Of a stretch of DNA of 64,000 nt, positions 1-64,000 are shown one piece after another. This DNA comes from Marinobacter bohaiensis (GTDB taxonomy: Bacteria; Pseudomonadota; Gammaproteobacteria; Pseudomonadales; Oleiphilaceae), in assembly GCF_003258515.1 (NCBI RefSeq), contig NZ_QGEH01000001.1:1922001-1986000 (forward strand). The letters run 5' to 3'. The first letter of the stretch is position 1. Each line of letters begins with the position of its first letter. Under the pieces are notes generated by a model. That model saw nothing but the letters and a program-made list of their open reading frames with translations. It was not told the origin of the DNA and ran no database searches. Both the position numbers and the translations under genes were made by a program.

Positions 1-1
1 G

Positions 2-862
2 GCGTTTGCCTTCCACTATGCGTTTCCGCTGGCGGGCAATAGCCTGAGCATGGACGTCGATACCTTCTCCTACCAGAGCACTGTCACCGGCGACGAGAGC
101 AAGTACGAAGCTCGCGGGGAAGGGCGCAACCTGATGTTCAGCGGTCGCCGCTCGCTGTTCTCCTGGAGCGGAATCAACTTCGACTCGGTACTGGGTGTAC
201 GCAACCAGCAGGCCACCTATCACGAGAAAGGCGAGTGGGTGGAGGATTCGTCGCGTCAGCTGTCGATGTTCACCCTGGAAGGTTCGACATCGCGGGAGCT
301 GCTGTTCGATGTCACCGCATCGACCCGCTTTGCGGCCAGTTCCGGCATGGAGATGGTCAGCAAGGATTACGACGACGAAGACGGCCTTGACGAGAACGAT
401 GGTTTCCAGAAGTACGTGCTGTCCGGTTCGCTGAGTCGCCAGCTTTTCGACTGGCAGCTGGACTTCAGTGGCCACTACCAGTTTACGCCGGACGATCTGC
501 CGGACTCCCAGTACTTTACGGTGGTGGGGCCGGCGATGATTTCGGGCTTCAACGGCCAGTCGATTACCGCCGCCAAGGGTGGTTGGCTGCGGCTGGATGC
601 CAACAGTCCGCGATTCACCATGCCAATGGTGTCCTACCTGCGATCAGCGCTCCAGTTCTCGCTGCTGCGGGGCTGGATTCCGGACGCCAGCATGCAGGCG
701 GATCGGGCCGGTTCGGCCAGTGCGGCGGAGGTGTCACTGCGCTTCCAGGGCCGGGGTATCCAGGCCGGCTTCAGTGTCGGGCGGATGCTTGGCGCGTCCA
801 GCGATGCTACCGATAAACCGGACGTTCCGGACGTTTCCCTGTCTCTCTCCGTCGGCCTCTGA
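2..862 (+). CDS. TpsB/ShlB-like outer-membrane beta-barrel, 3' part only
   Basis: The gene enters from the left edge; the frame is open from base 2, so the visible 286 residues are a C-terminal fragment and the ATG at 50 is internal. The protein is a run of alternating hydrophobic and polar strands with many aromatics, ending in a short hydrophobic strand (LSLSVGL), as in an outer-membrane barrel. The segment around GPAMISGFNGQ followed by GGWLRLD resembles the conserved (V)RGF region of two-partner-secretion transporters of the ShlB/FhaC/HecB family, which export large surface proteins. The POTRA domains and any partner gene would lie upstream, outside the window. Assignment to TpsB rather than another barrel family is moderate. 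Confidence 0.5.
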   Translation, partial: AFAFHYAFPLAGNSLSMDVDTFSYQSTVTGDESKYEARGEGRNLMFSGRRSLFSWSGINFDSVLGVRNQQATYHEKGEWVEDSSRQLSMFTLEGSTSRELLFDVTASTRFAASSGMEMVSKDYDDEDGLDENDGFQKYVLSGSLSRQLFDWQLDFSGHYQFTPDDLPDSQYFTVVGPAMISGFNGQSITAAKGGWLRLDANSPRFTMPMVSYLRSALQFSLLRGWIPDASMQADRAGSASAAEVSLRFQGRGIQAGFSVGRMLGASSDATDKPDVPDVSLSLSVGL

Positions 863-921
863 CCCCGGCGGAGCACCCGATGCCAACCTGACGACATTCC
901 TGCCATCGTCCCCGACATATC

Positions 922-951
922 CTGAAACAAACCTGAAATTGTGCATATACT
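922..951 (+). promoter_or_regulatory. candidate sigma-70 promoter upstream of opgG
   Basis: CTGAAA (922-927) and TATACT (946-951) are 18 bases apart in the 314-base gap before opgG. The -10 matches 5 of 6 and the -35 4 of 6 consensus bases. The leader to opgG would be over 200 bases. I see no other strong structure in 863-1176. Confidence 0.35.
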
Positions 952-1176
952 GAACAGTGTCGCCTGCGTTGATGATCGGGGCCTTACAGAGATGTCACTT
1001 GAAGCCTAAGCCACTGAGAGTGTTACATTTCAACAGCACCGGGCGTGGTAACTGAAATAGACGGCCATACCCCGGTTGCTGAATCAAGGGAGTCGGCACC
1101 GCGTTGTGACCGGGAAGCATCATGGTCTGCAAGGTTGTGACAGTGCCCCACTGAACCAACGGAGAAAGGATCGTCC

Positions 1177-2721
1177 ATGTTCCCAGCACGACTGCTGTCT
1201 TGCCTTATCGCCCCAGTCATCATGATCACCGCACAGACCGCCCAGGCCTTCGGTCTGGAGGACGTGGTGGATATGGCCAAGGCGCGTGCTGCCACCCCTT
1301 ACGAAGCACCGGCCCAGGCCCCCCAGTTCCTGCGCGATCTGAATTTCAGCGATTATCAGGCCATCCGCTTCAAGCCTGATGCCAGCCTGTGGCGTCAGGG
1401 CGCTTCCCGGTTCCAGGTCAACCTGTTCACGCCCGGCAGCTACTACACCCATGCCGTCAAGTTGCACGAGGTGGATAAGGAGGGCGTCAAGCCCATCGAG
1501 TTCGATAAGTCGAACTTCAACTACCCTAACGATGCATTTGCCAAGCGCGTGCCGGCCGACCTCGGCTATGCCGGTTTCAAACTGACGTTTCCCATGCACC
1601 AGGAGACCGAGCAGAACCCGTTCCTGGTGTTTGGCGGAGCCAGCTACCTGCAGGGACTGGGCCGCGGTGAGCGGTTCGGCGCATCCGCCCGTGGTATCGC
1701 CATCGACACGGGCCTGCCGTCCGGGGAGGAGGTGCCCAGTTTCGTCGAGTTCTGGCTCGAACGTCCGGCCGGCGGCAGCGACACCATGCGCGTCTACGCG
1801 CTGCTCGATGGGCCCAGCGTGACCGGCGCCTACCGATTCGACGTGCATCCCGGCGACAGCACCCGGGTCGACGTCAAGGCCCAGCTGTTTTTCCGCAGCG
1901 ATGTGGAGCTGCTTGGCCTGGCACCGCTGACCTCCATGTTCTACTACGGCGAGAATACCGTCCGCCCGGTGGGAGAGTGGCGCCCCCAGGTGCACGATTC
2001 CGATGGGTTGCTGATTCACGACGGCGCCAGCGGCGAGTGGCTGTGGCGGCCGCTGATCAACCCGCGCAAATTGCGGATGAGTTACCTGTATGCCGGAGAC
2101 ATCAAAGGCTTCGGTCTGATGCAGCGCAATACGGATTTCAAGCAGTTCGAGGACATGGAAGCCCGCTATGACCTGCGTCCCAGCGCCTGGGTCACGACCC
2201 GCGGCGACTGGGGCGAAGGGCAGGTGGTGTTGGTGGAAATTCCCACCCGCTCGGAAGTGAACGACAACATCGTCGCCTTCTGGCGCCCTGGTAAGCCGAT
2301 CAAGGCCGGCCAGGAGCGGACCCTGGAATACACCATGCGCTTCGGGGACCAGGAAATCGCTCGGGAGCCAACCGCCAGTGCGCTGCAGACGTTTGTCGGC
2401 GAAGGGGATCGTATCGGCGGAGGCAGCGTTGAAGGGGCGTATCGGATCATCGTCGATTTTACCGGGGGCGAGCTGGCCAAGCTCAAATCCGATGCCCCGG
2501 TCGTCAGCCAGGTCAGCGGTGGCGACGGCGTCGAGGTGATCGAGCATTTCGTGGAATACAACGAACCGTTGGACGCCTGGCGGTTGTCCATGCTCGTGAA
2601 ACCGAATCCGGAGGCCGACATGGCGCTGCGCGGTTTCCTCAGCATGGACGGCAAGCCGCTTACCGAGACCTGGACCTACGAACTGCCACCGGGTGCCGAC
2701 CTGCGTGAGCCTCAGGAATAA
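1177..2721 (+). CDS. opgG: OpgG/MdoG, periplasmic glucan biosynthesis protein
   Basis: Protein of 514 residues of the MdoG family, needed in the periplasm to build osmoregulated periplasmic glucans, probably acting on branching of the beta-glucan backbone made by OpgH. A Sec signal peptide covers about residues 1-24, with an AQA cleavage site before FGLEDVV. Family blocks are clear: DYQAIRFKPDASLW near the N terminus, a central ARGIAIDTG, SVTGAYRFD, HDSDGLL and WLWRPLINP, and a C-terminal Ig-like part. The length matches family members. A GGAGAAAGG Shine-Dalgarno precedes the ATG. It heads the opgG-small gene-opgH-opgD cluster and is paralogous to the opgD-like gene at 5170. Confidence 0.93.
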   Translation: MFPARLLSCLIAPVIMITAQTAQAFGLEDVVDMAKARAATPYEAPAQAPQFLRDLNFSDYQAIRFKPDASLWRQGASRFQVNLFTPGSYYTHAVKLHEVDKEGVKPIEFDKSNFNYPNDAFAKRVPADLGYAGFKLTFPMHQETEQNPFLVFGGASYLQGLGRGERFGASARGIAIDTGLPSGEEVPSFVEFWLERPAGGSDTMRVYALLDGPSVTGAYRFDVHPGDSTRVDVKAQLFFRSDVELLGLAPLTSMFYYGENTVRPVGEWRPQVHDSDGLLIHDGASGEWLWRPLINPRKLRMSYLYAGDIKGFGLMQRNTDFKQFEDMEARYDLRPSAWVTTRGDWGEGQVVLVEIPTRSEVNDNIVAFWRPGKPIKAGQERTLEYTMRFGDQEIAREPTASALQTFVGEGDRIGGGSVEGAYRIIVDFTGGELAKLKSDAPVVSQVSGGDGVEVIEHFVEYNEPLDAWRLSMLVKPNPEADMALRGFLSMDGKPLTETWTYELPPGADLREPQE

Positions 2722-2744
2722 TCGACCACTCGGGAGGAGTGAAC

Positions 2745-3002
2745 ATGCCTAGAGCCGTCTGTCAGCAGGTCCTGGACCGCCTGATAGCCTATCTGCGCGG
2801 TTGCGGCGTCGAGATGACGTCGGAAGACTGTTGCAAGGCCCTGTCCCTGGTTGAGCGCGCCCTGCGCGAGGACCCCGATGGCAAGGTCATGGAGCGTGCC
2901 ATGAACCTGCTGCCGGAGTATTTTGACATCCCGGATGCGACCATTCCCCGGCAGGCGCCTCCGCTGTTACGCGGCAGCATCGGGTACAGTCCCTATGTCT
3001 GA
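2745..3002 (+). CDS. small conserved-looking protein between opgG and opgH
   Basis: An 85-residue soluble acidic/basic protein without signal peptide or membrane segment, rich in predicted helix (CQQVLDRLIAYLRGCGVEM, CCKALSLVERALRED), with three cysteines in the first 30 residues and a Pro-rich tail. The ATG at 2745 is preferred over GTG 2739 because GGGAGGAG (2732-2739) is spaced correctly for it. Its stop overlaps the opgH start (ATGTCTGA, 8 bases), so opgH is probably translationally coupled to it. I do not recognise the family. Position, RBS and coupling argue that it is real and works with OpgGH, perhaps in regulation or assembly; that role is inference. Confidence 0.75.
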   Translation: MPRAVCQQVLDRLIAYLRGCGVEMTSEDCCKALSLVERALREDPDGKVMERAMNLLPEYFDIPDATIPRQAPPLLRGSIGYSPYV

Positions 3003-5121
3003 AACGCTATCGCAGGACGCCACCGGGGCAACCGCCGAGCAAGCCGCCGACAAGCCGGTACGCTGGCGCGGGATCGCCTTCCTGCGGCGAGCCCTGCTGA
3101 TCCTGTTCGTGCTCGGTCAGACCGTGGTGGCCTGCTACTACCTTCTGTGGGTACTGCCTTATCACGGTGGCACCGCCGTGGAGATGGGATTGCTGGTCCT
3201 GTTTGCGCTGCTCTATGCCTGGATTGCCGTCGGTTTCTGGACGGCGGTGCTGGGCTTCGTGCTGCGCCTGACCGGCGGCGACCGGCGCTCGCTGCTGCAC
3301 CGCCACCGGCCGGAGGTGTTGGAGCAGACGCCGCTGGGCAAGACCGCGGTGATCATGCCGATCTACCACGAGCCGGTGCACCGTACCCTGAGCGGGCTGA
3401 AAGCGGTCTACCAGGACATCGAACGTGCCGGCAAGATCGACGACTTCGAGTTCTATATCCTGTCCGACAGCCGCGACCCCAACGTCTGGCTGGAGGAGCA
3501 GGCCACCTGGCACCGGATCTGCGAGGAGCTGGGGGCCCAGGGTCGACTGTTCTATCGTCGCCGGACCGTCAACCTCAACTACAAGAGCGGCAACGTGGCG
3601 GATTTCCTGCGCCGCTGGGGGCGCCGCTCGAAGTACATGGTGGTGCTGGACGCCGACAGCCTGGTCAGCGGCCAGACGCTGATCCGCATGGTGCAGTTGA
3701 TGGAGCGCGAGCCCCAGGTCGGCATCCTGCAGACCAATCCGACGCTGATCAACGGCCAGTCCCTGTTCGCCCGGATGCAGCAGTTCGCCAATCGCATGTA
3801 CTCGCCGCTCTTCGCCACGGGGCTGGCGGCCATCCAGATGGGCGATGCCGCCTTCTGGGGGCATAACGCGGTGCTGCGGGTGGACGCCTTCATGGCTCAT
3901 TGCGGTCTGCGTAAGCTGCCGGGCTTCGGTATCTTCGGCGGGCCGATTCTGAGTCATGATTTCGTCGAGGCGGCCTACATGGGGCGCGCCGGCTACGAAG
4001 TCTGGCTGGAGCCGGGGCTGGGGCAGAGCTACGAGGAATCGCCGCCCACGCTGTCGGATGAGCTGACCCGGGACGAACGCTGGTCCAAGGGGAACCTGCA
4101 GCATCTCTGGATCATGCTGCTGGGCCGGCGGATTCGCTTCGCCCATCGCCTGGCGTTCATGAACGGCATCATGGCCTATGTGGCCTCGCCGCTCTGGCTA
4201 TGCTTTCTGATTCTGACCACCGTGGAGGCGGCCCAGATGGCGCTGTCTCCGATCGACTATTTCCCAGAGGGGCACGAGGGGCTGTTCCCGCTGTGGCCCG
4301 AATGGCGCCCAGAGTGGGCCCTGAGTCTGGCGCTGAGCACGCTGGCGCTGCTGTTCCTGCCCAAGTTCCTGGCGATTCTGGACGCGCTGCTCCACCGTAA
4401 GTCCCGTCAGTTCGGTGGTTTCGGGCGAATGGCGCTGAGTGTGCTGTTGGAGATCGTTATCTCCGTGCTGCTGGCACCGGTGCGCATGCTGGCCCACAGC
4501 CGCTACGTGCTCAGCGGCCTGATGAATGTGTCCCTCAGCTGGGCCGGCCAGAACCGCACTGAAGAGACCTCCTGGCGGGAAGCGATCGTGACGCAGTTGC
4601 CGGGGCTCATCGTGGGCGCCGGTTGGTCGGCGTTTGCCTGGAGCCTGGATCCGTTGTTCTTCCTGTGGTCGTTGCCGGTGGCTGTTCCGCTGGTACTGGC
4701 TGCACCGACCTGCGTGTACCTGAGCCGCGTCAGCATTGGCGAGCGGCTGCGGCGTCGCCGGTTGCTGTTGATTCCCGAAGAGTTGCACCCCAGCCAGTTG
4801 CTGGATGACGCCGAGCTGAGCCGGGAGGCGGAGCCGGACTCATCGCCGCTGACCAATTTCGAGGAGGCGATCCTGCGCCCGCGACTGAACAAGATGCATC
4901 AGGCCCTGGCCGGCCGGCACCGTCGCGAGGTGAGGGCGGAAGTGCTCAGTCGCCTGGTGCGGCGATGCGTGGACGAAGGGCCGGATGGCCTGACCCGCAG
5001 TGAACTCAGTCACTTGTGCCGCGACCAGGAGTCCCTGGGGGCGCTGCACCACGAAGCCTGGCGTGCCACTCCGGAGAGCTACTGGGGCCGCCGCATTGCG
5101 AAGCTGGCTGCATTCGATTGA
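2995..5121 (+). CDS. opgH: OpgH/MdoH glucan glucosyltransferase
   Basis: Inner-membrane GT2 glucosyltransferase (708 residues) that polymerises UDP-glucose into the linear beta-glucan backbone of osmoregulated periplasmic glucans. Visible motifs are IMPIYHEP at the start of the catalytic domain, the substrate Asp in LSDSRDPN, the DAD metal motif in VVLDADSL, and DERWSKGNLQH, equivalent to the Q/RxxRW signature. Hydrophobic helices flank the catalytic domain: two before it and several after it (from about residue 390). The upstream ATG-less extension is rejected. ATG 2995 overlaps the preceding stop and has no strong Shine-Dalgarno of its own, consistent with coupling. The polar C-terminal tail (about 120 residues) is cytoplasmic. 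Confidence 0.93.
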   Translation: MSETLSQDATGATAEQAADKPVRWRGIAFLRRALLILFVLGQTVVACYYLLWVLPYHGGTAVEMGLLVLFALLYAWIAVGFWTAVLGFVLRLTGGDRRSLLHRHRPEVLEQTPLGKTAVIMPIYHEPVHRTLSGLKAVYQDIERAGKIDDFEFYILSDSRDPNVWLEEQATWHRICEELGAQGRLFYRRRTVNLNYKSGNVADFLRRWGRRSKYMVVLDADSLVSGQTLIRMVQLMEREPQVGILQTNPTLINGQSLFARMQQFANRMYSPLFATGLAAIQMGDAAFWGHNAVLRVDAFMAHCGLRKLPGFGIFGGPILSHDFVEAAYMGRAGYEVWLEPGLGQSYEESPPTLSDELTRDERWSKGNLQHLWIMLLGRRIRFAHRLAFMNGIMAYVASPLWLCFLILTTVEAAQMALSPIDYFPEGHEGLFPLWPEWRPEWALSLALSTLALLFLPKFLAILDALLHRKSRQFGGFGRMALSVLLEIVISVLLAPVRMLAHSRYVLSGLMNVSLSWAGQNRTEETSWREAIVTQLPGLIVGAGWSAFAWSLDPLFFLWSLPVAVPLVLAAPTCVYLSRVSIGERLRRRRLLLIPEELHPSQLLDDAELSREAEPDSSPLTNFEEAILRPRLNKMHQALAGRHRREVRAEVLSRLVRRCVDEGPDGLTRSELSHLCRDQESLGALHHEAWRATPESYWGRRIAKLAAFD

Positions 5122-5169
5122 GCGGCCGCCTAACGGAAACGACCCCGATTGAGGGAGGGAATTGCAGAC

Positions 5170-6753
5170 ATGGATCGACGGACGCTGTTGAAAATGTTCG
5201 CCGCCGCCGGCGTGCAGGGTATCCCGGCGAGCGCCCTGTTCCACTCGGCGACCGCCCAGGCGCGCCCCATAGGCGTGGTCAGGGACTTCAGTTACGCCTG
5301 GCTCAAGGGGCACGCCCGGGAGCTGGCAGGCCGGCCCTATGAATCCCATGAAGGGGATCTGCCGCGCTCCCTGAAAAACCTGTCCTGGGACGATTACCAG
5401 GCGATCCAGTTCCGGCCTGAAAAGTCCCTGTGGCAGGAAGAGGGCATGGCGTTCCGTGCCCAGCTATTCCACCTGGGGTTGTTCTTCAAGACGCCGGTTC
5501 ACATCTTCGAGGTGATCGACGGCAAGGCCCAGGAGCTTGGCTACGACCCCGAATACTTCAGCTATAGCGGCGAGGAGCCCCTGGGCGATTTACCGGAAGA
5601 CCTGGGTTACGCCGGCTTCCGAATCCAGTTCCATACCAACTTCAAGCTTGATCTGGCGGCGTTCCAGGGCGCCAGCTATTTCCGTGCGGTCGGGGCCGAC
5701 ATGCAGTACGGGTTGTCCGCACGTGGCCTGGCCATCGACACGGCCACCGACCAGAAGGAAGAGTTCCCCAATTTCACCGCGTTCTGGCTGGAGAAGCCCA
5801 AGCCAAACAGCGCCAAGCTGACGGTGTATGCCCTGTTGGATTCACCCAGTGTCACCGGGGCTTATGTCTTCGATCTGCATCCGGGGCGCAATATGGTGAT
5901 GGACGTGGGCGTCGCCCTCTACCCGCGGACGATCATGGAGCGCGTCGGTATCGCCCCACTGACCAGCATGTACCAGGTGGGGGAGAACAGTCAGCGCATG
6001 GACTACGACTGGCGCCCGGAGATCCACGATTCTGACGGTCTGGCGATGCATACCGGTGCCGGCGAATGGATCTGGCGGCCTGTGGTCAACCCGCGGGGTA
6101 TCCGCGTGAACACCTTCTCCGACCGCAATCCGAAAGGCTTCGGCCTGCTACAGCGGGATCGCAACTTCGATCACTACCAGGACGACGGCGTGTTCTACGA
6201 GAAGCGTCCCAGCCTCTGGGTCGAGCCCAGGGAAGACTGGGGCGAGGGCCGCGTCATGCTGGTGGAAATCCCCACGGTCGACGAGACCTTCGACAACATC
6301 GTCGCCTTCTGGACCCCGCAGGAGCCGTTGGCACCGGATCAGGAGCACCTGTTCTCGTACCGCCTGCACTGGGGCGAGCGGCCGCCGGTCAAACCCTATG
6401 AACTGGCGACCGCACAGGCGACCCGGACGGGCCTGGGCGGCGTGGTCGGCCAGGAGCGGGAATACTTTTCCTGGCGTTTTGCCATCGATTTCGCCGGCGG
6501 TATGCTCGATATGCTGGGGGACGACGCCAATGTGGTACCCGTGATCACCAGCAGCCGGGGGCGCATCGAAATCACCTCGGCGCGACCGCTGCATTCGATC
6601 AACGGTTATCGGGCCATGTTCGATCTGGTCCCTGACGATTCCGAAGAGCCCATCGACCTGCGGCTCTACCTCAAGCTGGATGACCAGCCTCTCACCGAAA
6701 CCTGGGTTTACCAGTACACCCCGCCCCCCAAGGATCAGCGCACGCTGTACTGA
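5170..6753 (+). CDS. opgD: OpgD-like (MdoG family) protein with Tat signal
   Basis: A second MdoG-family protein, 527 residues, 48 bases after opgH. ATG 5170 is chosen over TTG 5149 because GAGGGAGGGA lies just upstream and the resulting N terminus is a twin-arginine signal (MDRRTLLK followed by a hydrophobic stretch and a TAQA cleavage site), which is the hallmark of OpgD as opposed to Sec-exported OpgG. The family blocks DDYQAIQFRPEKSLW, ARGLAIDT, SVTGAYVFD, HDSDGLAMH and GEWIWRPVVNP align with OpgG. OpgD is reported to adjust backbone linearity or length of the glucan. Having opgG, opgH and opgD contiguous makes this a self-contained glucan unit. Confidence 0.85.
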   Translation: MDRRTLLKMFAAAGVQGIPASALFHSATAQARPIGVVRDFSYAWLKGHARELAGRPYESHEGDLPRSLKNLSWDDYQAIQFRPEKSLWQEEGMAFRAQLFHLGLFFKTPVHIFEVIDGKAQELGYDPEYFSYSGEEPLGDLPEDLGYAGFRIQFHTNFKLDLAAFQGASYFRAVGADMQYGLSARGLAIDTATDQKEEFPNFTAFWLEKPKPNSAKLTVYALLDSPSVTGAYVFDLHPGRNMVMDVGVALYPRTIMERVGIAPLTSMYQVGENSQRMDYDWRPEIHDSDGLAMHTGAGEWIWRPVVNPRGIRVNTFSDRNPKGFGLLQRDRNFDHYQDDGVFYEKRPSLWVEPREDWGEGRVMLVEIPTVDETFDNIVAFWTPQEPLAPDQEHLFSYRLHWGERPPVKPYELATAQATRTGLGGVVGQEREYFSWRFAIDFAGGMLDMLGDDANVVPVITSSRGRIEITSARPLHSINGYRAMFDLVPDDSEEPIDLRLYLKLDDQPLTETWVYQYTPPPKDQRTLY

Positions 6754-6765
6754 ACCGGTCTTCTG

Positions 6766-6777
6766 ATTGTCAACAAT
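6766..6777. promoter_or_regulatory. GntR operator site 1
   Basis: ATTGTCAACAAT, a 12-base palindrome-like site. Its reverse complement is exactly site 2 (6798-6809), and the match extends outwards (GATTGTCAACAATC with GCG beyond). Centre is 6771.5, 32 bases from site 2, about three helical turns. The inverted pair could form a long hairpin in opgD mRNA, but no T-run follows, so an operator role is favoured. Confidence 0.6.
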
Positions 6778-6797
6778 CTGCGTCTTTGGTGGCGCGG

Positions 6798-6809
6798 ATT
6801 GTTGACAAT
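6798..6809. promoter_or_regulatory. GntR operator site 2 overlapping a -35 box
   Basis: ATTGTTGACAAT is the reverse complement of site 1 and contains a perfect -35 hexamer TTGACA (6802-6807). Repressor binding here would block RNA polymerase directly. Confidence 0.65.
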
Positions 6810-6830
6810 GCACCTTCCTGGGCGTAGTTT
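6802..6830 (+). promoter_or_regulatory. prp operon promoter
   Basis: TTGACA (6802-6807), a 17-base spacer, then TAGTTT (6825-6830). The -35 is perfect and embedded in operator site 2; the -10 is weak (3 of 6), as expected for a regulated promoter. Transcription would start near 6837, upstream of operator site 3. Confidence 0.55.
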
Positions 6831-6849
6831 TCCAGCATTCCACTTTAAT

Positions 6850-6861
6850 ATTGTCGACAAA
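6850..6861. promoter_or_regulatory. GntR operator site 3 next to the regulator start
   Basis: ATTGTCGACAAA, one base off the perfect palindrome ATTGTCGACAAT, ends one base before the ATG at 6863. It lies downstream of the predicted transcription start, 52 bases (about five helical turns) from site 2 centre to centre. This places all three sites on one face of the DNA. Confidence 0.55.
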
Positions 6862-6862
6862 G

Positions 6863-7543
6863 ATGCTGGATATTGCCCCGCAAACCCAAACCCGAGCTGA
6901 CGAAGCCTTCGATTGTCTGCAAACGGCGATCGTCAAGGGCGATCTGGCCCCCGGCGAGAAGATTGGTGAACTGGAACTCTGCGAACGCTTCCAGCTGACC
7001 CGCGGTCCGTTGCGTGAGGCCCTGGGGCGGCTGGAGTCCCGCGGTCTGCTGATTCGGCGGCCCCACGCCGGGTTCAAGGTGATGGCGGTCAGCGGTGACG
7101 AGCTGTTAGAGCTGTACCGGATTCGCGAGGTCATGGAAGGGTTGGCCGCCCAGCAGGCGGCCGAGCGCATGAACGACGAAGAGATCGACGATCTGATGCG
7201 CCTGCTGGACCGGCACGAACAGATGGTCGAAGAAGCCCAGGGTCAGGCCTACTACCAGCACGAAGGCGACTACGATTTCCATTACTGCATTGCCATGGGC
7301 AGCCGCAACCGCAAGCTGAGCCAGATGCTGCTGGGCGATCTGTACTACATGGTCCGCATGTACCGCTATCGCCTGAGCACCTCCACCGGCCGGCCCCAGC
7401 GCGCCTTGCGCGAACACCGCAACATTGCCGAGGCCATCGCCCAGCGGGACGGGGAACTGGCCCGTTTCCTGATGCAGCGACACATCAATGCGGCGCGCCT
7501 CAATATCGAGAAAAAAATAAAAGAAGGTTCTTTAACCCTTTGA
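6863..7543 (+). CDS. GntR-family (FadR/FCD subfamily) regulator of the methylcitrate operon
   Basis: 226 residues. The N-terminal winged helix-turn-helix covers about residues 15-75 ([35 protein letters not shown]) and is followed by an all-helical FCD ligand domain with the usual metal-binding pattern (Asp/His in DYDFHYCIA, His in [10 protein letters not shown] and QRHINAA). ATG 6863 is preferred over TTG 6851, which lies within operator site 3. The gene is 13 bases upstream of prpB in the same operon and follows three copies of an ATTGT-N2-ACAAT operator, so it most likely autoregulates and represses propionate catabolism until a methylcitrate-pathway metabolite binds. Similar GntR regulators head prp operons in Pseudomonas and Shewanella. 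Confidence 0.88.
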
Positions 7544-7556
7544 ATCAGGAGCCGTT

Positions 7557-8444
7557 ATGAGCCAGCAACTGTCCGCCGGAGCGCGTTTCCGGAAAGCTCT
7601 CGAAGACAACACCCCCCTTCAGATTGTCGGCACGGTCAACGCCTACTGCGCCATGATGGCGGAAAAGGTGGGGCACCAGGCGATTTACCTGTCCGGCGGC
7701 GGCGTGGCGAATGCCTCCTACGGTCTGCCGGACCTGGGAATGACCACCATGAACGACGTGCTGGAGGACGTGCGCCGCATTACCGCCGCCACCCAGACGC
7801 CGCTGCTGATCGATATCGACACCGGCTGGGGCGGGGCGTTCAACATCGGCCGCACCATTAAAGAGATGGAGCGCGCAGGCGCGGCGGCGGTCCACATTGA
7901 AGACCAGGTGGCGCAGAAGCGCTGCGGCCACCGCCCCAACAAGGAGATCGTCTCCCAGCAGGAGATGGTCGACCGCATCAAGGCCTGCGCCGATGCCCGT
8001 ACCGACGACGACTTCTTCATCATGGCACGCACCGACGCCTTCCAGCGTGAAGGTCTGGAGCCGGCCATCGAGCGCGCCCGCGCCTGTATCGAAGCCGGCG
8101 CTGACGGTATCTTCGCTGAGGCGGTGACGGAACTGGAACACTACCGCGCTTTCTCCGAGGCCCTCGACGTGCCGATCCTCGCCAACATCACTGAATTTGG
8201 CGCCACGCCGCTCTATAACTGCAAGGAGCTGGCGGAAGCGGGCGCGGACATGGTGCTGTATCCGCTGAGCGCCTTCCGGGCCATGAACAAGGCGGCACTG
8301 GCGGTTTACCAGAACATCCTGGACAAGGGTGACCAGAAGGACGTGGTGGATACGATGCAGACTCGCATGGAGCTGTACGATTTCCTCGACTATCACGAAT
8401 TCGAGCAGAAGCTCGACAAACTGTTCGCCCAGCAGAAAGGGTGA
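7557..8444 (+). CDS. prpB: 2-methylisocitrate lyase
   Basis: 295 residues, the normal length. It cleaves 2-methylisocitrate to pyruvate and succinate, the last step of the methylcitrate cycle. The isocitrate-lyase superfamily active-site motif KRCGH is present with the catalytic cysteine at residue 123; upstream are the metal/substrate motifs DIDTGWGG and HIEDQ. A GGAG element precedes ATG 7557. It is the first enzyme gene after the GntR regulator. Confidence 0.95.
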
Positions 8445-8540
8445 GCGGTACGGAATCTGATTGCGTCGGGGCCCGGAACAGAGGCTCCGGCGGACACCAC
8501 AAACACCAATAATCCCAACAAAGATCGACAAGGTGACATC

Positions 8541-9668
8541 ATGGCTGAGAAAAAACTGGGCGGCGCTGGCCTTCGTGGTCAGGTCGCTGGCGAAACCGCA
8601 CTGTGTACCGTCGGCAAATCAGGTACCGGGCTGACCTATCGGGGCTACGACATCACCGATCTGGCGGACAATGCCCAGTTTGAGGAAGTGGCCTACCTGC
8701 TGCTGCGCGGCAAGCTGCCCAACCAGCAGGAGCTGGACGCCTACAAGAGCCGGCTGCGCGGATTGCGGGCGCTGCCGGACGCTGTCAAGACGGTTCTCGA
8801 GCAGATTCCCAAAGACGCCCACCCGATGGACGTCATGCGCACCGGCTGCTCCATGCTGGGCAACCTGGAGACCGAGCAGGACTTCAGCGAGCAGGACGAC
8901 AAGATCGACCGCATGCTGGCGGTGTTCCCGAGCATCATCACCTACTGGTACCGCTTCGCCCACGAAGGCGTACGCATTCAGACCGACGGAGACTGCGACT
9001 CCATCGGCGGGCATTTCCTGGAGCTTCTGCACGGCAAGAAGCCCAGCGAGCTGCACGAGCGCGTCATGAACGTCTCGCTGATTCTCTACGCCGAGCACGA
9101 GTTCAACGCCTCGACCTTCACCGCGCGGGTCTGCGCCTCCACGCTGTCCGACATCCACAGCTGCGTGACCGGCGCCATCGGCACGCTGCGTGGACCGCTG
9201 CACGGCGGCGCCAACGAAGCCGCCATGGCGCTGATCCAGAAGTTCCAGACTCCGGATGAAGCGGAGCAGGGGCTGCTGGGCATGCTCGAACGCAAGGAAA
9301 AGATCATGGGCTTCGGCCACGCGATCTACCGCGAGTCCGATCCGCGCAACGGCATCATCAAGAAGTGGTCCGAAAAACTGGCGCAGGAAGTGGGCGACGA
9401 GGTGCTGTATCCCGTCTCGGTGCGCTGCGAAGAGGTCATGTGGCGCGAGAAGAAACTGTTCTGTAACGCCGACTTCTTCCACGCCTCGGCCTATCACTTC
9501 ATGGGCATCCCGACCGAGCTGTTCACGCCGATCTTCGTGATGTCACGGGTGTCCGGCTGGACCGCCCACGTGAAGGAGCAGCGTGAAAACAACCGGATCA
9601 TCCGTCCCAGCGCGGACTACACCGGTCCGGATCACGCCGAGTGGCTGCCGATTGAGAAGCGCGCCTGA
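8541..9668 (+). CDS. prpC: 2-methylcitrate synthase
   Basis: 375 residues, citrate-synthase fold. It condenses propionyl-CoA with oxaloacetate to 2-methylcitrate. Catalytic and binding blocks are visible: LHGGANEAAM (active-site His), GFGHAIYRESDPR (second His and substrate Arg) and the C-terminal SRVSGWTAHVKEQ with NRIIRP. The N-terminal AETALCTVGKSGTGLTYRGYD is typical of PrpC rather than of the longer GltA. AAGGTGA precedes the ATG. Ninety-six bases separate it from prpB. Confidence 0.95.
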   Translation: MAEKKLGGAGLRGQVAGETALCTVGKSGTGLTYRGYDITDLADNAQFEEVAYLLLRGKLPNQQELDAYKSRLRGLRALPDAVKTVLEQIPKDAHPMDVMRTGCSMLGNLETEQDFSEQDDKIDRMLAVFPSIITYWYRFAHEGVRIQTDGDCDSIGGHFLELLHGKKPSELHERVMNVSLILYAEHEFNASTFTARVCASTLSDIHSCVTGAIGTLRGPLHGGANEAAMALIQKFQTPDEAEQGLLGMLERKEKIMGFGHAIYRESDPRNGIIKKWSEKLAQEVGDEVLYPVSVRCEEVMWREKKLFCNADFFHASAYHFMGIPTELFTPIFVMSRVSGWTAHVKEQRENNRIIRPSADYTGPDHAEWLPIEKRA

Positions 9669-9755
9669 CGCGCCAATGAGAGAGACCGGAGCCGGCCGCA
9701 CTGGCCGGTTCCGACACAAAGGCCCTCCGACCATTCTTCACAAGAGCCTTAAGTC

Positions 9756-12362
9756 ATGAACACCCAATACCGCAAGCCCCTGCCGGGCACCGACTACGAC
9801 TACTTCGATACCCGCAAGGCGGTCGACGCCATCCAGCCCGGCGCCTACGACAAGCTCCCGTACACCTCCCGTATCCTGGCGGAGCAGCTGGTGCGCCGCT
9901 GTGATCCGTCCATGCTGACCGATTCCCTGAAACAGCTGATCGAACGCAAGCGGGATCTGGATTTTCCCTGGTATCCGGCCCGCGTGGTGTGTCACGACAT
10001 CCTGGGGCAGACCGCCCTGGTCGACCTGGCCGGCCTGCGCGATGCGATCGCCGAGAAGGGCGGCGATCCGGCCAAGGTGAACCCGGTGGTGCCCACCCAG
10101 CTGATCGTCGACCATTCGCTGGCCGTCGAGCATCCGGGATTCGAGAAGGACGCGTTCGAGAAGAACCGCGCCATCGAGGATCGCCGCAACGACGACCGCT
10201 TCCACTTCATCAACTGGACCAAGACCGCGTTCGAGAACGTGGACGTGATCCCGCCGGGCAACGGCATCATGCACCAGATCAACCTGGAGAAGATGTCGCC
10301 GGTGGTCCAGGTGCGCGACCGCGTGGCGTTCCCGGATACCTGTGTCGGCACCGACAGCCACACGCCGATGGTCGATGCCCTCGGCGTGATTTCCGTCGGT
10401 GTGGGCGGTCTGGAAGCTGAAAGCGTCATGCTGGGCCGTGCCTCCATGATGCGCCTGCCGGACATTGTCGGCGTGGAGCTGACCGGCAAGCTGCAGCCGG
10501 GCATTACCGGCACGGACATGGTCCTGGCGTTGACCGAATTCCTGCGCAAGGAGCGGGTCGTCGGTGCGTACCTGGAATTCTTTGGCGAAGGCGCCGACAG
10601 CCTGACTGTGGGCGACCGCGCCACCATCTCCAACATGACGCCGGAATACGGCGCCACGGCCGCGATGTTCTACATCGACGACCAGACCATCGACTACCTG
10701 AAGCTGACCGGTCGCGATGACGAACAGGTGGCTCTGGTGGAGAGCTTCGCGAAGCACACCGGTCTGTGGTCGGACAGCCTCAGGAACGCCGAGTACGAGC
10801 GCGTGCTGACGTTTGATCTGTCCAAGGTCGTGCGCACGCTGGCCGGTCCCTCCAATCCGCACGCGCACCTGCCGACGTCGGAACTGGCGCAGCGCGGCAT
10901 TGCCGGCCAGTGGGAAGAGAAAGAAGGCGAGATGCCGGACGGTGCGGTCATCATTGCCGCCATCACCAGCTGCACGAACACTTCCAACCCGCGCAACATG
11001 GTCGCGGCCGGCCTGATCGCCCGCAACGCCAACAAGCTGGGCCTGATCCGTAAGCCGTGGGTAAAATCCTCCCTGGCGCCTGGGTCCAAGACCGTCAAAA
11101 TGTATCTGGAAGAGGCGGAGCTGCTGCCGGAGCTGGAACAATTGGGCTTCGGCGTGGTTGCCTTTGCCTGCACCACCTGCAACGGCATGAGCGGTGCGCT
11201 CGATCCCAAGATCCAGAAAGAAGTGGTTGACCGGGATCTCTATTCAACGGCGGTGCTGTCCGGTAACCGCAACTTCGACGGCCGGATTCATCCCTACGCC
11301 AAGCAGGCGTTCCTGGCCTCGCCGCCGCTGGTGGTCGCCTACGCCATTGCCGGCACCATCCGTTTCGACATCGAGAAGGACGCTCTGGGCCACGACGCCG
11401 ACGGCAACCCGATCATGCTCAAGGACATCTGGCCTCAAGACGAGGAAATCGACGCCATCGTGAAGTCGTCGGTGAAGCCGGACCAGTTCCGCGACACCTA
11501 CATCCCGATGTTCGATGTCACCCGTAAGGCCCAGGCGCAGTCCGACCCGCTCTACGAGTGGCGCCCGATGAGCACCTACATCCGTCGCCCGCCGTATTGG
11601 GAAGGAGCGCTGGCCGGGGAAAAGAACCTGACGGGCATGCGCCCGCTGGCGGTCCTGGGTGACAACATCACCACCGATCATCTCTCCCCGTCGAACGCGA
11701 TCCTGGCGTCCAGCGCCGCCGGCGAATACCTCGCGAAAATGGGCCTGCCGGAAGAGGACTTCAATTCCTACGCGACCCACCGTGGCGACCATCTGACGGC
11801 GCAGCGGGCCACGTTTGCGAACCCGAAGTTGCTGAACGAGATGGTTTCTGACGACAACGGCGAGATGAAACAGGGTTCCCTGGCGCGCATCGAACCGGAA
11901 GGGAAGGTAGTGCGCATGTGGGAGGCGATCGAGACCTACATGGATCGCAAGCAGCCTCTGATCATCGTCGCCGGTGCCGATTACGGGCAGGGCTCCTCCC
12001 GTGATTGGGCCGCCAAGGGCGTGGCCCTGGCCGGCGTTGAGGCCATCGTTGCCGAAGGCTTCGAACGGATTCACCGTACTAACCTGGTGGGTATGGGCGT
12101 GATGCCGCTGCAGTTCGAGGAAGGCACCACCCGCAAGACACTGGGCATCGATGGCACCGAAATGTTCGACGTCAAGGGCGAACCGTCACCGCGCGCGACG
12201 CTGGCGCTGGTGATCCACCGCGCCAACGGCGAGAGCCAGGAAGTTCCGGTCATTTGCCGCCTGGATACCCAGGAGGAAGTGTCCATCTACAAGGCGGGCG
12301 GTGTGCTGCAGCGCTTTGCGCAGGACTTCCTGGAGGCCGAGGCGGATAAGGCGAGTGCTTGA
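9756..12362 (+). CDS. acnD: Fe/S-dependent 2-methylcitrate dehydratase AcnD
   Basis: 868 residues, aconitase superfamily. In the methylcitrate cycle AcnD dehydrates 2-methylcitrate to a 2-methylaconitate isomer, working with PrpF. The 4Fe-4S ligands are visible: the first Cys in ITSCTNTSNP and the CxxC pair in ACTTCNGMSG. N-terminal GTDSHTPMVD and the C-terminal swivelling domain (DNITTDHLSPSNAI, GADYGQGSSRDWAAKG, GVMPLQF) are intact. Its place directly before prpF separates it from housekeeping aconitases AcnA and AcnB. The ribosome binding site is weak (AAGAG). Confidence 0.93.
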   Translation: MNTQYRKPLPGTDYDYFDTRKAVDAIQPGAYDKLPYTSRILAEQLVRRCDPSMLTDSLKQLIERKRDLDFPWYPARVVCHDILGQTALVDLAGLRDAIAEKGGDPAKVNPVVPTQLIVDHSLAVEHPGFEKDAFEKNRAIEDRRNDDRFHFINWTKTAFENVDVIPPGNGIMHQINLEKMSPVVQVRDRVAFPDTCVGTDSHTPMVDALGVISVGVGGLEAESVMLGRASMMRLPDIVGVELTGKLQPGITGTDMVLALTEFLRKERVVGAYLEFFGEGADSLTVGDRATISNMTPEYGATAAMFYIDDQTIDYLKLTGRDDEQVALVESFAKHTGLWSDSLRNAEYERVLTFDLSKVVRTLAGPSNPHAHLPTSELAQRGIAGQWEEKEGEMPDGAVIIAAITSCTNTSNPRNMVAAGLIARNANKLGLIRKPWVKSSLAPGSKTVKMYLEEAELLPELEQLGFGVVAFACTTCNGMSGALDPKIQKEVVDRDLYSTAVLSGNRNFDGRIHPYAKQAFLASPPLVVAYAIAGTIRFDIEKDALGHDADGNPIMLKDIWPQDEEIDAIVKSSVKPDQFRDTYIPMFDVTRKAQAQSDPLYEWRPMSTYIRRPPYWEGALAGEKNLTGMRPLAVLGDNITTDHLSPSNAILASSAAGEYLAKMGLPEEDFNSYATHRGDHLTAQRATFANPKLLNEMVSDDNGEMKQGSLARIEPEGKVVRMWEAIETYMDRKQPLIIVAGADYGQGSSRDWAAKGVALAGVEAIVAEGFERIHRTNLVGMGVMPLQFEEGTTRKTLGIDGTEMFDVKGEPSPRATLALVIHRANGESQEVPVICRLDTQEEVSIYKAGGVLQRFAQDFLEAEADKASA

Positions 12363-12404
12363 GCAACCGTCCCTGCCAGGCAAGAGCTATTAGTGTGGGG
12401 CTGA

Positions 12405-12428
12405 CTGGGGCACCTGACGGTGCCTCAG
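12405..12428 (+). terminator. hairpin between acnD and prpF, possible attenuator
   Basis: CTGGGGCACC, loop TGAC, GGTGCCTCAG: a 10-pair stem with one G-U. No T-run follows, so it may shape mRNA stability or partial termination rather than end the transcript. Confidence 0.35.
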
Positions 12429-12469
12429 AAGCTAAAGCATCTGCTACCTACTCGGGGTGACCTGAAAAT

Positions 12470-12511
12470 GTAGCCGACGCTTCAGCTTCGGAGCAGCCCG
12501 CAGGGCTGCCG
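12470..12511. repeat. REP-like double hairpin in the acnD-prpF gap
   Basis: Two adjacent short hairpins. The first has CCGA/TCGG plus GC/GC arms and a TTCA loop (12474-12491). The second is a perfect 7-pair GCAGCCC/GGGCTGC with a three-base loop (12493-12509). Compact paired hairpins in a 199-base gap inside an operon are typical of repetitive extragenic palindromes. Copy number cannot be judged from one window. Confidence 0.4.
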
Positions 12512-12561
12512 ATGATCCCCCCAGCGGCCGATATCGTCCACAGAATCCGGGAAACACCAAA

Positions 12562-13740
12562 ATGACCCACAAACCCCAAATCAGAATCCCCGCCACCTAC
12601 ATGCGGGGCGGCACCAGCAAGGGCGTGTTTTTCAACCTTGCCGATCTGCCCGAAGCGGCTCAGGTGCCGGGCGAAGCCCGCGACAAACTGCTGCTGCGCG
12701 TGATCGGCAGCCCCGATCCCTACGGCAAGCAGACCGACGGTATGGGCGGCGCCACGTCCAGCACCAGCAAGACCGTTATCCTGTCGAAAAGCGAAAGCCC
12801 GGATCACGACGTGGACTATCTGTTCGGCCAGGTCTCCATCGACAAGCCGTTCGTCGACTGGAGCGGCAACTGCGGTAACCTGACCGCGGCCGTCGGGGCC
12901 TTTGCCATCAATAACGGTCTGGTCGATCCGGGGCAGGTGCCTGAAAACGGCCTGGCAACGGTCCGGATCTGGCAGAAAAACATCGAGAAGACCATCATCG
13001 CCCGCATTCCCATGACGAACGGGGATGTGCAGGAAACCGGCGACTTCGAGCTGGACGGCGTCACCTTCCCGGCGGCGGAAGTCCAGGTTGAGTTCATGGA
13101 TCCGGCGGACGGTGAGGGCGCCATGTTCCCCACCGGCAACGTGGTCGACGACCTGGACGTGCCCGGCGTCGGCACCCTGAAAGCCACCATGATCAACGCC
13201 GGTATCCCGACCATATTCATCAATGCCGAGGCCATCGGCTACGAGGGCACGGAACTGCAGGAAGCGATCAACAACGACAACGAGGCACTGGCCCGTTTCG
13301 AAACCATTCGTGCCCACGGCGCGCTCAAAATGGGGCTGATCGGCGATGTCTCAGAAGCGGCCAATCGCCAGCACACGCCCAAGGTGGCCTTTGTCGCGCC
13401 GCCCAGGGGCTACGTGGCGTCCAGCGGGAAGGCAATCGCCGCGGCCGATATCGACGTGCTGGTCCGCGCGCTGTCCATGGGCAAGCTGCATCACGCCATG
13501 ATGGGCACCGCGGCGGTCGCCATCGCCACGGCCGCGGCGGTTCCGGGAACCCTGGTGAACCTGGCGGCGGGCGGCGGCGATCGCACGTCCGTGACCTTTG
13601 GTCATCCGTCGGGCACCTTGCGTGTCGGTGCCGAAGCCGAGTCCGTAAACGGTCAGTGGACCGCCAGGAAAGCCATCATGAGCCGCAGCGCCCGCATCCT
13701 GATGGAAGGCTGGGTGCGCATCCCGGAGGATGCCTTCTAG
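12562..13740 (+). CDS. prpF: PrpF, 2-methylaconitate cis-trans isomerase / AcnD accessory protein
   Basis: 392 residues, DAP-epimerase-like fold. PrpF isomerises the 2-methylaconitate released by AcnD so that a hydratase can convert it to 2-methylisocitrate. The N-terminal family signature is clear (PATYMRGGTSKGVFF), as are GGATSSTSKT and the SGNCGNLTAAVG block carrying a conserved Cys of the active-site cleft. The length is right for the family. The acnD-prpF pairing is the standard alternative to PrpD-only pathways. Confidence 0.94.
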   Translation: MTHKPQIRIPATYMRGGTSKGVFFNLADLPEAAQVPGEARDKLLLRVIGSPDPYGKQTDGMGGATSSTSKTVILSKSESPDHDVDYLFGQVSIDKPFVDWSGNCGNLTAAVGAFAINNGLVDPGQVPENGLATVRIWQKNIEKTIIARIPMTNGDVQETGDFELDGVTFPAAEVQVEFMDPADGEGAMFPTGNVVDDLDVPGVGTLKATMINAGIPTIFINAEAIGYEGTELQEAINNDNEALARFETIRAHGALKMGLIGDVSEAANRQHTPKVAFVAPPRGYVASSGKAIAAADIDVLVRALSMGKLHHAMMGTAAVAIATAAAVPGTLVNLAAGGGDRTSVTFGHPSGTLRVGAEAESVNGQWTARKAIMSRSARILMEGWVRIPEDAF

Positions 13741-13873
13741 GTTCCCCGTTTTAGGGGCCGGGCCGGTCGAAGGGCCCCGGCATCCGGTCCATACTGTCCT
13801 CACGTCATTGCAAAGCCGGGGCGGGGTGACGTCACGCCAGCCGCGTCCCCGGCAGGGATAAGGGAGAGCAGGC

Positions 13874-15358
13874 ATGTCCGCGACTTTCGATCTCAACGAA
13901 CGCCCAGACTACGACGACGTACTCCAACAGATCGCCGACTACGTGCTGACCTTCCGGGTCGACAGTCCGGAGGCGCTGGATACGGCCCGTCACTGTCTGA
14001 TAGACACCCTCGGCTGCGGTCTTCTGGCCCTGCGTTTCCCGGAATGCACCAAGCACCTCGGGCCGCTGGTTGAGGGGACAACGGTACCCCACGGGGCCCG
14101 CGTGCCGGGCACCCCGTTTCGGCTGGATCCGGTCAAGGCGGCCTGGGACATCGGCTGCATCGTGCGCTGGCTGGACTACAACGACACCTGGCTGGCCGCC
14201 GAATGGGGCCACCCATCCGACAACCTCGGCGCGATCCTGGCGGTTGCCGACCATCTGTCACAGAAACGCGTGGCCTCGGGTCATGCGCCGCTGACGATGC
14301 GCGAGGTGCTGGACAGCATGGTCATGGCCCACGAGATCCAGGGCGTGCTGGCGCTTGAGAACTCGTTCAATCGCGTGGGGCTGGATCACGTTGTGTTGGT
14401 CAAAGTGGCGTCCACGGCTGTCGCCGCCCGGCTGATGGGAGCGGATCGGGAACAGATCCTGTCGGCACTGTCGCACGCCTGGGTGGACGGACAGGCCCTG
14501 CGCACCTATCGCCATGCGCCGAACGCGGGCTCCCGGAAATCCTGGGCGGCGGGCGACGCCACGTCCCGGGCGGTGCGGCTGGCGGACATTGCCCTGCGTG
14601 GGGAAATGGGCATTCCCGGAGTGCTCACTGCGCCCCAATGGGGGTTTTACGACGTGCTGTTCAGCAAGACCAACAAGGACCAGGCGCTCAAACCGGAAGA
14701 GCAGCGTCGATTCTCGCTACCCCAGGCTTTCGGCAGCTACGTCATGGAAAACGTGCTGTTCAAGATTTCGTTTCCGGCGGAATTCCATGCCCAGACGGCG
14801 GCCGAGGCCGCGGTGACCTTGCACCCGCAAGTGAAAGACCGGCTCGACGACATCGACCGGGTGGTGATCACCACCCACGAATCCGCCATCCGCATCATTT
14901 CCAAGGTGGGCAAGCTGGCTAACGCCGCTGACCGGGATCACTGCCTGCAATACATGACGGCGGTGCCCCTGATATTCGGCTCCCTGACCGCCGATCACTA
15001 CGAGGACGATTTCCACCAGGCCCATCCGGAGATCGATGCCCTGCGCGACAGGATGGAGGTCGTCGAGGACGAGCGCTATACGCGGGAGTATCTGGAAGCC
15101 GACAAGCGGTCCATTGCCAACGCCGTGCAGGTGTTTTTCAGGGATGGTTCAAAGACGGAACAGGTGGCGGTGGAATACCCCATCGGCCATCGCCGCCGGC
15201 GCAAGGAGGGGATGGCGCTGCTGGAGGAGAAGTTCCGCCACAATCTGGCGACCCGTTTCCCGGTGGCGCGTTGCCGGGCGATTGAATCCCTATGCCTGGA
15301 TCCGCCCAAACTGGAGCAAATGGCGGTACACGAATTCATGGATCTGTTCGTGATATGA
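13874..15358 (+). CDS. prpD: 2-methylcitrate dehydratase PrpD
   Basis: 494 residues of the MmgE/PrpD family, a cofactor-free dehydratase for 2-methylcitrate. Recognisable parts are [10 protein letters not shown] near residue 40, [24 protein letters not shown] near residue 100, and the C-terminal lid domain with [19 protein letters not shown] precedes ATG 13874. The operon therefore encodes both AcnD/PrpF and PrpD, the arrangement known from Pseudomonas, where PrpD may supply the hydratase step. No prpE propionyl-CoA synthetase is in the window. Confidence 0.94.
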
Positions 15359-15376
15359 AATGTTTTGCAAGATTTT

Positions 15377-15408
15377 AAAAAAGAGGTGCTTGTGGCACCT
15401 CTTTTTTT
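15377..15408 (+). terminator. Rho-independent terminator of the prp operon
   Basis: GAGGTGC (15383-15389), a five-base loop and GCACCTC (15395-15401), extended by six A-T pairs and ending in a run of seven T. It closes prpD and, having an A-run on the other side, could also work in reverse. Confidence 0.9.
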
Positions 15409-15439
15409 ATGTCCAAAAAATTTACAGCGTAGGCGTCAG

Positions 15440-15456
15440 TTTTTGTACGGACGTCC
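15440..15456 (+). promoter_or_regulatory. candidate PrsR-binding (PEP-CTERM) box
   Basis: TTTTTGTACGGACGTCC. The same box, TTTTTGTACACACGTAC, lies before the PEP-CTERM gene at 49663-50358. Both match TTTTTGTACNNACGTNC and sit 34-36 bases upstream of the GG of a sigma-54 promoter, a plausible enhancer position for an NtrC-type activator. Confidence 0.6.
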
Positions 15457-15491
15457 TTTAAAAACGATAAAAATCAGTCGGTTGATAATCC

Positions 15492-15507
15492 TGGTTCCCT
15501 TCTTGCT
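15492..15507 (+). promoter_or_regulatory. sigma-54 (RpoN) promoter of the PEP-CTERM gene at 15561
   Basis: TGGTTCCCTTCTTGCT carries the invariant GG (15493-15494) and GC (15505-15506) exactly 10 bases apart, with TTGC at the -12 element. Transcription would start near 15518, leaving a short leader. The activator is expected to be PrsR, encoded at 53240-54616. Confidence 0.7.
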
Positions 15508-15560
15508 ACGTGCCGCCGTGAACAATCACTAAAAACCAGTGTTGTAACAGGAGCTGTGCA

Positions 15561-16292
15561 ATGAAAATGGAACGCATACTCGGTTTGACGGCAGGTGTCG
15601 CATTAGGCGTCGCCGGCGTTGCCTCTTCGGCCAACGCTGCGCTGATGCTGTCCGTCAGTGGTGAGGGCGAAGCGGCCGCGCAGGCGGCGGAAAGCGCCTT
15701 CTTCAGCAAACTCAAATCCGGTTATCTGACCGAAGGGTTTGAAAGCTATACGGCAGGCACGGGATCGCAGGCCAATACGATCAGTACCTCGGTGGGTGAT
15801 TTCACCCAGGACGTGGCGGGCACAGGCGGGTCCTGTGATGACGGTGACTTCAGCTGCAGCGGCGGCGTGGCCATCCTGGACGCCGGTAGCACGCCATTCT
15901 TCGGTCGGTCGGCGGTGCCCACCGGCCCCGACAATGACAACTGGCTCGACAGCATGGACTCCCAGGAGATGACCTTCTCGGTTCTCGATGGGTACAACGC
16001 CGTCGGCTTCTACATCACCGACCCGAACGACGAGGGCGGCTATCTGACGGTCAGCGGCATGACCTTCAGCTACGAGGCGCTGTTTGGCAGCAGCCTTGAT
16101 GACGGTCAGGTCTTCTACGTCAGCCTCATCGACACCGATGGTCTGGGCGAGATTACGTTCTACTCCAACAACGAAAGCGATGGCTACGGTATCGACAACG
16201 TGACCGTTGGCGAAGTGCCTGAGCCGGGAACCCTGGCGTTGCTGGGTCTTGGTCTGGCGGGCGTTGGTGTCATGCGTCGCCGGAAGGCCTGA
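15561..16292 (+). CDS. PEP-CTERM sorting-domain protein
   Basis: 243 residues, secreted. A Sec signal ends in ANA (about residue 27), and the mature part is acidic and Ser/Gly/Asp-rich with a C-terminal beta-sandwich-like region (FYITDPNDEGGYLTVSG, GYGIDNVTVG). It ends in a textbook PEP-CTERM: VPEPGTLALL, a hydrophobic helix, then RRRKA. Exosortase A is expected to cut at this signal and hand the protein to the surface or matrix. AGGAG precedes ATG 15561. A sigma-54 promoter and an upstream box put it under PrsK/PrsR. The function of the mature domain is unknown; in floc-forming bacteria such proteins link cells to exopolysaccharide. Confidence 0.9.
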   Translation: MKMERILGLTAGVALGVAGVASSANAALMLSVSGEGEAAAQAAESAFFSKLKSGYLTEGFESYTAGTGSQANTISTSVGDFTQDVAGTGGSCDDGDFSCSGGVAILDAGSTPFFGRSAVPTGPDNDNWLDSMDSQEMTFSVLDGYNAVGFYITDPNDEGGYLTVSGMTFSYEALFGSSLDDGQVFYVSLIDTDGLGEITFYSNNESDGYGIDNVTVGEVPEPGTLALLGLGLAGVGVMRRRKA

Positions 16293-16324
16293 ATCCGGAA
16301 CGACTGATGAACGCTTTGAGCGAG

Positions 16325-16349
16325 AACCCCGGCCTGAGTCGGGGTTTTT
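16325..16349 (+). terminator. Rho-independent terminator after the PEP-CTERM gene
   Basis: AACCCCG, a short loop and CGGGGTT followed by TTT. It separates the PEP-CTERM transcript from the exopolysaccharide operon and shows that the long upstream extension of the next reading frame is not its real start. Confidence 0.8.
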
Positions 16350-16400
16350 GTTGTCGAAAAATTTTACATAGCTCAGTCATTTGTTTTGGAATGCACACGA

Positions 16401-16428
16401 TTGCACAGCCAGGCGAATGCAGTAGACT
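16401..16428 (+). promoter_or_regulatory. candidate sigma-70 promoter for the exopolysaccharide operon
   Basis: TTGCAC (16401-16406), 16-base spacer, TAGACT (16423-16428), about 70 bases before the GTG start of the priming transferase. No GG-N10-GC element is present here, so this operon is probably not directly sigma-54 dependent. Confidence 0.35.
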
Positions 16429-16498
16429 TCGTAGTATCTGGAGTCCGATCCACCGGCGTCAGGGAAGATTCCGGTATGCGTATCGCAAAGGAGTCGAC

Positions 16499-17911
16499 GT
16501 GGCACACGTCAGAATTTTCAGGCATTACATTCACATTCCGTTCGCAGTTCTGGGCCTGATCGATTTTCTGGTTCTGATTGGCGCGTTCTGTATTGCCGTT
16601 TTTTTCCGCTTTTTCGGCGACCTTCAGTTCTTTAACGAATCGCTGCCTTACATCTACCCGTCGGCCATTGTCTTCGCCGGCCTGAACCTGCTGCTGATGG
16701 TCGCCATGGGGGTGCACCAGTCCCGGCTCGAAGACGGCCTGTCGGGCATGATGCTGCGCACCATCCTGGCCCTGCTGCTGAGCATCCCGTTTTCGCTCAC
16801 TGCCTATATGCTGAGCGAAAACTGGCTCTGGTATCTGGGGGGAGACGGCGTGATCAGCTCCGCCTCCGTCTTCGGCTTCTTCCTGCTGGGTATCGTGCGC
16901 ACGCTCTACTTCACGATCGCCGGAGATGACACCTTCAAGCGCAAGGTATTGGTGCTGGGCGCCGGCTTCCGGGCCAAACAGCTGCTTGAGGATCTGCGAA
17001 CCCCGTTCAACCGCAAGGGGTTCAACCTGGTCGGCTTCGTACCCATGGACGGCGAGAAAGTGGAGGTGCCGGCCAACTATCTGGTCAATGTGCCGGTGTC
17101 GCTGCATCGCTACATCCTGGGGAATCCGGTGCGGGAGATCGTGGTGTCGGTCGACGACCGCCGCAAGGGCTTGCCCATGGAAGACCTGCTCGAGTGCAAG
17201 ATGGAAGGCGTTCATATCGTCGATGGCGCCGCCTTCTATGAGCGGGAATCCCGAAAGGTTGCCATGGAAATGATCACTCGGGGCTGGTTGGTGTTTTCCG
17301 ATGGGTTCACCGTCTCGTCGGTATCCGGCCTGGGCAAGCGGGCACTGGATATCCTGGCGGCCGGCACCCTGCTGATCGCGTCGTCGCCGCTGATGCTGCT
17401 GACGGTCCTGGCGATCAAGCTGGAAGACGGCTGGAAGGCGCCGGTGCTGTACAGCCAGGAACGGGTCGGGCTCAACGGCCAGGTGTTCCGGGTTCACAAG
17501 TTTCGCTCCATGCGGACCGATGCCGAGAAGAACGGCGCGGTCTGGGCGCAAAAGAACGACACGCGGGTCACCAGGGTGGGCGCCTTTATCCGCAAGGTGC
17601 GCATCGATGAGCTGCCACAGATCTTTAACGTGCTGAACGGCACCATGGCCTTTGTGGGGCCAAGACCGGAGCGGCCGATGTTCGTCGAGCAGCTGGCCGA
17701 GAAGATTCCGTTCTATAACGAACGGCACCGGGTGAAGCCGGGCATAACCGGATGGGCGCAGCTTTGCTTCGCCTACGCGGATAACGAAGAAGACACTCGC
17801 GAAAAGCTTCGCTATGACCTTTATTACATAAAGAACCAGAGTCTTCTTCTGGATTTGCTGGTCATTATTCAGACCGTCGAAGTGATCCTCTTCAAGAAAG
17901 GATCACGGTAG
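16499..17911 (+). CDS. XrtA-system polyprenyl glycosylphosphotransferase (priming sugar transferase)
   Basis: 470 residues from a GTG start (VAHVRIFRHYI), preferred because AAAGGAG precedes it and the longer frame runs back through a terminator. About four N-terminal membrane helices (residues 18-150) are followed by a nucleotide-binding-like region (VLVLGAGFRAKQLLEDL), a further hydrophobic hairpin, and the C-terminal bacterial sugar transferase domain (KFRSMRTDAE, RIDELPQIFNVL, FVGPRPERP, KPGITGWAQ). It attaches the first sugar-phosphate to undecaprenyl phosphate. The N terminus and domain order match the TIGR03013 family that accompanies exosortase A. It is the first gene of the biosynthetic operon. 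Confidence 0.92.
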   Translation: MAHVRIFRHYIHIPFAVLGLIDFLVLIGAFCIAVFFRFFGDLQFFNESLPYIYPSAIVFAGLNLLLMVAMGVHQSRLEDGLSGMMLRTILALLLSIPFSLTAYMLSENWLWYLGGDGVISSASVFGFFLLGIVRTLYFTIAGDDTFKRKVLVLGAGFRAKQLLEDLRTPFNRKGFNLVGFVPMDGEKVEVPANYLVNVPVSLHRYILGNPVREIVVSVDDRRKGLPMEDLLECKMEGVHIVDGAAFYERESRKVAMEMITRGWLVFSDGFTVSSVSGLGKRALDILAAGTLLIASSPLMLLTVLAIKLEDGWKAPVLYSQERVGLNGQVFRVHKFRSMRTDAEKNGAVWAQKNDTRVTRVGAFIRKVRIDELPQIFNVLNGTMAFVGPRPERPMFVEQLAEKIPFYNERHRVKPGITGWAQLCFAYADNEEDTREKLRYDLYYIKNQSLLLDLLVIIQTVEVILFKKGSR

Positions 17912-18011
17912 ACGCGACCAGGCCAAGGAACAGAACAACGCATGCAGTTTTCGGGGTCGGCCACGAAGGCCGGCTGCAATTTGCTTCCAGTAAATGTCGT
18001 GAGGACACGAG

Positions 18012-18641
18012 ATGGCAAGGATGTATGTTGCTCTGGCGGTAGTTTTCTCCCTTCTCATTGCGGGTTGCGCCTCGCAGCCGGCGTCGTCGCCGCAAATGAT
18101 CCAGCAGGCGCTGAACGTCAGTCACGAGGGCGTCGACCAGTACATTCTGGGGCCCAGTGATGTGGTTCAGGTCACGGTGTGGCGTAACGAGGACTTGAGC
18201 ACCAGCGTGCCCATTCGCCCGGACGGCCGCATTTCCGTGCCCCTGGTCGGTGACATCATGGCCAGTGGCCGCACGCCCGAAGACCTGGCCGATTCCATCG
18301 AAGAGGAATTGTCCAGCTTTATCCGGGAGCCACAGGTGAGCGTAGTGGTGACCGGCATGAACAGCCACGAGTTCACCGACCGCGTGCGGATTACCGGGGC
18401 CGTGCAGCAGCCCATGTCGATGCCGTTCCGGGCGGGCATGACTGTGCTCGATGTGGTGCTCTCGGCCGGCGGCGCCAATCCTTTTGCCTCCCTCAACGAC
18501 ACCATGCTCTATCGGCCGCTGGGGAGTGAGGTGGTGGCGATTCCGGTCAAGCTCGACGACATCCTGACCGAGGGTGATATCGCGACAAACTACAAACTGC
18601 AGCCCGGCGACATCTTGACCGTGCCGGAACGCAGTTTCTGA
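18012..18641 (+). CDS. XrtA-system polysaccharide export lipoprotein (Wza family)
   Basis: 209-residue outer-membrane lipoprotein. The signal peptide ends in a lipobox (LLIAGC, Cys about residue 19). A Poly_export domain follows (ILGPSDVVQVTVWRNEDLS, IRPDGRISVPLVGDI) and then a SLBB-type domain (VRITGAVQQPMSMPF, LDVVLSAGGANPFA, LQPGDILTVPE). It should form or dock to the export channel for the polymer, with the chain-length protein encoded next. GAGGA precedes ATG 18012. It is shorter than E. coli Wza, as is usual in the XrtA family. Confidence 0.92.
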   Translation: MARMYVALAVVFSLLIAGCASQPASSPQMIQQALNVSHEGVDQYILGPSDVVQVTVWRNEDLSTSVPIRPDGRISVPLVGDIMASGRTPEDLADSIEEELSSFIREPQVSVVVTGMNSHEFTDRVRITGAVQQPMSMPFRAGMTVLDVVLSAGGANPFASLNDTMLYRPLGSEVVAIPVKLDDILTEGDIATNYKLQPGDILTVPERSF

Positions 18642-18749
18642 TCGCCGTCAGGGCGCTCTGTCGGCGCGCCCGTTATGGGGCGAAGCACTTGAGGCCGGGT
18701 CTTTATCGGAACGGCTTGGCACTTGAGATGAAACAGTCAGGTTAGTGAT

Positions 18750-20276
18750 ATGGCACTCCCACTTATCAAGTTACCCAGCGAAGTGCTGCGGGAAGTCCGG
18801 GCCCGGAAGTGGCTCGTCCTGCTGGCCTTCGCCATTGTCAGCTTCGGCGTACTGGCGGCCGGCTTCCTGTGGCCCTACCGTTACTCGTCGGAAGTTGTGA
18901 TCTACGTGGACGACGAGAACATCATCCGGCCGCTCATGGAAGGCAGCGCGGTGACCACCGAAATCAACGAGCGGGCCTCCGCCGCGCAGGAGTTGTTGTG
19001 GAGCCGCGGGGTCATGGAGCGGGTGGCCGAGGACGTGGACACTTTCGGCCCCGAAGCCGCCGATCTGGATCCGGAGCAACTGGAATCGCGGGTCAACCGC
19101 CTGCGCGGCAACCTGCGCGTGCGGGCTCGCGGGGACAGCTATTTCAGCATTGGTTTCGTGTCGCAATCGCCGATTGAGGCCTATCGCGTGTCCCAGCGCC
19201 TGGGCCAGGCCTTTATCGAGGAGTCCGCCAGTCGCAAGCGGGCTGAGAGCCGCAGCGCCTACGAGTTCATCGACAGTCAGGTGAAAAGCTACGAGGGGCA
19301 GTTGGCCGGGTCGGAAGCCCGACTCAAGCAATTCCTGTCGGAAAACGTCGACGGCACCGAGGGCGAGGCCAACAACAAGATGGCCAACCTGCGCGGTAAC
19401 CTGGAGCAGGCCGAACTGCAGAAACAGGAAATGGAAACCCGGGTGGCTTCTCTTGAGCAACAGCTATCGAGCGTCAACGCCACGCTGCGCCAGGAACAGA
19501 CCCAGGACGAATACCAGCAGCGGATTTCGGCCCTGCAGCGGCAGCTCGATGCCCTGCGCCTGAGATACCACGATTCCTATCCCGATATCGTCATCCTGCA
19601 GGAGCAGATTGCCGAGCTCCGGCGCCAGCGCAACCGCGCGATGGCCAACGCCCAGAACGACACCCGCGCACCGCGTTCCGAGCAGACGGTCAACCCGCTT
19701 TACAAGGAACTGAGCACGTCGCTGGCCCAGGCGCGCACAGAGATCGAGACGATCAATACCCGCATTCGCTCGCTCAAGGGGCTGATCGACCAGCAGGCGA
19801 ACCGCATGGAGCGGATCCAGGCCAATAAGGCGGAGTACTCCAAGCTCACCCGGGACATGGACGTCAATCGTCAGATCTACAACGACCTGTTGAAACGGCG
19901 CGAGAAGGCGCGGGTGTCGATGCACCTGGATATCGAAGGGCAGGGTCTGAACTACCGCATCAACGAGACCGCCCGTTTCCCGCTTAGACCCGAGGGGCCG
20001 CAGTTCGAACAGTTTGCCATGGCCGGTCTGTTCCTGGGGTTGCTGGCACCGCTGGGGGCGATTGCCGGGCTGGTGCAGATCGACCCAAGGGTTCGTGCCA
20101 AGTCCCAGCTTGAGGACGACATCAACCTGCCGGTGCTGATCGAGATTCCGAACGTGAGAACACCGTTTGAGATGCGTCGCGACCGGCGCGTCACCGTAAC
20201 CGTTATTCTTGGCTGCATCCTGATCGTCGCGGCGTACATCGGAATAGCTGTTGCTTCTGTCATGGGAGTATTTTGA
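18750..20276 (+). CDS. XrtA-system polysaccharide chain-length determinant (Wzz/GNVR)
   Basis: 508 residues. An N-terminal membrane helix (about residues 20-40) starts a Wzz domain. A long periplasmic coiled coil follows (about 160-420, many Glu/Gln/Arg heptads), then a GNVR-like segment (YSKLTRDMDVNRQIYNDLLKRREKA), a Pro-rich PLRPEGP stretch and a second membrane helix near residue 425; a further hydrophobic segment ends the protein. It sets polymer length and connects the periplasm to export. It has no fused kinase; the kinase-like partner starts at the next ATG, overlapping this stop by one base (TGATG). Confidence 0.9.
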   Translation: MALPLIKLPSEVLREVRARKWLVLLAFAIVSFGVLAAGFLWPYRYSSEVVIYVDDENIIRPLMEGSAVTTEINERASAAQELLWSRGVMERVAEDVDTFGPEAADLDPEQLESRVNRLRGNLRVRARGDSYFSIGFVSQSPIEAYRVSQRLGQAFIEESASRKRAESRSAYEFIDSQVKSYEGQLAGSEARLKQFLSENVDGTEGEANNKMANLRGNLEQAELQKQEMETRVASLEQQLSSVNATLRQEQTQDEYQQRISALQRQLDALRLRYHDSYPDIVILQEQIAELRRQRNRAMANAQNDTRAPRSEQTVNPLYKELSTSLAQARTEIETINTRIRSLKGLIDQQANRMERIQANKAEYSKLTRDMDVNRQIYNDLLKRREKARVSMHLDIEGQGLNYRINETARFPLRPEGPQFEQFAMAGLFLGLLAPLGAIAGLVQIDPRVRAKSQLEDDINLPVLIEIPNVRTPFEMRRDRRVTVTVILGCILIVAAYIGIAVASVMGVF

Positions 20277-21178
20277 TGGCTGGAACGCATCAGGACCGCG
20301 AATTCGAAGCGTCCTCCGAGAAATCGGGGGAGCGCAAGACGCGGCAGGACCCACAGCAGCCGGGTGCCGATGCTTCCGGCGGCAAGGAAGGCGAGGTCGA
20401 GCAGGCCAGCGGCGTACCGTTCAGCGAGTGGGACGATTCCCGTCTGCTGGTTCCCAGCTCCCTGGAACTGGGTGTGGGCGCGGTCGACCGTTACGTCATC
20501 AGCCGCCAGATCCGGCGGATGCAGGAGCCGCGCCGGCTCACCAACGACGACCTGGACGAGCGCCGGATCGTCTACCCGGAATCGCCCAACCGGGATCTGG
20601 TCAACCGCTTCCGTAACCTGCGGACCAAGCTGCTGGAAGTCTCCGGCGGCAATAACTTTACCCTGGTGGTGTCCGGGGCGACCGAATCCGCCGGCACGTC
20701 GTTCATGGCGCTGAACCTGGCCGCGGCGTTTGCCTTCGACCAGGCCAAGACGGCGCTGCTGATCGACTGCAACCTGCGCGACCCGTCGCTGCACACCATG
20801 CTGGACATGGTCCCGGAAAGCGGCCTGACCGATTTCCTCGACGAGTCCGACTACGACATCGCCCGCATCATCTACCCGACCGGCATCCCGCGCCTGCGCC
20901 TGATACCGGCTGGAAGCCATCGCGAATCGCCGGCGGAATTCTTCACCTCGTTCCGCATGAAGCAGTTCCTGCAGGCGGTACGGCGCCGCTACCCCGACCG
21001 TTTCATCATCCTCGATACGGCGCCGGTCAGCGATTCACCGGATGCGCGGATTCTGTCGGAACTCTGTGATTTCTCGCTGCTGGTCGTCCCCCACGGCAAA
21101 GTGACGCCGGGGGCCGTCGAACAGGCGGCCGGAGCCTTCAGTCCCCAGAAATTCGCCGGAGCTGTCATCAATGGCTAG
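20276..21178 (+). CDS. XrtA-associated BY-kinase-like ATPase with degenerate Walker A
   Basis: 300 residues, MinD/ParA-like fold of bacterial tyrosine kinases that control chain length. After a disordered acidic N terminus (about 1-90), the P-loop region reads VVSGATESAGTSFMALNLA: where active kinases have PGEGKS/T, this has ESAGTS, so the invariant Lys is Thr. Walker A' (ALLIDCNLRDPSLH) and the Walker B-like strand (FIILDTAPVSDSPDA) remain. There is no C-terminal tyrosine cluster. ATG 20276 overlaps the upstream stop, so it is coupled to the chain-length gene. It is likely a structural or regulatory subunit rather than an active autokinase; that is inference. Confidence 0.85.
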   Translation: MAGTHQDREFEASSEKSGERKTRQDPQQPGADASGGKEGEVEQASGVPFSEWDDSRLLVPSSLELGVGAVDRYVISRQIRRMQEPRRLTNDDLDERRIVYPESPNRDLVNRFRNLRTKLLEVSGGNNFTLVVSGATESAGTSFMALNLAAAFAFDQAKTALLIDCNLRDPSLHTMLDMVPESGLTDFLDESDYDIARIIYPTGIPRLRLIPAGSHRESPAEFFTSFRMKQFLQAVRRRYPDRFIILDTAPVSDSPDARILSELCDFSLLVVPHGKVTPGAVEQAAGAFSPQKFAGAVING

Positions 21179-22457
21179 ATATTCCGAATCAGGGATGATT
21201 CGAGGGCTGTTTACCGTAACGACACTGGCCCTTTACGGGGTGTGCACCATGGCCTATGCCGAACCCGCCCGAATCACCGTCGGGGCCGACAGTCGGCTGA
21301 GCGACAACGTCGAGCGCTCCGAATCCAACGAGCAGACGGATCTGGAGAACCGGGTCACCCTGGGCATTCGCCACCGGTCCGATCCCGGCCGCTGCAATTC
21401 CGACTTGGCGGCTGATCTGGCCTACGGCGTCTACCTGGACGACACCTATGACCCGGAAACCTACGCCAACATCGACTGGCTGGGCAGTTGCCAATTGATG
21501 GAGCGCCTGTTCTGGGACGCCTCCAACGAAACCCGGGACGTCATCCAGGACGACCAGGCCTCCAACACGCCCGACAACCGCACCCGGCGCAACATCTTCC
21601 GCACCGGCCCCCGCTACGTCTGGGCGGTGACGACGGTAGACACCCTGAGCTTCTCGGTGGAGTACGAGAACATCGATTACAAGGAGCCCGAGGAGCGGGA
21701 CAGCGACGGTTACATCACCACCGCTTTCTGGCGCCACCTGTTCTCACAGACATTGGCCGGCGGGCTCAACCTGTCCGCGGATCGCACCGAATACGACAAC
21801 GGCGAGGACGTGGACCGCTACACCGCCACGCTGTTTTTCTCGAAGGAGTTCGCCGCCACCACGATTTCCGGCTCCTTCGGCGGCACCCGCCTGGAGCGTG
21901 AATTCGGCCCCCAGGAAAGCGAATTCGATGGCTGGGTCGGGGATCTGCGGATGGAGCGCCAGATCAACGCGTCCTCGTCGGTCTACATTGCCGCGAGCCG
22001 CGAGATTACCGATGAGGCCTCCGAGTTTGATTTCGAGTTCAATGACGTGACCTACACCATCGAGGACACCAACGCCCTGGAAGTGACCGACGTGCGCGCC
22101 GGCTACAACCGGGAGAACAGCGATGGGTCCAGCTTCGAGCTGACCGGTGTCGCCAACCGATCAGACAACCTGGATACCGACTCCCGCGAAGGGCGCGTGG
22201 CGCTGGTGGTTGACTACCGCCGGCCCGTGACCGGCCAGATCGACTTCACCGCGGGCGCTGACGCGGCGCTGCTGAGCTACAAGGACGATGACACCGAAGA
22301 CCATATTTTCGGCATCGACCTGGGACTGTCGACGCGCCTGCTGTCGGACCTCGACCTCAGTGGCAAGATTGGCCACAACCGGCGCACCAGCGACGTTTCC
22401 TCCCGGGAATACACCGAGAACTGGGTGTCGGTCAGCGTGGAGTATCAGTTCCGATGA
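21171..22457 (+). CDS. XrtA-locus outer-membrane beta-barrel (EpsL-like)
   Basis: 428 residues. The signal peptide is CTMAYA-E (about residue 30). The rest is alternating amphipathic strands with acidic loops and a C-terminal aromatic strand (VSVSVEYQFR), typical of outer-membrane insertion. It corresponds to the barrel proteins commonly found beside XrtA polysaccharide exporters and may form the outer-membrane pore or stabilise it. Its start overlaps the kinase-like gene by 8 bases, and its stop overlaps the next ATG (ATGA). An internal ATG at 21195 is an alternative start that keeps the signal peptide. Confidence 0.8.
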   Translation: MARYSESGMIRGLFTVTTLALYGVCTMAYAEPARITVGADSRLSDNVERSESNEQTDLENRVTLGIRHRSDPGRCNSDLAADLAYGVYLDDTYDPETYANIDWLGSCQLMERLFWDASNETRDVIQDDQASNTPDNRTRRNIFRTGPRYVWAVTTVDTLSFSVEYENIDYKEPEERDSDGYITTAFWRHLFSQTLAGGLNLSADRTEYDNGEDVDRYTATLFFSKEFAATTISGSFGGTRLEREFGPQESEFDGWVGDLRMERQINASSSVYIAASREITDEASEFDFEFNDVTYTIEDTNALEVTDVRAGYNRENSDGSSFELTGVANRSDNLDTDSREGRVALVVDYRRPVTGQIDFTAGADAALLSYKDDDTEDHIFGIDLGLSTRLLSDLDLSGKIGHNRRTSDVSSREYTENWVSVSVEYQFR

Positions 22458-23416
22458 ATACCACCACAGGGAACAGCCGGGCGCCGTTGAACGCGCTCAC
22501 CATCGATGTCGAAGATTACTTCCAGGTCGCCGCCCTGGCCGAGGCCGTATCGCGGGACGACTGGGACCGCATGGAGTATCGCGTCGAAGCCAATACCGAC
22601 CGTTTGCTGGCGCGCTTTGCCGAGCACGGCATCAAGGCCACCTTCTTCACCCTGGGCTGGGTGGCGGAGCGCTCGCCCCAGCTGGTGCGGCGCATCCAGC
22701 AGGCGGGGCATGAAGTGGCCAGCCACGGCTACAGCCACCAGCTGATCTACAACCAGACGCCGGAGGTGTTCCGCGAGGAGACGCGTCGTTCCAAGCGCAT
22801 CCTGGAAGACATTACCGGGGAAGCCGTCACCGGCTATCGGGCGGCCAGCTATTCGATCACCGCGCAGTCCCGCTGGGCGCTGGATATCCTGTGCGAAGAA
22901 GGGTTTACCTGGGATTCCTCGATTTTCCCGGTGCATCATGACCGCTACGGCATGCCGGGTACGCCCCGCTGGCCCCACCGCCTGACCACCGACGACGGCC
23001 ACACGCTGGCGGAATTTCCCCTGAGCACGCTGCAATTTCCCGGCTACACGCTGCCCATCGCCGGCGGTGGTTACTTCCGGCTGTTCCCGTACTGGTTCAG
23101 CCAGTGGGGGTTGGGGCAGATCAACCGCCAGGGCAAGCCGTTCGTGTTCTATCTGCATCCGTGGGAAGTGGACCCCGGGCAGCCGCGGCTGGACGTCAAA
23201 TGGTTCTCCCGCTTCCGGCACTACAACAACCTGGACGTTTGCGAGGCGCGGCTGGAGAAACTCCTGCGCCGCTTCCGTTTCGGGCCGATGAGTGACGTGC
23301 TGCGGGAGCAGGGCGTGCTGGAGCCCGCAGCCGCGGCGGACCCGGTTACCGGGGAAAGCCACTCAACGCCTGACGCAACGGCTTCCGCATCGCGCCTCAC
23401 CGGCGCGCCCCACTAG
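22454..23416 (+). CDS. XrtA-system NodB-type polysaccharide deacetylase
   Basis: 320 residues, no signal peptide. NodB motifs are visible: TIDVEDYFQV (catalytic Asp and metal Asp), ASHGYSHQ (metal His pair), YRAASYSIT and the C-terminal FYLHPWEVDPGQPR, the last belonging to the extra C-terminal domain (DUF3473) of the TIGR03006 XrtA family. It should remove N-acetyl groups from a sugar of the repeat unit. The ATG overlaps the upstream stop by four bases, so the whole block from 18750 to 23416 is tightly coupled. Confidence 0.92.
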   Translation: MNTTTGNSRAPLNALTIDVEDYFQVAALAEAVSRDDWDRMEYRVEANTDRLLARFAEHGIKATFFTLGWVAERSPQLVRRIQQAGHEVASHGYSHQLIYNQTPEVFREETRRSKRILEDITGEAVTGYRAASYSITAQSRWALDILCEEGFTWDSSIFPVHHDRYGMPGTPRWPHRLTTDDGHTLAEFPLSTLQFPGYTLPIAGGGYFRLFPYWFSQWGLGQINRQGKPFVFYLHPWEVDPGQPRLDVKWFSRFRHYNNLDVCEARLEKLLRRFRFGPMSDVLREQGVLEPAAAADPVTGESHSTPDATASASRLTGAPH

Positions 23417-23439
23417 CCGCAGGAGCCCGGAACGCCGCC

Positions 23440-24594
23440 ATGCTCACCCTGATTTTCTGGATCTCGCTGCTGCTCCTGCTCTACATCTACCTGGGCTACC
23501 CGCTGGTGGCCTACGTGCTGGGGCGGGCGGAGCGTCGCGTGCACCGTGACGACGATTACCAGCCCAGCGTCACCATCCTGATCGCGGCCTATAACGAGGC
23601 CGGGGACATCGAGGCGACGCTGCGCAACAAGCAGGCACTGGTGTACCCCGCCGACAAACTGGAAATCCTGGTGATTTCCGACGAGTCCGACGACGGAACC
23701 GACGCCATTGTCGGCGCCCTGGCGCAGGACAGCCCGTTCAACATCCGCCTGTTCCGGCAGAGTCCCCGCCAGGGCAAGACCGCCGGGCTCAACCGTCTGG
23801 TACCGGAAGCCCGGGGCGACATCATCGCCTTCTCCGATGCCAACTCCCAGTGGGATGCCATGGCGGTGGCGCGGCTGGTTCGCAATTTCGCCGATGAGCA
23901 GGTGGGCTACGTCACCGGCAAGATGGTCTACGTCAACGAAGCCGGGCACCTGGTGGGAGACGGTTGCAGCGCCTACATGAAGTACGAGAACGCGTTGCGC
24001 GTCCAGGAGACCCGCATCGGCTCCATCGTTGGCGTGGACGGTGGCATCGACGCCATGCGCAAGTCGCTGTATCAGCCGTTACGGGCGGATCAGTTACCGG
24101 ATTTCGTCCAGCCGCTCAAAGTGGTCGAGCAGGGCTACCGCGTGGTGTACGAGCCCGAAGCACTGCTCAAGGAAGAAGCCCTGGAAGACAGTGCCAGCGA
24201 GTTCAGCATGCGCGTCCGCGTGACCCTTCGCGCACTGTGGGCGCTCAAGGACATGTCGCAGCTCCTGAACCCGCTGCGCTTCGGCGTGTTTGCCTGGCAG
24301 TTGCTGTCCCACAAGTTGCTGCGCTACCTGGCTTTCGTGCCGCAGATCCTGTTGACGATCACCGCGCTGCTGCTGGCGGATCGGGGCGGTATCTATGGCC
24401 TGTGCCTGCTGGGGCTGGTGGCCGTCTACCTGTGCGCCTGGCTGGGCCGCAAGCGCGAGCGGGATGGGCGGCATCTGCCGTTTTACCTGGCCGCACCTTA
24501 TTACCTGATGTTGCTCAATCTGGCGTGTTACCGGGCCACGCGATCGTTTGTCCGGGGCGAAAAGAAAGTGATCTGGAACCCAAGGAAGGGATGA
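23440..24594 (+). CDS. membrane glycosyltransferase family 2
   Basis: 384 residues. One N-terminal membrane helix is followed by a GT2 domain (TILIAAYNEAGDIEATLRNK, ISDESDDGTD, AFSDANSQWD with the DxN/D metal site, VDGGIDAMRKSLY and a late acidic motif before EALLKEEA), then about three C-terminal membrane helices (from residue 290). This layout resembles processive or membrane-anchored transferases such as those that elongate on the inner leaflet. GCAGGAG precedes ATG 23440. Substrate unknown. Confidence 0.85.
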   Translation: MLTLIFWISLLLLLYIYLGYPLVAYVLGRAERRVHRDDDYQPSVTILIAAYNEAGDIEATLRNKQALVYPADKLEILVISDESDDGTDAIVGALAQDSPFNIRLFRQSPRQGKTAGLNRLVPEARGDIIAFSDANSQWDAMAVARLVRNFADEQVGYVTGKMVYVNEAGHLVGDGCSAYMKYENALRVQETRIGSIVGVDGGIDAMRKSLYQPLRADQLPDFVQPLKVVEQGYRVVYEPEALLKEEALEDSASEFSMRVRVTLRALWALKDMSQLLNPLRFGVFAWQLLSHKLLRYLAFVPQILLTITALLLADRGGIYGLCLLGLVAVYLCAWLGRKRERDGRHLPFYLAAPYYLMLLNLACYRATRSFVRGEKKVIWNPRKG

Positions 24595-24597
24595 TTG

Positions 24598-25728
24598 GTG
24601 GTCACCAGGGTGTTGCATCTGATCGACAGTGGCGGTCTCTACGGAGCCGAAAAAATGCTGCTGACACTGGTACGGGAACAAATCGCCGTCGGCCTGTCGC
24701 CGCTCATACTGAGCGCTGGCGAACCGGGAATGGCGGAAAAGCCGCTGGAAACGGAAGCGCGGCGGCTGGGTTTGCCGGTCGAGAGCTGGCGCATGAAGCC
24801 CGGCTTCAATCCGTCCGAGGCGCTCAGGATCCTGCGCTGGGCGCGGGAACGGGGCTATGAACTGCTGCATTCCCACGGCTACAAGTTCAACGTGCTGATG
24901 GGCATGTGGCCGCAGTCGGTCCGGCGCCTGCCGATGGTGGCGACCTTACATGGCTACGTAAAGGCGGCGCGCTTCAGCAAGTCCTGGCTGTACGAGTCGT
25001 TGGATCGGGTGATCCTGGGGCGACTGAACCGGGTCATCGTGGTGTCCGACGCCATGATGAAGGATATCCCGGAGGGACTGTCGCGCTCGTCCCGCACATC
25101 GGTGATTCCCAACGGCCTGGATATTGACGGCTTGCGCCAGGCGGCCGGGCAGCCGCTGCCGGCCGACTTCGCTGACTTTATCGCCGCCCACTCGCCGGTG
25201 CTTCTGGGGGTGGGGCGACTGTCCCGGGAAAAGGGCTTTGAGCGCCTGGTCGCGGCGTTCGCCTCGCTGCGGGCGGACCACCCGGAGGCCGGGCTGCTGA
25301 TCATCGGCGAAGGCAAGGAACGTGCGGCGCTGGCGCGTCAGGCCCAGCAGGCCGGTGTCGCGGAGGCATTGATGATGCCCGGTTACAGCGATGCCGTGCC
25401 GGCGTTGATGCAGGCCGTCGATGCGATCTGTCTGCCGTCCTACACCGAAGGTTTGCCGATCACCCTGCTGGAGGCCATGGCGCTGGACGTGCCCGTGATT
25501 GCGTCGGACGTCGGTGAAATGGCCGCGGTTTTGGGAAACGGCGAAGGTGGCTACGTGGTGCGCCTCGACCAGGGCGAGGATCTCCGGGAGGCCATCGATC
25601 AGTGCCTGGCGGCGGAGGCGGACCGTCAGGCCCGAGTCGCCTGGGCCCGGGAGCGGGTTTCCAGCGACTATTCCGGGCAGGCCATGGGGCGCCTCTACCT
25701 GTCGGCCTACGAGCAGGTGGCGTCATGA
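24598..25728 (+). CDS. GT4-type glycosyltransferase
   Basis: 376 residues, GT-B fold. N-terminal RVLHLIDSGGLYGAEKMLL is the acceptor-side glycine-rich loop; C-terminal LLGVGRLSREKGFERLVAAF and PSYTEGLPITLLEAMALDVPVIASDVGE carry the E-x7-E donor motif. The start is taken as GTG 24598, with AAGGAAGGG upstream; TTG 24595 is possible. It follows the GT2 gene by three bases and overlaps the next start (ATGA). Confidence 0.88.
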   Translation: MVTRVLHLIDSGGLYGAEKMLLTLVREQIAVGLSPLILSAGEPGMAEKPLETEARRLGLPVESWRMKPGFNPSEALRILRWARERGYELLHSHGYKFNVLMGMWPQSVRRLPMVATLHGYVKAARFSKSWLYESLDRVILGRLNRVIVVSDAMMKDIPEGLSRSSRTSVIPNGLDIDGLRQAAGQPLPADFADFIAAHSPVLLGVGRLSREKGFERLVAAFASLRADHPEAGLLIIGEGKERAALARQAQQAGVAEALMMPGYSDAVPALMQAVDAICLPSYTEGLPITLLEAMALDVPVIASDVGEMAAVLGNGEGGYVVRLDQGEDLREAIDQCLAAEADRQARVAWARERVSSDYSGQAMGRLYLSAYEQVAS

Positions 25729-26819
25729 AACTCTGCATCGTCATGGATCAGTACAACCACCCGCACGCCGGCACCGAGAGCCAGGTGTTCAAGCTGGTTG
25801 AAGGCCTGAGCCGGAAAGGCTGGGAACTTCGCTTTGCGGTTTTTCGAGGCACGGATTACACCCGCAGTGGCGAATTTCCGGTCCCGGTGGAAGAGCTCGG
25901 AGTCGGGCGCGTGGCGGACCCCGGGAGCTGGCGGCGGGTGTATCGGTTTGCGCGAACTCTCAAAGCCGAGGGTTTCGGGCTGGTGCATGTGTTTTTCAAC
26001 GACGCCTCGGTCATCTGTCCGCCGATGATGCGACTGGCCGGTTTGCAAACCATCATTTCGCGCCGGGACATGGGCTTCTGGTATTCGTCACTGTATCTGC
26101 GGGCGCTTCGGCTGACAGGGCTCTGGGTGTCGGCGGCCGTGTGCAACAGCGAGGCGGTGGCCACACTGACCCGTGACGCCGAACGCCTGCCGGACAACAA
26201 GGTACACGTGATTTACAACGGGTATCCGGTGGACGCGATGGAACCGACGGTCCTGTCTCCACACCGGCCGCCCGTGGTGATCGGTATTGTCGCCAACCTC
26301 CGGCCCATCAAGCGAATCGACGACCTGATTCGCTCTGTGGCGGGACTGGTTGCCGAAGGCGGTGACGTTGTCCTGCGGATCGTCGGCGGTGGCGATCCGG
26401 CGCCGTATCAGGCTCTGGCCGGGCAGTTGGGGCTGGGGGACCGGGTCCAGTTTGCCGGCAGCCAACCGGATCCCGAACGCTGGATCGAGGCGTTCGACAT
26501 CGCCGTGCTGTGTTCCGAGTCGGAAGGTTTCTCCAATGCGATCATCGAGTACATGCGTTGCGGCAAGCCCGTGGTGTGCACCCGGACCGGTGGCAACCCT
26601 GAAATCGTGTCCGACGGAGAGAACGGCTTCCTGGTCGAGGTGGGGGACGTCGAGGGGATGACGCGCCGGTTGCAGCATCTGATCGAGCGGCCCGAGCTGC
26701 GCCAGGCCATGGGCCGGGAAGGGCAGCTGCGGGTTATGAGACGTTATTCCGTGCAAACCATGCTGGATCGTCACGTGGCGCTGTATCGAACATTGATGAA
26801 GGAGGAGCGCGCCGCATGA
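25725..26819 (+). CDS. GT4-type glycosyltransferase
   Basis: 364 residues from ATG 25725, which overlaps the previous stop (ATGA); the longer frame upstream lies inside the preceding gene. N-terminal MDQYNHPHAGTESQVFKLVEGL and C-terminal GIVANLRPIKRIDDLIRSV, FAGSQPDPERW and CSESEGFSNAIIEYMRCGKPVV define a retaining GT-B transferase. Its stop overlaps the next ATG, so the block is one translational unit. Confidence 0.88.
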   Translation: MKLCIVMDQYNHPHAGTESQVFKLVEGLSRKGWELRFAVFRGTDYTRSGEFPVPVEELGVGRVADPGSWRRVYRFARTLKAEGFGLVHVFFNDASVICPPMMRLAGLQTIISRRDMGFWYSSLYLRALRLTGLWVSAAVCNSEAVATLTRDAERLPDNKVHVIYNGYPVDAMEPTVLSPHRPPVVIGIVANLRPIKRIDDLIRSVAGLVAEGGDVVLRIVGGGDPAPYQALAGQLGLGDRVQFAGSQPDPERWIEAFDIAVLCSESEGFSNAIIEYMRCGKPVVCTRTGGNPEIVSDGENGFLVEVGDVEGMTRRLQHLIERPELRQAMGREGQLRVMRRYSVQTMLDRHVALYRTLMKEERAA

Positions 26820-28156
26820 TGGAGCAGCTATCGAAGCATGTGTTCTATCCGCTCTGGGACGTGAAGGATCGCAGCCAGCGTCTGGCCGAGTGGAAGGCAC
26901 TCGAACGGCAACAATGGTGGCCGCGGGAGGATATTGAGACCCTGCAATGGCAGCGGTTGCAGGGCATGATCCGCCACGCCGCACGGAACAGTCCCTTCTA
27001 CCGGGATCTGTTGGCCGAACACGGCGTTCAGGCAGAGTCCATTGATTCGCCGGCGGAATTCCGTCGCATACCGGTCACGACCAAGCAAAGCATCCGCAAC
27101 CACCTGGATGCCTTTATCAGTGACGCGTCGTCCAGGGCCTCCCTGGTAACCGCCAAGACCGGCGGATCCACCGGCGTTTCTCTGAATCTGTATTTCGACG
27201 AGCCCTGCCAGGAGCGTCGCAACGCCGCCCAGTTGCTTGCGGATCGCTGGGCGGGCTGGGATATGGGCATGAAGCGGGCGTCCGTCTGGGGCAACCCGCC
27301 GGTGCCCCAGGGTCTGAAGCAGACCCTGCGTCACCACCTGCTGGACCGCACCATCTACCTGGACACGATGGACCTGAACCCGGAGTCGATGGGCGCCTTT
27401 GTCGAGCGTTGGCGACGGGAGATACCCGGCGCGGTGTTCGGCCATGCGCACTCCATCTACATCTTCGCGCAGTATCTGCAGGACAACGGCATCCACGATC
27501 TGCGCCCGCACGGCATCGTGGCGACCTCGATGATGCTGTTGGACCACGAGCGGCGGGTGATCGAGTCGGCGTTCGACTGCCGGGTCACCAACCGATACGG
27601 CTGCGAGGAAGTCGGGCTGATCGCCTGTGAGTGCGAACAGCACAACGGCATGCACCTGAACCTGCCCCACGTCTACGTCGAATTCCTGGATGCCAACGAT
27701 GAACCGGTGGCGCCCGGAGAGCCCGGCAAGATCGTCGTGACCGACCTGAACAACTTTGCGATGCCGCTGATTCGTTACCGGGTGGAGGACGTCGGCGTGT
27801 ACTCCGAACGGCGCTGCGAGTGTGGCCGGGGGCTGCCCATACTCGAACGCCTCGAAGGCCGCGTGGCGGACTTCCTCAAACTGCCGACCGGTGGCCAGGT
27901 GTCTGGCATTTCCCTGGTGGAGCGCACGCTGACGAAAGTTCCGGGTATTGAACAGATGCAGCTCGTCCAGGAAACACTCGACAACCTGACGATTAACCGC
28001 GTCAAGGGGCCCGAGTTCGACGCCGGCACCGATCCGGCGTTGCTGGCCGCGCTGCGTGAAGTGTTTGACGAACGGGTGCGCTGCACCATTCAGGACGTGG
28101 CGGCCATTCCCCAGGAGCCGTCTGGCAAGTACCGGTTTTCCATCTGTCGGGTATGA
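26816..28156 (+). CDS. CapK/PaaK-like AMP-forming ligase
   Basis: 446 residues, related to phenylacetate-CoA ligases and CapK of capsule loci. The adenylation P-loop is TAKTGGSTGVSLNL, with NRYGCEEVGLIACECEQHNGMHLN as the later core and DLNNFAMPLIRYRVEDVG as the hinge. Cysteines in the latter part (CECGRGLP) resemble the zinc-like cluster of some members. In polysaccharide loci such enzymes probably activate an acid for transfer to the polymer. No CoA- or ACP-dependent partner is adjacent, so the substrate is open. Translation is coupled to the preceding glycosyltransferase. Confidence 0.82.
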   Translation: MMEQLSKHVFYPLWDVKDRSQRLAEWKALERQQWWPREDIETLQWQRLQGMIRHAARNSPFYRDLLAEHGVQAESIDSPAEFRRIPVTTKQSIRNHLDAFISDASSRASLVTAKTGGSTGVSLNLYFDEPCQERRNAAQLLADRWAGWDMGMKRASVWGNPPVPQGLKQTLRHHLLDRTIYLDTMDLNPESMGAFVERWRREIPGAVFGHAHSIYIFAQYLQDNGIHDLRPHGIVATSMMLLDHERRVIESAFDCRVTNRYGCEEVGLIACECEQHNGMHLNLPHVYVEFLDANDEPVAPGEPGKIVVTDLNNFAMPLIRYRVEDVGVYSERRCECGRGLPILERLEGRVADFLKLPTGGQVSGISLVERTLTKVPGIEQMQLVQETLDNLTINRVKGPEFDAGTDPALLAALREVFDERVRCTIQDVAAIPQEPSGKYRFSICRV

Positions 28157-28175
28157 GTATGTGCAGGGGATGAGT

Positions 28176-29063
28176 ATGAACGAACAACCGCTGGTGTCCG
28201 TGGTGATCGCCACCTACAACATGGGGCATTACCTGCCGGAAGCGATCCAGTCCGTACTGGATCAGAGCTGGCAGGCGTTGGAAGTGGTGGTCGTGGACGA
28301 CGGCTCCACGGACAACACGGCAGAGGCCATGCAGGCATTTGCGACTGATGAGCGGGTCCGCTACATCCCGACCGGGAATCAGGGCCAGCCGCGCGCGAAG
28401 AACCGGGGTCTGGAAGAGGCCCGGGGGGATTTCATCGCCTTCTGCGACGCCGACGACCTCTGGTCCCGGCGCAAGCTTGAGCTGCAGATGGCGTATTTCG
28501 ATGATCCCGCCGTGGGCGTGGTGTACAGCGAGGTGTCCTACATCGATCAGGAGGGCGCGCACATCAACAAGGCGCAGCCCTACGAGCGTCACAGCGGCCG
28601 CGTGACCGAGCAGCTCATCATCAAGAACTTCGTACCGTTCGGCACGGCCGTCATCCGTCGGGCCTGTGTCGAGAAAAACGGCCGTTTCGACGAGTCGCTG
28701 CCGATGGGCATCGATTGGGATCTCTGGCTGCGTTATTCCGTCGACTGGGACTTCCAGTACGTCAACGACGTGACCTACATCTACCGGATCTGGCCCGGGC
28801 AGATGTCGAAAAACTATCGGGGGCGCTATGACAACGCCTTCCTGATCCTCGAGAAGTTTCTCAGCGCAAACCCCAACGTGATTCCGGAGCGTCTGGAATC
28901 GAGGGCGTGGGCCGACATGTACATCAGCCGCGGCATGTCCATTGCCGCCGCTGAAAAGTCCTTCCTGGAGCCCTTCCTGGACGTTGGTCGCGGGCTGCTT
29001 CGGGATTGTTTCTACTGGCAGGGGTGGCGGTCCCTGGCCAAGTTGATGTTGCGGCGGGTCTGA
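28176..29063 (+). CDS. glycosyltransferase family 2
   Basis: 295 residues starting MNEQPLVSVVIATYN; ATG 28176 is preferred because AGGGG is correctly spaced (ATG 28170 possible). The GT-A fold is clear: VVVDDGSTDNTAEAM, FIAFCDADDLWSRRK (DAD metal site), GIDWDLWLRY. No membrane segments. It probably adds one sugar to the lipid-linked repeat on the cytoplasmic side. Confidence 0.9.
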   Translation: MNEQPLVSVVIATYNMGHYLPEAIQSVLDQSWQALEVVVVDDGSTDNTAEAMQAFATDERVRYIPTGNQGQPRAKNRGLEEARGDFIAFCDADDLWSRRKLELQMAYFDDPAVGVVYSEVSYIDQEGAHINKAQPYERHSGRVTEQLIIKNFVPFGTAVIRRACVEKNGRFDESLPMGIDWDLWLRYSVDWDFQYVNDVTYIYRIWPGQMSKNYRGRYDNAFLILEKFLSANPNVIPERLESRAWADMYISRGMSIAAAEKSFLEPFLDVGRGLLRDCFYWQGWRSLAKLMLRRV

Positions 29064-29089
29064 GAGAAGGGAAGGCGTAAGAGGCAGGT

Positions 29090-30073
29090 ATGACCGTTAA
29101 CCAACTGATCTATAAGGTGAGCCGACCGATTGGAGGGCTCCGCCTGGCCCGGTTCCTGGCGCGAAAGCATCCACGCATCCTGATGTATCACCGCATCTCG
29201 CCCCATGACGAACCGGGCAAGATCCACGTCGACCAGTTCCGGGACCAGATGCGGATGATCAAGCGGGATTTTCATCCCATGAACCTGACCCAACTGATCG
29301 AGGCACACCACAGCGGCACGGTGCCGGATCACGCCGTCGTCGTGACCTTCGATGATGGCTACGCGGATTTCGCGGAGTACGCCTTTCCGGTTCTGAAGGA
29401 AGAGGGCATACCGGTGACGCTGTTTATCACCACTGGCTTCGTCAACCACGATCTCTGGTTGTGGCCAGATCAAGTGCGCTACGCCATCGATAAAACGGCA
29501 CGAAAAGGCCCGGTCACCCTTACGGGGATGGACACAAGCCTGGATATCTCAAGCGATCGGAACCAGGCGTGGAATGCCATCGCCGACCACTGCCTGACGA
29601 TCCCGAACGATCAGAAAGAAACCTTGATCGCGAACCTGTTTGAGCAACTCGACGTCGCCCGCCCCGCCGGACCACCGCCGGAGTACGAGGGGCTGAACTG
29701 GCTGCAGGTCAAATCGATGGTGGAAGAGGGGCTGGACATCGGCAGTCATTCCTACAGCCACCCCATACTGACCAAGCTGCGGCAGGATGCCCTGACCACC
29801 GAGCTTGAACTGTCGAGACAGCTGATTCGCGAAAAGTTGGGCGTGGATGCCCAGGTCTTCTGTTATCCCAACGGACAGCCCATCGATTTCAATTCAGAGG
29901 TGAAGTCAGCGATCCAGGCGGCAGGATACCAGGTGGCGGTGGCGGCCTTTCCCAGCCGGCATCCGTTGGCGGATCCGTGGGCGATCAACCGGTATCCGGC
30001 GAATAAGTTGTGGGATTTGTTTGAGAAGAATCTTTATGGGATGACGTATTTGAATAATAGGAATATGGCCTAG
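29090..30073 (+). CDS. polysaccharide deacetylase (NodB domain)
   Basis: 327 residues. NodB motifs are VVTFDDGYADFAEYAFPVL (catalytic Asp) and DIGSHSYSHPILTKL (metal His), followed by VFCYPNGQPIDFN. No signal peptide. It differs from the XrtA-type deacetylase at 22454 in lacking the DUF3473 tail. The last about 70 bases change abruptly to AT-rich codons (TTG, TTT, AAT, AGG), marking the left edge of the low-GC segment inside this gene. Confidence 0.88.
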   Translation: MTVNQLIYKVSRPIGGLRLARFLARKHPRILMYHRISPHDEPGKIHVDQFRDQMRMIKRDFHPMNLTQLIEAHHSGTVPDHAVVVTFDDGYADFAEYAFPVLKEEGIPVTLFITTGFVNHDLWLWPDQVRYAIDKTARKGPVTLTGMDTSLDISSDRNQAWNAIADHCLTIPNDQKETLIANLFEQLDVARPAGPPPEYEGLNWLQVKSMVEEGLDIGSHSYSHPILTKLRQDALTTELELSRQLIREKLGVDAQVFCYPNGQPIDFNSEVKSAIQAAGYQVAVAAFPSRHPLADPWAINRYPANKLWDLFEKNLYGMTYLNNRNMA

Positions 30074-30134
30074 ACTCAAAAGAACTACATGGAGTCGGCT
30101 ATTATTAGGGTTATTTAGAAATGGCGGTTAACTA

Positions 30135-31121
30135 ATGACAGCTCATTTAGGGATTTGGCTCTCTTGGGAGCGACATACTCGCAGCCGTTCGTTGTCGGAA
30201 TGTTTAGATGTTCCTCTTCATGAAATTGTAGTTCATGGAAATAGATTGAAGCGTTACGTTGTATCTCTGATTTGTACAGTTAAAGTTGTAAAGCAATCTT
30301 CGACTCCGGTTATTTTCTTCCAAAATCCTTCGCTTGTTCTATCGGTTCTCCTTGTTTTTATGCGTCCAGTTCACAAAAAAATACTAGTAATGGATGCTCA
30401 TAACGCTGGCATCCTTCCGTTAGAAGGGAGAAGCAGGTTTCTTAATTTTGTAGCGAAATGGGTGGTTGCGAATGTTGATATAACCATAGTCACTAACGGG
30501 GATTTGGCCAATAAAGTGCTGGGCATGGGTGGGAACCCTTTCGTACTTACTGATCCAATACCTACATCAATGTTTAAAGGCCAAAGCAATAAAGAAGCAT
30601 CAAAAGGAAGCAGGCGTGTAATTTTTGTTTGTACATGGGCTTATGATGAGCCTTATTTAGAAGTAATTCGTGCCGCGAAATTTCTAGAGGGTAAAGGTAT
30701 CTCAGTTCATGCAACAGGAAAGGTTCCTTCTCAAGTTCGTGGCATGGATAAGCCGACTAACTTTATATTAGAAGGTTTTTTGAGCTCCGATGATTATATA
30801 GAATTAATGTGTGGTTCTGACTTGGTTTTAGATTTGACAAGTCGTAATAGTTGCTTAGTGTGCGGAGCTTATGAAGCAATAGCATCAGAAACGCCTGGTG
30901 TTCTTTCAAATAATTTAGCGTCAAGAACTACTTTCAGTAAGGGGTTCATGTTCACAGAAAATAATGGTGAGCAGATTGCCGAGACGATTCAAGAAGCTCT
31001 CTACTGTGCAGATGATCTTCGCTCCGAAATTATTGATTTTAAAGCGAATTATCTCGTTGAAATAAAGAGAAGAGTAGAGAGTTTGAAGCAAGAACTAAAA
31101 CCATTGATCGATCATTTTTAA
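30135..31121 (+). CDS. GT-B-like glycosyltransferase, low-GC
   Basis: 328 residues. The overall plan resembles GT-B transferases: an N-terminal Rossmann part (LGIWLSWERHTRSRSLSECL, KKILVMDAHNAGILPLEG), a linker and a C-terminal half starting RRVIFVCTWAYDEPYLEVI with EGFLSSDDYIELMCGSDLVLDLT and YEAIASETPGVLS, where the Glu of the donor motif falls. Codon use is AT-rich, unlike the operon before it. No close family can be named, and the acceptor is unknown. Confidence 0.75.
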   Translation: MTAHLGIWLSWERHTRSRSLSECLDVPLHEIVVHGNRLKRYVVSLICTVKVVKQSSTPVIFFQNPSLVLSVLLVFMRPVHKKILVMDAHNAGILPLEGRSRFLNFVAKWVVANVDITIVTNGDLANKVLGMGGNPFVLTDPIPTSMFKGQSNKEASKGSRRVIFVCTWAYDEPYLEVIRAAKFLEGKGISVHATGKVPSQVRGMDKPTNFILEGFLSSDDYIELMCGSDLVLDLTSRNSCLVCGAYEAIASETPGVLSNNLASRTTFSKGFMFTENNGEQIAETIQEALYCADDLRSEIIDFKANYLVEIKRRVESLKQELKPLIDHF

Positions 31122-31230
31122 ATAATGAGAGCCGATAACGAGCTTTATTTTTAGATAAAAATAGTTTTTGACGACAGGTGCATAAGTGTTAGCTTGAACG
31201 AATGCTTATGAAACGTCGAAGGGCGATAAT

Positions 31231-31821
31231 ATGTTTAAGTGGACTTTGATATTCGTGCTTATGCTGGGATCCGCGTCTGTAAATGCGGCTTTAATAAGCT
31301 ATGAGATTTCTAATGAGCTTACAGATTTGGATACGGGAGAAGAAAGTACTGCTGCGATGGAAGCTGTTTTTGACGATAGCAAAAATGCATTGATGTTGTT
31401 GGATATATCGTTCGGCTCTAAGGTTTGGAGATTTGAATCAGAGATCGGCCAGCACGTGACTTTTTCCACTAATGATCTAGGCGGATTATATGAAATTTTT
31501 CTTTTCTTCGATCCCGTTACATTGGTAAACGGTTCGGAAACCGCGTTATTTTCCGTTAGTGAGTGGAAAGTTGCTTCCGGTAATCCCGGTATTGAGGTTC
31601 TGCGGAATTTGGGTACTAGTGGCCCAGCTGGACTAGGAATGCTGCAGTTAGGCGGCCACCAGTACGGCGTAACATCGTACTTTGATAATTTAATAATAAC
31701 TGAGGTCGTTGAACCGACCTCGTTATCGCTAACTCTAGGCGGTCTACTGTGCTGCGTCCTGGTGGCGGTGCCGATGAGACGTAAACGCGTAACAGCCCAG
31801 GCATCTGGACAGGTTTACTGA
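31231..31821 (+). CDS. PEP-CTERM-like secreted protein with aberrant (VEP) signal
   Basis: 196 residues. The signal peptide ends in VNA (about residue 19), followed by a beta-rich middle. The C terminus has the tripartite pattern of PEP-CTERM: a VVEPTSLSLTLGG motif, a hydrophobic helix (LLCCVLVAV) and basic PMRRKR. The motif is VEP rather than PEP, and ten polar residues follow the basic cluster, which normally ends the protein. Either exosortase A tolerates this, or the signal is decaying. It sits in the AT-rich segment, and no GG-N10-GC promoter was found upstream. Its stop overlaps the convergent gene's stop by seven bases. Confidence 0.7.
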   Translation: MFKWTLIFVLMLGSASVNAALISYEISNELTDLDTGEESTAAMEAVFDDSKNALMLLDISFGSKVWRFESEIGQHVTFSTNDLGGLYEIFLFFDPVTLVNGSETALFSVSEWKVASGNPGIEVLRNLGTSGPAGLGMLQLGGHQYGVTSYFDNLIITEVVEPTSLSLTLGGLLCCVLVAVPMRRKRVTAQASGQVY

Positions 31822-32894
31822 ATATCGATTCGCGCAGGAGGGTTTGGGGGAGACGGACAATCATCTGCACATACGCGAACACCATTACTATTTGCGTCGC
31901 CATTTCCGTCAACCACATAAACATAGGCGCTAGATAAATCAAAGTCCCCGGGATTTATGTTAACGACGACGTTTGAATCGCTCCAATCTGTTGGGATTTG
32001 AATTATTCTGTTTTTGGCGTCAGAAAACGATGATGCATCCGACAAGTAAACACGATGGAAAGAGTCATCTACATAAATGTTGTCATAGTAAATATATAGT
32101 GTTTGATTTGCGTTGGTGCCGTTGCTGATTTGATCAAAGTACAGTTGACTGTAGCGATCAGGATAAGAGCTAGTTCTCATTCGGAAATTGCTGTCATGTA
32201 CTGAGTTTCCATTTCTGATAATGTCGAAACGCCCATTCTGTTCACCGACATCACTAGCCTGGTATACTATTTCTTCCTGTGTCCATTGATCTTCCAACTG
32301 CGCCAGATCGGATCCAACCCAAGTGGCACCACCTTCAGCTGTGTATTCCGGATAAATTCGGCCCGAACTGGTTCCTTCTTTACCTTGATATCCAATGTAT
32401 ATATTGTTTCCAGAATCTCCCCATAATCGATTGGTTTTTAAGTTGAACCCGATAGATCCCCACGTTGAAGAATCGTCGATAGAAAAGCTATAGCGACGGT
32501 TGAAATAAACATATAACTGATCGGAATCAAATTCTATTCTCGGTATAGCGACTGCGGAGGAACTCTGTCGAATAGTAAATCGCAATACGTTTCCCGAACC
32601 AAATGGCGTTGTCTCGCTGACCAGTTCTCCGTCTGTCGACAAGCTTTCAGATGTCATTGAAAAAGAAGAGTTTTGCTCTCGGGAGTTATCTTCAAAGTCA
32701 AAATAGTAGAGTGGACGAGGGTGTGGTTTGTTGCCAAAGCCTGAGCCTGAAATGACCAGCTGAGACTCCCCACCGTCAGTCTTCTGAGTGACAGAACTGA
32801 TTTGAGGCGCAGCAAACCCTTCCGCTACGAGGCAAGGGACTAAAGCTGTGCTGCATGCTATTGTCTTTAATGAGCTTTTCAGAACTGGTTTCAT
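31815..32894 (-). CDS. secreted protein of unknown function with IPT/TIG-like start
   Basis: 359 residues from ATG 32894 (GTG 32897 is equally possible; AAAGG lies upstream). The signal peptide is about residues 1-29, ending GFAA. An IPT/TIG-like strand set follows (PQISSVTQKTDGGESQLVISGSGFG), then a long beta-rich domain with many Trp, Tyr and Asp that looks like a jelly-roll (FDFEDNSREQ, GFNLKTNRLWGDSGNNIYIGYQG, LYIYYDNIYVDDSFHRVYL). A C-terminal YVYVVDGNGDANSNG block and a Cys pair (CADDC) before a Pro-rich end complete it. It resembles carbohydrate-binding or lyase-like folds by eye only. There is no PEP-CTERM. AT-rich, convergent with the preceding gene. Confidence 0.65.
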   Translation of the reverse strand: MKPVLKSSLKTIACSTALVPCLVAEGFAAPQISSVTQKTDGGESQLVISGSGFGNKPHPRPLYYFDFEDNSREQNSSFSMTSESLSTDGELVSETTPFGSGNVLRFTIRQSSSAVAIPRIEFDSDQLYVYFNRRYSFSIDDSSTWGSIGFNLKTNRLWGDSGNNIYIGYQGKEGTSSGRIYPEYTAEGGATWVGSDLAQLEDQWTQEEIVYQASDVGEQNGRFDIIRNGNSVHDSNFRMRTSSYPDRYSQLYFDQISNGTNANQTLYIYYDNIYVDDSFHRVYLSDASSFSDAKNRIIQIPTDWSDSNVVVNINPGDFDLSSAYVYVVDGNGDANSNGVRVCADDCPSPPNPPARIDIQ

Positions 32895-33056
32895 CACGTC
32901 CGACCTTTATGAGCCTAATAGACCACATTCAAAGAACCCGTAATGTACAAGTTTAGCGACAATTTTCGAAATGACAATGTGGTCATCTTTTAATAAGAGA
33001 TTGATTTATCGAAGCAATCTTTTAAAACTGTATGCTTTAAAGGCAAGGGCGGGCAC

Positions 33057-33731
33057 CTACTGTTTATCAAAGCATGGGTGGTTTGTTGGGGCTAGTATAT
33101 GGTTATGTGAGTTTGGAAAGTCCGTGAATGTATAGTCGTTGGATTTACACCACTCTTCAAGAAACTTAGTATTAAGTTCTATCATCAGTACAGGACGATC
33201 CTTTGTTATAATGTCAGATAGAGCATCTACAATTTTTGGTTCATGGCCTTCAGCATCAATTTTTATAAAATCGATAGTGTCGCTGAACTGGAAGGAATTA
33301 GGGTGAAGAGTGATAACTTTGTTTTTGCTTGTGTTGCTGAGATGTGCTTGGTAATAGTTGTCGTTAGGAACTGTTATACCGGTTAAGCTAAAGCAATCAG
33401 AAATTGCTGCATTCACCAAAGTCACGTTGTTTAGATCTGCAACATTCCCAGCCAGGAAAGAAAACGTAACGGGGTGTGGTTCGAAGGCAAAAACTCGACC
33501 ATTTTTAGCAATTTCAGAGAACTTTCTAGTGTAGTGTCCTACATTGGCGCCAATGTCGATAACCCAACTATTTTTGGTGATAAAACGTGATAGGCGTGTA
33601 AACTCAACTTCTGGTGAAATGAATTTTCCAGCGGCGATCTGCCGCCTGTAGTACATTTGTTTTAGTAAAGGGTAAATGGACTCAGGAAGAAGCTTCGCAG
33701 CGCTTCGAATCATCTGCATCTCCGCTTTCAT
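33057..33731 (-). CDS. FkbM-family methyltransferase
   Basis: 224 residues. The SAM-binding motif I is VIDIGANVGHYTRKF, with Glu in VFAFEPHP (motif II) and IDFIKIDAEGHEPKIVD, the FkbM signature near residue 150. The family O-methylates sugars or polyketides, so it probably decorates the exopolysaccharide repeat. AT-rich and on the opposite strand to the flanking biosynthesis genes, with its own 158-base upstream gap shared with the divergent gene at 33890. Confidence 0.85.
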   Translation of the reverse strand: MKAEMQMIRSAAKLLPESIYPLLKQMYYRRQIAAGKFISPEVEFTRLSRFITKNSWVIDIGANVGHYTRKFSEIAKNGRVFAFEPHPVTFSFLAGNVADLNNVTLVNAAISDCFSLTGITVPNDNYYQAHLSNTSKNKVITLHPNSFQFSDTIDFIKIDAEGHEPKIVDALSDIITKDRPVLMIELNTKFLEEWCKSNDYTFTDFPNSHNHILAPTNHPCFDKQ

Positions 33732-33889
33732 TGCAGGGTGGTGGCGGTCGGATTAGAAATTCTAGACTAGAATATAGAAAGTATACGCCTAGAACTCGCT
33801 GGTTTTTATAATATTGTTAGATCATATCTCTGGTTTTTATAATAAAATTTTTAGAAGGTGGCTCTAGCCAGCTTCGTAAAGAGGTAACC

Positions 33890-35011
33890 GTGGCTAAAAA
33901 ATATAGAGTCTTACTCGTTGTTAGATGGCCTGTGGGCGGCATTAGAACATTCTTAAAGTATGTTTTTCGGTTTTTTCCTGGACAGGATGTTCTATTTAGT
34001 GTGATAGCAGTTGATAGCGAAGGTGGGCGGTTGCTGAAGGAAGAGCTATATAACTCAGTTGAAGATTTTTGGCTTGTGGATGAATCAAGCAGCGTTGCTA
34101 TGTTGTCTTTATCTGTAGCAAAAAAAATGAAGAATAAGCATTATGACTTGGTTCACGCTCATGGGTTTACCTCAGCTATTGCAGCGATTACTCCTTGTTT
34201 AATTTTTAGAAAGAGATTGTTGCTAACCTCTCATGACGTATTAAATTCTAAGCAATTTTGTGGTTTTTTGGGGAATATAAAGAAGTGGCTTCTAGCGCTG
34301 GTACTGAATAGCTGTTCGAAAGTGCACTCTGTGTCGTTCGATGCAGAACGTAATTTAAAAGAGATGTTGCCATTTTTTGATTTGGATCACAGTATAGTTA
34401 TTTTAAACGGGGTGGATTCTGAGCAGTTCGTAAAAGCGCAGGCGAGAGATTTGAAAGCTGAACTCGGGCTATCCAACGATAAAACTGTAATTGGTTTTTT
34501 TGGCCGGTTTATGGCCCAAAAAGGATTTCGTTATCTCGTTCAGTCAGTCGAAAAGCTGAAATCAGATGCTGATCCACTGTGTTGTCACGTAATTTGCTTT
34601 GGATCAGGTGCCTATATTCGAGAGGAAAAAAGTGATATTGAAAGGCGAGGGTTAGATGATTACTTTTCTTTCGTTCCTTTTATTCCTGACGTATCTGGTG
34701 CGATGAAAGGCTGCGATGTAATCGTGATGCCGTCATTATGGGAGGCTTGCCCGCTGCAACCGATGGAAGCGCTATGTAGCGGCGTCCCTTTCGTTGGAAC
34801 CAGCTGTATCGGGCTCCGTGAGGTTTTGAAGGGAACGCCAGCGGTAGTTGCCGATGTAGGTAGTGCAGATTCGCTAGCGGAGAGCATTCGCGATTGTGTT
34901 GCTAAGGGAAGGGCGCCTTTTTCCGATTATCAAGCTACTGCAGCACGTCGGTTTGAAGTACGCTCCACGGTAGATGCTATCTATAACCTTTATCTCAGGG
35001 TTCTTGAATAA
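33890..35011 (+). CDS. GT4-type glycosyltransferase, low-GC
   Basis: 373 residues from GTG 33890 with AGAGG upstream. GT-B features are YRVLLVVRWPVGGIRTFLKY, YDLVHAHGFTSA, VIGFFGRFMAQKGFRYLVQSV and PSLWEACPLQPMEALCSGVPFVG with the donor-binding Glu pair. Codon use is AT-rich like its neighbours. Two bases separate it from the polymerase gene, suggesting an acquired two-gene unit. Confidence 0.88.
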   Translation: MAKKYRVLLVVRWPVGGIRTFLKYVFRFFPGQDVLFSVIAVDSEGGRLLKEELYNSVEDFWLVDESSSVAMLSLSVAKKMKNKHYDLVHAHGFTSAIAAITPCLIFRKRLLLTSHDVLNSKQFCGFLGNIKKWLLALVLNSCSKVHSVSFDAERNLKEMLPFFDLDHSIVILNGVDSEQFVKAQARDLKAELGLSNDKTVIGFFGRFMAQKGFRYLVQSVEKLKSDADPLCCHVICFGSGAYIREEKSDIERRGLDDYFSFVPFIPDVSGAMKGCDVIVMPSLWEACPLQPMEALCSGVPFVGTSCIGLREVLKGTPAVVADVGSADSLAESIRDCVAKGRAPFSDYQATAARRFEVRSTVDAIYNLYLRVLE

Positions 35012-35013
35012 TA

Positions 35014-36378
35014 ATGGATACAAGTATACAGAGAGAAGCGATCAGCGCGGAAGCGGTGGATAAAACAACGCGCCTACCTTATCGGCTATTTTTGCTTTAC
35101 TTGGTCAGTTTTTTCTTGCATTTACCTGCCCGAATACCGTTGCTGGGAATCATTCGATTTGATTTTTTGCTAGTCGGAGTGATTTCGTATTTGATTTTTG
35201 GCGCGAAGGTCACGCGAGGGTCTCGCTTGGATGATGCTTCTAAGTATCTTCTTGCGATCCTAATATACGCAATCGTCACTTTGCCGCTGGTGGAATGGCC
35301 TGGATCCGTTATTAATAACGGTTTGATTGCCTTTGTAAAAGGATCAATTTTTTATTTTTTTACGGTGAACTTAGTTGTCAATCAGAGGCGGCTGATGTGG
35401 GTGGTCGGTATTTTTGTTGGCTGTAATCTGATTCGAATTCTTGAGCCGCTCGCACTCAATGTCACAACTGGCTACTTGGGATCAGCGACATATTTAGGAG
35501 ACGGGGATTTTGCCGGTCGTCTGGCCGGCGCACCGTCAGACACAGTCAACCCAAACGGCCTCGCTTTCATCATCGCGACGGTCTTACCGTTTCTGCATTA
35601 CGTCGTCGCTCCAATCAGCCGAAAGATGTTCGCGTTATACGTTCTTCTTTTTCCGGTTCTCTTGTACACCATGGGGCTTACGTTATCCCGCTCAGGGGTG
35701 CTGGCCATTGCTATTATTGCCTTTGGCGTTTTTCTGAAAAGTAAGAGGAAGGCGTTGCTGGCGATGATAGGGATTGCCGGTTTAACGGTGATTTTTCTGA
35801 ACCTGAATGACATCCAACGTGACCGCTACCTGTCGCTCGTCAGCCACGACACTCGCCAATCGGCCTCCGCTGAAGGGCGAATCGAGGGCTGGGTGAGCGA
35901 CTTCAAAGTCGCCATGAACCGCCCGATCATCGGGCACGGCCTGGGCACGTCCCGGGAGGCCAACTGGAACGTGGCCGGTAAGGATCAGATTTCCCATATC
36001 CTCTGGGCGGAAATCTGGCAGGAGATTGGCCTGATTGGTCTTATCCTGTTCATTCTCTACCTGCAGGCCATGATCCGGAACTTCCTCAAGGCCGGGCGGC
36101 TGATACGGACGATTTCCAAGGACGATTTCCTGTTCCGGGCGAACGAGGCCATGCAGGTCTGGCTGTTGATGAACCTGCTGTTCAGCCTCGCCAGCTATGG
36201 CCTGAAGAGCTATGAGTGGTACTTCTTCGGCGGGTTGTCGGTGGTGTTGCTGAATATGGTGAACCGGAAACTGGAGGAGAAGTCTGAAAGCAAGTCTTTG
36301 GTTCCTGTGTCCGGGAACACGATTGCCGATAAATATCCGCTGGCAGGCCGGGTGAACGAGTACCACCCCCGTCGCTAA
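35014..36378 (+). CDS. O-antigen ligase/Wzy-type polymerase, composite base composition
   Basis: 454 residues with about ten to twelve hydrophobic helices and a large periplasmic loop containing SAEGRIEGWVSDF and IIGHGLGTSREAN, the Wzy_C/O-antigen ligase signature with its conserved Arg and His. It would polymerise lipid-linked repeats or transfer glycan to an acceptor. The first third is AT-rich (23 G+C of 60 at 35341-35400) and the last third GC-rich (36 of 60 at 35941-36000), with the change between about 35.45 and 35.85 kb. This suggests recombination inside the gene. The frame is intact. Confidence 0.85.
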   Translation: MDTSIQREAISAEAVDKTTRLPYRLFLLYLVSFFLHLPARIPLLGIIRFDFLLVGVISYLIFGAKVTRGSRLDDASKYLLAILIYAIVTLPLVEWPGSVINNGLIAFVKGSIFYFFTVNLVVNQRRLMWVVGIFVGCNLIRILEPLALNVTTGYLGSATYLGDGDFAGRLAGAPSDTVNPNGLAFIIATVLPFLHYVVAPISRKMFALYVLLFPVLLYTMGLTLSRSGVLAIAIIAFGVFLKSKRKALLAMIGIAGLTVIFLNLNDIQRDRYLSLVSHDTRQSASAEGRIEGWVSDFKVAMNRPIIGHGLGTSREANWNVAGKDQISHILWAEIWQEIGLIGLILFILYLQAMIRNFLKAGRLIRTISKDDFLFRANEAMQVWLLMNLLFSLASYGLKSYEWYFFGGLSVVLLNMVNRKLEEKSESKSLVPVSGNTIADKYPLAGRVNEYHPRR

Positions 36379-36386
36379 CGCGTTGC

Positions 36387-36428
36387 GGCCGTCCTGCTGC
36401 GGGAATGACTCATCCGGTCAGGACGGCC
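36387..36428. terminator. inverted repeat between convergent genes
   Basis: GGCCGTCCTG (36387-36396) and CAGGACGGCC (36419-36428), perfect 10-base arms with a 22-base loop. The right arm lies within the last codons of the minus-strand glycosyltransferase. No T-run on either side; possibly a two-way transcription block. Confidence 0.35.
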
Positions 36429-37389
36429 ATTCCACCTTGCGTAATCCGAGGGCGGTGAGGCAAAGCTTTGTTCCCTGAAACACGTCGTGCTTGAGTTCGC
36501 GGCGACTGGTTGGCGGTAGAGTCTGTGAAAACAGGCCGAACGCTTCTCGCAGTTTCCCTTTGCGAATCAGCAGGGTCTGGAATTCCCGCTTCATATGACG
36601 TACCAGATCCGCAAGGGTGTCCTGAAGTTCCGGGGTGGTTTCCAGATGCACCAGGCTCGCCCGGCTGCGGATGAAGTTGAACATCATCCGCTCCGGATCC
36701 CCGCTCATGTTCAGGTCGTGCAGTCTTCTCTCGAATCCGACGTCCGGCACGACGACCAGAGGACCTTTCAGCGCAACCCGGTAGATCAGATGGAAATCCT
36801 CGCAAGCTCTTAGAGACACGTCGAAACCCTGTTCGGCGTCCACCACGGAGCGGCGGAACAGGGGCGATGAGGCGATCGTGAAGTTTTCGTCGATCAGGAT
36901 TCGGCGGCATTCGGTGGACGGGAGTGTGATGGCCTGCTGGCCCGAGTCGGCCAGTCGCGCGGTGATCGTTGGGCAGGTGGCGAAATGGTCCACCGACGTC
37001 TCGGTATCGGTGAAATTCCGGTAGTTGCTGATGACCGCAACAGCGTCGGGGTGGTCCTGGAACTGGCGGACCTGTTGCGCGATTTTCTCCGGAAGCATGA
37101 TGTCGTCCGCGTCGAAGAAGGTAACGAACTCTCCCTGCGCGTGCTTCAGGCCATTATTGCGTGGCGCGGCACAGCTCCCGCTATTGGGCTGATGGATATA
37201 GCGAACGCGTGGCGCATGGGCCTGGACGAGCTCCGCCGTGCTGTCGGTGGATCCGTCATCGACGACGATGATCTCAATATTGGCGTAAGTCTGAGCCTCT
37301 ATGCTCCGCAGGGTGTCATCGAGATACTGTTCCGCGTTGAAGGCGGGAATGATGACCGTAACCAGCGGTTGTTCCGTGGAGCGTGCCAT
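36418..37389 (-). CDS. glycosyltransferase family 2
   Basis: 323 residues. The GT-A core begins VTVIIPAFNAEQYLDDTLRSI, followed by IIVVDDGSTDSTAEL and VTFFDADDIMLPEK (DAD). There are no membrane helices. The C terminus is helical (REAFGLFSQTLPP). It has normal high GC and lies just right of the AT-rich segment, on the opposite strand. It belongs to a minus-strand group with the flippase and another GT2. Confidence 0.9.
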   Translation of the reverse strand: MARSTEQPLVTVIIPAFNAEQYLDDTLRSIEAQTYANIEIIVVDDGSTDSTAELVQAHAPRVRYIHQPNSGSCAAPRNNGLKHAQGEFVTFFDADDIMLPEKIAQQVRQFQDHPDAVAVISNYRNFTDTETSVDHFATCPTITARLADSGQQAITLPSTECRRILIDENFTIASSPLFRRSVVDAEQGFDVSLRACEDFHLIYRVALKGPLVVVPDVGFERRLHDLNMSGDPERMMFNFIRSRASLVHLETTPELQDTLADLVRHMKREFQTLLIRKGKLREAFGLFSQTLPPTSRRELKHDVFQGTKLCLTALGLRKVEWPS

Positions 37390-37462
37390 TCCAGGAGTCC
37401 ATCCAATCTAGCGTTTTAGTGTTGACCCTTCTTTCTCAGGCCCGAATCCGCAGCGGACCGGT

Positions 37463-38983
37463 CTACAAAAGGGCTTTAAGGCGCTGCTGTGGGATCAGTT
37501 GTCTCAGTATATCTTTCTCTTCCCTCGAAAAGCTGAGCTTGACGCCGATCAGCGTGGTGGCAAAGGCGACGGCTGCCGCGTAGCTGAAGATGGTGAGGTA
37601 GCTGGTCAGATCGCCGGCCTGGCCCACGAGATAATAGGCGACGGCCAGTGTCGGCAGCATGACGGCGATCGGGCGCGCCAGGCTCGCATAGTACTCGGAT
37701 GCCGGCATCCCAAGGACGCGACAGGCGAGGGCGGGAAGGAAGACGATCCGCAAGACGAGCAGGGGAATCATGGTGCCAAAGGCCACGCCCATCAGGCCGT
37801 AGAATTGAACCAGGATCACGCTCAGGATCAGGTTGCAGCCCACCTCGATGAGATCCAGCTTGGCGATGACCCGATGCCGGTTCATGGCGTACATGGCGGA
37901 GTTCAGGGGATGGTTGGCAAAGCCGATCATGCGCCCGACCAACAAGACGACCATAACCCAGTAGGCGATCTGGTAATCCGGCCCCATCCAGCGGGCGATG
38001 AAGGCCTGGCCGAAGATCACCAGTCCGCCGCCGGCCACCATCGCCAGCACCAGGTTGATGCGGGTGACGAACAGCATCTTTCTGTTCATTTCCGCCTGCT
38101 CGCCTTTGGCGTGATACCCGGTAAACACCGGCACGAACATATTGGTGGCCTGGCTCAGGAACTGCGCCAGGTAATCCACCAGGCGCACGCCGATGGCATA
38201 GGGCGTGACACTGGCGGCGGAGAGGAAGCCGGCGATGACGAAGTTGTCGACATTATTGCGGAGCTGGTAGGCAATGGCGATGACGAAGGACCAGGCGCTG
38301 TACTGAAACAATTCCTTGCCCATGGTCCGGGTAATGAATCGACGCCGGAACCGGAGTTGCGGAAAGGCGCTTTTGCAGATCAGGTAATAGAGCAAATTGG
38401 ACAGGCGCGCGGTGGCAAAGGTGATCACGGCCAGGGCCACGATGCCGTAGCCGTGGCTGATGAACCAGACGTTCAGGCCGGCGCCGATCAGGGTGGTCAC
38501 GATCCGGGCCAGCGCCACCTGATGGAAGCGCAACCGCGCGCCCGCAACGCCGGCAAGAGCGTTGAACGGGAATTCCAGCGCAACCGACACGCCGATGATC
38601 ATCACCAACAGCTGGATGATGTCCTTGTCCGCCTCCGTGTCGAAGAACCAGCGGCTGGCGAAGCCGATGGCGACACTGGCCACGGCAATGACGGCGGCGA
38701 TCACCAGATAGATGGCCAGGGCGGTGTTGACGACCCGGTTGGCTTCGTCGTGGTCGTCCAGTTTCAGGAAGCGGCTGGCGTAGCGCGTTACGGCGGTGGC
38801 CATGCCCATGTCGAACAGGTGGTAGGCCGCCGCCAGACTGCCAACGACGGTCCAGACGCCGTACCAGTGATCCCCGAGCTCGTGGATCAGGAACGGCATC
38901 ATGAAGAACGCGACGGCGATCGACACGAAGGTCTGCGATACCCGGGTAACGGAACCCTTTAGAAGCGTGGTGGCGGTGGACAC
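37463..38983 (-). CDS. Wzx-type polysaccharide flippase (MATE/MVF superfamily)
   Basis: 506 residues with about 12 to 14 hydrophobic helices, a charged N terminus, and the family pattern (LLKGSVTRVSQTFVSIAVAFFMMPF, GDHWYGVWTVVGSLAAAYHLFDMGMATAVTRY). It would flip undecaprenyl-linked repeat units to the periplasm before polymerisation. The start is GTG 38983, one base after the stop of the upstream GT2, so the two are coupled. Together with the Wzy-like gene at 35014 it indicates a Wzx/Wzy-dependent route. Confidence 0.9.
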   Translation of the reverse strand: MSTATTLLKGSVTRVSQTFVSIAVAFFMMPFLIHELGDHWYGVWTVVGSLAAAYHLFDMGMATAVTRYASRFLKLDDHDEANRVVNTALAIYLVIAAVIAVASVAIGFASRWFFDTEADKDIIQLLVMIIGVSVALEFPFNALAGVAGARLRFHQVALARIVTTLIGAGLNVWFISHGYGIVALAVITFATARLSNLLYYLICKSAFPQLRFRRRFITRTMGKELFQYSAWSFVIAIAYQLRNNVDNFVIAGFLSAASVTPYAIGVRLVDYLAQFLSQATNMFVPVFTGYHAKGEQAEMNRKMLFVTRINLVLAMVAGGGLVIFGQAFIARWMGPDYQIAYWVMVVLLVGRMIGFANHPLNSAMYAMNRHRVIAKLDLIEVGCNLILSVILVQFYGLMGVAFGTMIPLLVLRIVFLPALACRVLGMPASEYYASLARPIAVMLPTLAVAYYLVGQAGDLTSYLTIFSYAAAVAFATTLIGVKLSFSREEKDILRQLIPQQRLKALL

Positions 38984-38984
38984 G

Positions 38985-39962
38985 TCAGTAACGGTTCTGT
39001 GGCTTGATCTTCTTGAGCCAGCGAATGGCCGGGGCCGGCAGATAGCTCAATACGATGTAAAACAGGGCGTCGTTGTTGGGCTGCACGCGCCGGGCACTGC
39101 GAAAGGCTTCCCGGGCTTTCCGCAGCTGGTACTGGGAGAAGTAGGAATAGCCCATATCGTGGTAGTAGCGAGCAATCTTGCCATCCAGCACCGCAAGCGA
39201 GCGGGCGTCGTGCTGGTGAAAGCGTTTCATCTTGGTGATGGCCTTGATGATACTGGGGGCGCGATCTTCGATGCTGCGCAGTGAGATGCTGCCGGAGCGG
39301 ACGCGATACTGATGATAGATGGCCGGCAGAAAGAGCAGGTCGAACTGGCTGGCCACCGCCTGCCACATGATGAAATCGTCGGCGTTGCGGACGTCTTCAT
39401 CGAACAGGCCGACCTTGTCGAACACCTCACGCCGGATGGCAACGCCCGACGTGCCCACGTAGTTGGATCGGGCCAGCCCCTCAAGTGCGGTCCGGGCTTC
39501 GATCCGCCACACGCCGTCAGCGACTTCCGTCTTGGGCAGTTGGTGCAGGGTTTCGTAGGGCGCCAGGAAATCCGGGTTGATGACCTGGCCGGCTTCGTCG
39601 ATACAGGCAAACCCGGTGAACGCCATGCCGGCCGTTGGCGCGGCTTCGAACGCCTCGACGGTATGCTGGAGCTTGTCCGGCAGCATCAGGTCGTCCGAGT
39701 CGAAGATAAAAATCACGTCGCCCCGGGCTTCGCGAATGGCGCGATTGCGGGGAATCGACGGCCGGCCGCTGTTGGTCTGGTGGATGTAGCGAATGCGTGG
39801 GTCTTCGAACGTCCCGATCACCTCTGCCGTCCTGTCGGTCGATCCGTCGTCGACAATCAGCAGTTCGAAATCCTGGTAGCTCTGGTCGAGTATGGAGCGG
39901 AGGGTTTCGGCGATGTAGTCCTGGGAGTTGAAGGCCGGAATAATGATGGATACTGGAGGCAT
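38985..39962 (-). CDS. glycosyltransferase family 2
   Basis: 325 residues. VSIIIPAFNSQDYIAETLRSIL, LLIVDDGSTDRTAEV and VIFIFDSDDLMLPDK (DSD metal motif) define the GT-A domain, and a helical TPR-like C terminus follows (YSYFSQYQLRKAREAFRSAR). It is paralogous to the GT2 at 36418, with similar opening motifs. AGG-rich sequence precedes ATG 39962. First gene of the minus-strand trio. Confidence 0.9.
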   Translation of the reverse strand: MPPVSIIIPAFNSQDYIAETLRSILDQSYQDFELLIVDDGSTDRTAEVIGTFEDPRIRYIHQTNSGRPSIPRNRAIREARGDVIFIFDSDDLMLPDKLQHTVEAFEAAPTAGMAFTGFACIDEAGQVINPDFLAPYETLHQLPKTEVADGVWRIEARTALEGLARSNYVGTSGVAIRREVFDKVGLFDEDVRNADDFIMWQAVASQFDLLFLPAIYHQYRVRSGSISLRSIEDRAPSIIKAITKMKRFHQHDARSLAVLDGKIARYYHDMGYSYFSQYQLRKAREAFRSARRVQPNNDALFYIVLSYLPAPAIRWLKKIKPQNRY

Positions 39963-40083
39963 TGGCTTCCCTGCAGTCGATAAAGCGCGCCTTTAATTGT
40001 TGGGATTGAGTATAGACCAATGCCCCCGGCGTAAGAACCGTCTGGGCGGGGATTTTTCGGGCGGCGTGGGCTTTTGAAGGTGC

Positions 40084-40120
40084 TCCCGGCGGCGCCGTTT
40101 TGTCGACGGCGCCGCCGGGA
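40084..40120. terminator. perfect 15-base-pair hairpin after the 1510-residue gene
   Basis: TCCCGGCGGCGCCGT (40084-40098), loop TTTGTCG, ACGGCGCCGCCGGGA (40106-40120), eleven bases past the minus-strand stop at 40131. Very stable; no T-run follows on the minus strand, so it may be a Rho-assisted terminator or 3'-end protector. Confidence 0.55.
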
Positions 40121-40130
40121 AGAGGTTGGC

Positions 40131-43100
40131 CTAGAACGTCATGCCTTCGACGGATGAGGTGTAGGAGTCGCCGCTGGTGACGCCGCCGCCAATGACCAGC
40201 ACCTGACCGTTCACGGTGGCCGACGCGGCGCCGTGCTTGGGCGTCGGTACCTGGGTCAGCGGACGCCAGGTGTTGGATACCGGGTCATACTCCTCATTGT
40301 TTTCGAACACGCCGGAGGGCGATTCGGGGTTGGACTCGCCGGCCATCAGCTGCGCCTTGCCATTCAGCGTGCCGATCGCCATGGCCCGGCGGCCGGTGGG
40401 CATCGGGGTCTGCAGGCTCCAGCTTGCCGATGGGCCAGTGAGCATTTCCACGGACACCAGGGTGTTGTTGGGCACGCTGCCGTCGGCGTTGCGTTCCCGC
40501 CCGCCGAACACGTAGATCTTGCCGTCCAGCAGGGCCGACGCCGCGTTGTCGCGCCGTACGTTCATCGACGGGCCGGTCTGCCAGGTGCCGGAAGACGGGT
40601 TGTAGATGTCCACGCTGTTCAGGGACGAGCCCTGGGCGTTCATGCCGCCGATCACGTAGATGAGCCCGTTCATGGCCTGGGCCGTTGCGCCGCCGCGTGC
40701 CGTCGGCATGTCGGCCAGGGAGGTCCAGCTGTTGCTGCCCGGGTTGTAGACCGCCGCGTTGTTGACGGCGCCGGAGAACGGGGCCGTGGAGCCGCCGAAA
40801 ACGTAGATCTGGCCGCCGGATGCCACCACCGCCGGGTTCTCAACCCCTTCGCCCGGCAGGGATGCGCCGGTACTCCAGCTGTCGCTGCCCGGGTTGTAGA
40901 TGCGCAGCGTAGTGAGGTGGCCGCTGCCGTTCTTGCCGCCCACCACATAGACCTGGTCGTTGACGGAGGCCGCAGCGGCGTCCAGCACCGGAGCCGGCAA
41001 CGGGGCGAGCGTGTCCCAGCAGCCCAGGCTTTCCGGTTGCAGGACCGTGACCTTACCGCCGCCGAACTCGCCCACGAACAGCACGCCTTCCGGCGAGCGG
41101 GTCATCGGCAGTGGATCGTTGAAGCCACTGACCAGCGGCGCGCCTTCCACCGCCTGCAGGCCGTTTTCGTTCAGCAGCACGCGGTAGATGTCGTCGCCGA
41201 TGGAGTAGTTGGTGACCAGCAACTGGTTGTTCAGGAACTCGCCCACGCAGCCGCTGGCGCCGTCGTACTCAATGATGGCGTTGGAGGACTTGTGGTCACC
41301 CAGGTTGAACAGCGGTTCGGTGTAGTTGGGCAGCGGCGCAACGCCCTGGTACGAGCCGTCCTTGAACACGCACTCGTCGCGGTACGGGTTGGGGTGCCCG
41401 TAGTACATGCCTTCGACGATCCGCAACAGCAGGTCCGGTTGTTCACCCGGATTGTGGCCGCCGTTCAGGTAGCTGCCGGTGCTGCCGAACCCGAGGCAGG
41501 GCGGTTCCGGTGAGGGCGGGAAGGTGCCGGTTACGCCCAGGCCGTTGTCGGTGGCGTACATGCTGCCGTTGCTGTGGAACACGAAGTCGTAGCTGTTGCG
41601 CAGGCCGGTGGCGTAGGTTTCCACGTCACACGGTGGGGGCCCGAAAATGTTGCTGGTATTCGCGCAGGTGCCGTCGAACCCGGCGGCGAAGACATCCGCC
41701 ACGACAATGGCCGCGCTCAGGGGCTGCTCCTGCATGTCCCCGAACTCCGAGTTGGAGTTGTTCGGGGCGCCGGCGCCGGTATTGCCGCCGACCGCGATGT
41801 ACAGGCGGTTGTCATCCCCAAAGTGAATCGAGTTGATCGAATGGTTGGCCTTGGCCCGGGGCAGGCCGGTGATGATGTTGTCGACCTGGTTGAAGCCGCT
41901 GCCGGACAACCGCGTGATCATGCCCGAGTTGGGCTCGCCGTCGTCGATCGACGGGCTGGAGTGGGCCAGCCACAGATCGACATTGCCCGCGGTCGCGTTC
42001 GGCCCCACCGTGATGCCCAGGGTCAGGCGCGGACCCAGGGCGTCTTGCAGCGAGGTGATGGTTTCGGTATCGACCAGGTTGTAGTCCTCATCGAACGTCA
42101 GCGCCTGGATACTGCCGAAGAGCTGCGACACGTACAGCCGGTCGTCCGGTCCCCAGACCATGGAGGTCGGGTAGTCCAGGTCGTAGCTGTTGCGCAGGAA
42201 CTCGATGCCGGAATCCGGCGACAGGGGTGTGCCGCCCACTTCCAGCGTGAAGTCGTCGAACCGGTAGACCATCGGTGAGGACGCATAGCGATGGGTACCG
42301 AAGATGCCGGTGAAGCTGCGGGTGCCGATCTGCGGGTCAATGCCGGCCGCATCGAAGCTGAAGAACTCATCCGGCGGGGTCAGGGTGACCGCCTGGACAC
42401 TGGTGCCGCCATCAAGCTGATAGCGTAACTCCACCGTCTGCGAGTAGGGATTCACGATCATGGTGAAGGTGACATCGCGCCCGGGCAGGTTGCTCACGGT
42501 GATGTTCCTCTCGGCCACGGTCTGGCCACCCACCTCCATGAAGTAGTGGATGCGTGGTCCGGCGGGATGGGACAGGGCGACCAGCTTGATGTAGTTGTCC
42601 TGGTCGTTGCCAAACCAGAGCCCCGCCTGCTCGTAGTTACCGCTGCCGGCGGGGACGTCCAGGAGTTGCGCCGTAATGCGGGTGATCTGGTTGGGCGCTG
42701 CGAAACCAACGCCCAGGGCGTTCTCCTGGTTGTTATTGCCGGCGTACTGGATGCCGGAATTGGTGGTCAGCAAAAGCACGCCCTCGAGGATGTTCATCTC
42801 CAGCTTGCCGGGCACGTAGCCGTTGCCGGAATCGGGCTGGTCGATCCAGGTAAAGCCGGTGCCCAGTCCGTTGCTGTCCATCAGGTAGCCCTGGCTTTCG
42901 GTAAAGCTGAGCTGGTAGGGCAGTTCGACACGGACGTCGGTACAGGAGATGGGGGCACAGTTACCGCTGCTGGAGAGCGACAGAGTGACCGGGATGTCCA
43001 GGTCCGGGAATCCGGAGGCCGTGATCGTCACCGTGGCGGCGTAATTGCCCGCCGCCATACCCGAGGCATCCACGCTGACCTGGATGATCTGGGGTGTGGT

Positions 43101-44663
43101 GCCCGACGGGGGCGACGCCGACAGCCAGGGCATGTTGGTGCTGACGGTGAAATCGTGGGTCTCGCTCATGGAGTGGGAAATGTCCACCGATTGCGAGGCG
43201 ATGGGCGAGTCCGGGGAGCCGCTAAAGGTCAGGCTGGCCGGCGCCGCGACCAGACCGTCCGGATCGTCGGTGATGGTCAGCGTGTAGGTCAGGCTCGCAT
43301 CGGCATAGCCATCCGCATCCGCGGTGACAGTGCCGGTGTAGGTGCCGACGCTGAGGCCAACCGGGGAAGCGGTGACGGTGACCTGGGCCGGTGTGCTGCC
43401 GGAGTTGCCGCTGGCGCTCAGCCAGGCGGCGTTGGATGACAGCGCGAAGTTGGCGCCGGAGTCGTCGCTGGCGGACAGGCTGACGGTGTGCTCCAGCACA
43501 TCGTCGTTATCGATGTGCCGGGATCCGGCCAGGGTCGTGGGTGAAAAACTCAGCGCCACCGCGTCATTGAGCACCTCGAAGAAAACCGTGGTCTCGTGGA
43601 GCGTGTTGGCGTCATCCCGGACGACGGCGGTAATGGTGTGGCTGCCGTCCGCCAGGGTGGTGGTGTCGAACGGATAAGCGGTGTCATTGGGCGCCGTGCC
43701 CGCAAAATCATAAGGCGGCAGGCCTTCGGTCTGGATCGGGCTGCCGGATTTGGTGGCGTCGTCCAGATAGAACTGCACGCGGTTGATGCTGCCGTTGTCC
43801 GGAACGAACACGAAAATGTCGCCGGCCACCTGTGAGCCCTGCAGTGCGGAGGCACCGCTGCGGCTCGAATTGGTGCTGACCAGCAGGTTGTAATCGCCGC
43901 TGGGGGCGGGAGTCACTTCCAGGCTGACGTTGATCTGGTCGCTGGCGACATTGTCGCCCGAGGCGGTAATCACGGCACTGTAGGAGCCGGCGGTCAGGCC
44001 GTCCGGCGAGACGGTGACCGTCAGGTTATCCGGCGTTGTGCCGGATGTGGGGCTGACGGACAGCCAGGTGGCGTTGTCGCTGATGCTGAAATCCGCCGTC
44101 GTGCCGGCGGCGGTATCGAGCCCCACCGAGGCGGTCAGCGTGTCGCTATCTCCCTCCGCGGCGGTGAAGCTCAGGGTGTTGGTCGAGAACTCGAACGCCG
44201 GAGCGGCGTTGTCCACCACAAAGGCGGCGGACACCAGTTCCGTGACGCCACCGCTGTAGGTGACCCGTGCGTAAACGGTGTGCTGGCCATCGTTGATCGT
44301 CTGGGTGTCGAAAGGTATGGCCGAGTCGTTCGGCGCCGTGCCGTTGAAGTCATAGGGACTGACGAACTCGGTCTTGCGGGGGGATGACGGAGGTGGGTTG
44401 TCCAGATAGAAGTCCACCTTCGTGATGCCGGATTCCGTGGTCGTAAAGATATAGGTCAGCCCTGACAGCTCCGCTCCCGAGAGGCTTGCCGGCGCAGAGC
44501 GGTTGGGAAAGGAGCTGACCAACAGGGATGGGACGGCCAGAGCCTGCCCGGCCAGCGTCAGCCCGCTGACAATGAGTAGAAGCGAAACCACGATGCGGCG
44601 TAATCCGCCGGTAAACGTCAGGAAAAAAGCTGCCGAGCGTAATGCCTGGGTTGTCAGTTTCAT
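40131..44663 (-). CDS. giant secreted BACON / propeller / kelch protein
   Basis: 1510 residues. The signal peptide ends AQALA (residue 43). Next are two copies of a beta module (each with VDFYLD or VQFYLD, a GTAPND-PFDT core and a DGxHT turn), interleaved with three BACON-like repeats (WLSVSP-SGTTP or WLSASPPSGTTP type) to about residue 575. A lectin-like middle follows to about 810, then a six-bladed glucose/sorbosone-dehydrogenase-like propeller (SMVWGPDDRLYVSQL to VLFVGEFGGGKVTVL), and finally six kelch repeats (YVVGGKN, YVFGGST, YVIGGMN, YVFGGRE and two weaker). No PEP-CTERM or other anchor. A sigma-54 promoter precedes it, as for the PEP-CTERM genes. Likely a matrix or adhesion protein; enzyme activity unproven. 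Confidence 0.85.
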   Translation of the reverse strand: MKLTTQALRSAAFFLTFTGGLRRIVVSLLLIVSGLTLAGQALAVPSLLVSSFPNRSAPASLSGAELSGLTYIFTTTESGITKVDFYLDNPPPSSPRKTEFVSPYDFNGTAPNDSAIPFDTQTINDGQHTVYARVTYSGGVTELVSAAFVVDNAAPAFEFSTNTLSFTAAEGDSDTLTASVGLDTAAGTTADFSISDNATWLSVSPTSGTTPDNLTVTVSPDGLTAGSYSAVITASGDNVASDQINVSLEVTPAPSGDYNLLVSTNSSRSGASALQGSQVAGDIFVFVPDNGSINRVQFYLDDATKSGSPIQTEGLPPYDFAGTAPNDTAYPFDTTTLADGSHTITAVVRDDANTLHETTVFFEVLNDAVALSFSPTTLAGSRHIDNDDVLEHTVSLSASDDSGANFALSSNAAWLSASGNSGSTPAQVTVTASPVGLSVGTYTGTVTADADGYADASLTYTLTITDDPDGLVAAPASLTFSGSPDSPIASQSVDISHSMSETHDFTVSTNMPWLSASPPSGTTPQIIQVSVDASGMAAGNYAATVTITASGFPDLDIPVTLSLSSSGNCAPISCTDVRVELPYQLSFTESQGYLMDSNGLGTGFTWIDQPDSGNGYVPGKLEMNILEGVLLLTTNSGIQYAGNNNQENALGVGFAAPNQITRITAQLLDVPAGSGNYEQAGLWFGNDQDNYIKLVALSHPAGPRIHYFMEVGGQTVAERNITVSNLPGRDVTFTMIVNPYSQTVELRYQLDGGTSVQAVTLTPPDEFFSFDAAGIDPQIGTRSFTGIFGTHRYASSPMVYRFDDFTLEVGGTPLSPDSGIEFLRNSYDLDYPTSMVWGPDDRLYVSQLFGSIQALTFDEDYNLVDTETITSLQDALGPRLTLGITVGPNATAGNVDLWLAHSSPSIDDGEPNSGMITRLSGSGFNQVDNIITGLPRAKANHSINSIHFGDDNRLYIAVGGNTGAGAPNNSNSEFGDMQEQPLSAAIVVADVFAAGFDGTCANTSNIFGPPPCDVETYATGLRNSYDFVFHSNGSMYATDNGLGVTGTFPPSPEPPCLGFGSTGSYLNGGHNPGEQPDLLLRIVEGMYYGHPNPYRDECVFKDGSYQGVAPLPNYTEPLFNLGDHKSSNAIIEYDGASGCVGEFLNNQLLVTNYSIGDDIYRVLLNENGLQAVEGAPLVSGFNDPLPMTRSPEGVLFVGEFGGGKVTVLQPESLGCWDTLAPLPAPVLDAAAASVNDQVYVVGGKNGSGHLTTLRIYNPGSDSWSTGASLPGEGVENPAVVASGGQIYVFGGSTAPFSGAVNNAAVYNPGSNSWTSLADMPTARGGATAQAMNGLIYVIGGMNAQGSSLNSVDIYNPSSGTWQTGPSMNVRRDNAASALLDGKIYVFGGRERNADGSVPNNTLVSVEMLTGPSASWSLQTPMPTGRRAMAIGTLNGKAQLMAGESNPESPSGVFENNEEYDPVSNTWRPLTQVPTPKHGAASATVNGQVLVIGGGVTSGDSYTSSVEGMTF

Positions 44664-44713
44664 GGGACCATAACCTCCCGCTGGATCCGAACGCGATGTC
44701 CAGTGGCATTAGC

Positions 44714-44729
44714 AGCATCAGGAGTGCCA
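44714..44729 (-). promoter_or_regulatory. sigma-54 promoter of the 1510-residue protein gene
   Basis: On the minus strand, TGGCACTCCTGATGCT: GG and GC exactly 10 bases apart, -24 element identical to TGGCAC consensus and TGC at -12. It lies about 50 bases before the ATG at 44663. Confidence 0.7.
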
Positions 44730-44785
44730 TAGGCGATAACGCACTTCTAGAACAATGTGATAACCTCACTCGAAACCGGTGAATT

Positions 44786-44801
44786 CTTACAGGAATGTAA
44801 G
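44786..44801. promoter_or_regulatory. palindrome in the divergent intergenic region
   Basis: CTTACAGGAATGTAAG: perfect six-base arms around GGAA, 57 bases upstream of the -24 element for the minus-strand gene and about 50 bases before the plus-strand GNAT-like gene. It could be an enhancer or operator serving one or both. It is not identical to the GTAC-type box before the PEP-CTERM genes. Confidence 0.4.
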
Positions 44802-44851
44802 GTTTTTCGACAACGATTGGTCAGCCCCATGCATGAGGAAATGCCGAGGCT

Positions 44852-45826
44852 ATGAGTCTTTTCCAGACCCGGGCATGGCAGGACGCCTGGTGGGCGATAT
44901 GGGGAGAAACTCCCGGCTTCTCGAAAGTGGCTCGTCCAGCCGAGGATGGCTCCGGTCTCTATATCGACCGCTATCGTTTCAAGGGTGTGTTGCCCGTGCG
45001 CTGCCTGCAGTTCGTGGGCACGAATTATCGCCGGCTGTCGACGCCACGAACGGAATACAACGGTTTCGGTCTTGATGACACGGCAGCCGGTGACGCGCCA
45101 TTGCAGGTGCTTGACCGGACCGCCTGGAGCGAGGCGGTGTTCCGTGACGTGCCCGAGGCGTCGGTGGACTTTCAGTGTCTGCAACGCCTGGCCGATGAGC
45201 GCGGCTGGCTATGTCGGGAGGTGGCCAGGGATACCGCCTACCAGATCGACACCCGCGGCCCTTTCGATGCTTACCAGACAAACCTTGGCCGCAACACACG
45301 GCTGCGCTTTTTCAATCGGCGTAAGGTGCTTGAGGGCCTTGCCGAGGTCCGGCAGACCAACGCCTTCCCGGACGACATCAACCGCTTTTTCGAGCTGCTC
45401 AACGGCTTTCATCGCGACCGGTGGGGCCAGCCGTGTTTCAGTGACGCGAGTCTGGCGTTCCACCGGCGCTTTCTGGAAAACGTGCCTCTCGAAGGCGGCC
45501 AACCGCGGCTCAGCATTCTCTGGAGCGGCCCACAACCGGTCTCCGTACTGTATAACGTCGTTTACCGGGGCTGTCTCTACAATATCCAGTCCGGCTTCCT
45601 CGAACATTTTCACCGCAAGCTGGCGCTGGGCTCGTTACACTTGGGCTATGCCATCGAGGATGCTTTCCACGATGAGGCGGTGCACCAGTTCGATTTGCTG
45701 GCCGGATCGGGCAAGAACTGTAACTATAAAAGGCCTATCGCGACGGACAGCTGCGAGTTGGTGTCCGTCATGCTGGTACGCAGTGCCTGGGCCAAAGGGC
45801 TGTACCGGCTCAAGGAACGACTCTGA
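44852..45826 (+). CDS. GNAT/BioF2-like (FemAB-related) acyltransferase
   Basis: 324 residues, soluble. The N-terminal half begins FQTRAWQDAWWAIWGETPGF, and the C-terminal half is the BioF2-type acetyltransferase domain (NTRLRFFNRRKVLEGLAEV, FFELLNGFHRDRWG, AFHRRFLENV, LYNIQSGFLEHFHRKLALGSLHLGYAI). Similar proteins accompany cellulose and XrtA exopolysaccharide loci, where FemAB-like members may add an aminoacyl or acyl group to the polymer or its precursor. It is 57 bases upstream of exosortase A and likely co-transcribed. The TIGR03019 FemAB assignment is possible but not certain. Confidence 0.72.
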   Translation: MSLFQTRAWQDAWWAIWGETPGFSKVARPAEDGSGLYIDRYRFKGVLPVRCLQFVGTNYRRLSTPRTEYNGFGLDDTAAGDAPLQVLDRTAWSEAVFRDVPEASVDFQCLQRLADERGWLCREVARDTAYQIDTRGPFDAYQTNLGRNTRLRFFNRRKVLEGLAEVRQTNAFPDDINRFFELLNGFHRDRWGQPCFSDASLAFHRRFLENVPLEGGQPRLSILWSGPQPVSVLYNVVYRGCLYNIQSGFLEHFHRKLALGSLHLGYAIEDAFHDEAVHQFDLLAGSGKNCNYKRPIATDSCELVSVMLVRSAWAKGLYRLKERL

Positions 45827-45883
45827 CGGTGGTCGGGCGCAGGGCCCGCCACCGTTTTTCCGGGACAGTCTAGGGATTTCTGT

Positions 45884-47455
45884 ATGGCGCGCACCGATAT
45901 CGGTTCACGTTTGAGTGTCTGGTCACCGATCATTTTCCTGTTGGCGTTTACCGTTGGGACCTGGCCGGCGCTGGTCGGCATCGTCGAACGCTGGACAAAA
46001 TGGAACGAGGCCTATTCCCACGGCTTCCTGGTCCTGGCGGTGTGCCTTGGACTGACGTACCGCAAACTCCGCCAGGTTCGTCCCCGCACCGGTTTCTACT
46101 GGCCCTGGATTTTGCCCCTGTTGTTGAGCGTTGCGGTCTATGCCGTTGGCAGCCTGCTCCTGATCGAGGCGTTCCAGCAGGTGGCCCTGCTGCCCATCCT
46201 GTTTTCGGGCCTGCTCGTTCAGTGGGGCTGGCGCCAGACGATTCCCTTCCTGATTCCCGTCGGCCTGATCGTCTTTACAATTCCATTCCTGGATTACCTC
46301 GCCTGGCCGCTGCAACTGGTTACGGTGGCGGTGAACCAGCTCTTCTTTTCGCAGCTGGGCATCGATTTCTCGGTGGAAGGCGTTTTCGTCTATTTCCCGG
46401 GCGTAGGAGCGTTCGAGATCGCGCATGGGTGTTCCGGGCTGCGCTATCTGCTGGTGGGACTGACGCTGACGTTCCTCTACGGTGAGCTTAACCTGCGCCA
46501 CCTGCAGAGCCGCGTGATCCTGGTTGCGGCCGGTGTGGCGCTGGCGCTGGCGGCGAACTGGATTCGGGTGTTCGTCATCATCTACGTGGGCTACGCCTCA
46601 GACATGACGTCGCCGCTGGTGAATCATCACGATACCTTTGGCTGGTGGGTGTTTGCCGGCACGTTGGTCCCGGTGTTCCTGATCGCGCGCTGGCTGGAAC
46701 ACCGTGAGGCCCGCCGGGATGAACGCACTGATGACCCGGCAAGCCGCGGTGAGCTCGGGGCAGGGCGGCTGCGGGTGTTTTCCGGGCTGTTCGCCTCTTC
46801 GGTACCGCTACTGGCGCTGGCTGCGCTTTTCCTGCCGACCAGCTTTGCCGAGGGGCATCGCCCGGTCGATCCCACGCACCGGAATATCCAGCTTGTCGAT
46901 GGGGATGGCTGGATGCCGCTGTTCTCCAGCAACCTGGCCGGCTGGCAGCCCATCATCGAACAGCCGGATCGTCGCTTCGAGGCAACGTACGTCGAGCGGG
47001 ACGGCATCGAGGATTCCGACGCCGCACAGCGCCCCCGCTACTTCGTGGGGCTATACAGCTACGATTTCCAGCGCCCGGGAGCCGAGGTGGTGCAGTACGG
47101 CAACCGACTGTATGACGCCGAGCATTTCATCCCGGATCGGACGTTCAGTCTGGGGGCGGCGCCGGCCGACACCCTGGCAGGGCTTTCCATCGCTGAGCGG
47201 GGGCAGGGGCAGCCGGTGTATCTGGCTTATGGCTATTACGTGGAAGGCCGCTGGGAGAGTTCTGAGCTCAAGGCCAAACTGGCCCAGCTGCCGGGCATGT
47301 TCAACCGGCGCAGCGACGCGTCGTTGTTGGTGATTGGGGTGACCTGCCAGGCTTGCGACGGGACGGAGTTGCTGGAAACGGCCGCGCCCGGGATCCAGTC
47401 CCAGGCGCGAGCCTATCTCGATCGTGTCTACGGTTCCCGTCGCCCCGGTGGCTGA
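45884..47455 (+). CDS. xrtA: exosortase A with fused EpsI domain
   Basis: 523 residues. Eight or so membrane helices (residues 15-275) hold the catalytic triad: Cys183 in AHGCSGLRYL, Arg228 in NWIRVFVIIYVGY and His249 in NHHDTFGWWVF. A periplasmic EpsI/DUF3485 domain follows from about residue 325 (NIQLVDGDGWMPLFSSNLAGW, VGLYSYDFQRPGAEVVQYGN). Exosortase A is a cysteine transpeptidase-like enzyme that cleaves PEP-CTERM signals and joins substrates to a cell-surface glycan; the fusion with EpsI is normal for XrtA. Substrates in this window are the proteins at 15561 and 49663, and perhaps the one at 31231. Confidence 0.95.
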   Translation: MARTDIGSRLSVWSPIIFLLAFTVGTWPALVGIVERWTKWNEAYSHGFLVLAVCLGLTYRKLRQVRPRTGFYWPWILPLLLSVAVYAVGSLLLIEAFQQVALLPILFSGLLVQWGWRQTIPFLIPVGLIVFTIPFLDYLAWPLQLVTVAVNQLFFSQLGIDFSVEGVFVYFPGVGAFEIAHGCSGLRYLLVGLTLTFLYGELNLRHLQSRVILVAAGVALALAANWIRVFVIIYVGYASDMTSPLVNHHDTFGWWVFAGTLVPVFLIARWLEHREARRDERTDDPASRGELGAGRLRVFSGLFASSVPLLALAALFLPTSFAEGHRPVDPTHRNIQLVDGDGWMPLFSSNLAGWQPIIEQPDRRFEATYVERDGIEDSDAAQRPRYFVGLYSYDFQRPGAEVVQYGNRLYDAEHFIPDRTFSLGAAPADTLAGLSIAERGQGQPVYLAYGYYVEGRWESSELKAKLAQLPGMFNRRSDASLLVIGVTCQACDGTELLETAAPGIQSQARAYLDRVYGSRRPGG

Positions 47456-47473
47456 GGGGCGATGGGCTAAACA

Positions 47474-49465
47474 CTATTCGACAGTCTGAGACACCTCATC
47501 TGACTCGGGGCTTGTCAGGCCGTCACTGTCCACTGTCTGTACGGTGAAGTACCAGGTGCCGCTGTCCAGCCCTTCGAAGGTGTAGGACGTGTCCGCGGAT
47601 GAGACTTCCACTGACTGATCGAGGTTACCGGAAGACTGCCCGTAGTTGATCAGGTAGTGATCGATCTCGCTGAGGTCGATCGACGAGCCGTCCAGGCGGG
47701 TCGAGGGCGCGGTCCAGGACAGGGTCACTTCGCCGGTCACATCGGTGACCGGAGGTTCCGGTTCGGTGGTTTCGCCTTCATCGCCACCGGTGTCGCCGGA
47801 AGTCGACTCCAGGGTGTAGGGATCCAGACCGCTTTCGTACGCCTGCAGGTTGGTCACGCCGCTGTCGTTGGACACGGATGTGGCGTCGTCCCGGAAAGGA
47901 GCCAGCCCGTAGGCGATCTCCCAGGCGTCAGGGATGTCGTCCTCGTCGGAGTCCAGCGTGCTGGCGCTGCCCGGCTCGGCCGTGATGACAGTTCCGAGGA
48001 CGTCCACCTCGCTGTTGTCCGCCTGATCCATGATGGTGAAATGGGCCTCGGCGCTGCCGGAACCTTCGAAGTACTCCATGGTGATTGGCACGGTTTCGCC
48101 GGCGGCCAGGCTTCGGCTGTAACTGAATTCCGTGGTCGGATGTTCCGACCAGTCGTCGATCACCAACTCGCCATCCAGGTAGAGACGGACCCCGTCATTG
48201 GTGTTGGTGATGAACTCATAGTCCCGCGAGCCGCTGCCGTGAGGCGCGGTGAACTGGCCCACCCAGCGCACGCTGAACTGGTCGGACGGGGCGCCGCTGA
48301 TCGGGGCGCTGCTGCCCCAGTCGAAATCGACGACGCCGTCGGTCCGGTAGCTGACGAAGTTGTCAAAGTCGGTGCCATCGAAGTACTGGCCCACGAAACC
48401 GGCAACGGTAGCCCCGGTGCCGGTGTCCGGAACGTCTTCTTCGGGCACTTCGTCGCTGCTGTTGGGGTCTGTGCCGGCCTGGTATTCCTCGAGGTTGCTG
48501 TAACCGTCGCCATCGGCATCCCTGGCCGCATCAGTGCCATCTCGCGGATCCAGGTTGTAGGCGAACTCCTGGCCGTCGGGGATGCCGTCACCGTCGGTGT
48601 CGGCGTTGTTCTCGGACGTTCCGATCAGGAACTCGTCGGCGGCGGTCAGGAAGTCGCCGTCCGGGTCGGAAGCGGCGTCGTCGGAGTTGCTGGGGTCCAG
48701 GCCGTTGACGGTTTCCCAGTTGTCGTAGATGCCATCCAGGTCGCTGTCCATGGGCGGGAAGTCCGGGGCAAAGGCCAGCCCTTGCTCGGCGTCGAAATAG
48801 CCCACCCGGTAACCCAGGGAATAGGATTCCGCGGCGCTCTGGTCATCGTAATTGCTGGATTGTCCTTCGCTGTAGAGATATTCGCTGCCGATAATCTGCT
48901 GGGAAAGGCCCGGCCCTTCCCAGGCTACCGCGAAATGGTTGCCGCCGTTGCCCTGTTTGTGCCGGATCTCGAAGTAGTAGCGTTGCCCCCCCTCCAGCGT
49001 CTGGACGCCGGACGTCTGGGAGGCGTACTTGTCGAACACCTGCGGCTGGCTGTAGTTGGGAACCGATGCAATCTGCTGGATGTTGCCCGAAGACTCGTCG
49101 GAGCTCAGCCACAGTTGCGTCTCGTCATCACCCGCGAGGTGAAAGGTGTATTCCCCGCTGCTGGGCGCTTCGATGTAGCCTTTGACCAGGCTGCCGTAGT
49201 TGGTGCCCCTGGCCCCTTCATTAACGAGGCTGGTGATCTCTTCGACGCTGTTCGGGTTGTTGGGGTAGGCCTCGATGCTGGTCAGGTCGGCGACATCGGA
49301 GCCGCTGATGCCCGTCCAGATTCTCAGTTGAACATACCCCGGCTCACTGCTGGCGGGTATGGCTGCGGTTGGCGGTAAGTCCTGAACATCGTCAGAAGGC
49401 CATAACTGACAGCCGTGCATGAAAACGAGGGTGCCACCTATTAGGAAATGTTTTCCGTTGAGCAT
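47474..49465 (-). CDS. PA14 / thrombospondin-3-repeat / FN3 surface lipoprotein
   Basis: 663 residues. The N terminus has a short hydrophobic stretch and FMHGC, a weak lipobox with Cys about residue 19. Next come a PA14 domain (about 50-190, GYIEAPSSGEYTFHLAGDDETQLWL), Asp-rich calcium-binding TSP3-like repeats (about 240-340: DSDLDGIYD, DTDGDGIPD, DADGDGYSNLEEY), a second PA14 (about 350-490, YEFITNTNDGVRLYLDGE), another TSP3 motif (DSDEDDIPDAWE) and a C-terminal FN3-like domain. PA14 domains often bind glycans, so it may anchor matrix polysaccharide. It is convergent with xrtA, 18 bases apart. No PEP-CTERM. Confidence 0.82.
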   Translation of the reverse strand: MLNGKHFLIGGTLVFMHGCQLWPSDDVQDLPPTAAIPASSEPGYVQLRIWTGISGSDVADLTSIEAYPNNPNSVEEITSLVNEGARGTNYGSLVKGYIEAPSSGEYTFHLAGDDETQLWLSSDESSGNIQQIASVPNYSQPQVFDKYASQTSGVQTLEGGQRYYFEIRHKQGNGGNHFAVAWEGPGLSQQIIGSEYLYSEGQSSNYDDQSAAESYSLGYRVGYFDAEQGLAFAPDFPPMDSDLDGIYDNWETVNGLDPSNSDDAASDPDGDFLTAADEFLIGTSENNADTDGDGIPDGQEFAYNLDPRDGTDAARDADGDGYSNLEEYQAGTDPNSSDEVPEEDVPDTGTGATVAGFVGQYFDGTDFDNFVSYRTDGVVDFDWGSSAPISGAPSDQFSVRWVGQFTAPHGSGSRDYEFITNTNDGVRLYLDGELVIDDWSEHPTTEFSYSRSLAAGETVPITMEYFEGSGSAEAHFTIMDQADNSEVDVLGTVITAEPGSASTLDSDEDDIPDAWEIAYGLAPFRDDATSVSNDSGVTNLQAYESGLDPYTLESTSGDTGGDEGETTEPEPPVTDVTGEVTLSWTAPSTRLDGSSIDLSEIDHYLINYGQSSGNLDQSVEVSSADTSYTFEGLDSGTWYFTVQTVDSDGLTSPESDEVSQTVE

Positions 49466-49611
49466 AAGTCACCTGAAATCAGCGCAGCGAGAATAGGTTA
49501 CAAGAAGTATTGTTCCCCTCACCGACGCCTGCCACGTGAATTTAGGAATCTTTTGATCTTTGGGCTGTGACGTTATTCCGATAAACCATGAGCGAGGATT
49601 GTGCAGGCGTG

Positions 49612-49647
49612 GCTGATCCCGGGGCCGGAACAGGCTCCGGGATCAGC
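49612..49647. terminator. hairpin after the PEP-CTERM gene
   Basis: GCTGATCCCGG and CCGGGATCAGC arms with an inner GCC/GGC stem, 15 bases past the minus-strand stop at 49663. Strong stem without a T-run. Confidence 0.5.
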
Positions 49648-49662
49648 TTGATGCGTGTCATG

Positions 49663-50358
49663 TCAGCTCCGGCGACGGCCGGCCAGGAACAGCAGCCCCA
49701 GTCCCAGTGCCAGTAATCCCAAGGTTCCGGGCTCCGGTACCGTCATGATGCGCATGATGGAAAAGTCGCTCTGGTTGGTGCAGGCGCCGATACCGCACGT
49801 ATCGGAGTAGAGCGCATCGAACGTGAGTGAGCCGATCAGGGTGTTGCCAAATATCGATCCCACCGAGACCAGCCCTGGCGAGCCGGTTTCGGCGCTGGAC
49901 GCGGTGATGGCGGCGGAACTGCTGCTGCCGTCGATGGTTAGCGTCAGGAACTCATCGCCGGGGCTCATGTATTCATTTTTGAGAATCGCGACGCTGGAAC
50001 TGCCATCAAGGAAGTAGGCCGTGATCCGGGCAATTTCCTCGACGTCGGAAAATTCCGGTCCATCGTACAGGAACGCCAGTGTGAAGCCGCCGAGCTCGAA
50101 GCCGCTGGCGGAGCTGGCGGTCAGGCTCTCACGCAGGCCAATCTCGTTGCCGGAGGCATCCCCGGCTACGCCAACGCCGGCTGCCGTAACGCCGTATTCG
50201 GTCTTGGTGCCCAACTCGCCACCCGTGGCGGTGAAGGTCAGGCCGCCGCCGTAACCGGAAGCGATATCAACGGCGTTGATCACCGTTGCGTTGAGCGTCG
50301 GCGCCAGCAGCATCCCTGTTGTCACTGCGAGAGCCAATCCTGCGGTTCTGATACCCAT
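49663..50358 (-). CDS. PEP-CTERM sorting-domain protein
   Basis: 231 residues from ATG 50358, chosen because GGAGGAGG lies just upstream and it begins at the signal peptide (MGIRTAGLALAV, cleavage near LNA); a longer frame upstream covers its promoter. The mature part is Gly/Ser/Thr-rich with few charges, and one Cys pair (CGIGAC). The tail is VPEPGTLGLLALGLG then AGRRRS, a standard PEP-CTERM. It lies directly downstream of prsT but has its own sigma-54 promoter and upstream box. An exosortase A substrate; mature function unknown. Confidence 0.9.
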   Translation of the reverse strand: MGIRTAGLALAVTTGMLLAPTLNATVINAVDIASGYGGGLTFTATGGELGTKTEYGVTAAGVGVAGDASGNEIGLRESLTASSASGFELGGFTLAFLYDGPEFSDVEEIARITAYFLDGSSSVAILKNEYMSPGDEFLTLTIDGSSSSAAITASSAETGSPGLVSVGSIFGNTLIGSLTFDALYSDTCGIGACTNQSDFSIMRIMTVPEPGTLGLLALGLGLLFLAGRRRS

Positions 50359-50399
50359 GGCGGAGCCTCCTCCTGCCGGTTCGGATACCAGAAAAACTG

Positions 50400-50415
50400 A
50401 GCCAGTAGCGTGCCA
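50400..50415 (-). promoter_or_regulatory. sigma-54 promoter of the PEP-CTERM gene at 49663-50358
   Basis: On the minus strand TGGCACGCTACTGGCT: consensus -24 element TGGCACG, and GC placed 10 bases after GG; only the first T of TTGC is changed. This is the best sigma-54 match in the window. Confidence 0.75.
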
Positions 50416-50448
50416 TTCGCCTGGAATGATCAAAAAATCATCAAACTA

Positions 50449-50465
50449 GTACGTGTGTACAAAAA
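50449..50465 (-). promoter_or_regulatory. candidate PrsR-binding (PEP-CTERM) box
   Basis: On the minus strand TTTTTGTACACACGTAC, containing GTAC-N4-GTAC, 34 bases upstream of the -24 GG. Same pattern and spacing as 15440-15456. Confidence 0.6.
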
Positions 50466-50503
50466 CGGCATTGTAAAGAATGCTGACGGCCTCGAGCCCG
50501 CTG

Positions 50504-53191
50504 TTACAGCCGGGAGAGAATCTTCTCAGCGTCTTCGGAGCGCCCGGTGGTGCGGTAAACCTCCGCCAGATGCTGGGCTATCTCCGGGGTGTCCGGTGAC
50601 AGGGCGTAGGCTTTTTCCAGCACGGGGAGGCTTTCCGTATGGTTCCCCTGTTGGAACAGGATCCAGCCGTAGGTATCGGCGACCGCGGCGGAGTCGGGCT
50701 CGAGACTGTATGCTTTCTCGGCAAGCGCCCGGGCGTCCTGTTTCCCGGATTCATGATACAGCCACGCCAGGTTGTTGAGCGCCACGACGTTCCGTGGTGA
50801 GCCCTGGAGAATCGACTGGTAGGCGTCGATGGCTTTCTTGCTCTCACCGACGGACTGGTACGCCATCGCCAGACGCAGCTCCAGGGAGGGGTTGTCGGGG
50901 TAGCGCCCGGTCGCGTTCTCCAGGGTGTCGATCGCGCGCTGGTTCTGGCCATGTTGCTGCAGCGCGCCCACGTACAGCAAAGTCAGGCGAGGGGAGTCGT
51001 CCTTGGCCAGCGCCAGCTCGTAAAGGTCGGCCGCTTTGCCGTAGTTTTCCTGCTCCTTTTCGTAGGTCGCTTCGACCAGGTAGGGCGTCGCGGAATCCGG
51101 GTGAGCCAGTCGCGCGTCTCGGATCAGCTCCCGGGCCTTGTCCGGGTTGCCCGCGTCGAAATACGCCCTGGCGGTTTGCAGGGTGACTTTCTCGTTGTCG
51201 GGGAAAAGCACCTGGGCCCGTTGCATGATGGCCAGGGCGGCCCTGGTGTCCTCTTCCTGCAGCTTGGTCCCGGCTACGCCGCCGTAGATGTCGGCCACCG
51301 CCTGGGTGTGCGGTGACAGCTCGGTCTCGCTGACCGGTTCGAGCAGGCGCGCGGCCAGCTCGTCAGCCCGGGTGATGTTCTGGGCGCGCAGCGCCAGCTC
51401 CAGCAGCGCCAGGCGTGGTGCCACGGCGTCCGGGTGTTCCTGGGCGACCGACTCCAGATATTGGCGCAGCGCGTCCGGCGAGCTGACCTGGGCCAGCCCC
51501 TGGATGGACTGGCGGTTGTCCGGAGTCCTGGCAATTGCGGCCTTAAACTGCCTGGCCGCTTCCTCCGGGTTGCCTTCGGTGGCCGCCAGGGCCCCCAGCG
51601 CGTTATTGGCCCGTGGGTCGGTATCGGACAGTTCCAGGGCCTGCTGGTAATACTGTCGGGCCTGGTCGTTATCGCCGCCGGCGGCGGCCAGACCACCGCT
51701 GATGATCCGCGCACTGACGTTGTCCGGCTGTTCCTTGACCCAGGCGGCGGCCGATTCCTCGGCGGCCGGGATATCACCGGCCTTGGCGTAGGCGTCGACA
51801 ATCAGGGCCCGGGCCTGGTCGTTGTCTGGCGCTGTATCCATCACGGCCGACGCCTGTTCGATGGCATCCGCGGTCTGGCCCTGGCCGATCAGATAGCGGG
51901 CGTAGCGCAACCGCAGGTCGGTGTTCTCGGGATTCAGCTCAAGCGACTTCTCGATGTACTCGCGGCCGGCCACGGTGTCGCCGGCGGCCAGTGACGCGAT
52001 ACCCATCAGCGCCAGTACGCCCGGGTCGGCCTGTTCGTCGCTCAGGTTTTCAAGCAGTTCCCGGGCCTGTTCGGGGCGTTGCAGACGCAGTTGGGCGGCC
52101 GCCAGCAGTTTGCTCGCAGCGGCGGAATCCTGGGCCTGGGCGATGGGGGCGAGCAGCTCTTCGGCTTCTTCCACCCGGCCCTGCTGGAAACGGATCATGC
52201 CCAGCATGACCGAGCTCTGGACGTGGTGGGGCACCTGCTTGAGGATCTCGTTGAGGTAGCGTGCGGCTTCCGGCAGGTTGCCCTGGTGATAGGCCTCCTG
52301 GGCGGCGGCGAAGTTGCTCTTGACGGTACCCGGTGCCGATTTGGCGAGGATTTCTTCGTAGACGAAGGCTTCCGACGATTTACCCTGTTCCCGCAGGACT
52401 TCGATCAGCGAGGAGATGGTCGTGTACTTGCGGTAGGTCATGATGTCGTACTGGCCGATATCTTCCAGCGCTCGGATGTAGGCTTCTTCGGAGGTGTTCC
52501 ACTGTTTCCGCGCCTTGGCCAGTTGGGCCTTCCACAGCCACAGCTCCGGGTAGTTGGGGTCGATCTCGGTGGCCTCGGCGATGCGCTGATCGGCCTGGGC
52601 GCTGTCATCCCGGGCCTGGGCCACCTTCGACAGCCCGATCAGGGCCGGGACCGAGGAGCCGTCGGCGTCGAGGGCCGACTGATAGGCCTGTTGGGCAGAA
52701 TCCAGCTGCTTTTCGTCGAGGAAAATATCGCCCCGAAGCAGGTCCGCCTGGACGGCCTGGGTGCGGTCCGGATTGTGAAGGCCCTTGAGCGCTTCGAGTG
52801 CCGCTTCGCTCTGGCGGCGCATCAGGTGAGTGCGGGAAAGGATCAACTGGATGCGGTTGTGGACGCTGTCCGGGGTGTTCTCACCGTCGAGTCGTTTGTC
52901 GATCTCCTTGACCTGGCGGGCGGCCGTCACCGCGTCTCCGGCTTCCACGAGGTTGTCGACAATGATGAAGTAGGGTTCGACCTCACCGGGATTCAGCTCG
53001 ATCGCGCTGCGGGCTTCCAGGGTGCTGGCCTTGAGTTCGCCCTGGCGCTGGAAGAAACGGGCCTGATCCAGGTGGCTCAGGTACTGGATCTCCTGTTGGC
53101 TCATTTCTTCTTCGCCGTCGCTGCAGCCGGTCAGGAACAACAGCATCGCCGAAGCCAGCAGGGTAATGCGGAACAACATCTTCAGGGTCAT
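50504..53191 (-). CDS. prsT: PrsT, XrtA/PEP-CTERM system TPR-repeat lipoprotein
   Basis: 895 residues from ATG 53191 (AAGGA upstream; GTG 53212 is less likely). The lipoprotein signal LLFLTGCSDGEE carries a clear lipobox. The rest is about twenty helical TPR units, recognisable by repeats such as ALDADGSSVPALIGLSKVA, LELNPENTDLRLRYARYLI and LALAKDDSPRLTLLYVGAL. This length and organisation match TIGR02917, whose members occur only with exosortase systems. It is probably a periplasmic or outer-membrane scaffold for assembling exported glycan or protein. It is 48 bases downstream of prsR in the same direction. Confidence 0.93.
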   Translation of the reverse strand: MTLKMLFRITLLASAMLLFLTGCSDGEEEMSQQEIQYLSHLDQARFFQRQGELKASTLEARSAIELNPGEVEPYFIIVDNLVEAGDAVTAARQVKEIDKRLDGENTPDSVHNRIQLILSRTHLMRRQSEAALEALKGLHNPDRTQAVQADLLRGDIFLDEKQLDSAQQAYQSALDADGSSVPALIGLSKVAQARDDSAQADQRIAEATEIDPNYPELWLWKAQLAKARKQWNTSEEAYIRALEDIGQYDIMTYRKYTTISSLIEVLREQGKSSEAFVYEEILAKSAPGTVKSNFAAAQEAYHQGNLPEAARYLNEILKQVPHHVQSSVMLGMIRFQQGRVEEAEELLAPIAQAQDSAAASKLLAAAQLRLQRPEQARELLENLSDEQADPGVLALMGIASLAAGDTVAGREYIEKSLELNPENTDLRLRYARYLIGQGQTADAIEQASAVMDTAPDNDQARALIVDAYAKAGDIPAAEESAAAWVKEQPDNVSARIISGGLAAAGGDNDQARQYYQQALELSDTDPRANNALGALAATEGNPEEAARQFKAAIARTPDNRQSIQGLAQVSSPDALRQYLESVAQEHPDAVAPRLALLELALRAQNITRADELAARLLEPVSETELSPHTQAVADIYGGVAGTKLQEEDTRAALAIMQRAQVLFPDNEKVTLQTARAYFDAGNPDKARELIRDARLAHPDSATPYLVEATYEKEQENYGKAADLYELALAKDDSPRLTLLYVGALQQHGQNQRAIDTLENATGRYPDNPSLELRLAMAYQSVGESKKAIDAYQSILQGSPRNVVALNNLAWLYHESGKQDARALAEKAYSLEPDSAAVADTYGWILFQQGNHTESLPVLEKAYALSPDTPEIAQHLAEVYRTTGRSEDAEKILSRL

Positions 53192-53239
53192 GGAAAAGTC
53201 CTTGTCATGCACTCGCCGGAAAGTCCTTGCCCGCCCGCA

Positions 53240-54616
53240 TCACGCGCCTGAGACGGCGGGGGAGGTCTCGATCTTGTATTTGTCGGTCAGGTTGTAGAGC
53301 GTGGGCCGGGTGATCCCCAGCAGCCGCGCCGCCTGAGCCATATTGTAGTTGCTGGTCTGGAGGGCATGGTTGATGGCGCCGCGCTCGGCCTCCTCCCGGA
53401 CCTGTCGCAGGTTCAGGACGTTGCCGTCGTGGGCCACCTGTTCCGAGCGCAGTTGCAGGTCTTTGGCGGTCACGCGCTTGCCTTCGGCCATGATGGTCGC
53501 CCGCTTGATCTTGTTGATCATCTCGCGGACGTTGCCGGGCCAGCCGTAGCACTGGATGGCCTGGATGGCATCGTCGGCAAAGCCCAGTTGGGGGCGTTCC
53601 AGTTGCCGGCTGAGGGTTTTCAGCAGCGACTGCGCGATCACGATGGCGTCACCGTCGCGCTCGCGCACGGCGGGCACTTCCAGGGTGATTTCGCTGATGC
53701 GGTAGTACAGGTCTTCGCGAAACTCGCCGCTGGCCACCAGCTGTTCCACGTCCCGGTGGGTGGCGCAGACGACGCGTACGTCGACTTCCACTGGATTGAC
53801 GCTCCCGACGCGGTCGATGACGCGCTCCTGCAGGAACCGCAGCAGCTTGGCCTGAAGCGGCATGGGCATGTCCCCGATTTCGTCCAGGAACAGGGTGCCG
53901 CCGTTGGCCATCTCGATCTTGCCCTTCTTGCTCTGGGTGGCGCCGGTGAAGGCGCCTTTCTCGAAGCCGAAGAGTTCGCTTTCCAGCAGATTTTCCGGAA
54001 TGGCGGCGCAGTTGATGGCCGCAAAGGTGCTGCCAGCGCGATGGCTGAGGTCATGGATGGCGCGGGCCAGCAGCTCCTTGCCGGTACCGGTCTCGCCCAT
54101 GATCAGGGTGGTGACGTCCGCCGGTGCGACTTTCTCGACCATGCGGCACAGGGAGATCATCTGCGGGCTGGCGGCGACAATCCCCTTGATGGAGGTGCCG
54201 TTGCGGTTGAGAACCAGCTCGCGGTTTTCTTTTTCCAGCTCCGCCAGACGGAACGCGCGGTTGACGACAAAGGTGAGGATGTCGGGATCCAGCGGCTTCT
54301 GATAGAAGTCACTGGCCCCCATGCCGATGGCCCGCACGGCGTTTTCCCGGTCTTCCCGGCCGGTAACCACCACGACCTTGGTGTTGGGCGCCAGGCGAAT
54401 GATGTCTTCCAGCAGGATAAAACCTTCTCTGGCACCCCCCGGGTCGGGCGGGAGCCCCAGATCCAGGGTGACCACTTGCGGCTCGAAGCGGCGTAGCGAA
54501 GTCAATGCGGATTCCCGGTCGCTGGCCACCATGACTTCGATGCTGTCGTTGAAGCACCAGCGCATTTGGCTTTGCAGACCCGGGTCATCCTCAACAATCA
54601 GTAGACGTTTATCCAC
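53240..54616 (-). CDS. prsR: PrsR, sigma-54-dependent response regulator
   Basis: 458 residues from GTG 54616. The receiver domain has phospho-acceptor Asp52 (VVTLDLGLPP) and acidic pocket residues 9-11. An AAA+ sigma-54 interaction domain follows, with Walker A GETGTGKE, the sigma-54-contacting GAFTGA loop, Walker B GTLFLDEIGDM and an arginine-finger region. A C-terminal Fis-type helix-turn-helix (NMAQAARLLGITRPTLYNL) ends it. It matches the PEP-CTERM-box response regulator family TIGR02915. Likely targets are the sigma-54 promoters at 15492, 50400 and 44714. Confidence 0.95.
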   Translation of the reverse strand: MDKRLLIVEDDPGLQSQMRWCFNDSIEVMVASDRESALTSLRRFEPQVVTLDLGLPPDPGGAREGFILLEDIIRLAPNTKVVVVTGREDRENAVRAIGMGASDFYQKPLDPDILTFVVNRAFRLAELEKENRELVLNRNGTSIKGIVAASPQMISLCRMVEKVAPADVTTLIMGETGTGKELLARAIHDLSHRAGSTFAAINCAAIPENLLESELFGFEKGAFTGATQSKKGKIEMANGGTLFLDEIGDMPMPLQAKLLRFLQERVIDRVGSVNPVEVDVRVVCATHRDVEQLVASGEFREDLYYRISEITLEVPAVRERDGDAIVIAQSLLKTLSRQLERPQLGFADDAIQAIQCYGWPGNVREMINKIKRATIMAEGKRVTAKDLQLRSEQVAHDGNVLNLRQVREEAERGAINHALQTSNYNMAQAARLLGITRPTLYNLTDKYKIETSPAVSGA

Positions 54617-54879
54617 GACCGAACCAAATCCTTTTATCTGATCTGTGACGTCTGGTGCTGCAGCCCGCCTGACCTGCGTCGGCGTGGCCTGGAAGGCGAT
54701 AAGCCCTGAACACCACGATACGAGTTTTTCGATTATTGATTAGATGAGTCTAGCACTGATTCTGGCTGTATTTTGACGCGAAATAAACATTGGTGTGGTT
54801 TTGTCGGAAAAAATGCCGAAAATTTGACAATTGTTTAAAATGCGTTCGAAAACCGAAGCTCAGTCGATCAGTGAATGCG
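54617..54879. other. 263-base prsK-prsR gap
   Basis: Locally AT-rich compared with the genes on both sides. No clear GG-N10-GC element, hairpin with T-run or strong -10/-35 pair was seen on the minus strand. A TAGACT-like -10 (minus strand 54747-54752) lacks a convincing -35. Confidence 0.3.
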
Positions 54880-56994
54880 TTAGCCGCTCTCCGCCAGTTT
54901 CGGTTCGGTCGGTTCGGAATCCGACGCGCGGGTGTCCGGCCGCCCCAGCGGCAGACGCACGGTGAAACACGACCCCAACCCGGGCTCGCTGGTGACGTCG
55001 ATGTTGCCGCCGATCTGGCGCACGTATTCCCGGGCCTGGTAGGCGCCGATGCCCATGCCCGCCAGGCCCTTGGTGCTTTCGAACGGCTTGAACAGCTTCA
55101 TCTTGATGAACTCCTCGCTCATGCCTGAGCCGGTGTCCTGGATAAAGATGACCACGTGGTCGGAACTCTGCTTGACCGTCAGGGCCACCTCGCCGGCTGG
55201 CGGTGTGGCGTCCTGGGCATTCTGGATAATGTGCCCGAGCACGCTGTGTAGCTGCTCCGGGTCGCCCTCCACCCAGATGGGCTGGTCGCCGGGCTGATAG
55301 CTCGGGTGTGGTTCGCTGCGGGCGTGATAGTGGACCAGTTCCGACAGCAGGTTGTTCAGCTCGATTGACTGTACCGGTAAGTCCTCCCGCGCCGGCCTGC
55401 GGATATGGTCGACCAGACCTGACATTTTCGTCACGGCGTGTTGGGTGGTGCTGATCATGTCGTCCACGAAGGCCGGGTTGTGGCGGTGCTTCTCGGCGTT
55501 GCGCACCATCAGCGACAGTTGGGCGATCATGGTTTTCAGGTCGTGCACCAGGAAGGCGGACGTCTTGGATACCGCCTCGAACTGCATGGCCCGCGACAGC
55601 CGGTTCTGGGCATCCGCCTGGGCCAGCACGTTACAGGTCTGGCGCGCCACCACGCGGATCAGGTCGAAGTTCTCCCAGTTCAGTTCTACCCGGGCGTAAG
55701 GGGAGCCGATCAGGCAGATGCCGTAGAGCTCCTCACCCAGGTACAGCGGGATGATCAGCCAGCCATCGGGGAAGCGCAGAACGGCGTCGGGGATTTCCAG
55801 CAGTTCGTAGCGCACCGGGTCCTGGTGGTATTCGGACAGGTCGATGATCCACTCCTTCTCCCTGAAGAAGCCGATCATGTTGGCGTCACCGTCTATCAGT
55901 GTGTGCCGGGGTGGCGTCATGTTGACGCTGGAGTAGAGCACGTAGTTGCCGTCGTTGTCCCGAACCCAGAGAGCGCCGGCGTTGCTTTCCACCAGGTCGG
56001 CCATGATCCGCACCACCCGTTCCGGGAGCGGTGGATCTTCCGTCAGGTTGGCGAAAATCTGCGTCATCTTCAGCCATTCTTCGCGGTAGTCGTACTTGTA
56101 GTCGAAGAAGTTCTGGCTGATGAAAATCATCAGGCGGGCGCGGAAACGGCTGGAACTGAGCAGGGCGGCGAACAGCACCAGGAAGATCGACAGGAACAGC
56201 ACCTGCAGCGCCTCGCCCCAGGCACCGCCCAGGGCCCGCACGTAATAGCCGCCGAATGCCACGAACAGCAGGTAGCTCCCGGCGAACGCCAGGGCACCCA
56301 CGTGGAACACGGCGTTGCGTGAGAGCTGGAAATCCACCGGCTGCTTGCGGGTGTTGATCACGTTGACGGCGAACAGCGGCACCAGGAAGGCGTTGACCGC
56401 GCCGCGGGCGGACCAGAAGGAGTTGGAGATCTGGCCGAAGAGCAGGGCATCGGCGTACATGAAGAAGTCGTAGGCGAAGATTCCGCCGATACCGATGCAC
56501 AGGTACTTCATGCTGGAGCGGCCGAAGGTCAGGGAGTTACGCCAGATTTGTTCGATCAGGCAGATCCCCAGGAGAGAAAGGGTGATCTGGCCGACGATCT
56601 TGGTCTTGCCGTCCAGCAGTTGCCAGCCCAGGGCGTATTCGAAGAGGCCGCTGATCAGCAGTACGGCGATCAACAGGCCAATACTGGTGCCCAGCACGCG
56701 GCGCAACCGACCGGCCAGTACGCCGGAACGGCTGCCGTCCCGGATCAGGGCGAAGAGCACCGCGACCCAGGCGCCGTCGCGCACCAGTTCGAGCAGGTAG
56801 CGGATGAAGAAGGGCGGCTGGTTCCAGATCAACTGACCGACGAGGGAGGCCGCCCAGATGGTCGATACCATCGCGGCCAGCATCAGCGCGCGGTCGGTGT
56901 TGCGTCGCAGGTATTTAGAGCTGACCAGGATTGCCAGGGCTGCGAAAGCGAGAGCGGCAGCCGAGTGGCTCACCAGGCTGAAGTCGATGGTCAT
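54880..56994 (-). CDS. prsK: PrsK, XrtA/PEP-CTERM system histidine kinase
   Basis: 704 residues from ATG 56994. About eight N-terminal membrane helices (residues 10-300) are followed by a GAF-like domain (about 310-460), a dimerisation/phosphoacceptor segment with His in SAFLVHDLKTMIAQL, and a HATPase domain with N box (IIQNAQDATPP), G1 box (DTGSGM) and G2 (GMGIGAYQ). Matches TIGR02916. It should phosphorylate PrsR in response to an unknown envelope or matrix cue. Spacing to prsR is unusually long for the pair. Confidence 0.94.
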   Translation of the reverse strand: MTIDFSLVSHSAAALAFAALAILVSSKYLRRNTDRALMLAAMVSTIWAASLVGQLIWNQPPFFIRYLLELVRDGAWVAVLFALIRDGSRSGVLAGRLRRVLGTSIGLLIAVLLISGLFEYALGWQLLDGKTKIVGQITLSLLGICLIEQIWRNSLTFGRSSMKYLCIGIGGIFAYDFFMYADALLFGQISNSFWSARGAVNAFLVPLFAVNVINTRKQPVDFQLSRNAVFHVGALAFAGSYLLFVAFGGYYVRALGGAWGEALQVLFLSIFLVLFAALLSSSRFRARLMIFISQNFFDYKYDYREEWLKMTQIFANLTEDPPLPERVVRIMADLVESNAGALWVRDNDGNYVLYSSVNMTPPRHTLIDGDANMIGFFREKEWIIDLSEYHQDPVRYELLEIPDAVLRFPDGWLIIPLYLGEELYGICLIGSPYARVELNWENFDLIRVVARQTCNVLAQADAQNRLSRAMQFEAVSKTSAFLVHDLKTMIAQLSLMVRNAEKHRHNPAFVDDMISTTQHAVTKMSGLVDHIRRPAREDLPVQSIELNNLLSELVHYHARSEPHPSYQPGDQPIWVEGDPEQLHSVLGHIIQNAQDATPPAGEVALTVKQSSDHVVIFIQDTGSGMSEEFIKMKLFKPFESTKGLAGMGIGAYQAREYVRQIGGNIDVTSEPGLGSCFTVRLPLGRPDTRASDSEPTEPKLAESG

Positions 56995-57101
56995 GGCTGC
57001 ACTCGTCCCGTGAGCTCCCAAAACACAGACTGGAATCGTTTATTTTCGAATCAGTATAGAGGCAAACCATCCGGGCTTGCATGTGGTCGGGCGGCCTTGC
57101 C

Positions 57102-58049
57102 TCAGACCGGGTGCTTGTTCTCCCGATAATAGCGGAAGATTTCCTTCAGCGGCCGTTTCGGCTTGAAGCCAAAGGTGTCCCGGAAAGCCCGTCCGTCGAT
57201 GATCACCGGATACTTGAAGAAGCTCATCAGGTACGACGGAAAGCTTTTCAGGCCCAGCAGTCGGGCGATTGTCCGCGGCAGAGACGGTGGGATCGACGGA
57301 ATCGGCACCCGCCGGCACCCGCTCAGGTCCAGGGCGTGCTGGTAGGCGATCCAGTCGTCCGGCGCTACGTTGAAGACGCCGCGGTGGCTCTTGCGATAGG
57401 CCAGGACGATGGCGTCGGCCATGTCGTCGATGTGGATGAACTGCATCATCGGCGAGAATCCGGCCAGCACCGGCGCGCGACGGCTCGCCAGCAGCGTACT
57501 GATCGAGTTGCGCACGCCCGGGCCGACGATGTTGCAGGGCCGCAGCAGCGTGATGTTCAGGTCCGGGTAGCGCCAGAGGTAGATGTTGGCCAGGTTTTCC
57601 AGTTCCACCGAGTCGATCAGGTCCATGCTCAGGCCGGCGCTCTTGAGCGGAGCCTGCTCGTCGATCAGCGCGGGGTTGTAGGCCGTCGCGCCGTAGACGT
57701 GGTAGGTGGACAGGATCACCACCCGATGAATGCCGTACTTGTGCGCCAGGTCGAGCAGTTTCTGGCTGCCCAGCACGTTGGCGTTGTAGCGTCGCATCCG
57801 GGTTTCCTGGCTGGACATGATCCGTCCCAGGTGGATGATGCCCTCGAAGTCGTAGCGCCGGAACAGGTCCTCGAACACCCGTTTGTTGAAGTCGATGCAG
57901 TAGCTGGGAACGTCATCCCCCAGGTAGACCTGCTCGCGGAAGTCCACGGCCACCAGGTGAAAGTCGTCGCGCAGCCGATTGATCACCTGCTGGGCGAGCG
58001 CGCCGGCGGCACCGGTGACCAGGATTGCGGGTTTGCTTGAATTGGCCAT
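57102..58049 (-). CDS. NAD-dependent epimerase/dehydratase-like SDR, atypical active site
   Basis: 315 residues. The NAD-binding loop is ILVTGAAGALAQQVINRL. Extended-SDR features continue (GIIHLGRIMSSQET, VVILSTYHVYGATAYNP, LLRPCNIVGPG, FIHIDDMADAIVLA). The catalytic YxxxK that normally follows the STxxVYG block is not seen: the corresponding stretch reads LSMDLIDSVELENLAN. So the binding fold is kept but oxidoreductase chemistry is doubtful. It starts at the last base of the acyltransferase stop (TGATG), so the two are coupled. A role in modifying a sugar-nucleotide or a lipid-linked sugar is possible. Confidence 0.8.
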   Translation of the reverse strand: MANSSKPAILVTGAAGALAQQVINRLRDDFHLVAVDFREQVYLGDDVPSYCIDFNKRVFEDLFRRYDFEGIIHLGRIMSSQETRMRRYNANVLGSQKLLDLAHKYGIHRVVILSTYHVYGATAYNPALIDEQAPLKSAGLSMDLIDSVELENLANIYLWRYPDLNITLLRPCNIVGPGVRNSISTLLASRRAPVLAGFSPMMQFIHIDDMADAIVLAYRKSHRGVFNVAPDDWIAYQHALDLSGCRRVPIPSIPPSLPRTIARLLGLKSFPSYLMSFFKYPVIIDGRAFRDTFGFKPKRPLKEIFRYYRENKHPV

Positions 58050-58864
58050 CAGAACAACCTTTTCCTCTCGCTCAGCCCCTGGTTGATCAGCTCGCTGATC
58101 TCCGCCTTGACGACCTCGACCCGCTCGGTGACTTTTTCCTCGGGGATGTCGGCATTGTCGAAATACATGGGCTTGCCGAACTTCAGGTAGACCTTGGCGG
58201 GCAACACAAACGGCACCGCCACGGGCACATACGGCAGCCCCAGCGCCTTGGCCAGGGGGCGGAAGTTGGCCAGAGCCGGGATGGTCTCCTCGCAGCCCAC
58301 CACGCCGACCGGCACGACGGTGGCGTTGTACTGCATGGCCAGACGCATGAAGCCATTGCCGAAGCGCTTGAGCTGGTAACGATCGCGATAGAGCTTGCCG
58401 GAACCGCGGATGCCTTCCGGAAAGACGATCACCGCCTCGTCGTTGGCCAGCATCTTGGCGCAGTTGACCGGATCGCCAAGCACCGCGCCAAGCTGGTTCA
58501 GCATGTTGCCGACGTAGGGCACGGTGGGAAAGAAGCGCTCGATCATGGCCCGCGGAATGCGCGGACGATCCTGCCGCGAGGCAAGGGCGAAGGCGATCAG
58601 GATGCCGTCGATCGGCAACTGGCCGCTGTGGTTGGCAATCAGCAGCACGGGCCCTTCAGCGGGCACGTTCTCGACACCTTCCGCCTCGACCCGGAAGTAC
58701 TTGCTGTAGACCTTCTGGGCGACGGAAAAGCCGATCTTGAGGGTGTCGTTATGGATGCCCCAGGGGTCGTAGCCGAGGGAGCCCAGTGGCTTGCGGATCC
58801 GGTTGATCTGGTCGTCGAGGGATTGGGAGACCAGCTTGTCCTTGATAAACGATCTCAGGCTCAT
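58049..58864 (-). CDS. lysophospholipid acyltransferase (PlsC/MGAT-like)
   Basis: 271 residues. The acyltransferase core shows NHSGQLPIDG (the catalytic His-Asp motif of the MGAT-like subgroup, with six residues between), VFPEGIRGSGKLYRDRYQLKRF (acceptor-binding) and ATVVPVGVVG. No signal peptide. Such enzymes acylate glycerolipids. Coupled to the downstream SDR gene, which suggests a joint lipid or glycolipid step; unrelated membrane housekeeping is also possible. The start is ATG 58864. Confidence 0.85.
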   Translation of the reverse strand: MSLRSFIKDKLVSQSLDDQINRIRKPLGSLGYDPWGIHNDTLKIGFSVAQKVYSKYFRVEAEGVENVPAEGPVLLIANHSGQLPIDGILIAFALASRQDRPRIPRAMIERFFPTVPYVGNMLNQLGAVLGDPVNCAKMLANDEAVIVFPEGIRGSGKLYRDRYQLKRFGNGFMRLAMQYNATVVPVGVVGCEETIPALANFRPLAKALGLPYVPVAVPFVLPAKVYLKFGKPMYFDNADIPEEKVTERVEVVKAEISELINQGLSERKRLF

Positions 58865-58976
58865 CGGCGCTTCCAGGTTTGCCTCGCTGTTGTGGTTGTC
58901 TGTTTTGGATCAGCCGGTTATAGGGCCGTCCGTGACGGGGGCTGACCCGTACGGTGCAGGATGCGTGCCTTCTGTG

Positions 58977-59885
58977 TCATTCCCGCGTCAGCACCAGTTC
59001 TGTCGTGTGCGATTGCCCTTGCATTAAACGGACGCAGTCCGGATAGGCATTGGCGGTTTCGACGCACAGCATGGTTTTCCAGGCCGCATCGGGAAAATCC
59101 GACAGCCGTTGAGCTTTCTCGGGACCCGGATTCCAGACCACGGTCGACAGACTGCCCTGGGTTTCCAGACGCGCAGTGACGCCGGGCGCCTGCACCAGGA
59201 TGGGGCTGCTGCCCTGATAGATGCGATCGGTTTCACCCTCGAAACGCACCGGGCCGGATTGGGTTTTCTCGCGCCAGTCATCCAGCGTATCGGTGTAAGT
59301 GACGCCGTCGAGGCCCGCCAGTGCCGTGCTGCCGACGGCGTCGGTGGGCAGGTAGGTGTGCAACGCTTCGGTGTAGGCAATGTCGGTCTGGCCCGTGTTA
59401 TGCGTGGTTAACGTCACGACGCATTGCGCCTGCGAAAAGCGGAAACGGATCTCGCCGCGCAGAGGCCAGTCGCCGTGTTCAACGGAGGCCTCTTTACCCG
59501 AGACGTCGGCCGCGTCCAGTGTCAGGGCCAGCTCGACCGAGTCTTCGGATTCGATAATGTCCTGCAGCGTCCAGGGGATGGTGCGGGCAAAACCGTGGGC
59601 CTGTGAGGATGCAATCCGGTGGGCCACCGCGGGCGGGTTCCGCGCGGGGTCGCCGAACCAGGGCCAGCACACCGGGATGCCGCCGCGAATGGCCTTGCCC
59701 GGCGTGAAGCGGGTGTCGGGGCTGAGCCAGAGCCAGTTCGATTCGCCGGTCGGGGCAAAATGGGTCAGGTGGGCACCCTGAAGAAAGACCCGAGCGCTGA
59801 ATGCCGGGTGCTTGATGTCGATGGCGTCGAGATCGCCGACCGTGATCGACGTGGCAAAAATAGGCTCGGCTTTGCTTGAAGTCAT
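58977..59885 (-). CDS. D-hexose-6-phosphate mutarotase (YeaD family)
   Basis: 302 residues from ATG 59885 (a longer start at 59918 lacks a ribosome binding site). Aldose-1-epimerase superfamily: FLQGAHLTHFAP, RGGIPVCWPWFGD (substrate pocket), TEALHTYLPTDA (catalytic His region) and NPGPEKA. The family interconverts alpha and beta anomers of glucose-6-phosphate and similar sugars, feeding sugar-phosphate pools. The gene is divergent from fadE, with about 170 bases between starts. Confidence 0.88.
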   Translation of the reverse strand: MTSSKAEPIFATSITVGDLDAIDIKHPAFSARVFLQGAHLTHFAPTGESNWLWLSPDTRFTPGKAIRGGIPVCWPWFGDPARNPPAVAHRIASSQAHGFARTIPWTLQDIIESEDSVELALTLDAADVSGKEASVEHGDWPLRGEIRFRFSQAQCVVTLTTHNTGQTDIAYTEALHTYLPTDAVGSTALAGLDGVTYTDTLDDWREKTQSGPVRFEGETDRIYQGSSPILVQAPGVTARLETQGSLSTVVWNPGPEKAQRLSDFPDAAWKTMLCVETANAYPDCVRLMQGQSHTTELVLTRE

Positions 59886-60054
59886 CCAGATACATCCTGT
59901 GTACGCATATGCTGTCATCGGGACTGTTTGAGTCTCGGATCGATTGTGATCATAGTGGTGGCGTCCGGCACCTGGCCAGCCCTGATGGGAATTTAGGGTT
60001 ACGCCAGCCCCACAGCCGGTCGTCTATACCGTGTTGGTGAAAGGAGGAGCCTGC

Positions 60055-62544
60055 ATGAGTGTCCTGTTTCTGCTGATCAGCGCCCTGGTGCTGATTTACT
60101 TCGGGTTGGGCGGCGCCGTCGCTGCCGTGATCATGGCCGTGGCCACGCTGTTCGGCATGTACGAGGATCACTGGCACATCCTGAGCATCCTGTTCGGTGG
60201 TGCCGGCCTGGCCCTGGCCATTGTGCTGGTCATGCCCGGCAACCTGCGGCGGGACAAACTGAGCCGGCCGCTGCTGGGCTGGGTGAAGGGGCGTCTGCCA
60301 GCGCTTTCGGACACCGAGGCCGAGGCCCTCAAGTCCGGAAGTGTCGATTGGGATGGCGAGCTTTTCTCAGGTCGCCCTGACTGGTCCCGGCTGCTCAATA
60401 CCACCCACGCACACCTGACCGAGAAGGAGCAGGCCTTCGTCGACGGCCCGGTCGATACCCTGTGCGGCATGCTCGACGACTGGCAGATCACCAACGAACT
60501 CTATGACCTGCCCAGGGAAGCCTGGGATTTCATCCGGCAGGAAGGCTTCTTTGGTCTGGTGATTCCCGAGGAATTCGGTGGCAAGGGGTTTTCCGCCACG
60601 GCTCACTCGGAAGTCGTGATGAAGATTTCCACGCGCAGCGTCTCTGCGGCGGTGACGGTGATGGTGCCCAACTCCCTGGGGCCCGGCGAGTTGCTGATGC
60701 ATTACGGCACCGACGAACAGAAACAGCATTACCTGCCGCGCCTGGCCAAGGGTGAGGAGATCCCGTGCTTCGCTCTGACGTCGCCTGTGGCGGGTTCCGA
60801 CGCCGGCGCCATCCCGGACAAGGGTATCGTCTGCCGTGGGCAGTGGAATGGCGAGGAGGTTCTGGGCCTGAAAGTGACCTGGAACAAGCGCTACATCACG
60901 CTGGCCCCGGTGGCGACGCTGATTGGGCTGGCAATCAAGGTCTATGACCCGGAAGGTCTGATGGGCGGCGATGAGGACCTGGGGGTGACCTGCGTGATGA
61001 TTCCCCACGACCTGGACGGCGTCCACCACGGGGCCCGGCATCTGCCCATGAACACCGTGTTCATGAACGGGCCCACCTGGGGCGAGGATGTGTTCATCCC
61101 GTTAAGTCAGGTCATCGGCGGCGAAGGCATGGTCGGCCAGGGCTGGACGATGCTGCTGGAGTGCCTCTCCATCGGCCGTTCCATCTCGCTCCCGGCGCTG
61201 GGTACGGGGGCCGGCAAGCTCGCCAGCCTGACCACCGGCGCCTATGCCGGCATTCGCGAACAGTTTGGCCGCTCGATCAGTCATTTCGAAGGCGTGCAGG
61301 AGGCCATGGAGCCCATCGCCGGCTACACCTACATGATGGATGCGGCGCGACTGCTGACCTCCGGCATGCTGGACCGGGGCGTGCGGCCCGCGGTGCCGTC
61401 GGCGGTCCTCAAATACCGCAACACCGACCTGATGCGCAAAGTCATCAACAACGCCATGGACGTGGTGGCTGGCCGGGGCGTCATCACCGGGCCGCGCAAC
61501 TTCCTGGCGCGCGCCTATCAGGCCGTGCCCATCGGCATCACGGTAGAGGGGGCCAACATTCTCACGCGCAGCCTGATGATCTTCGGGCAGGGCGCGATCC
61601 GCTGCCATCCATACATCGTTCAGGAAATCGAAGCCGCCGGCATGGACGACGAGCGGGAAGCCGTGAACGCCTTCGATGACGTGTTCTATACCCACATGGC
61701 GCACACCACCCGCAACGGCCTGCGCACCTTCGTGTTGGGGCTCAGCCAGGGCTGGCTGGAGCCGGTGCCCGGCCGGGGCGGTTTACAGCGCTACTATCGC
61801 CAGCTGGCGCGTTTTGCCTCCGCCTTTGCGGTGCTGACCGACGTCACGCTGCTCACCATCGGTGGCGGGCTCAAGGCCCGGCAGCGGCTGTCCGGCCGCA
61901 TGGCCGACTGTCTGGTAGCGCTGTATTACGCGTCCGCGATCATCAAGCAGTGGCACGAGGAAGGCTATCCGGAGGACAACCGCTCGGTTGTCGAATGGGG
62001 GCTGCAGCGCTGCCTGTTCGATTTCCAGACCAGCATGAAGGCACTGGTGGAGAATTTCCCGGTCAAGGCGTTGCGCTGGCCGCTCAAGGTACTGGTGTTC
62101 CCGACCGGTGCCCGCCTGAGTCCGCCGGACGACCGGTTGGGTGAGCGCGTGGCGCTGTCCATCGTGCGCGACGGTCCCATGCGTGAGCGTATCGTGCGCG
62201 GTGTCTACCGGCCGGAGAAACAGAACGATCCGGTTGGACGCGTGCTGCACGCCTATCGTCTGGCCAACGAAACCCGCGACACCCGGGATCGCCTGAACGA
62301 CGCCATCCGCAAGACCGATCCCGATGAGCTGCAGGATATCGAGATGCTCATGGCTCACCAGCGGGACGAGCTGGTGGATTGGGCAATCGACAAGAACTAC
62401 GTGCGCGAAGACGAACGTGAGGCCCTGCTTGAAGCGCTGGGTGCCCTGTACGACGTCATCCGGGTCGATGCCTTCGACGGCGACGCTATCCGCTCCCTGG
62501 CGGAGTGCGCTACCGGCAAGCTTCGGGAGATCGAGCGGCCCTGA
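60055..62544 (+). CDS. fadE: acyl-CoA dehydrogenase FadE
   Basis: 829 residues from ATG 60055, chosen for the strong AAAGGAGGAG before it. Two N-terminal membrane helices (residues 1-62) and the large size are typical of FadE rather than of short soluble acyl-CoA dehydrogenases. The catalytic core includes PEEFGGKGFSATAHSEV, ALTSPVAGSDAGAIPD (FAD/substrate contacts), KVTWNKRYITLAPVA, and AGRGVITGPRNFLARAYQAVPI. It catalyses the first dehydrogenation of fatty-acid beta-oxidation with electrons passed to an ETF-like acceptor. Monocistronic. Confidence 0.94.
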   Translation: MSVLFLLISALVLIYFGLGGAVAAVIMAVATLFGMYEDHWHILSILFGGAGLALAIVLVMPGNLRRDKLSRPLLGWVKGRLPALSDTEAEALKSGSVDWDGELFSGRPDWSRLLNTTHAHLTEKEQAFVDGPVDTLCGMLDDWQITNELYDLPREAWDFIRQEGFFGLVIPEEFGGKGFSATAHSEVVMKISTRSVSAAVTVMVPNSLGPGELLMHYGTDEQKQHYLPRLAKGEEIPCFALTSPVAGSDAGAIPDKGIVCRGQWNGEEVLGLKVTWNKRYITLAPVATLIGLAIKVYDPEGLMGGDEDLGVTCVMIPHDLDGVHHGARHLPMNTVFMNGPTWGEDVFIPLSQVIGGEGMVGQGWTMLLECLSIGRSISLPALGTGAGKLASLTTGAYAGIREQFGRSISHFEGVQEAMEPIAGYTYMMDAARLLTSGMLDRGVRPAVPSAVLKYRNTDLMRKVINNAMDVVAGRGVITGPRNFLARAYQAVPIGITVEGANILTRSLMIFGQGAIRCHPYIVQEIEAAGMDDEREAVNAFDDVFYTHMAHTTRNGLRTFVLGLSQGWLEPVPGRGGLQRYYRQLARFASAFAVLTDVTLLTIGGGLKARQRLSGRMADCLVALYYASAIIKQWHEEGYPEDNRSVVEWGLQRCLFDFQTSMKALVENFPVKALRWPLKVLVFPTGARLSPPDDRLGERVALSIVRDGPMRERIVRGVYRPEKQNDPVGRVLHAYRLANETRDTRDRLNDAIRKTDPDELQDIEMLMAHQRDELVDWAIDKNYVREDEREALLEALGALYDVIRVDAFDGDAIRSLAECATGKLREIERP

Positions 62545-62641
62545 TCCGTAGGCAACATTGCTTATCGGTAGGTCGGATAAAAAGCGGGCGGATCGGCGGG
62601 TTTCGTCGTAAACTCCGCCGATCTACCGTGAGGAAACTGCC

Positions 62642-63334
62642 ATGTCCGAACTGCCGTTCGACGCCGCTGAAGCCAGGGATTTGCTGGCCGGCCGTCCACC
62701 AGCCAACCTGGATCTGTGGCTGGATGACGTGGCCGGGCAGTTGGCTGAATTCGGCTGGACGTCCCAGTCATTGCTGCCGCACCTGTCGACCGAGACCCTG
62801 TCGGCCTTGCGCCAGGAAGTGGAAACCCTCAATCGGACCGAGGCTCTCGACCGGGCTGGGGTGGGGCGGGGCAAGGATCACGCCCACGACCGTTCGGTGC
62901 GGCGCGACCGCATCGCCTGGCTCAATGGCGAGACCGTCGCCCAGGGTGACCTGTGGCGCTTGCTGAATGCGCTCCAGCAGGGGCTCAACCAGCGTCTGTT
63001 CATTGGCTTGAAGCGATTCGAATGCCATTACGCCACCTACGGGGCGGGCGATTTCTATCGTCGTCACCTGGACAGCTTCCGTGGGCGTTCGTCGCGCATC
63101 GTCAGCCTGGTGCTGTACCTCAACGACGACTGGCGGCCGGAAGACGGCGGGCTGTTGCAGATTTACAACCGGGAAAACCCCAACGAGATCTGCGGCAGTG
63201 TCTTGCCTGAAGCCGGGCGCGTGGCGCTGTTCATGAGCGAGGATATTCCTCACGAAGTGCTGACCGCCCAGCGCACGCGGTACAGCATCGCCTGCTGGTT
63301 CCGGCGTGACCCGATCCAGGGCCTGGCACTGTAG
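62642..63334 (+). CDS. 2OG-Fe(II) oxygenase (prolyl 4-hydroxylase-like)
   Basis: 230 residues. The double-stranded beta-helix of Fe(II)/2-oxoglutarate oxygenases is indicated by the H-x-D metal pair in YRRHLDSFRG, YLNDDWRPEDGGLLQIY, distal His in IPHEV and the 2OG-binding Arg in TRYSIACWFRRD. It resembles SM-20/EGL-9-type PKHD proteins, often described as protein hydroxylases. Substrate unknown. GAGGAAA precedes ATG 62642. It sits between fadE and the SRP RNA gene. Confidence 0.85.
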   Translation: MSELPFDAAEARDLLAGRPPANLDLWLDDVAGQLAEFGWTSQSLLPHLSTETLSALRQEVETLNRTEALDRAGVGRGKDHAHDRSVRRDRIAWLNGETVAQGDLWRLLNALQQGLNQRLFIGLKRFECHYATYGAGDFYRRHLDSFRGRSSRIVSLVLYLNDDWRPEDGGLLQIYNRENPNEICGSVLPEAGRVALFMSEDIPHEVLTAQRTRYSIACWFRRDPIQGLAL

Positions 63335-63391
63335 ATTGGTGTCCGGTAGATCAGGGATTACGCGGCTGGGCCCGATTGCCTGAAAAAGTCG

Positions 63392-63420
63392 TTGATGCGC
63401 CCGAAGGGGCCTGATAACAT
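63392..63420 (+). promoter_or_regulatory. promoter of the SRP RNA gene
   Basis: TTGATG (63392-63397), 17-base spacer, TAACAT (63415-63420), followed directly by a GC-rich discriminator (GCGCGCC), as at stringently controlled stable-RNA promoters. The start would be about 63427, giving a short 5' leader to be trimmed. Confidence 0.55.
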
Positions 63421-63458
63421 GCGCGCCGCATCTGAGGGGAACACCCCCGGATCGATAT

Positions 63459-63569
63459 GGTGGCTCCGCTGGTGCCTCCGCAACGATAAACCGTGAACCC
63501 GGTCAGGCCCGGAAGGGAGCAGCCGCAGCGGTGGACTTGTGTGCCGGAGTGTCGCTGGTGGAGCCACCC
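63459..63569 (+). ncRNA. ffs: 4.5S RNA of the signal recognition particle
   Basis: The conserved domain-IV core GGTCAGGCCCGGAAGGGAGC (63501-63520), followed by AGCC, is the Ffh-binding tetraloop hairpin. The outer ends pair: GGTGGCTCC (63459-63467) with GGAGCCACC (63560-63568), closing a long rod as in E. coli 4.5S. The ends are set by this pairing; processing may trim them. The RNA works with Ffh in co-translational membrane targeting. Confidence 0.93.
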
Positions 63570-63754
63570 CCAGTTTTCCTCCCCTGTTTCTCCTATTCCT
63601 GATGTATCCAGCGTGCTTGCGATGGTCGATTCGTTGTGCCTGATCGCGCGGTTTCATGCGTGTCATCAGCGGCTTTGGCGCGCCGGCGTTCCTTCTTATC
63701 AAGGGCTGTCCATGCTATCGTTAAGCCCGATTTAAACCGGACGTGACGCATTCG

Positions 63755-64000
63755 ATGAGCTATCAGGTTCTGGCCCGGAAATGGCGGCCAAAAACGTTTC
63801 AGGACATGGTGGGCCAGGAGCACGTGCTCAAGGCACTGGTGCACGCACTGGACCACGAACGGCTGCACCATGCCTATCTTTTCACGGGTACGCGGGGTGT
63901 GGGCAAGACCACCATCGGTCGCCTGCTGGCGCGCTGCCTGAACTGCGAAACCGGAATCACCTCATCGCCCTGTGGCGAGTGCAACACCTGCCAGGAAATC
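63755..64000 (+). CDS. dnaX: DNA polymerase III tau/gamma subunit, 5' part
   Basis: The first 82 codons; the gene runs off the right edge. The start MSYQVLARKWRPKTF is the conserved dnaX N terminus. Walker A is GTRGVGKT, and the zinc-module cysteines (CLNCE, then CGEC and CQ of NTCQE) are visible. It encodes the clamp-loader ATPase. ffs-dnaX adjacency is common in gammaproteobacteria. No strong Shine-Dalgarno is seen. Confidence 0.95.
   Translation, partial: MSYQVLARKWRPKTFQDMVGQEHVLKALVHALDHERLHHAYLFTGTRGVGKTTIGRLLARCLNCETGITSSPCGECNTCQEI

Follow-up and report, generated by a model that had tools for sequence, protein, structure and literature searches.

The window analysed here is a stretch of 64,000 nucleotides of the Marinobacter bohaiensis genome (4.76 Mb, 11 contigs). 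It carries two PEP-CTERM genes, an exosortase gene and the genes prsT, prsR and prsK, which adjoin PEP-CTERM gene 2 (Table 1). In the window just these two genes were matched by the TIGR02595 tail model at an E-value of 0.1, in agreement with a reading that had been made from the sequence alone. The PrsR protein of the window shares 77-82% identity with proteins of Marinobacter and Tamilnaduibacter. It has a GAFTGA loop, by which proteins of this kind contact sigma-54, and one rpoN gene was found in the genome. Of the 523 aa of the exosortase frame, the XrtA model spans only residues 17-270; a fused partner domain may make up the second half.

Table 1. Features of the window, with positions counted from its first nucleotide
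Feature	Sequence	Position	Strand	Evidence or remark
Motif 1 (predicted PrsR operator) of PEP-CTERM gene 1	TGTCCAAAAAATTTACA	15410-15426	+	17 nt, 3' end TTTACA; spacer 65 to T of TGG
Box, gene 1 promoter	TTTTTGTACGGACGTCC	15440-15456	+	between motif 1 and the -24 element; most likely incidental
Sigma-54 -24/-12 promoter (Haft motif 2) of PEP-CTERM gene 1	TGGTTCCCTTCTTGCT	15492-15507	+	8/11 scored consensus positions
PEP-CTERM gene 1, 243 aa		15561-16292	+	TIGR02595 29 bits (cut-off 16)
Further motif 1 copy upstream of EPS glycosyltransferase (epsB-type) gene	TGTCGAAAAATTTTACA	16352-16368	+	
Exosortase (XrtA/EpsH family)		45884-47455	+	TIGR02602 130.6 bits, above cut-off 105.55; TIGR03109 176.5 bits, below cut-off 208
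PEP-CTERM gene 2		49663-50358	-	TIGR02595 22.7 bits (cut-off 16); start taken as ATG at 50358
Sigma-54 promoter of PEP-CTERM gene 2	TGGCACGCTACTGGCT	50415-50400	-	10/11 scored consensus positions
Box, second copy, gene 2 promoter	TTTTTGTACACACGTAC	50465-50449	-	exact pattern match
Motif 1 (predicted PrsR operator) of PEP-CTERM gene 2	CGTCAGCATTCTTTACA	50488-50472	-	spacer 56 to T of TGG
prsT, TPR protein		50504-53212	-	TIGR02917 417 bits
prsR, sigma-54 response regulator, GAFTGA loop		53240-54616	-	TIGR02915 673.5 bits; FGFEKGAFTGA in translation
prsK, histidine kinase		54880-57021	-	TIGR02916 674 bits

Proteobacterial PEP-CTERM genes have been described as being preceded by a 17-nt motif 1 ending in TTTACA and, after a spacer (mean 62.8, SD 10.6, range 32-92), by a sigma-54 motif 2 (Haft 2006, PMC1569441). 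Both window promoters have the same motif 1 end and a sigma-54 site with the -24 GG and -12 GC, and they lie at the published position, 23-221 nt ahead of the PEP-CTERM start codon. Their spacers are inside the published range, where the published border of motif 2 may differ from the T of TGG from which we counted, and prsK, prsR and prsT are present, as in the published element. The two promoters are fresh examples of this known PEP-CTERM type of PrsR/sigma-54 promoter. The sequence-only reading had placed a sigma-54 promoter ahead of PEP-CTERM gene 1 and was right in this, and the genome has prsK, prsR, prsT and rpoN.

In the whole genome TIGR02595 detected eight PEP-CTERM genes at an E-value of 0.1. 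Seven of them had NGTC-N7-TTTACA together with a -24/-12 site upstream, and the gene at locus L010 was found to be without this pair. The stricter pattern YGTC-N7-TTTACA occurred at 17 sites in the genome, as compared to 6 for the backwards pattern. Six of the 17 sites were the PEP-CTERM promoters already found, and the motif of the seventh promoter (L011) starts with A. One copy lies upstream of the EPS glycosyltransferase gene of the window. Another, at C1:576048, was followed at spacer 43 by a -24/-12 site, and through it a ninth PEP-CTERM-like gene was identified outside the window, L194:1811-2350 (G000:C1). It encodes a protein of 179 aa with a signal-like start and the C-terminal end VPEPSPLLLSLLGVVALATRKVLLRRRKA, a VPEP...RRRKA tail. 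This protein gave no TIGR02595 match at E 0.1 and no NCBIfam match at E 0.001; motif 1 and the spacing rule described below picked out a gene that the tail model does not list. The remaining nine sites were inspected one by one and none was seen ahead of a PEP-CTERM gene; three of these nine sit within long frames on the opposite strand.

The spacing between motif 1 and the sigma-54 site was analysed in 282 PEP-CTERM upstream regions. Their family, order and class sets comprise the highest-scoring PEP-CTERM tails among those listed (109 from the family list and 115 from the order and class lists). Locus L220 was left out because PEP was missing at the expected place, and L388, L392 and L189 were kept despite lacking a strict PEP. 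The first counts were made with a -24/-12 score of 6 and spacers of 28-94. The final search was for NGTC-N7-TTTACA and a -24/-12 score of at least 7/11 at any spacer from 20 to 110; the TTTACA end was taken from Haft 2006 and the YGTC start was derived in this analysis. A pair of motif 1 and sigma-54 site was detected in 135 of the 282 regions. The count becomes 136 with L123, a locus cut by a contig end, where motif 1 is followed at spacer 75 by a sigma-54 site and the box discussed below is missing; all statistics are on 135.

The spacers of the best pairs fell into seven classes, 41-44, 50-56, 61-66, 71-77, 85, 95-97 and 106-108, with borders drawn after the data had been inspected. The class means were 42.3, 52.1, 63.4, 74.2, 85, 96 and 107, with a slope of 10.94 bp. 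Vector strength (R), which needs no borders, was 0.75 at 11.1 bp for the 135 spacers and 0.26 at maximum in 3000 smoothed resamples. When all pairs were counted instead of the best one per region, 142 pairs were obtained, four of them off the classes (20, 22, 28 and 67), and R was 0.73. Outside the window's family, with one locus per genome (55 loci from 44 families), the pair was present at 27 loci from 21 families. All 27 spacers were within 2.5 bp of the grid fitted on the other 108, and at the looser score-6 settings 2 of 27 values were off the classes (67 and 82). At L320 two overlapping motif copies tie, giving a spacer of 74 or 67, and 74 was used; at L350 the value 82 was superseded by a better-scoring site at 108. 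TTTACA sites without GTC (20 sites) had a wider spread of spacers, from 25 to 105. Counted from the T of TGG, the last 45-50 spacer bases of the 135 promoters were rich in A/T near -31, -20 and -9, in stretches about 11-12 bases apart that exceeded those of shuffled sequences. The spacer of gene 2 (window 50416-50471) was the sole one of 56 bases among the 135 promoters and lies 3.9 bp off the helical grid. The gene 2 promoter may therefore be weaker or assisted, which includes a possible role of the box there.

The sequence-only reading had singled out another element, a box shared by both promoters, and had proposed it as the exact PrsR operator of this lineage. Its arrangement with GG-N10-GC was confirmed, with 36 bases from the box end to GG at gene 1 and 34 at gene 2; the box lies 33-35 bases ahead of the T of TGG in both promoters. 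The second copy is on the other strand, as claimed, but the boxes are 35.0 kb apart and not 36 kb. Motif 1 is upstream of the box by 13 bases at gene 1 and by 6 bases at gene 2. Searching the whole genome with the exact pattern gave two matches, and one more with two mismatches. Both exact copies were indeed in PEP-CTERM promoters, but a third exact copy of TTTTTGTACNNACGTNC was not found, and the box was present at only two of the nine PEP-CTERM genes of the genome (eight by TIGR02595 and the ninth).

The best matching segment of the two spacers was CAGTTTTTGTACGGACGTCCT / CCGTTTTTGTACACACGTACT. None of 2000 first-order Markov sequences attained the similarity score of this spacer pair; among 2000 mononucleotide shuffles, 0.1% did. 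Among 2926 pairs of non-redundant PEP-CTERM spacers it ranked third, and at least 14 of 17 identical bases were reached by 41 of the 2926 pairs of PEP-CTERM spacers. As the pattern was derived from these two sites after the fact, the resemblance is notable and not decisive. The box most likely reflects a chance likeness between two spacers of the same genome, picked by eye. It could instead be a species-specific site through which a second regulator or a nucleoid protein tunes both promoters, which we regard as unlikely. The similarity of the pair above random versions of itself, the near-constant position relative to -24 and the odd spacer of gene 2, which might need help, are consistent with such a site. 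However, the genome has no third exact copy, the pair was chosen post hoc and two unrelated pairs score higher, and the nearest orthologs are without the box. Gene 1's nearest orthologs (L129 and L139, 69% identity) kept motif 1, the sigma-54 site and the 65-base spacer, and those of gene 2 (L134 and L172, 75-76%) kept motif 1 and the sigma-54 site with a spacer of 54. The box was missing at all of these, the four closest orthologous promoters in the genus.

The same orthologs also speak against the view that PrsR uses the box as its operator in this lineage, a reading that we found unsupported and consider very improbable. It is true that the genome has two exact copies, both in PEP-CTERM promoters and at a near-equal distance to -24. 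Nevertheless, TTTTTGTAC was present in only 2 of the 282 upstream regions, both of them the window promoters, and the other motif 1 PEP-CTERM promoters of the genome are without it. When treated like motif 1, the box end is 5.4 and 3.4 bp off the helical grid. The candidate operator already proposed in print, motif 1 of Haft 2006, is a different sequence just upstream of the box, so the claim that the box is a new exact operator falls. The box itself is not mentioned in the accessible text of that paper.

Other roles for the box were considered and rejected. As a family-wide operator, it occurred with at most one mismatch in 63 of 151 family genomes, but the control read backwards was commoner (89 box matches listed, as compared to 173 for the control in the summed table). 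Thirty of the 89 listed box sites were opened, and none had a sigma-54-like site (score at least 8/11) within 80 bases. Within 3 kb of one of the 30 (L099) there were both a PEP-CTERM tail and motif 1, but the box is located beyond the end of the gene with this tail. Inspection of a further exact box among the family matches listed (G092, L117) revealed neither motif 1 nor a PEP tail nor a sigma-54-like site. Compared by eye with motif 1 in inverted or shortened form, the box does contain TGTA and ACG, but at a different spacing. A second in-phase role was rejected, as the box falls off the helical grid.

Returning to motif 1, the PrsR operator in the sampled Gammaproteobacteria is probably a quantised enhancer, placed at whole helical turns from -24 (41-108 bp, seven registers, about 10.9 bp per step) with phased A/T tracts, the spacer changing by whole turns only. 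It is hardly credible that the spacing classes are an artefact of common ancestry or of the search and not helical phasing: many promoters do come from related genomes and the class borders were set after seeing the data, but the periodicity held in the 58 of 135 spacers that passed a strict filter on spacer identity (R 0.72 at 10.95 bp) and with one promoter per family (21 values, R 0.86), and with every spacer from 20 to 110 permitted the 282 regions gave 0 pairs with a reversed motif and 1 pair with an antisense -24/-12 site (score at least 8). About half of the 282 regions were without a strict pair of motif 1 and sigma-54 site, so the spacing rule describes a subset only. YGTC-N7-TTTACA followed by -24 at about 42, 52, 63, 74, 85, 96 or 107 bases fits about half of the PEP-CTERM promoters examined.

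We think it very likely that both window genes carry the known PrsR/sigma-54 promoter, that PrsR acts from motif 1 on a set helix face and that the box is coincidental. In the proposed sequence of events, a signal through PrsK would lead to phosphorylated PrsR, which would bind the 17-nt YGTC-N7-TTTACA of each promoter. From motif 1 the bound PrsR would reach sigma-54 RNA polymerase at -24/-12 by means of a short DNA loop, and it would open the promoter by ATP hydrolysis. An operator that is fixed to one helix face relative to -24 would give spacer lengths that step by about 10.9 bp. The box would sit in the loop DNA and most likely be without function there. The sequence itself shows motif 1 and the sigma-54 site, the spacing classes and the Prs genes, and that none of the other promoters examined has the box; PrsR binding to motif 1, the looping and the lack of function of the box are predicted. 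Motif 1, and not the box, is the DNA to footprint first.

Several regulated systems resemble the one proposed here. In Aquincola tertiaricarbonis RN12, pepA requires RpoN1 (PMC9850573). Like the window genes, it is a PEP-CTERM gene with a -24/-12 site, and its start has been mapped with an earlier-predicted enhancer upstream; it belongs to another organism, however, and its authors call for experiments on the regulatory mechanism (PMC9850573). The regulator DVUA0057 of Desulfovibrio vulgaris is, like PrsR, a response regulator for which PEP-CTERM targets had been predicted, and the five of them were enriched in DAP-chip (PMC3333781). This protein is from another lineage, and according to the figure legend the binding motif was not validated for its regulator group (PMC3333781). 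A family of PEP-CTERM genes in Zoogloea is regulated by RpoN and PrsK-PrsR, as summarised in PMC9012009. NtrC at glnA is, as proposed for PrsR, a response-regulator enhancer-binding protein that acts through a DNA loop (PMC7408454). The glnA system has several sites and works over widely varied distances, whereas the operator here is in set helical registers. One two-site NtrC system depends on the face of the helix (reviewed in PMC7408454), which means that the face rule in itself has a precedent in this activator class.

In the accessible text of Haft 2006 the spacer is given as mean, SD and range only, whereas steps of about 10.9 bp were observed here. Step-wise spacing was not found in that text or in the other literature searched, which consisted mostly of papers outside subscription, and we claim no priority for it. 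The step-wise spacing yields an easily tested prediction on how PrsR reaches RNA polymerase. If the rule is true, PEP-CTERM promoters would provide a series made by nature in which the helical face rule of a sigma-54 activator and the in vivo repeat length of DNA can be studied.

Separately, an IHF-like word, [AT]ATCA[AG]-N4-TT[AG], was present in 9 of the 135 spacers, as compared to 0.5 on average and 3 at most in 200 Markov versions. Six of the nine were at one position, but several of these promoters may be orthologous.

Two of the 17 genomic copies of motif 1 deserve mention. One of the nine sites not assigned to a PEP-CTERM gene, at C1:1996443 (-), is followed in register by a -24/-12 candidate (spacer 86, score 8), but this points into the 3' end of an opposite-strand frame of 392 aa. 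For the copy upstream of the EPS glycosyltransferase gene of the window, a search for a convincing -24/-12 site gave a top candidate at spacer 103 with a score of 7, which we did not consider convincing. Given this copy of motif 1, PrsR might also act on the EPS operon.
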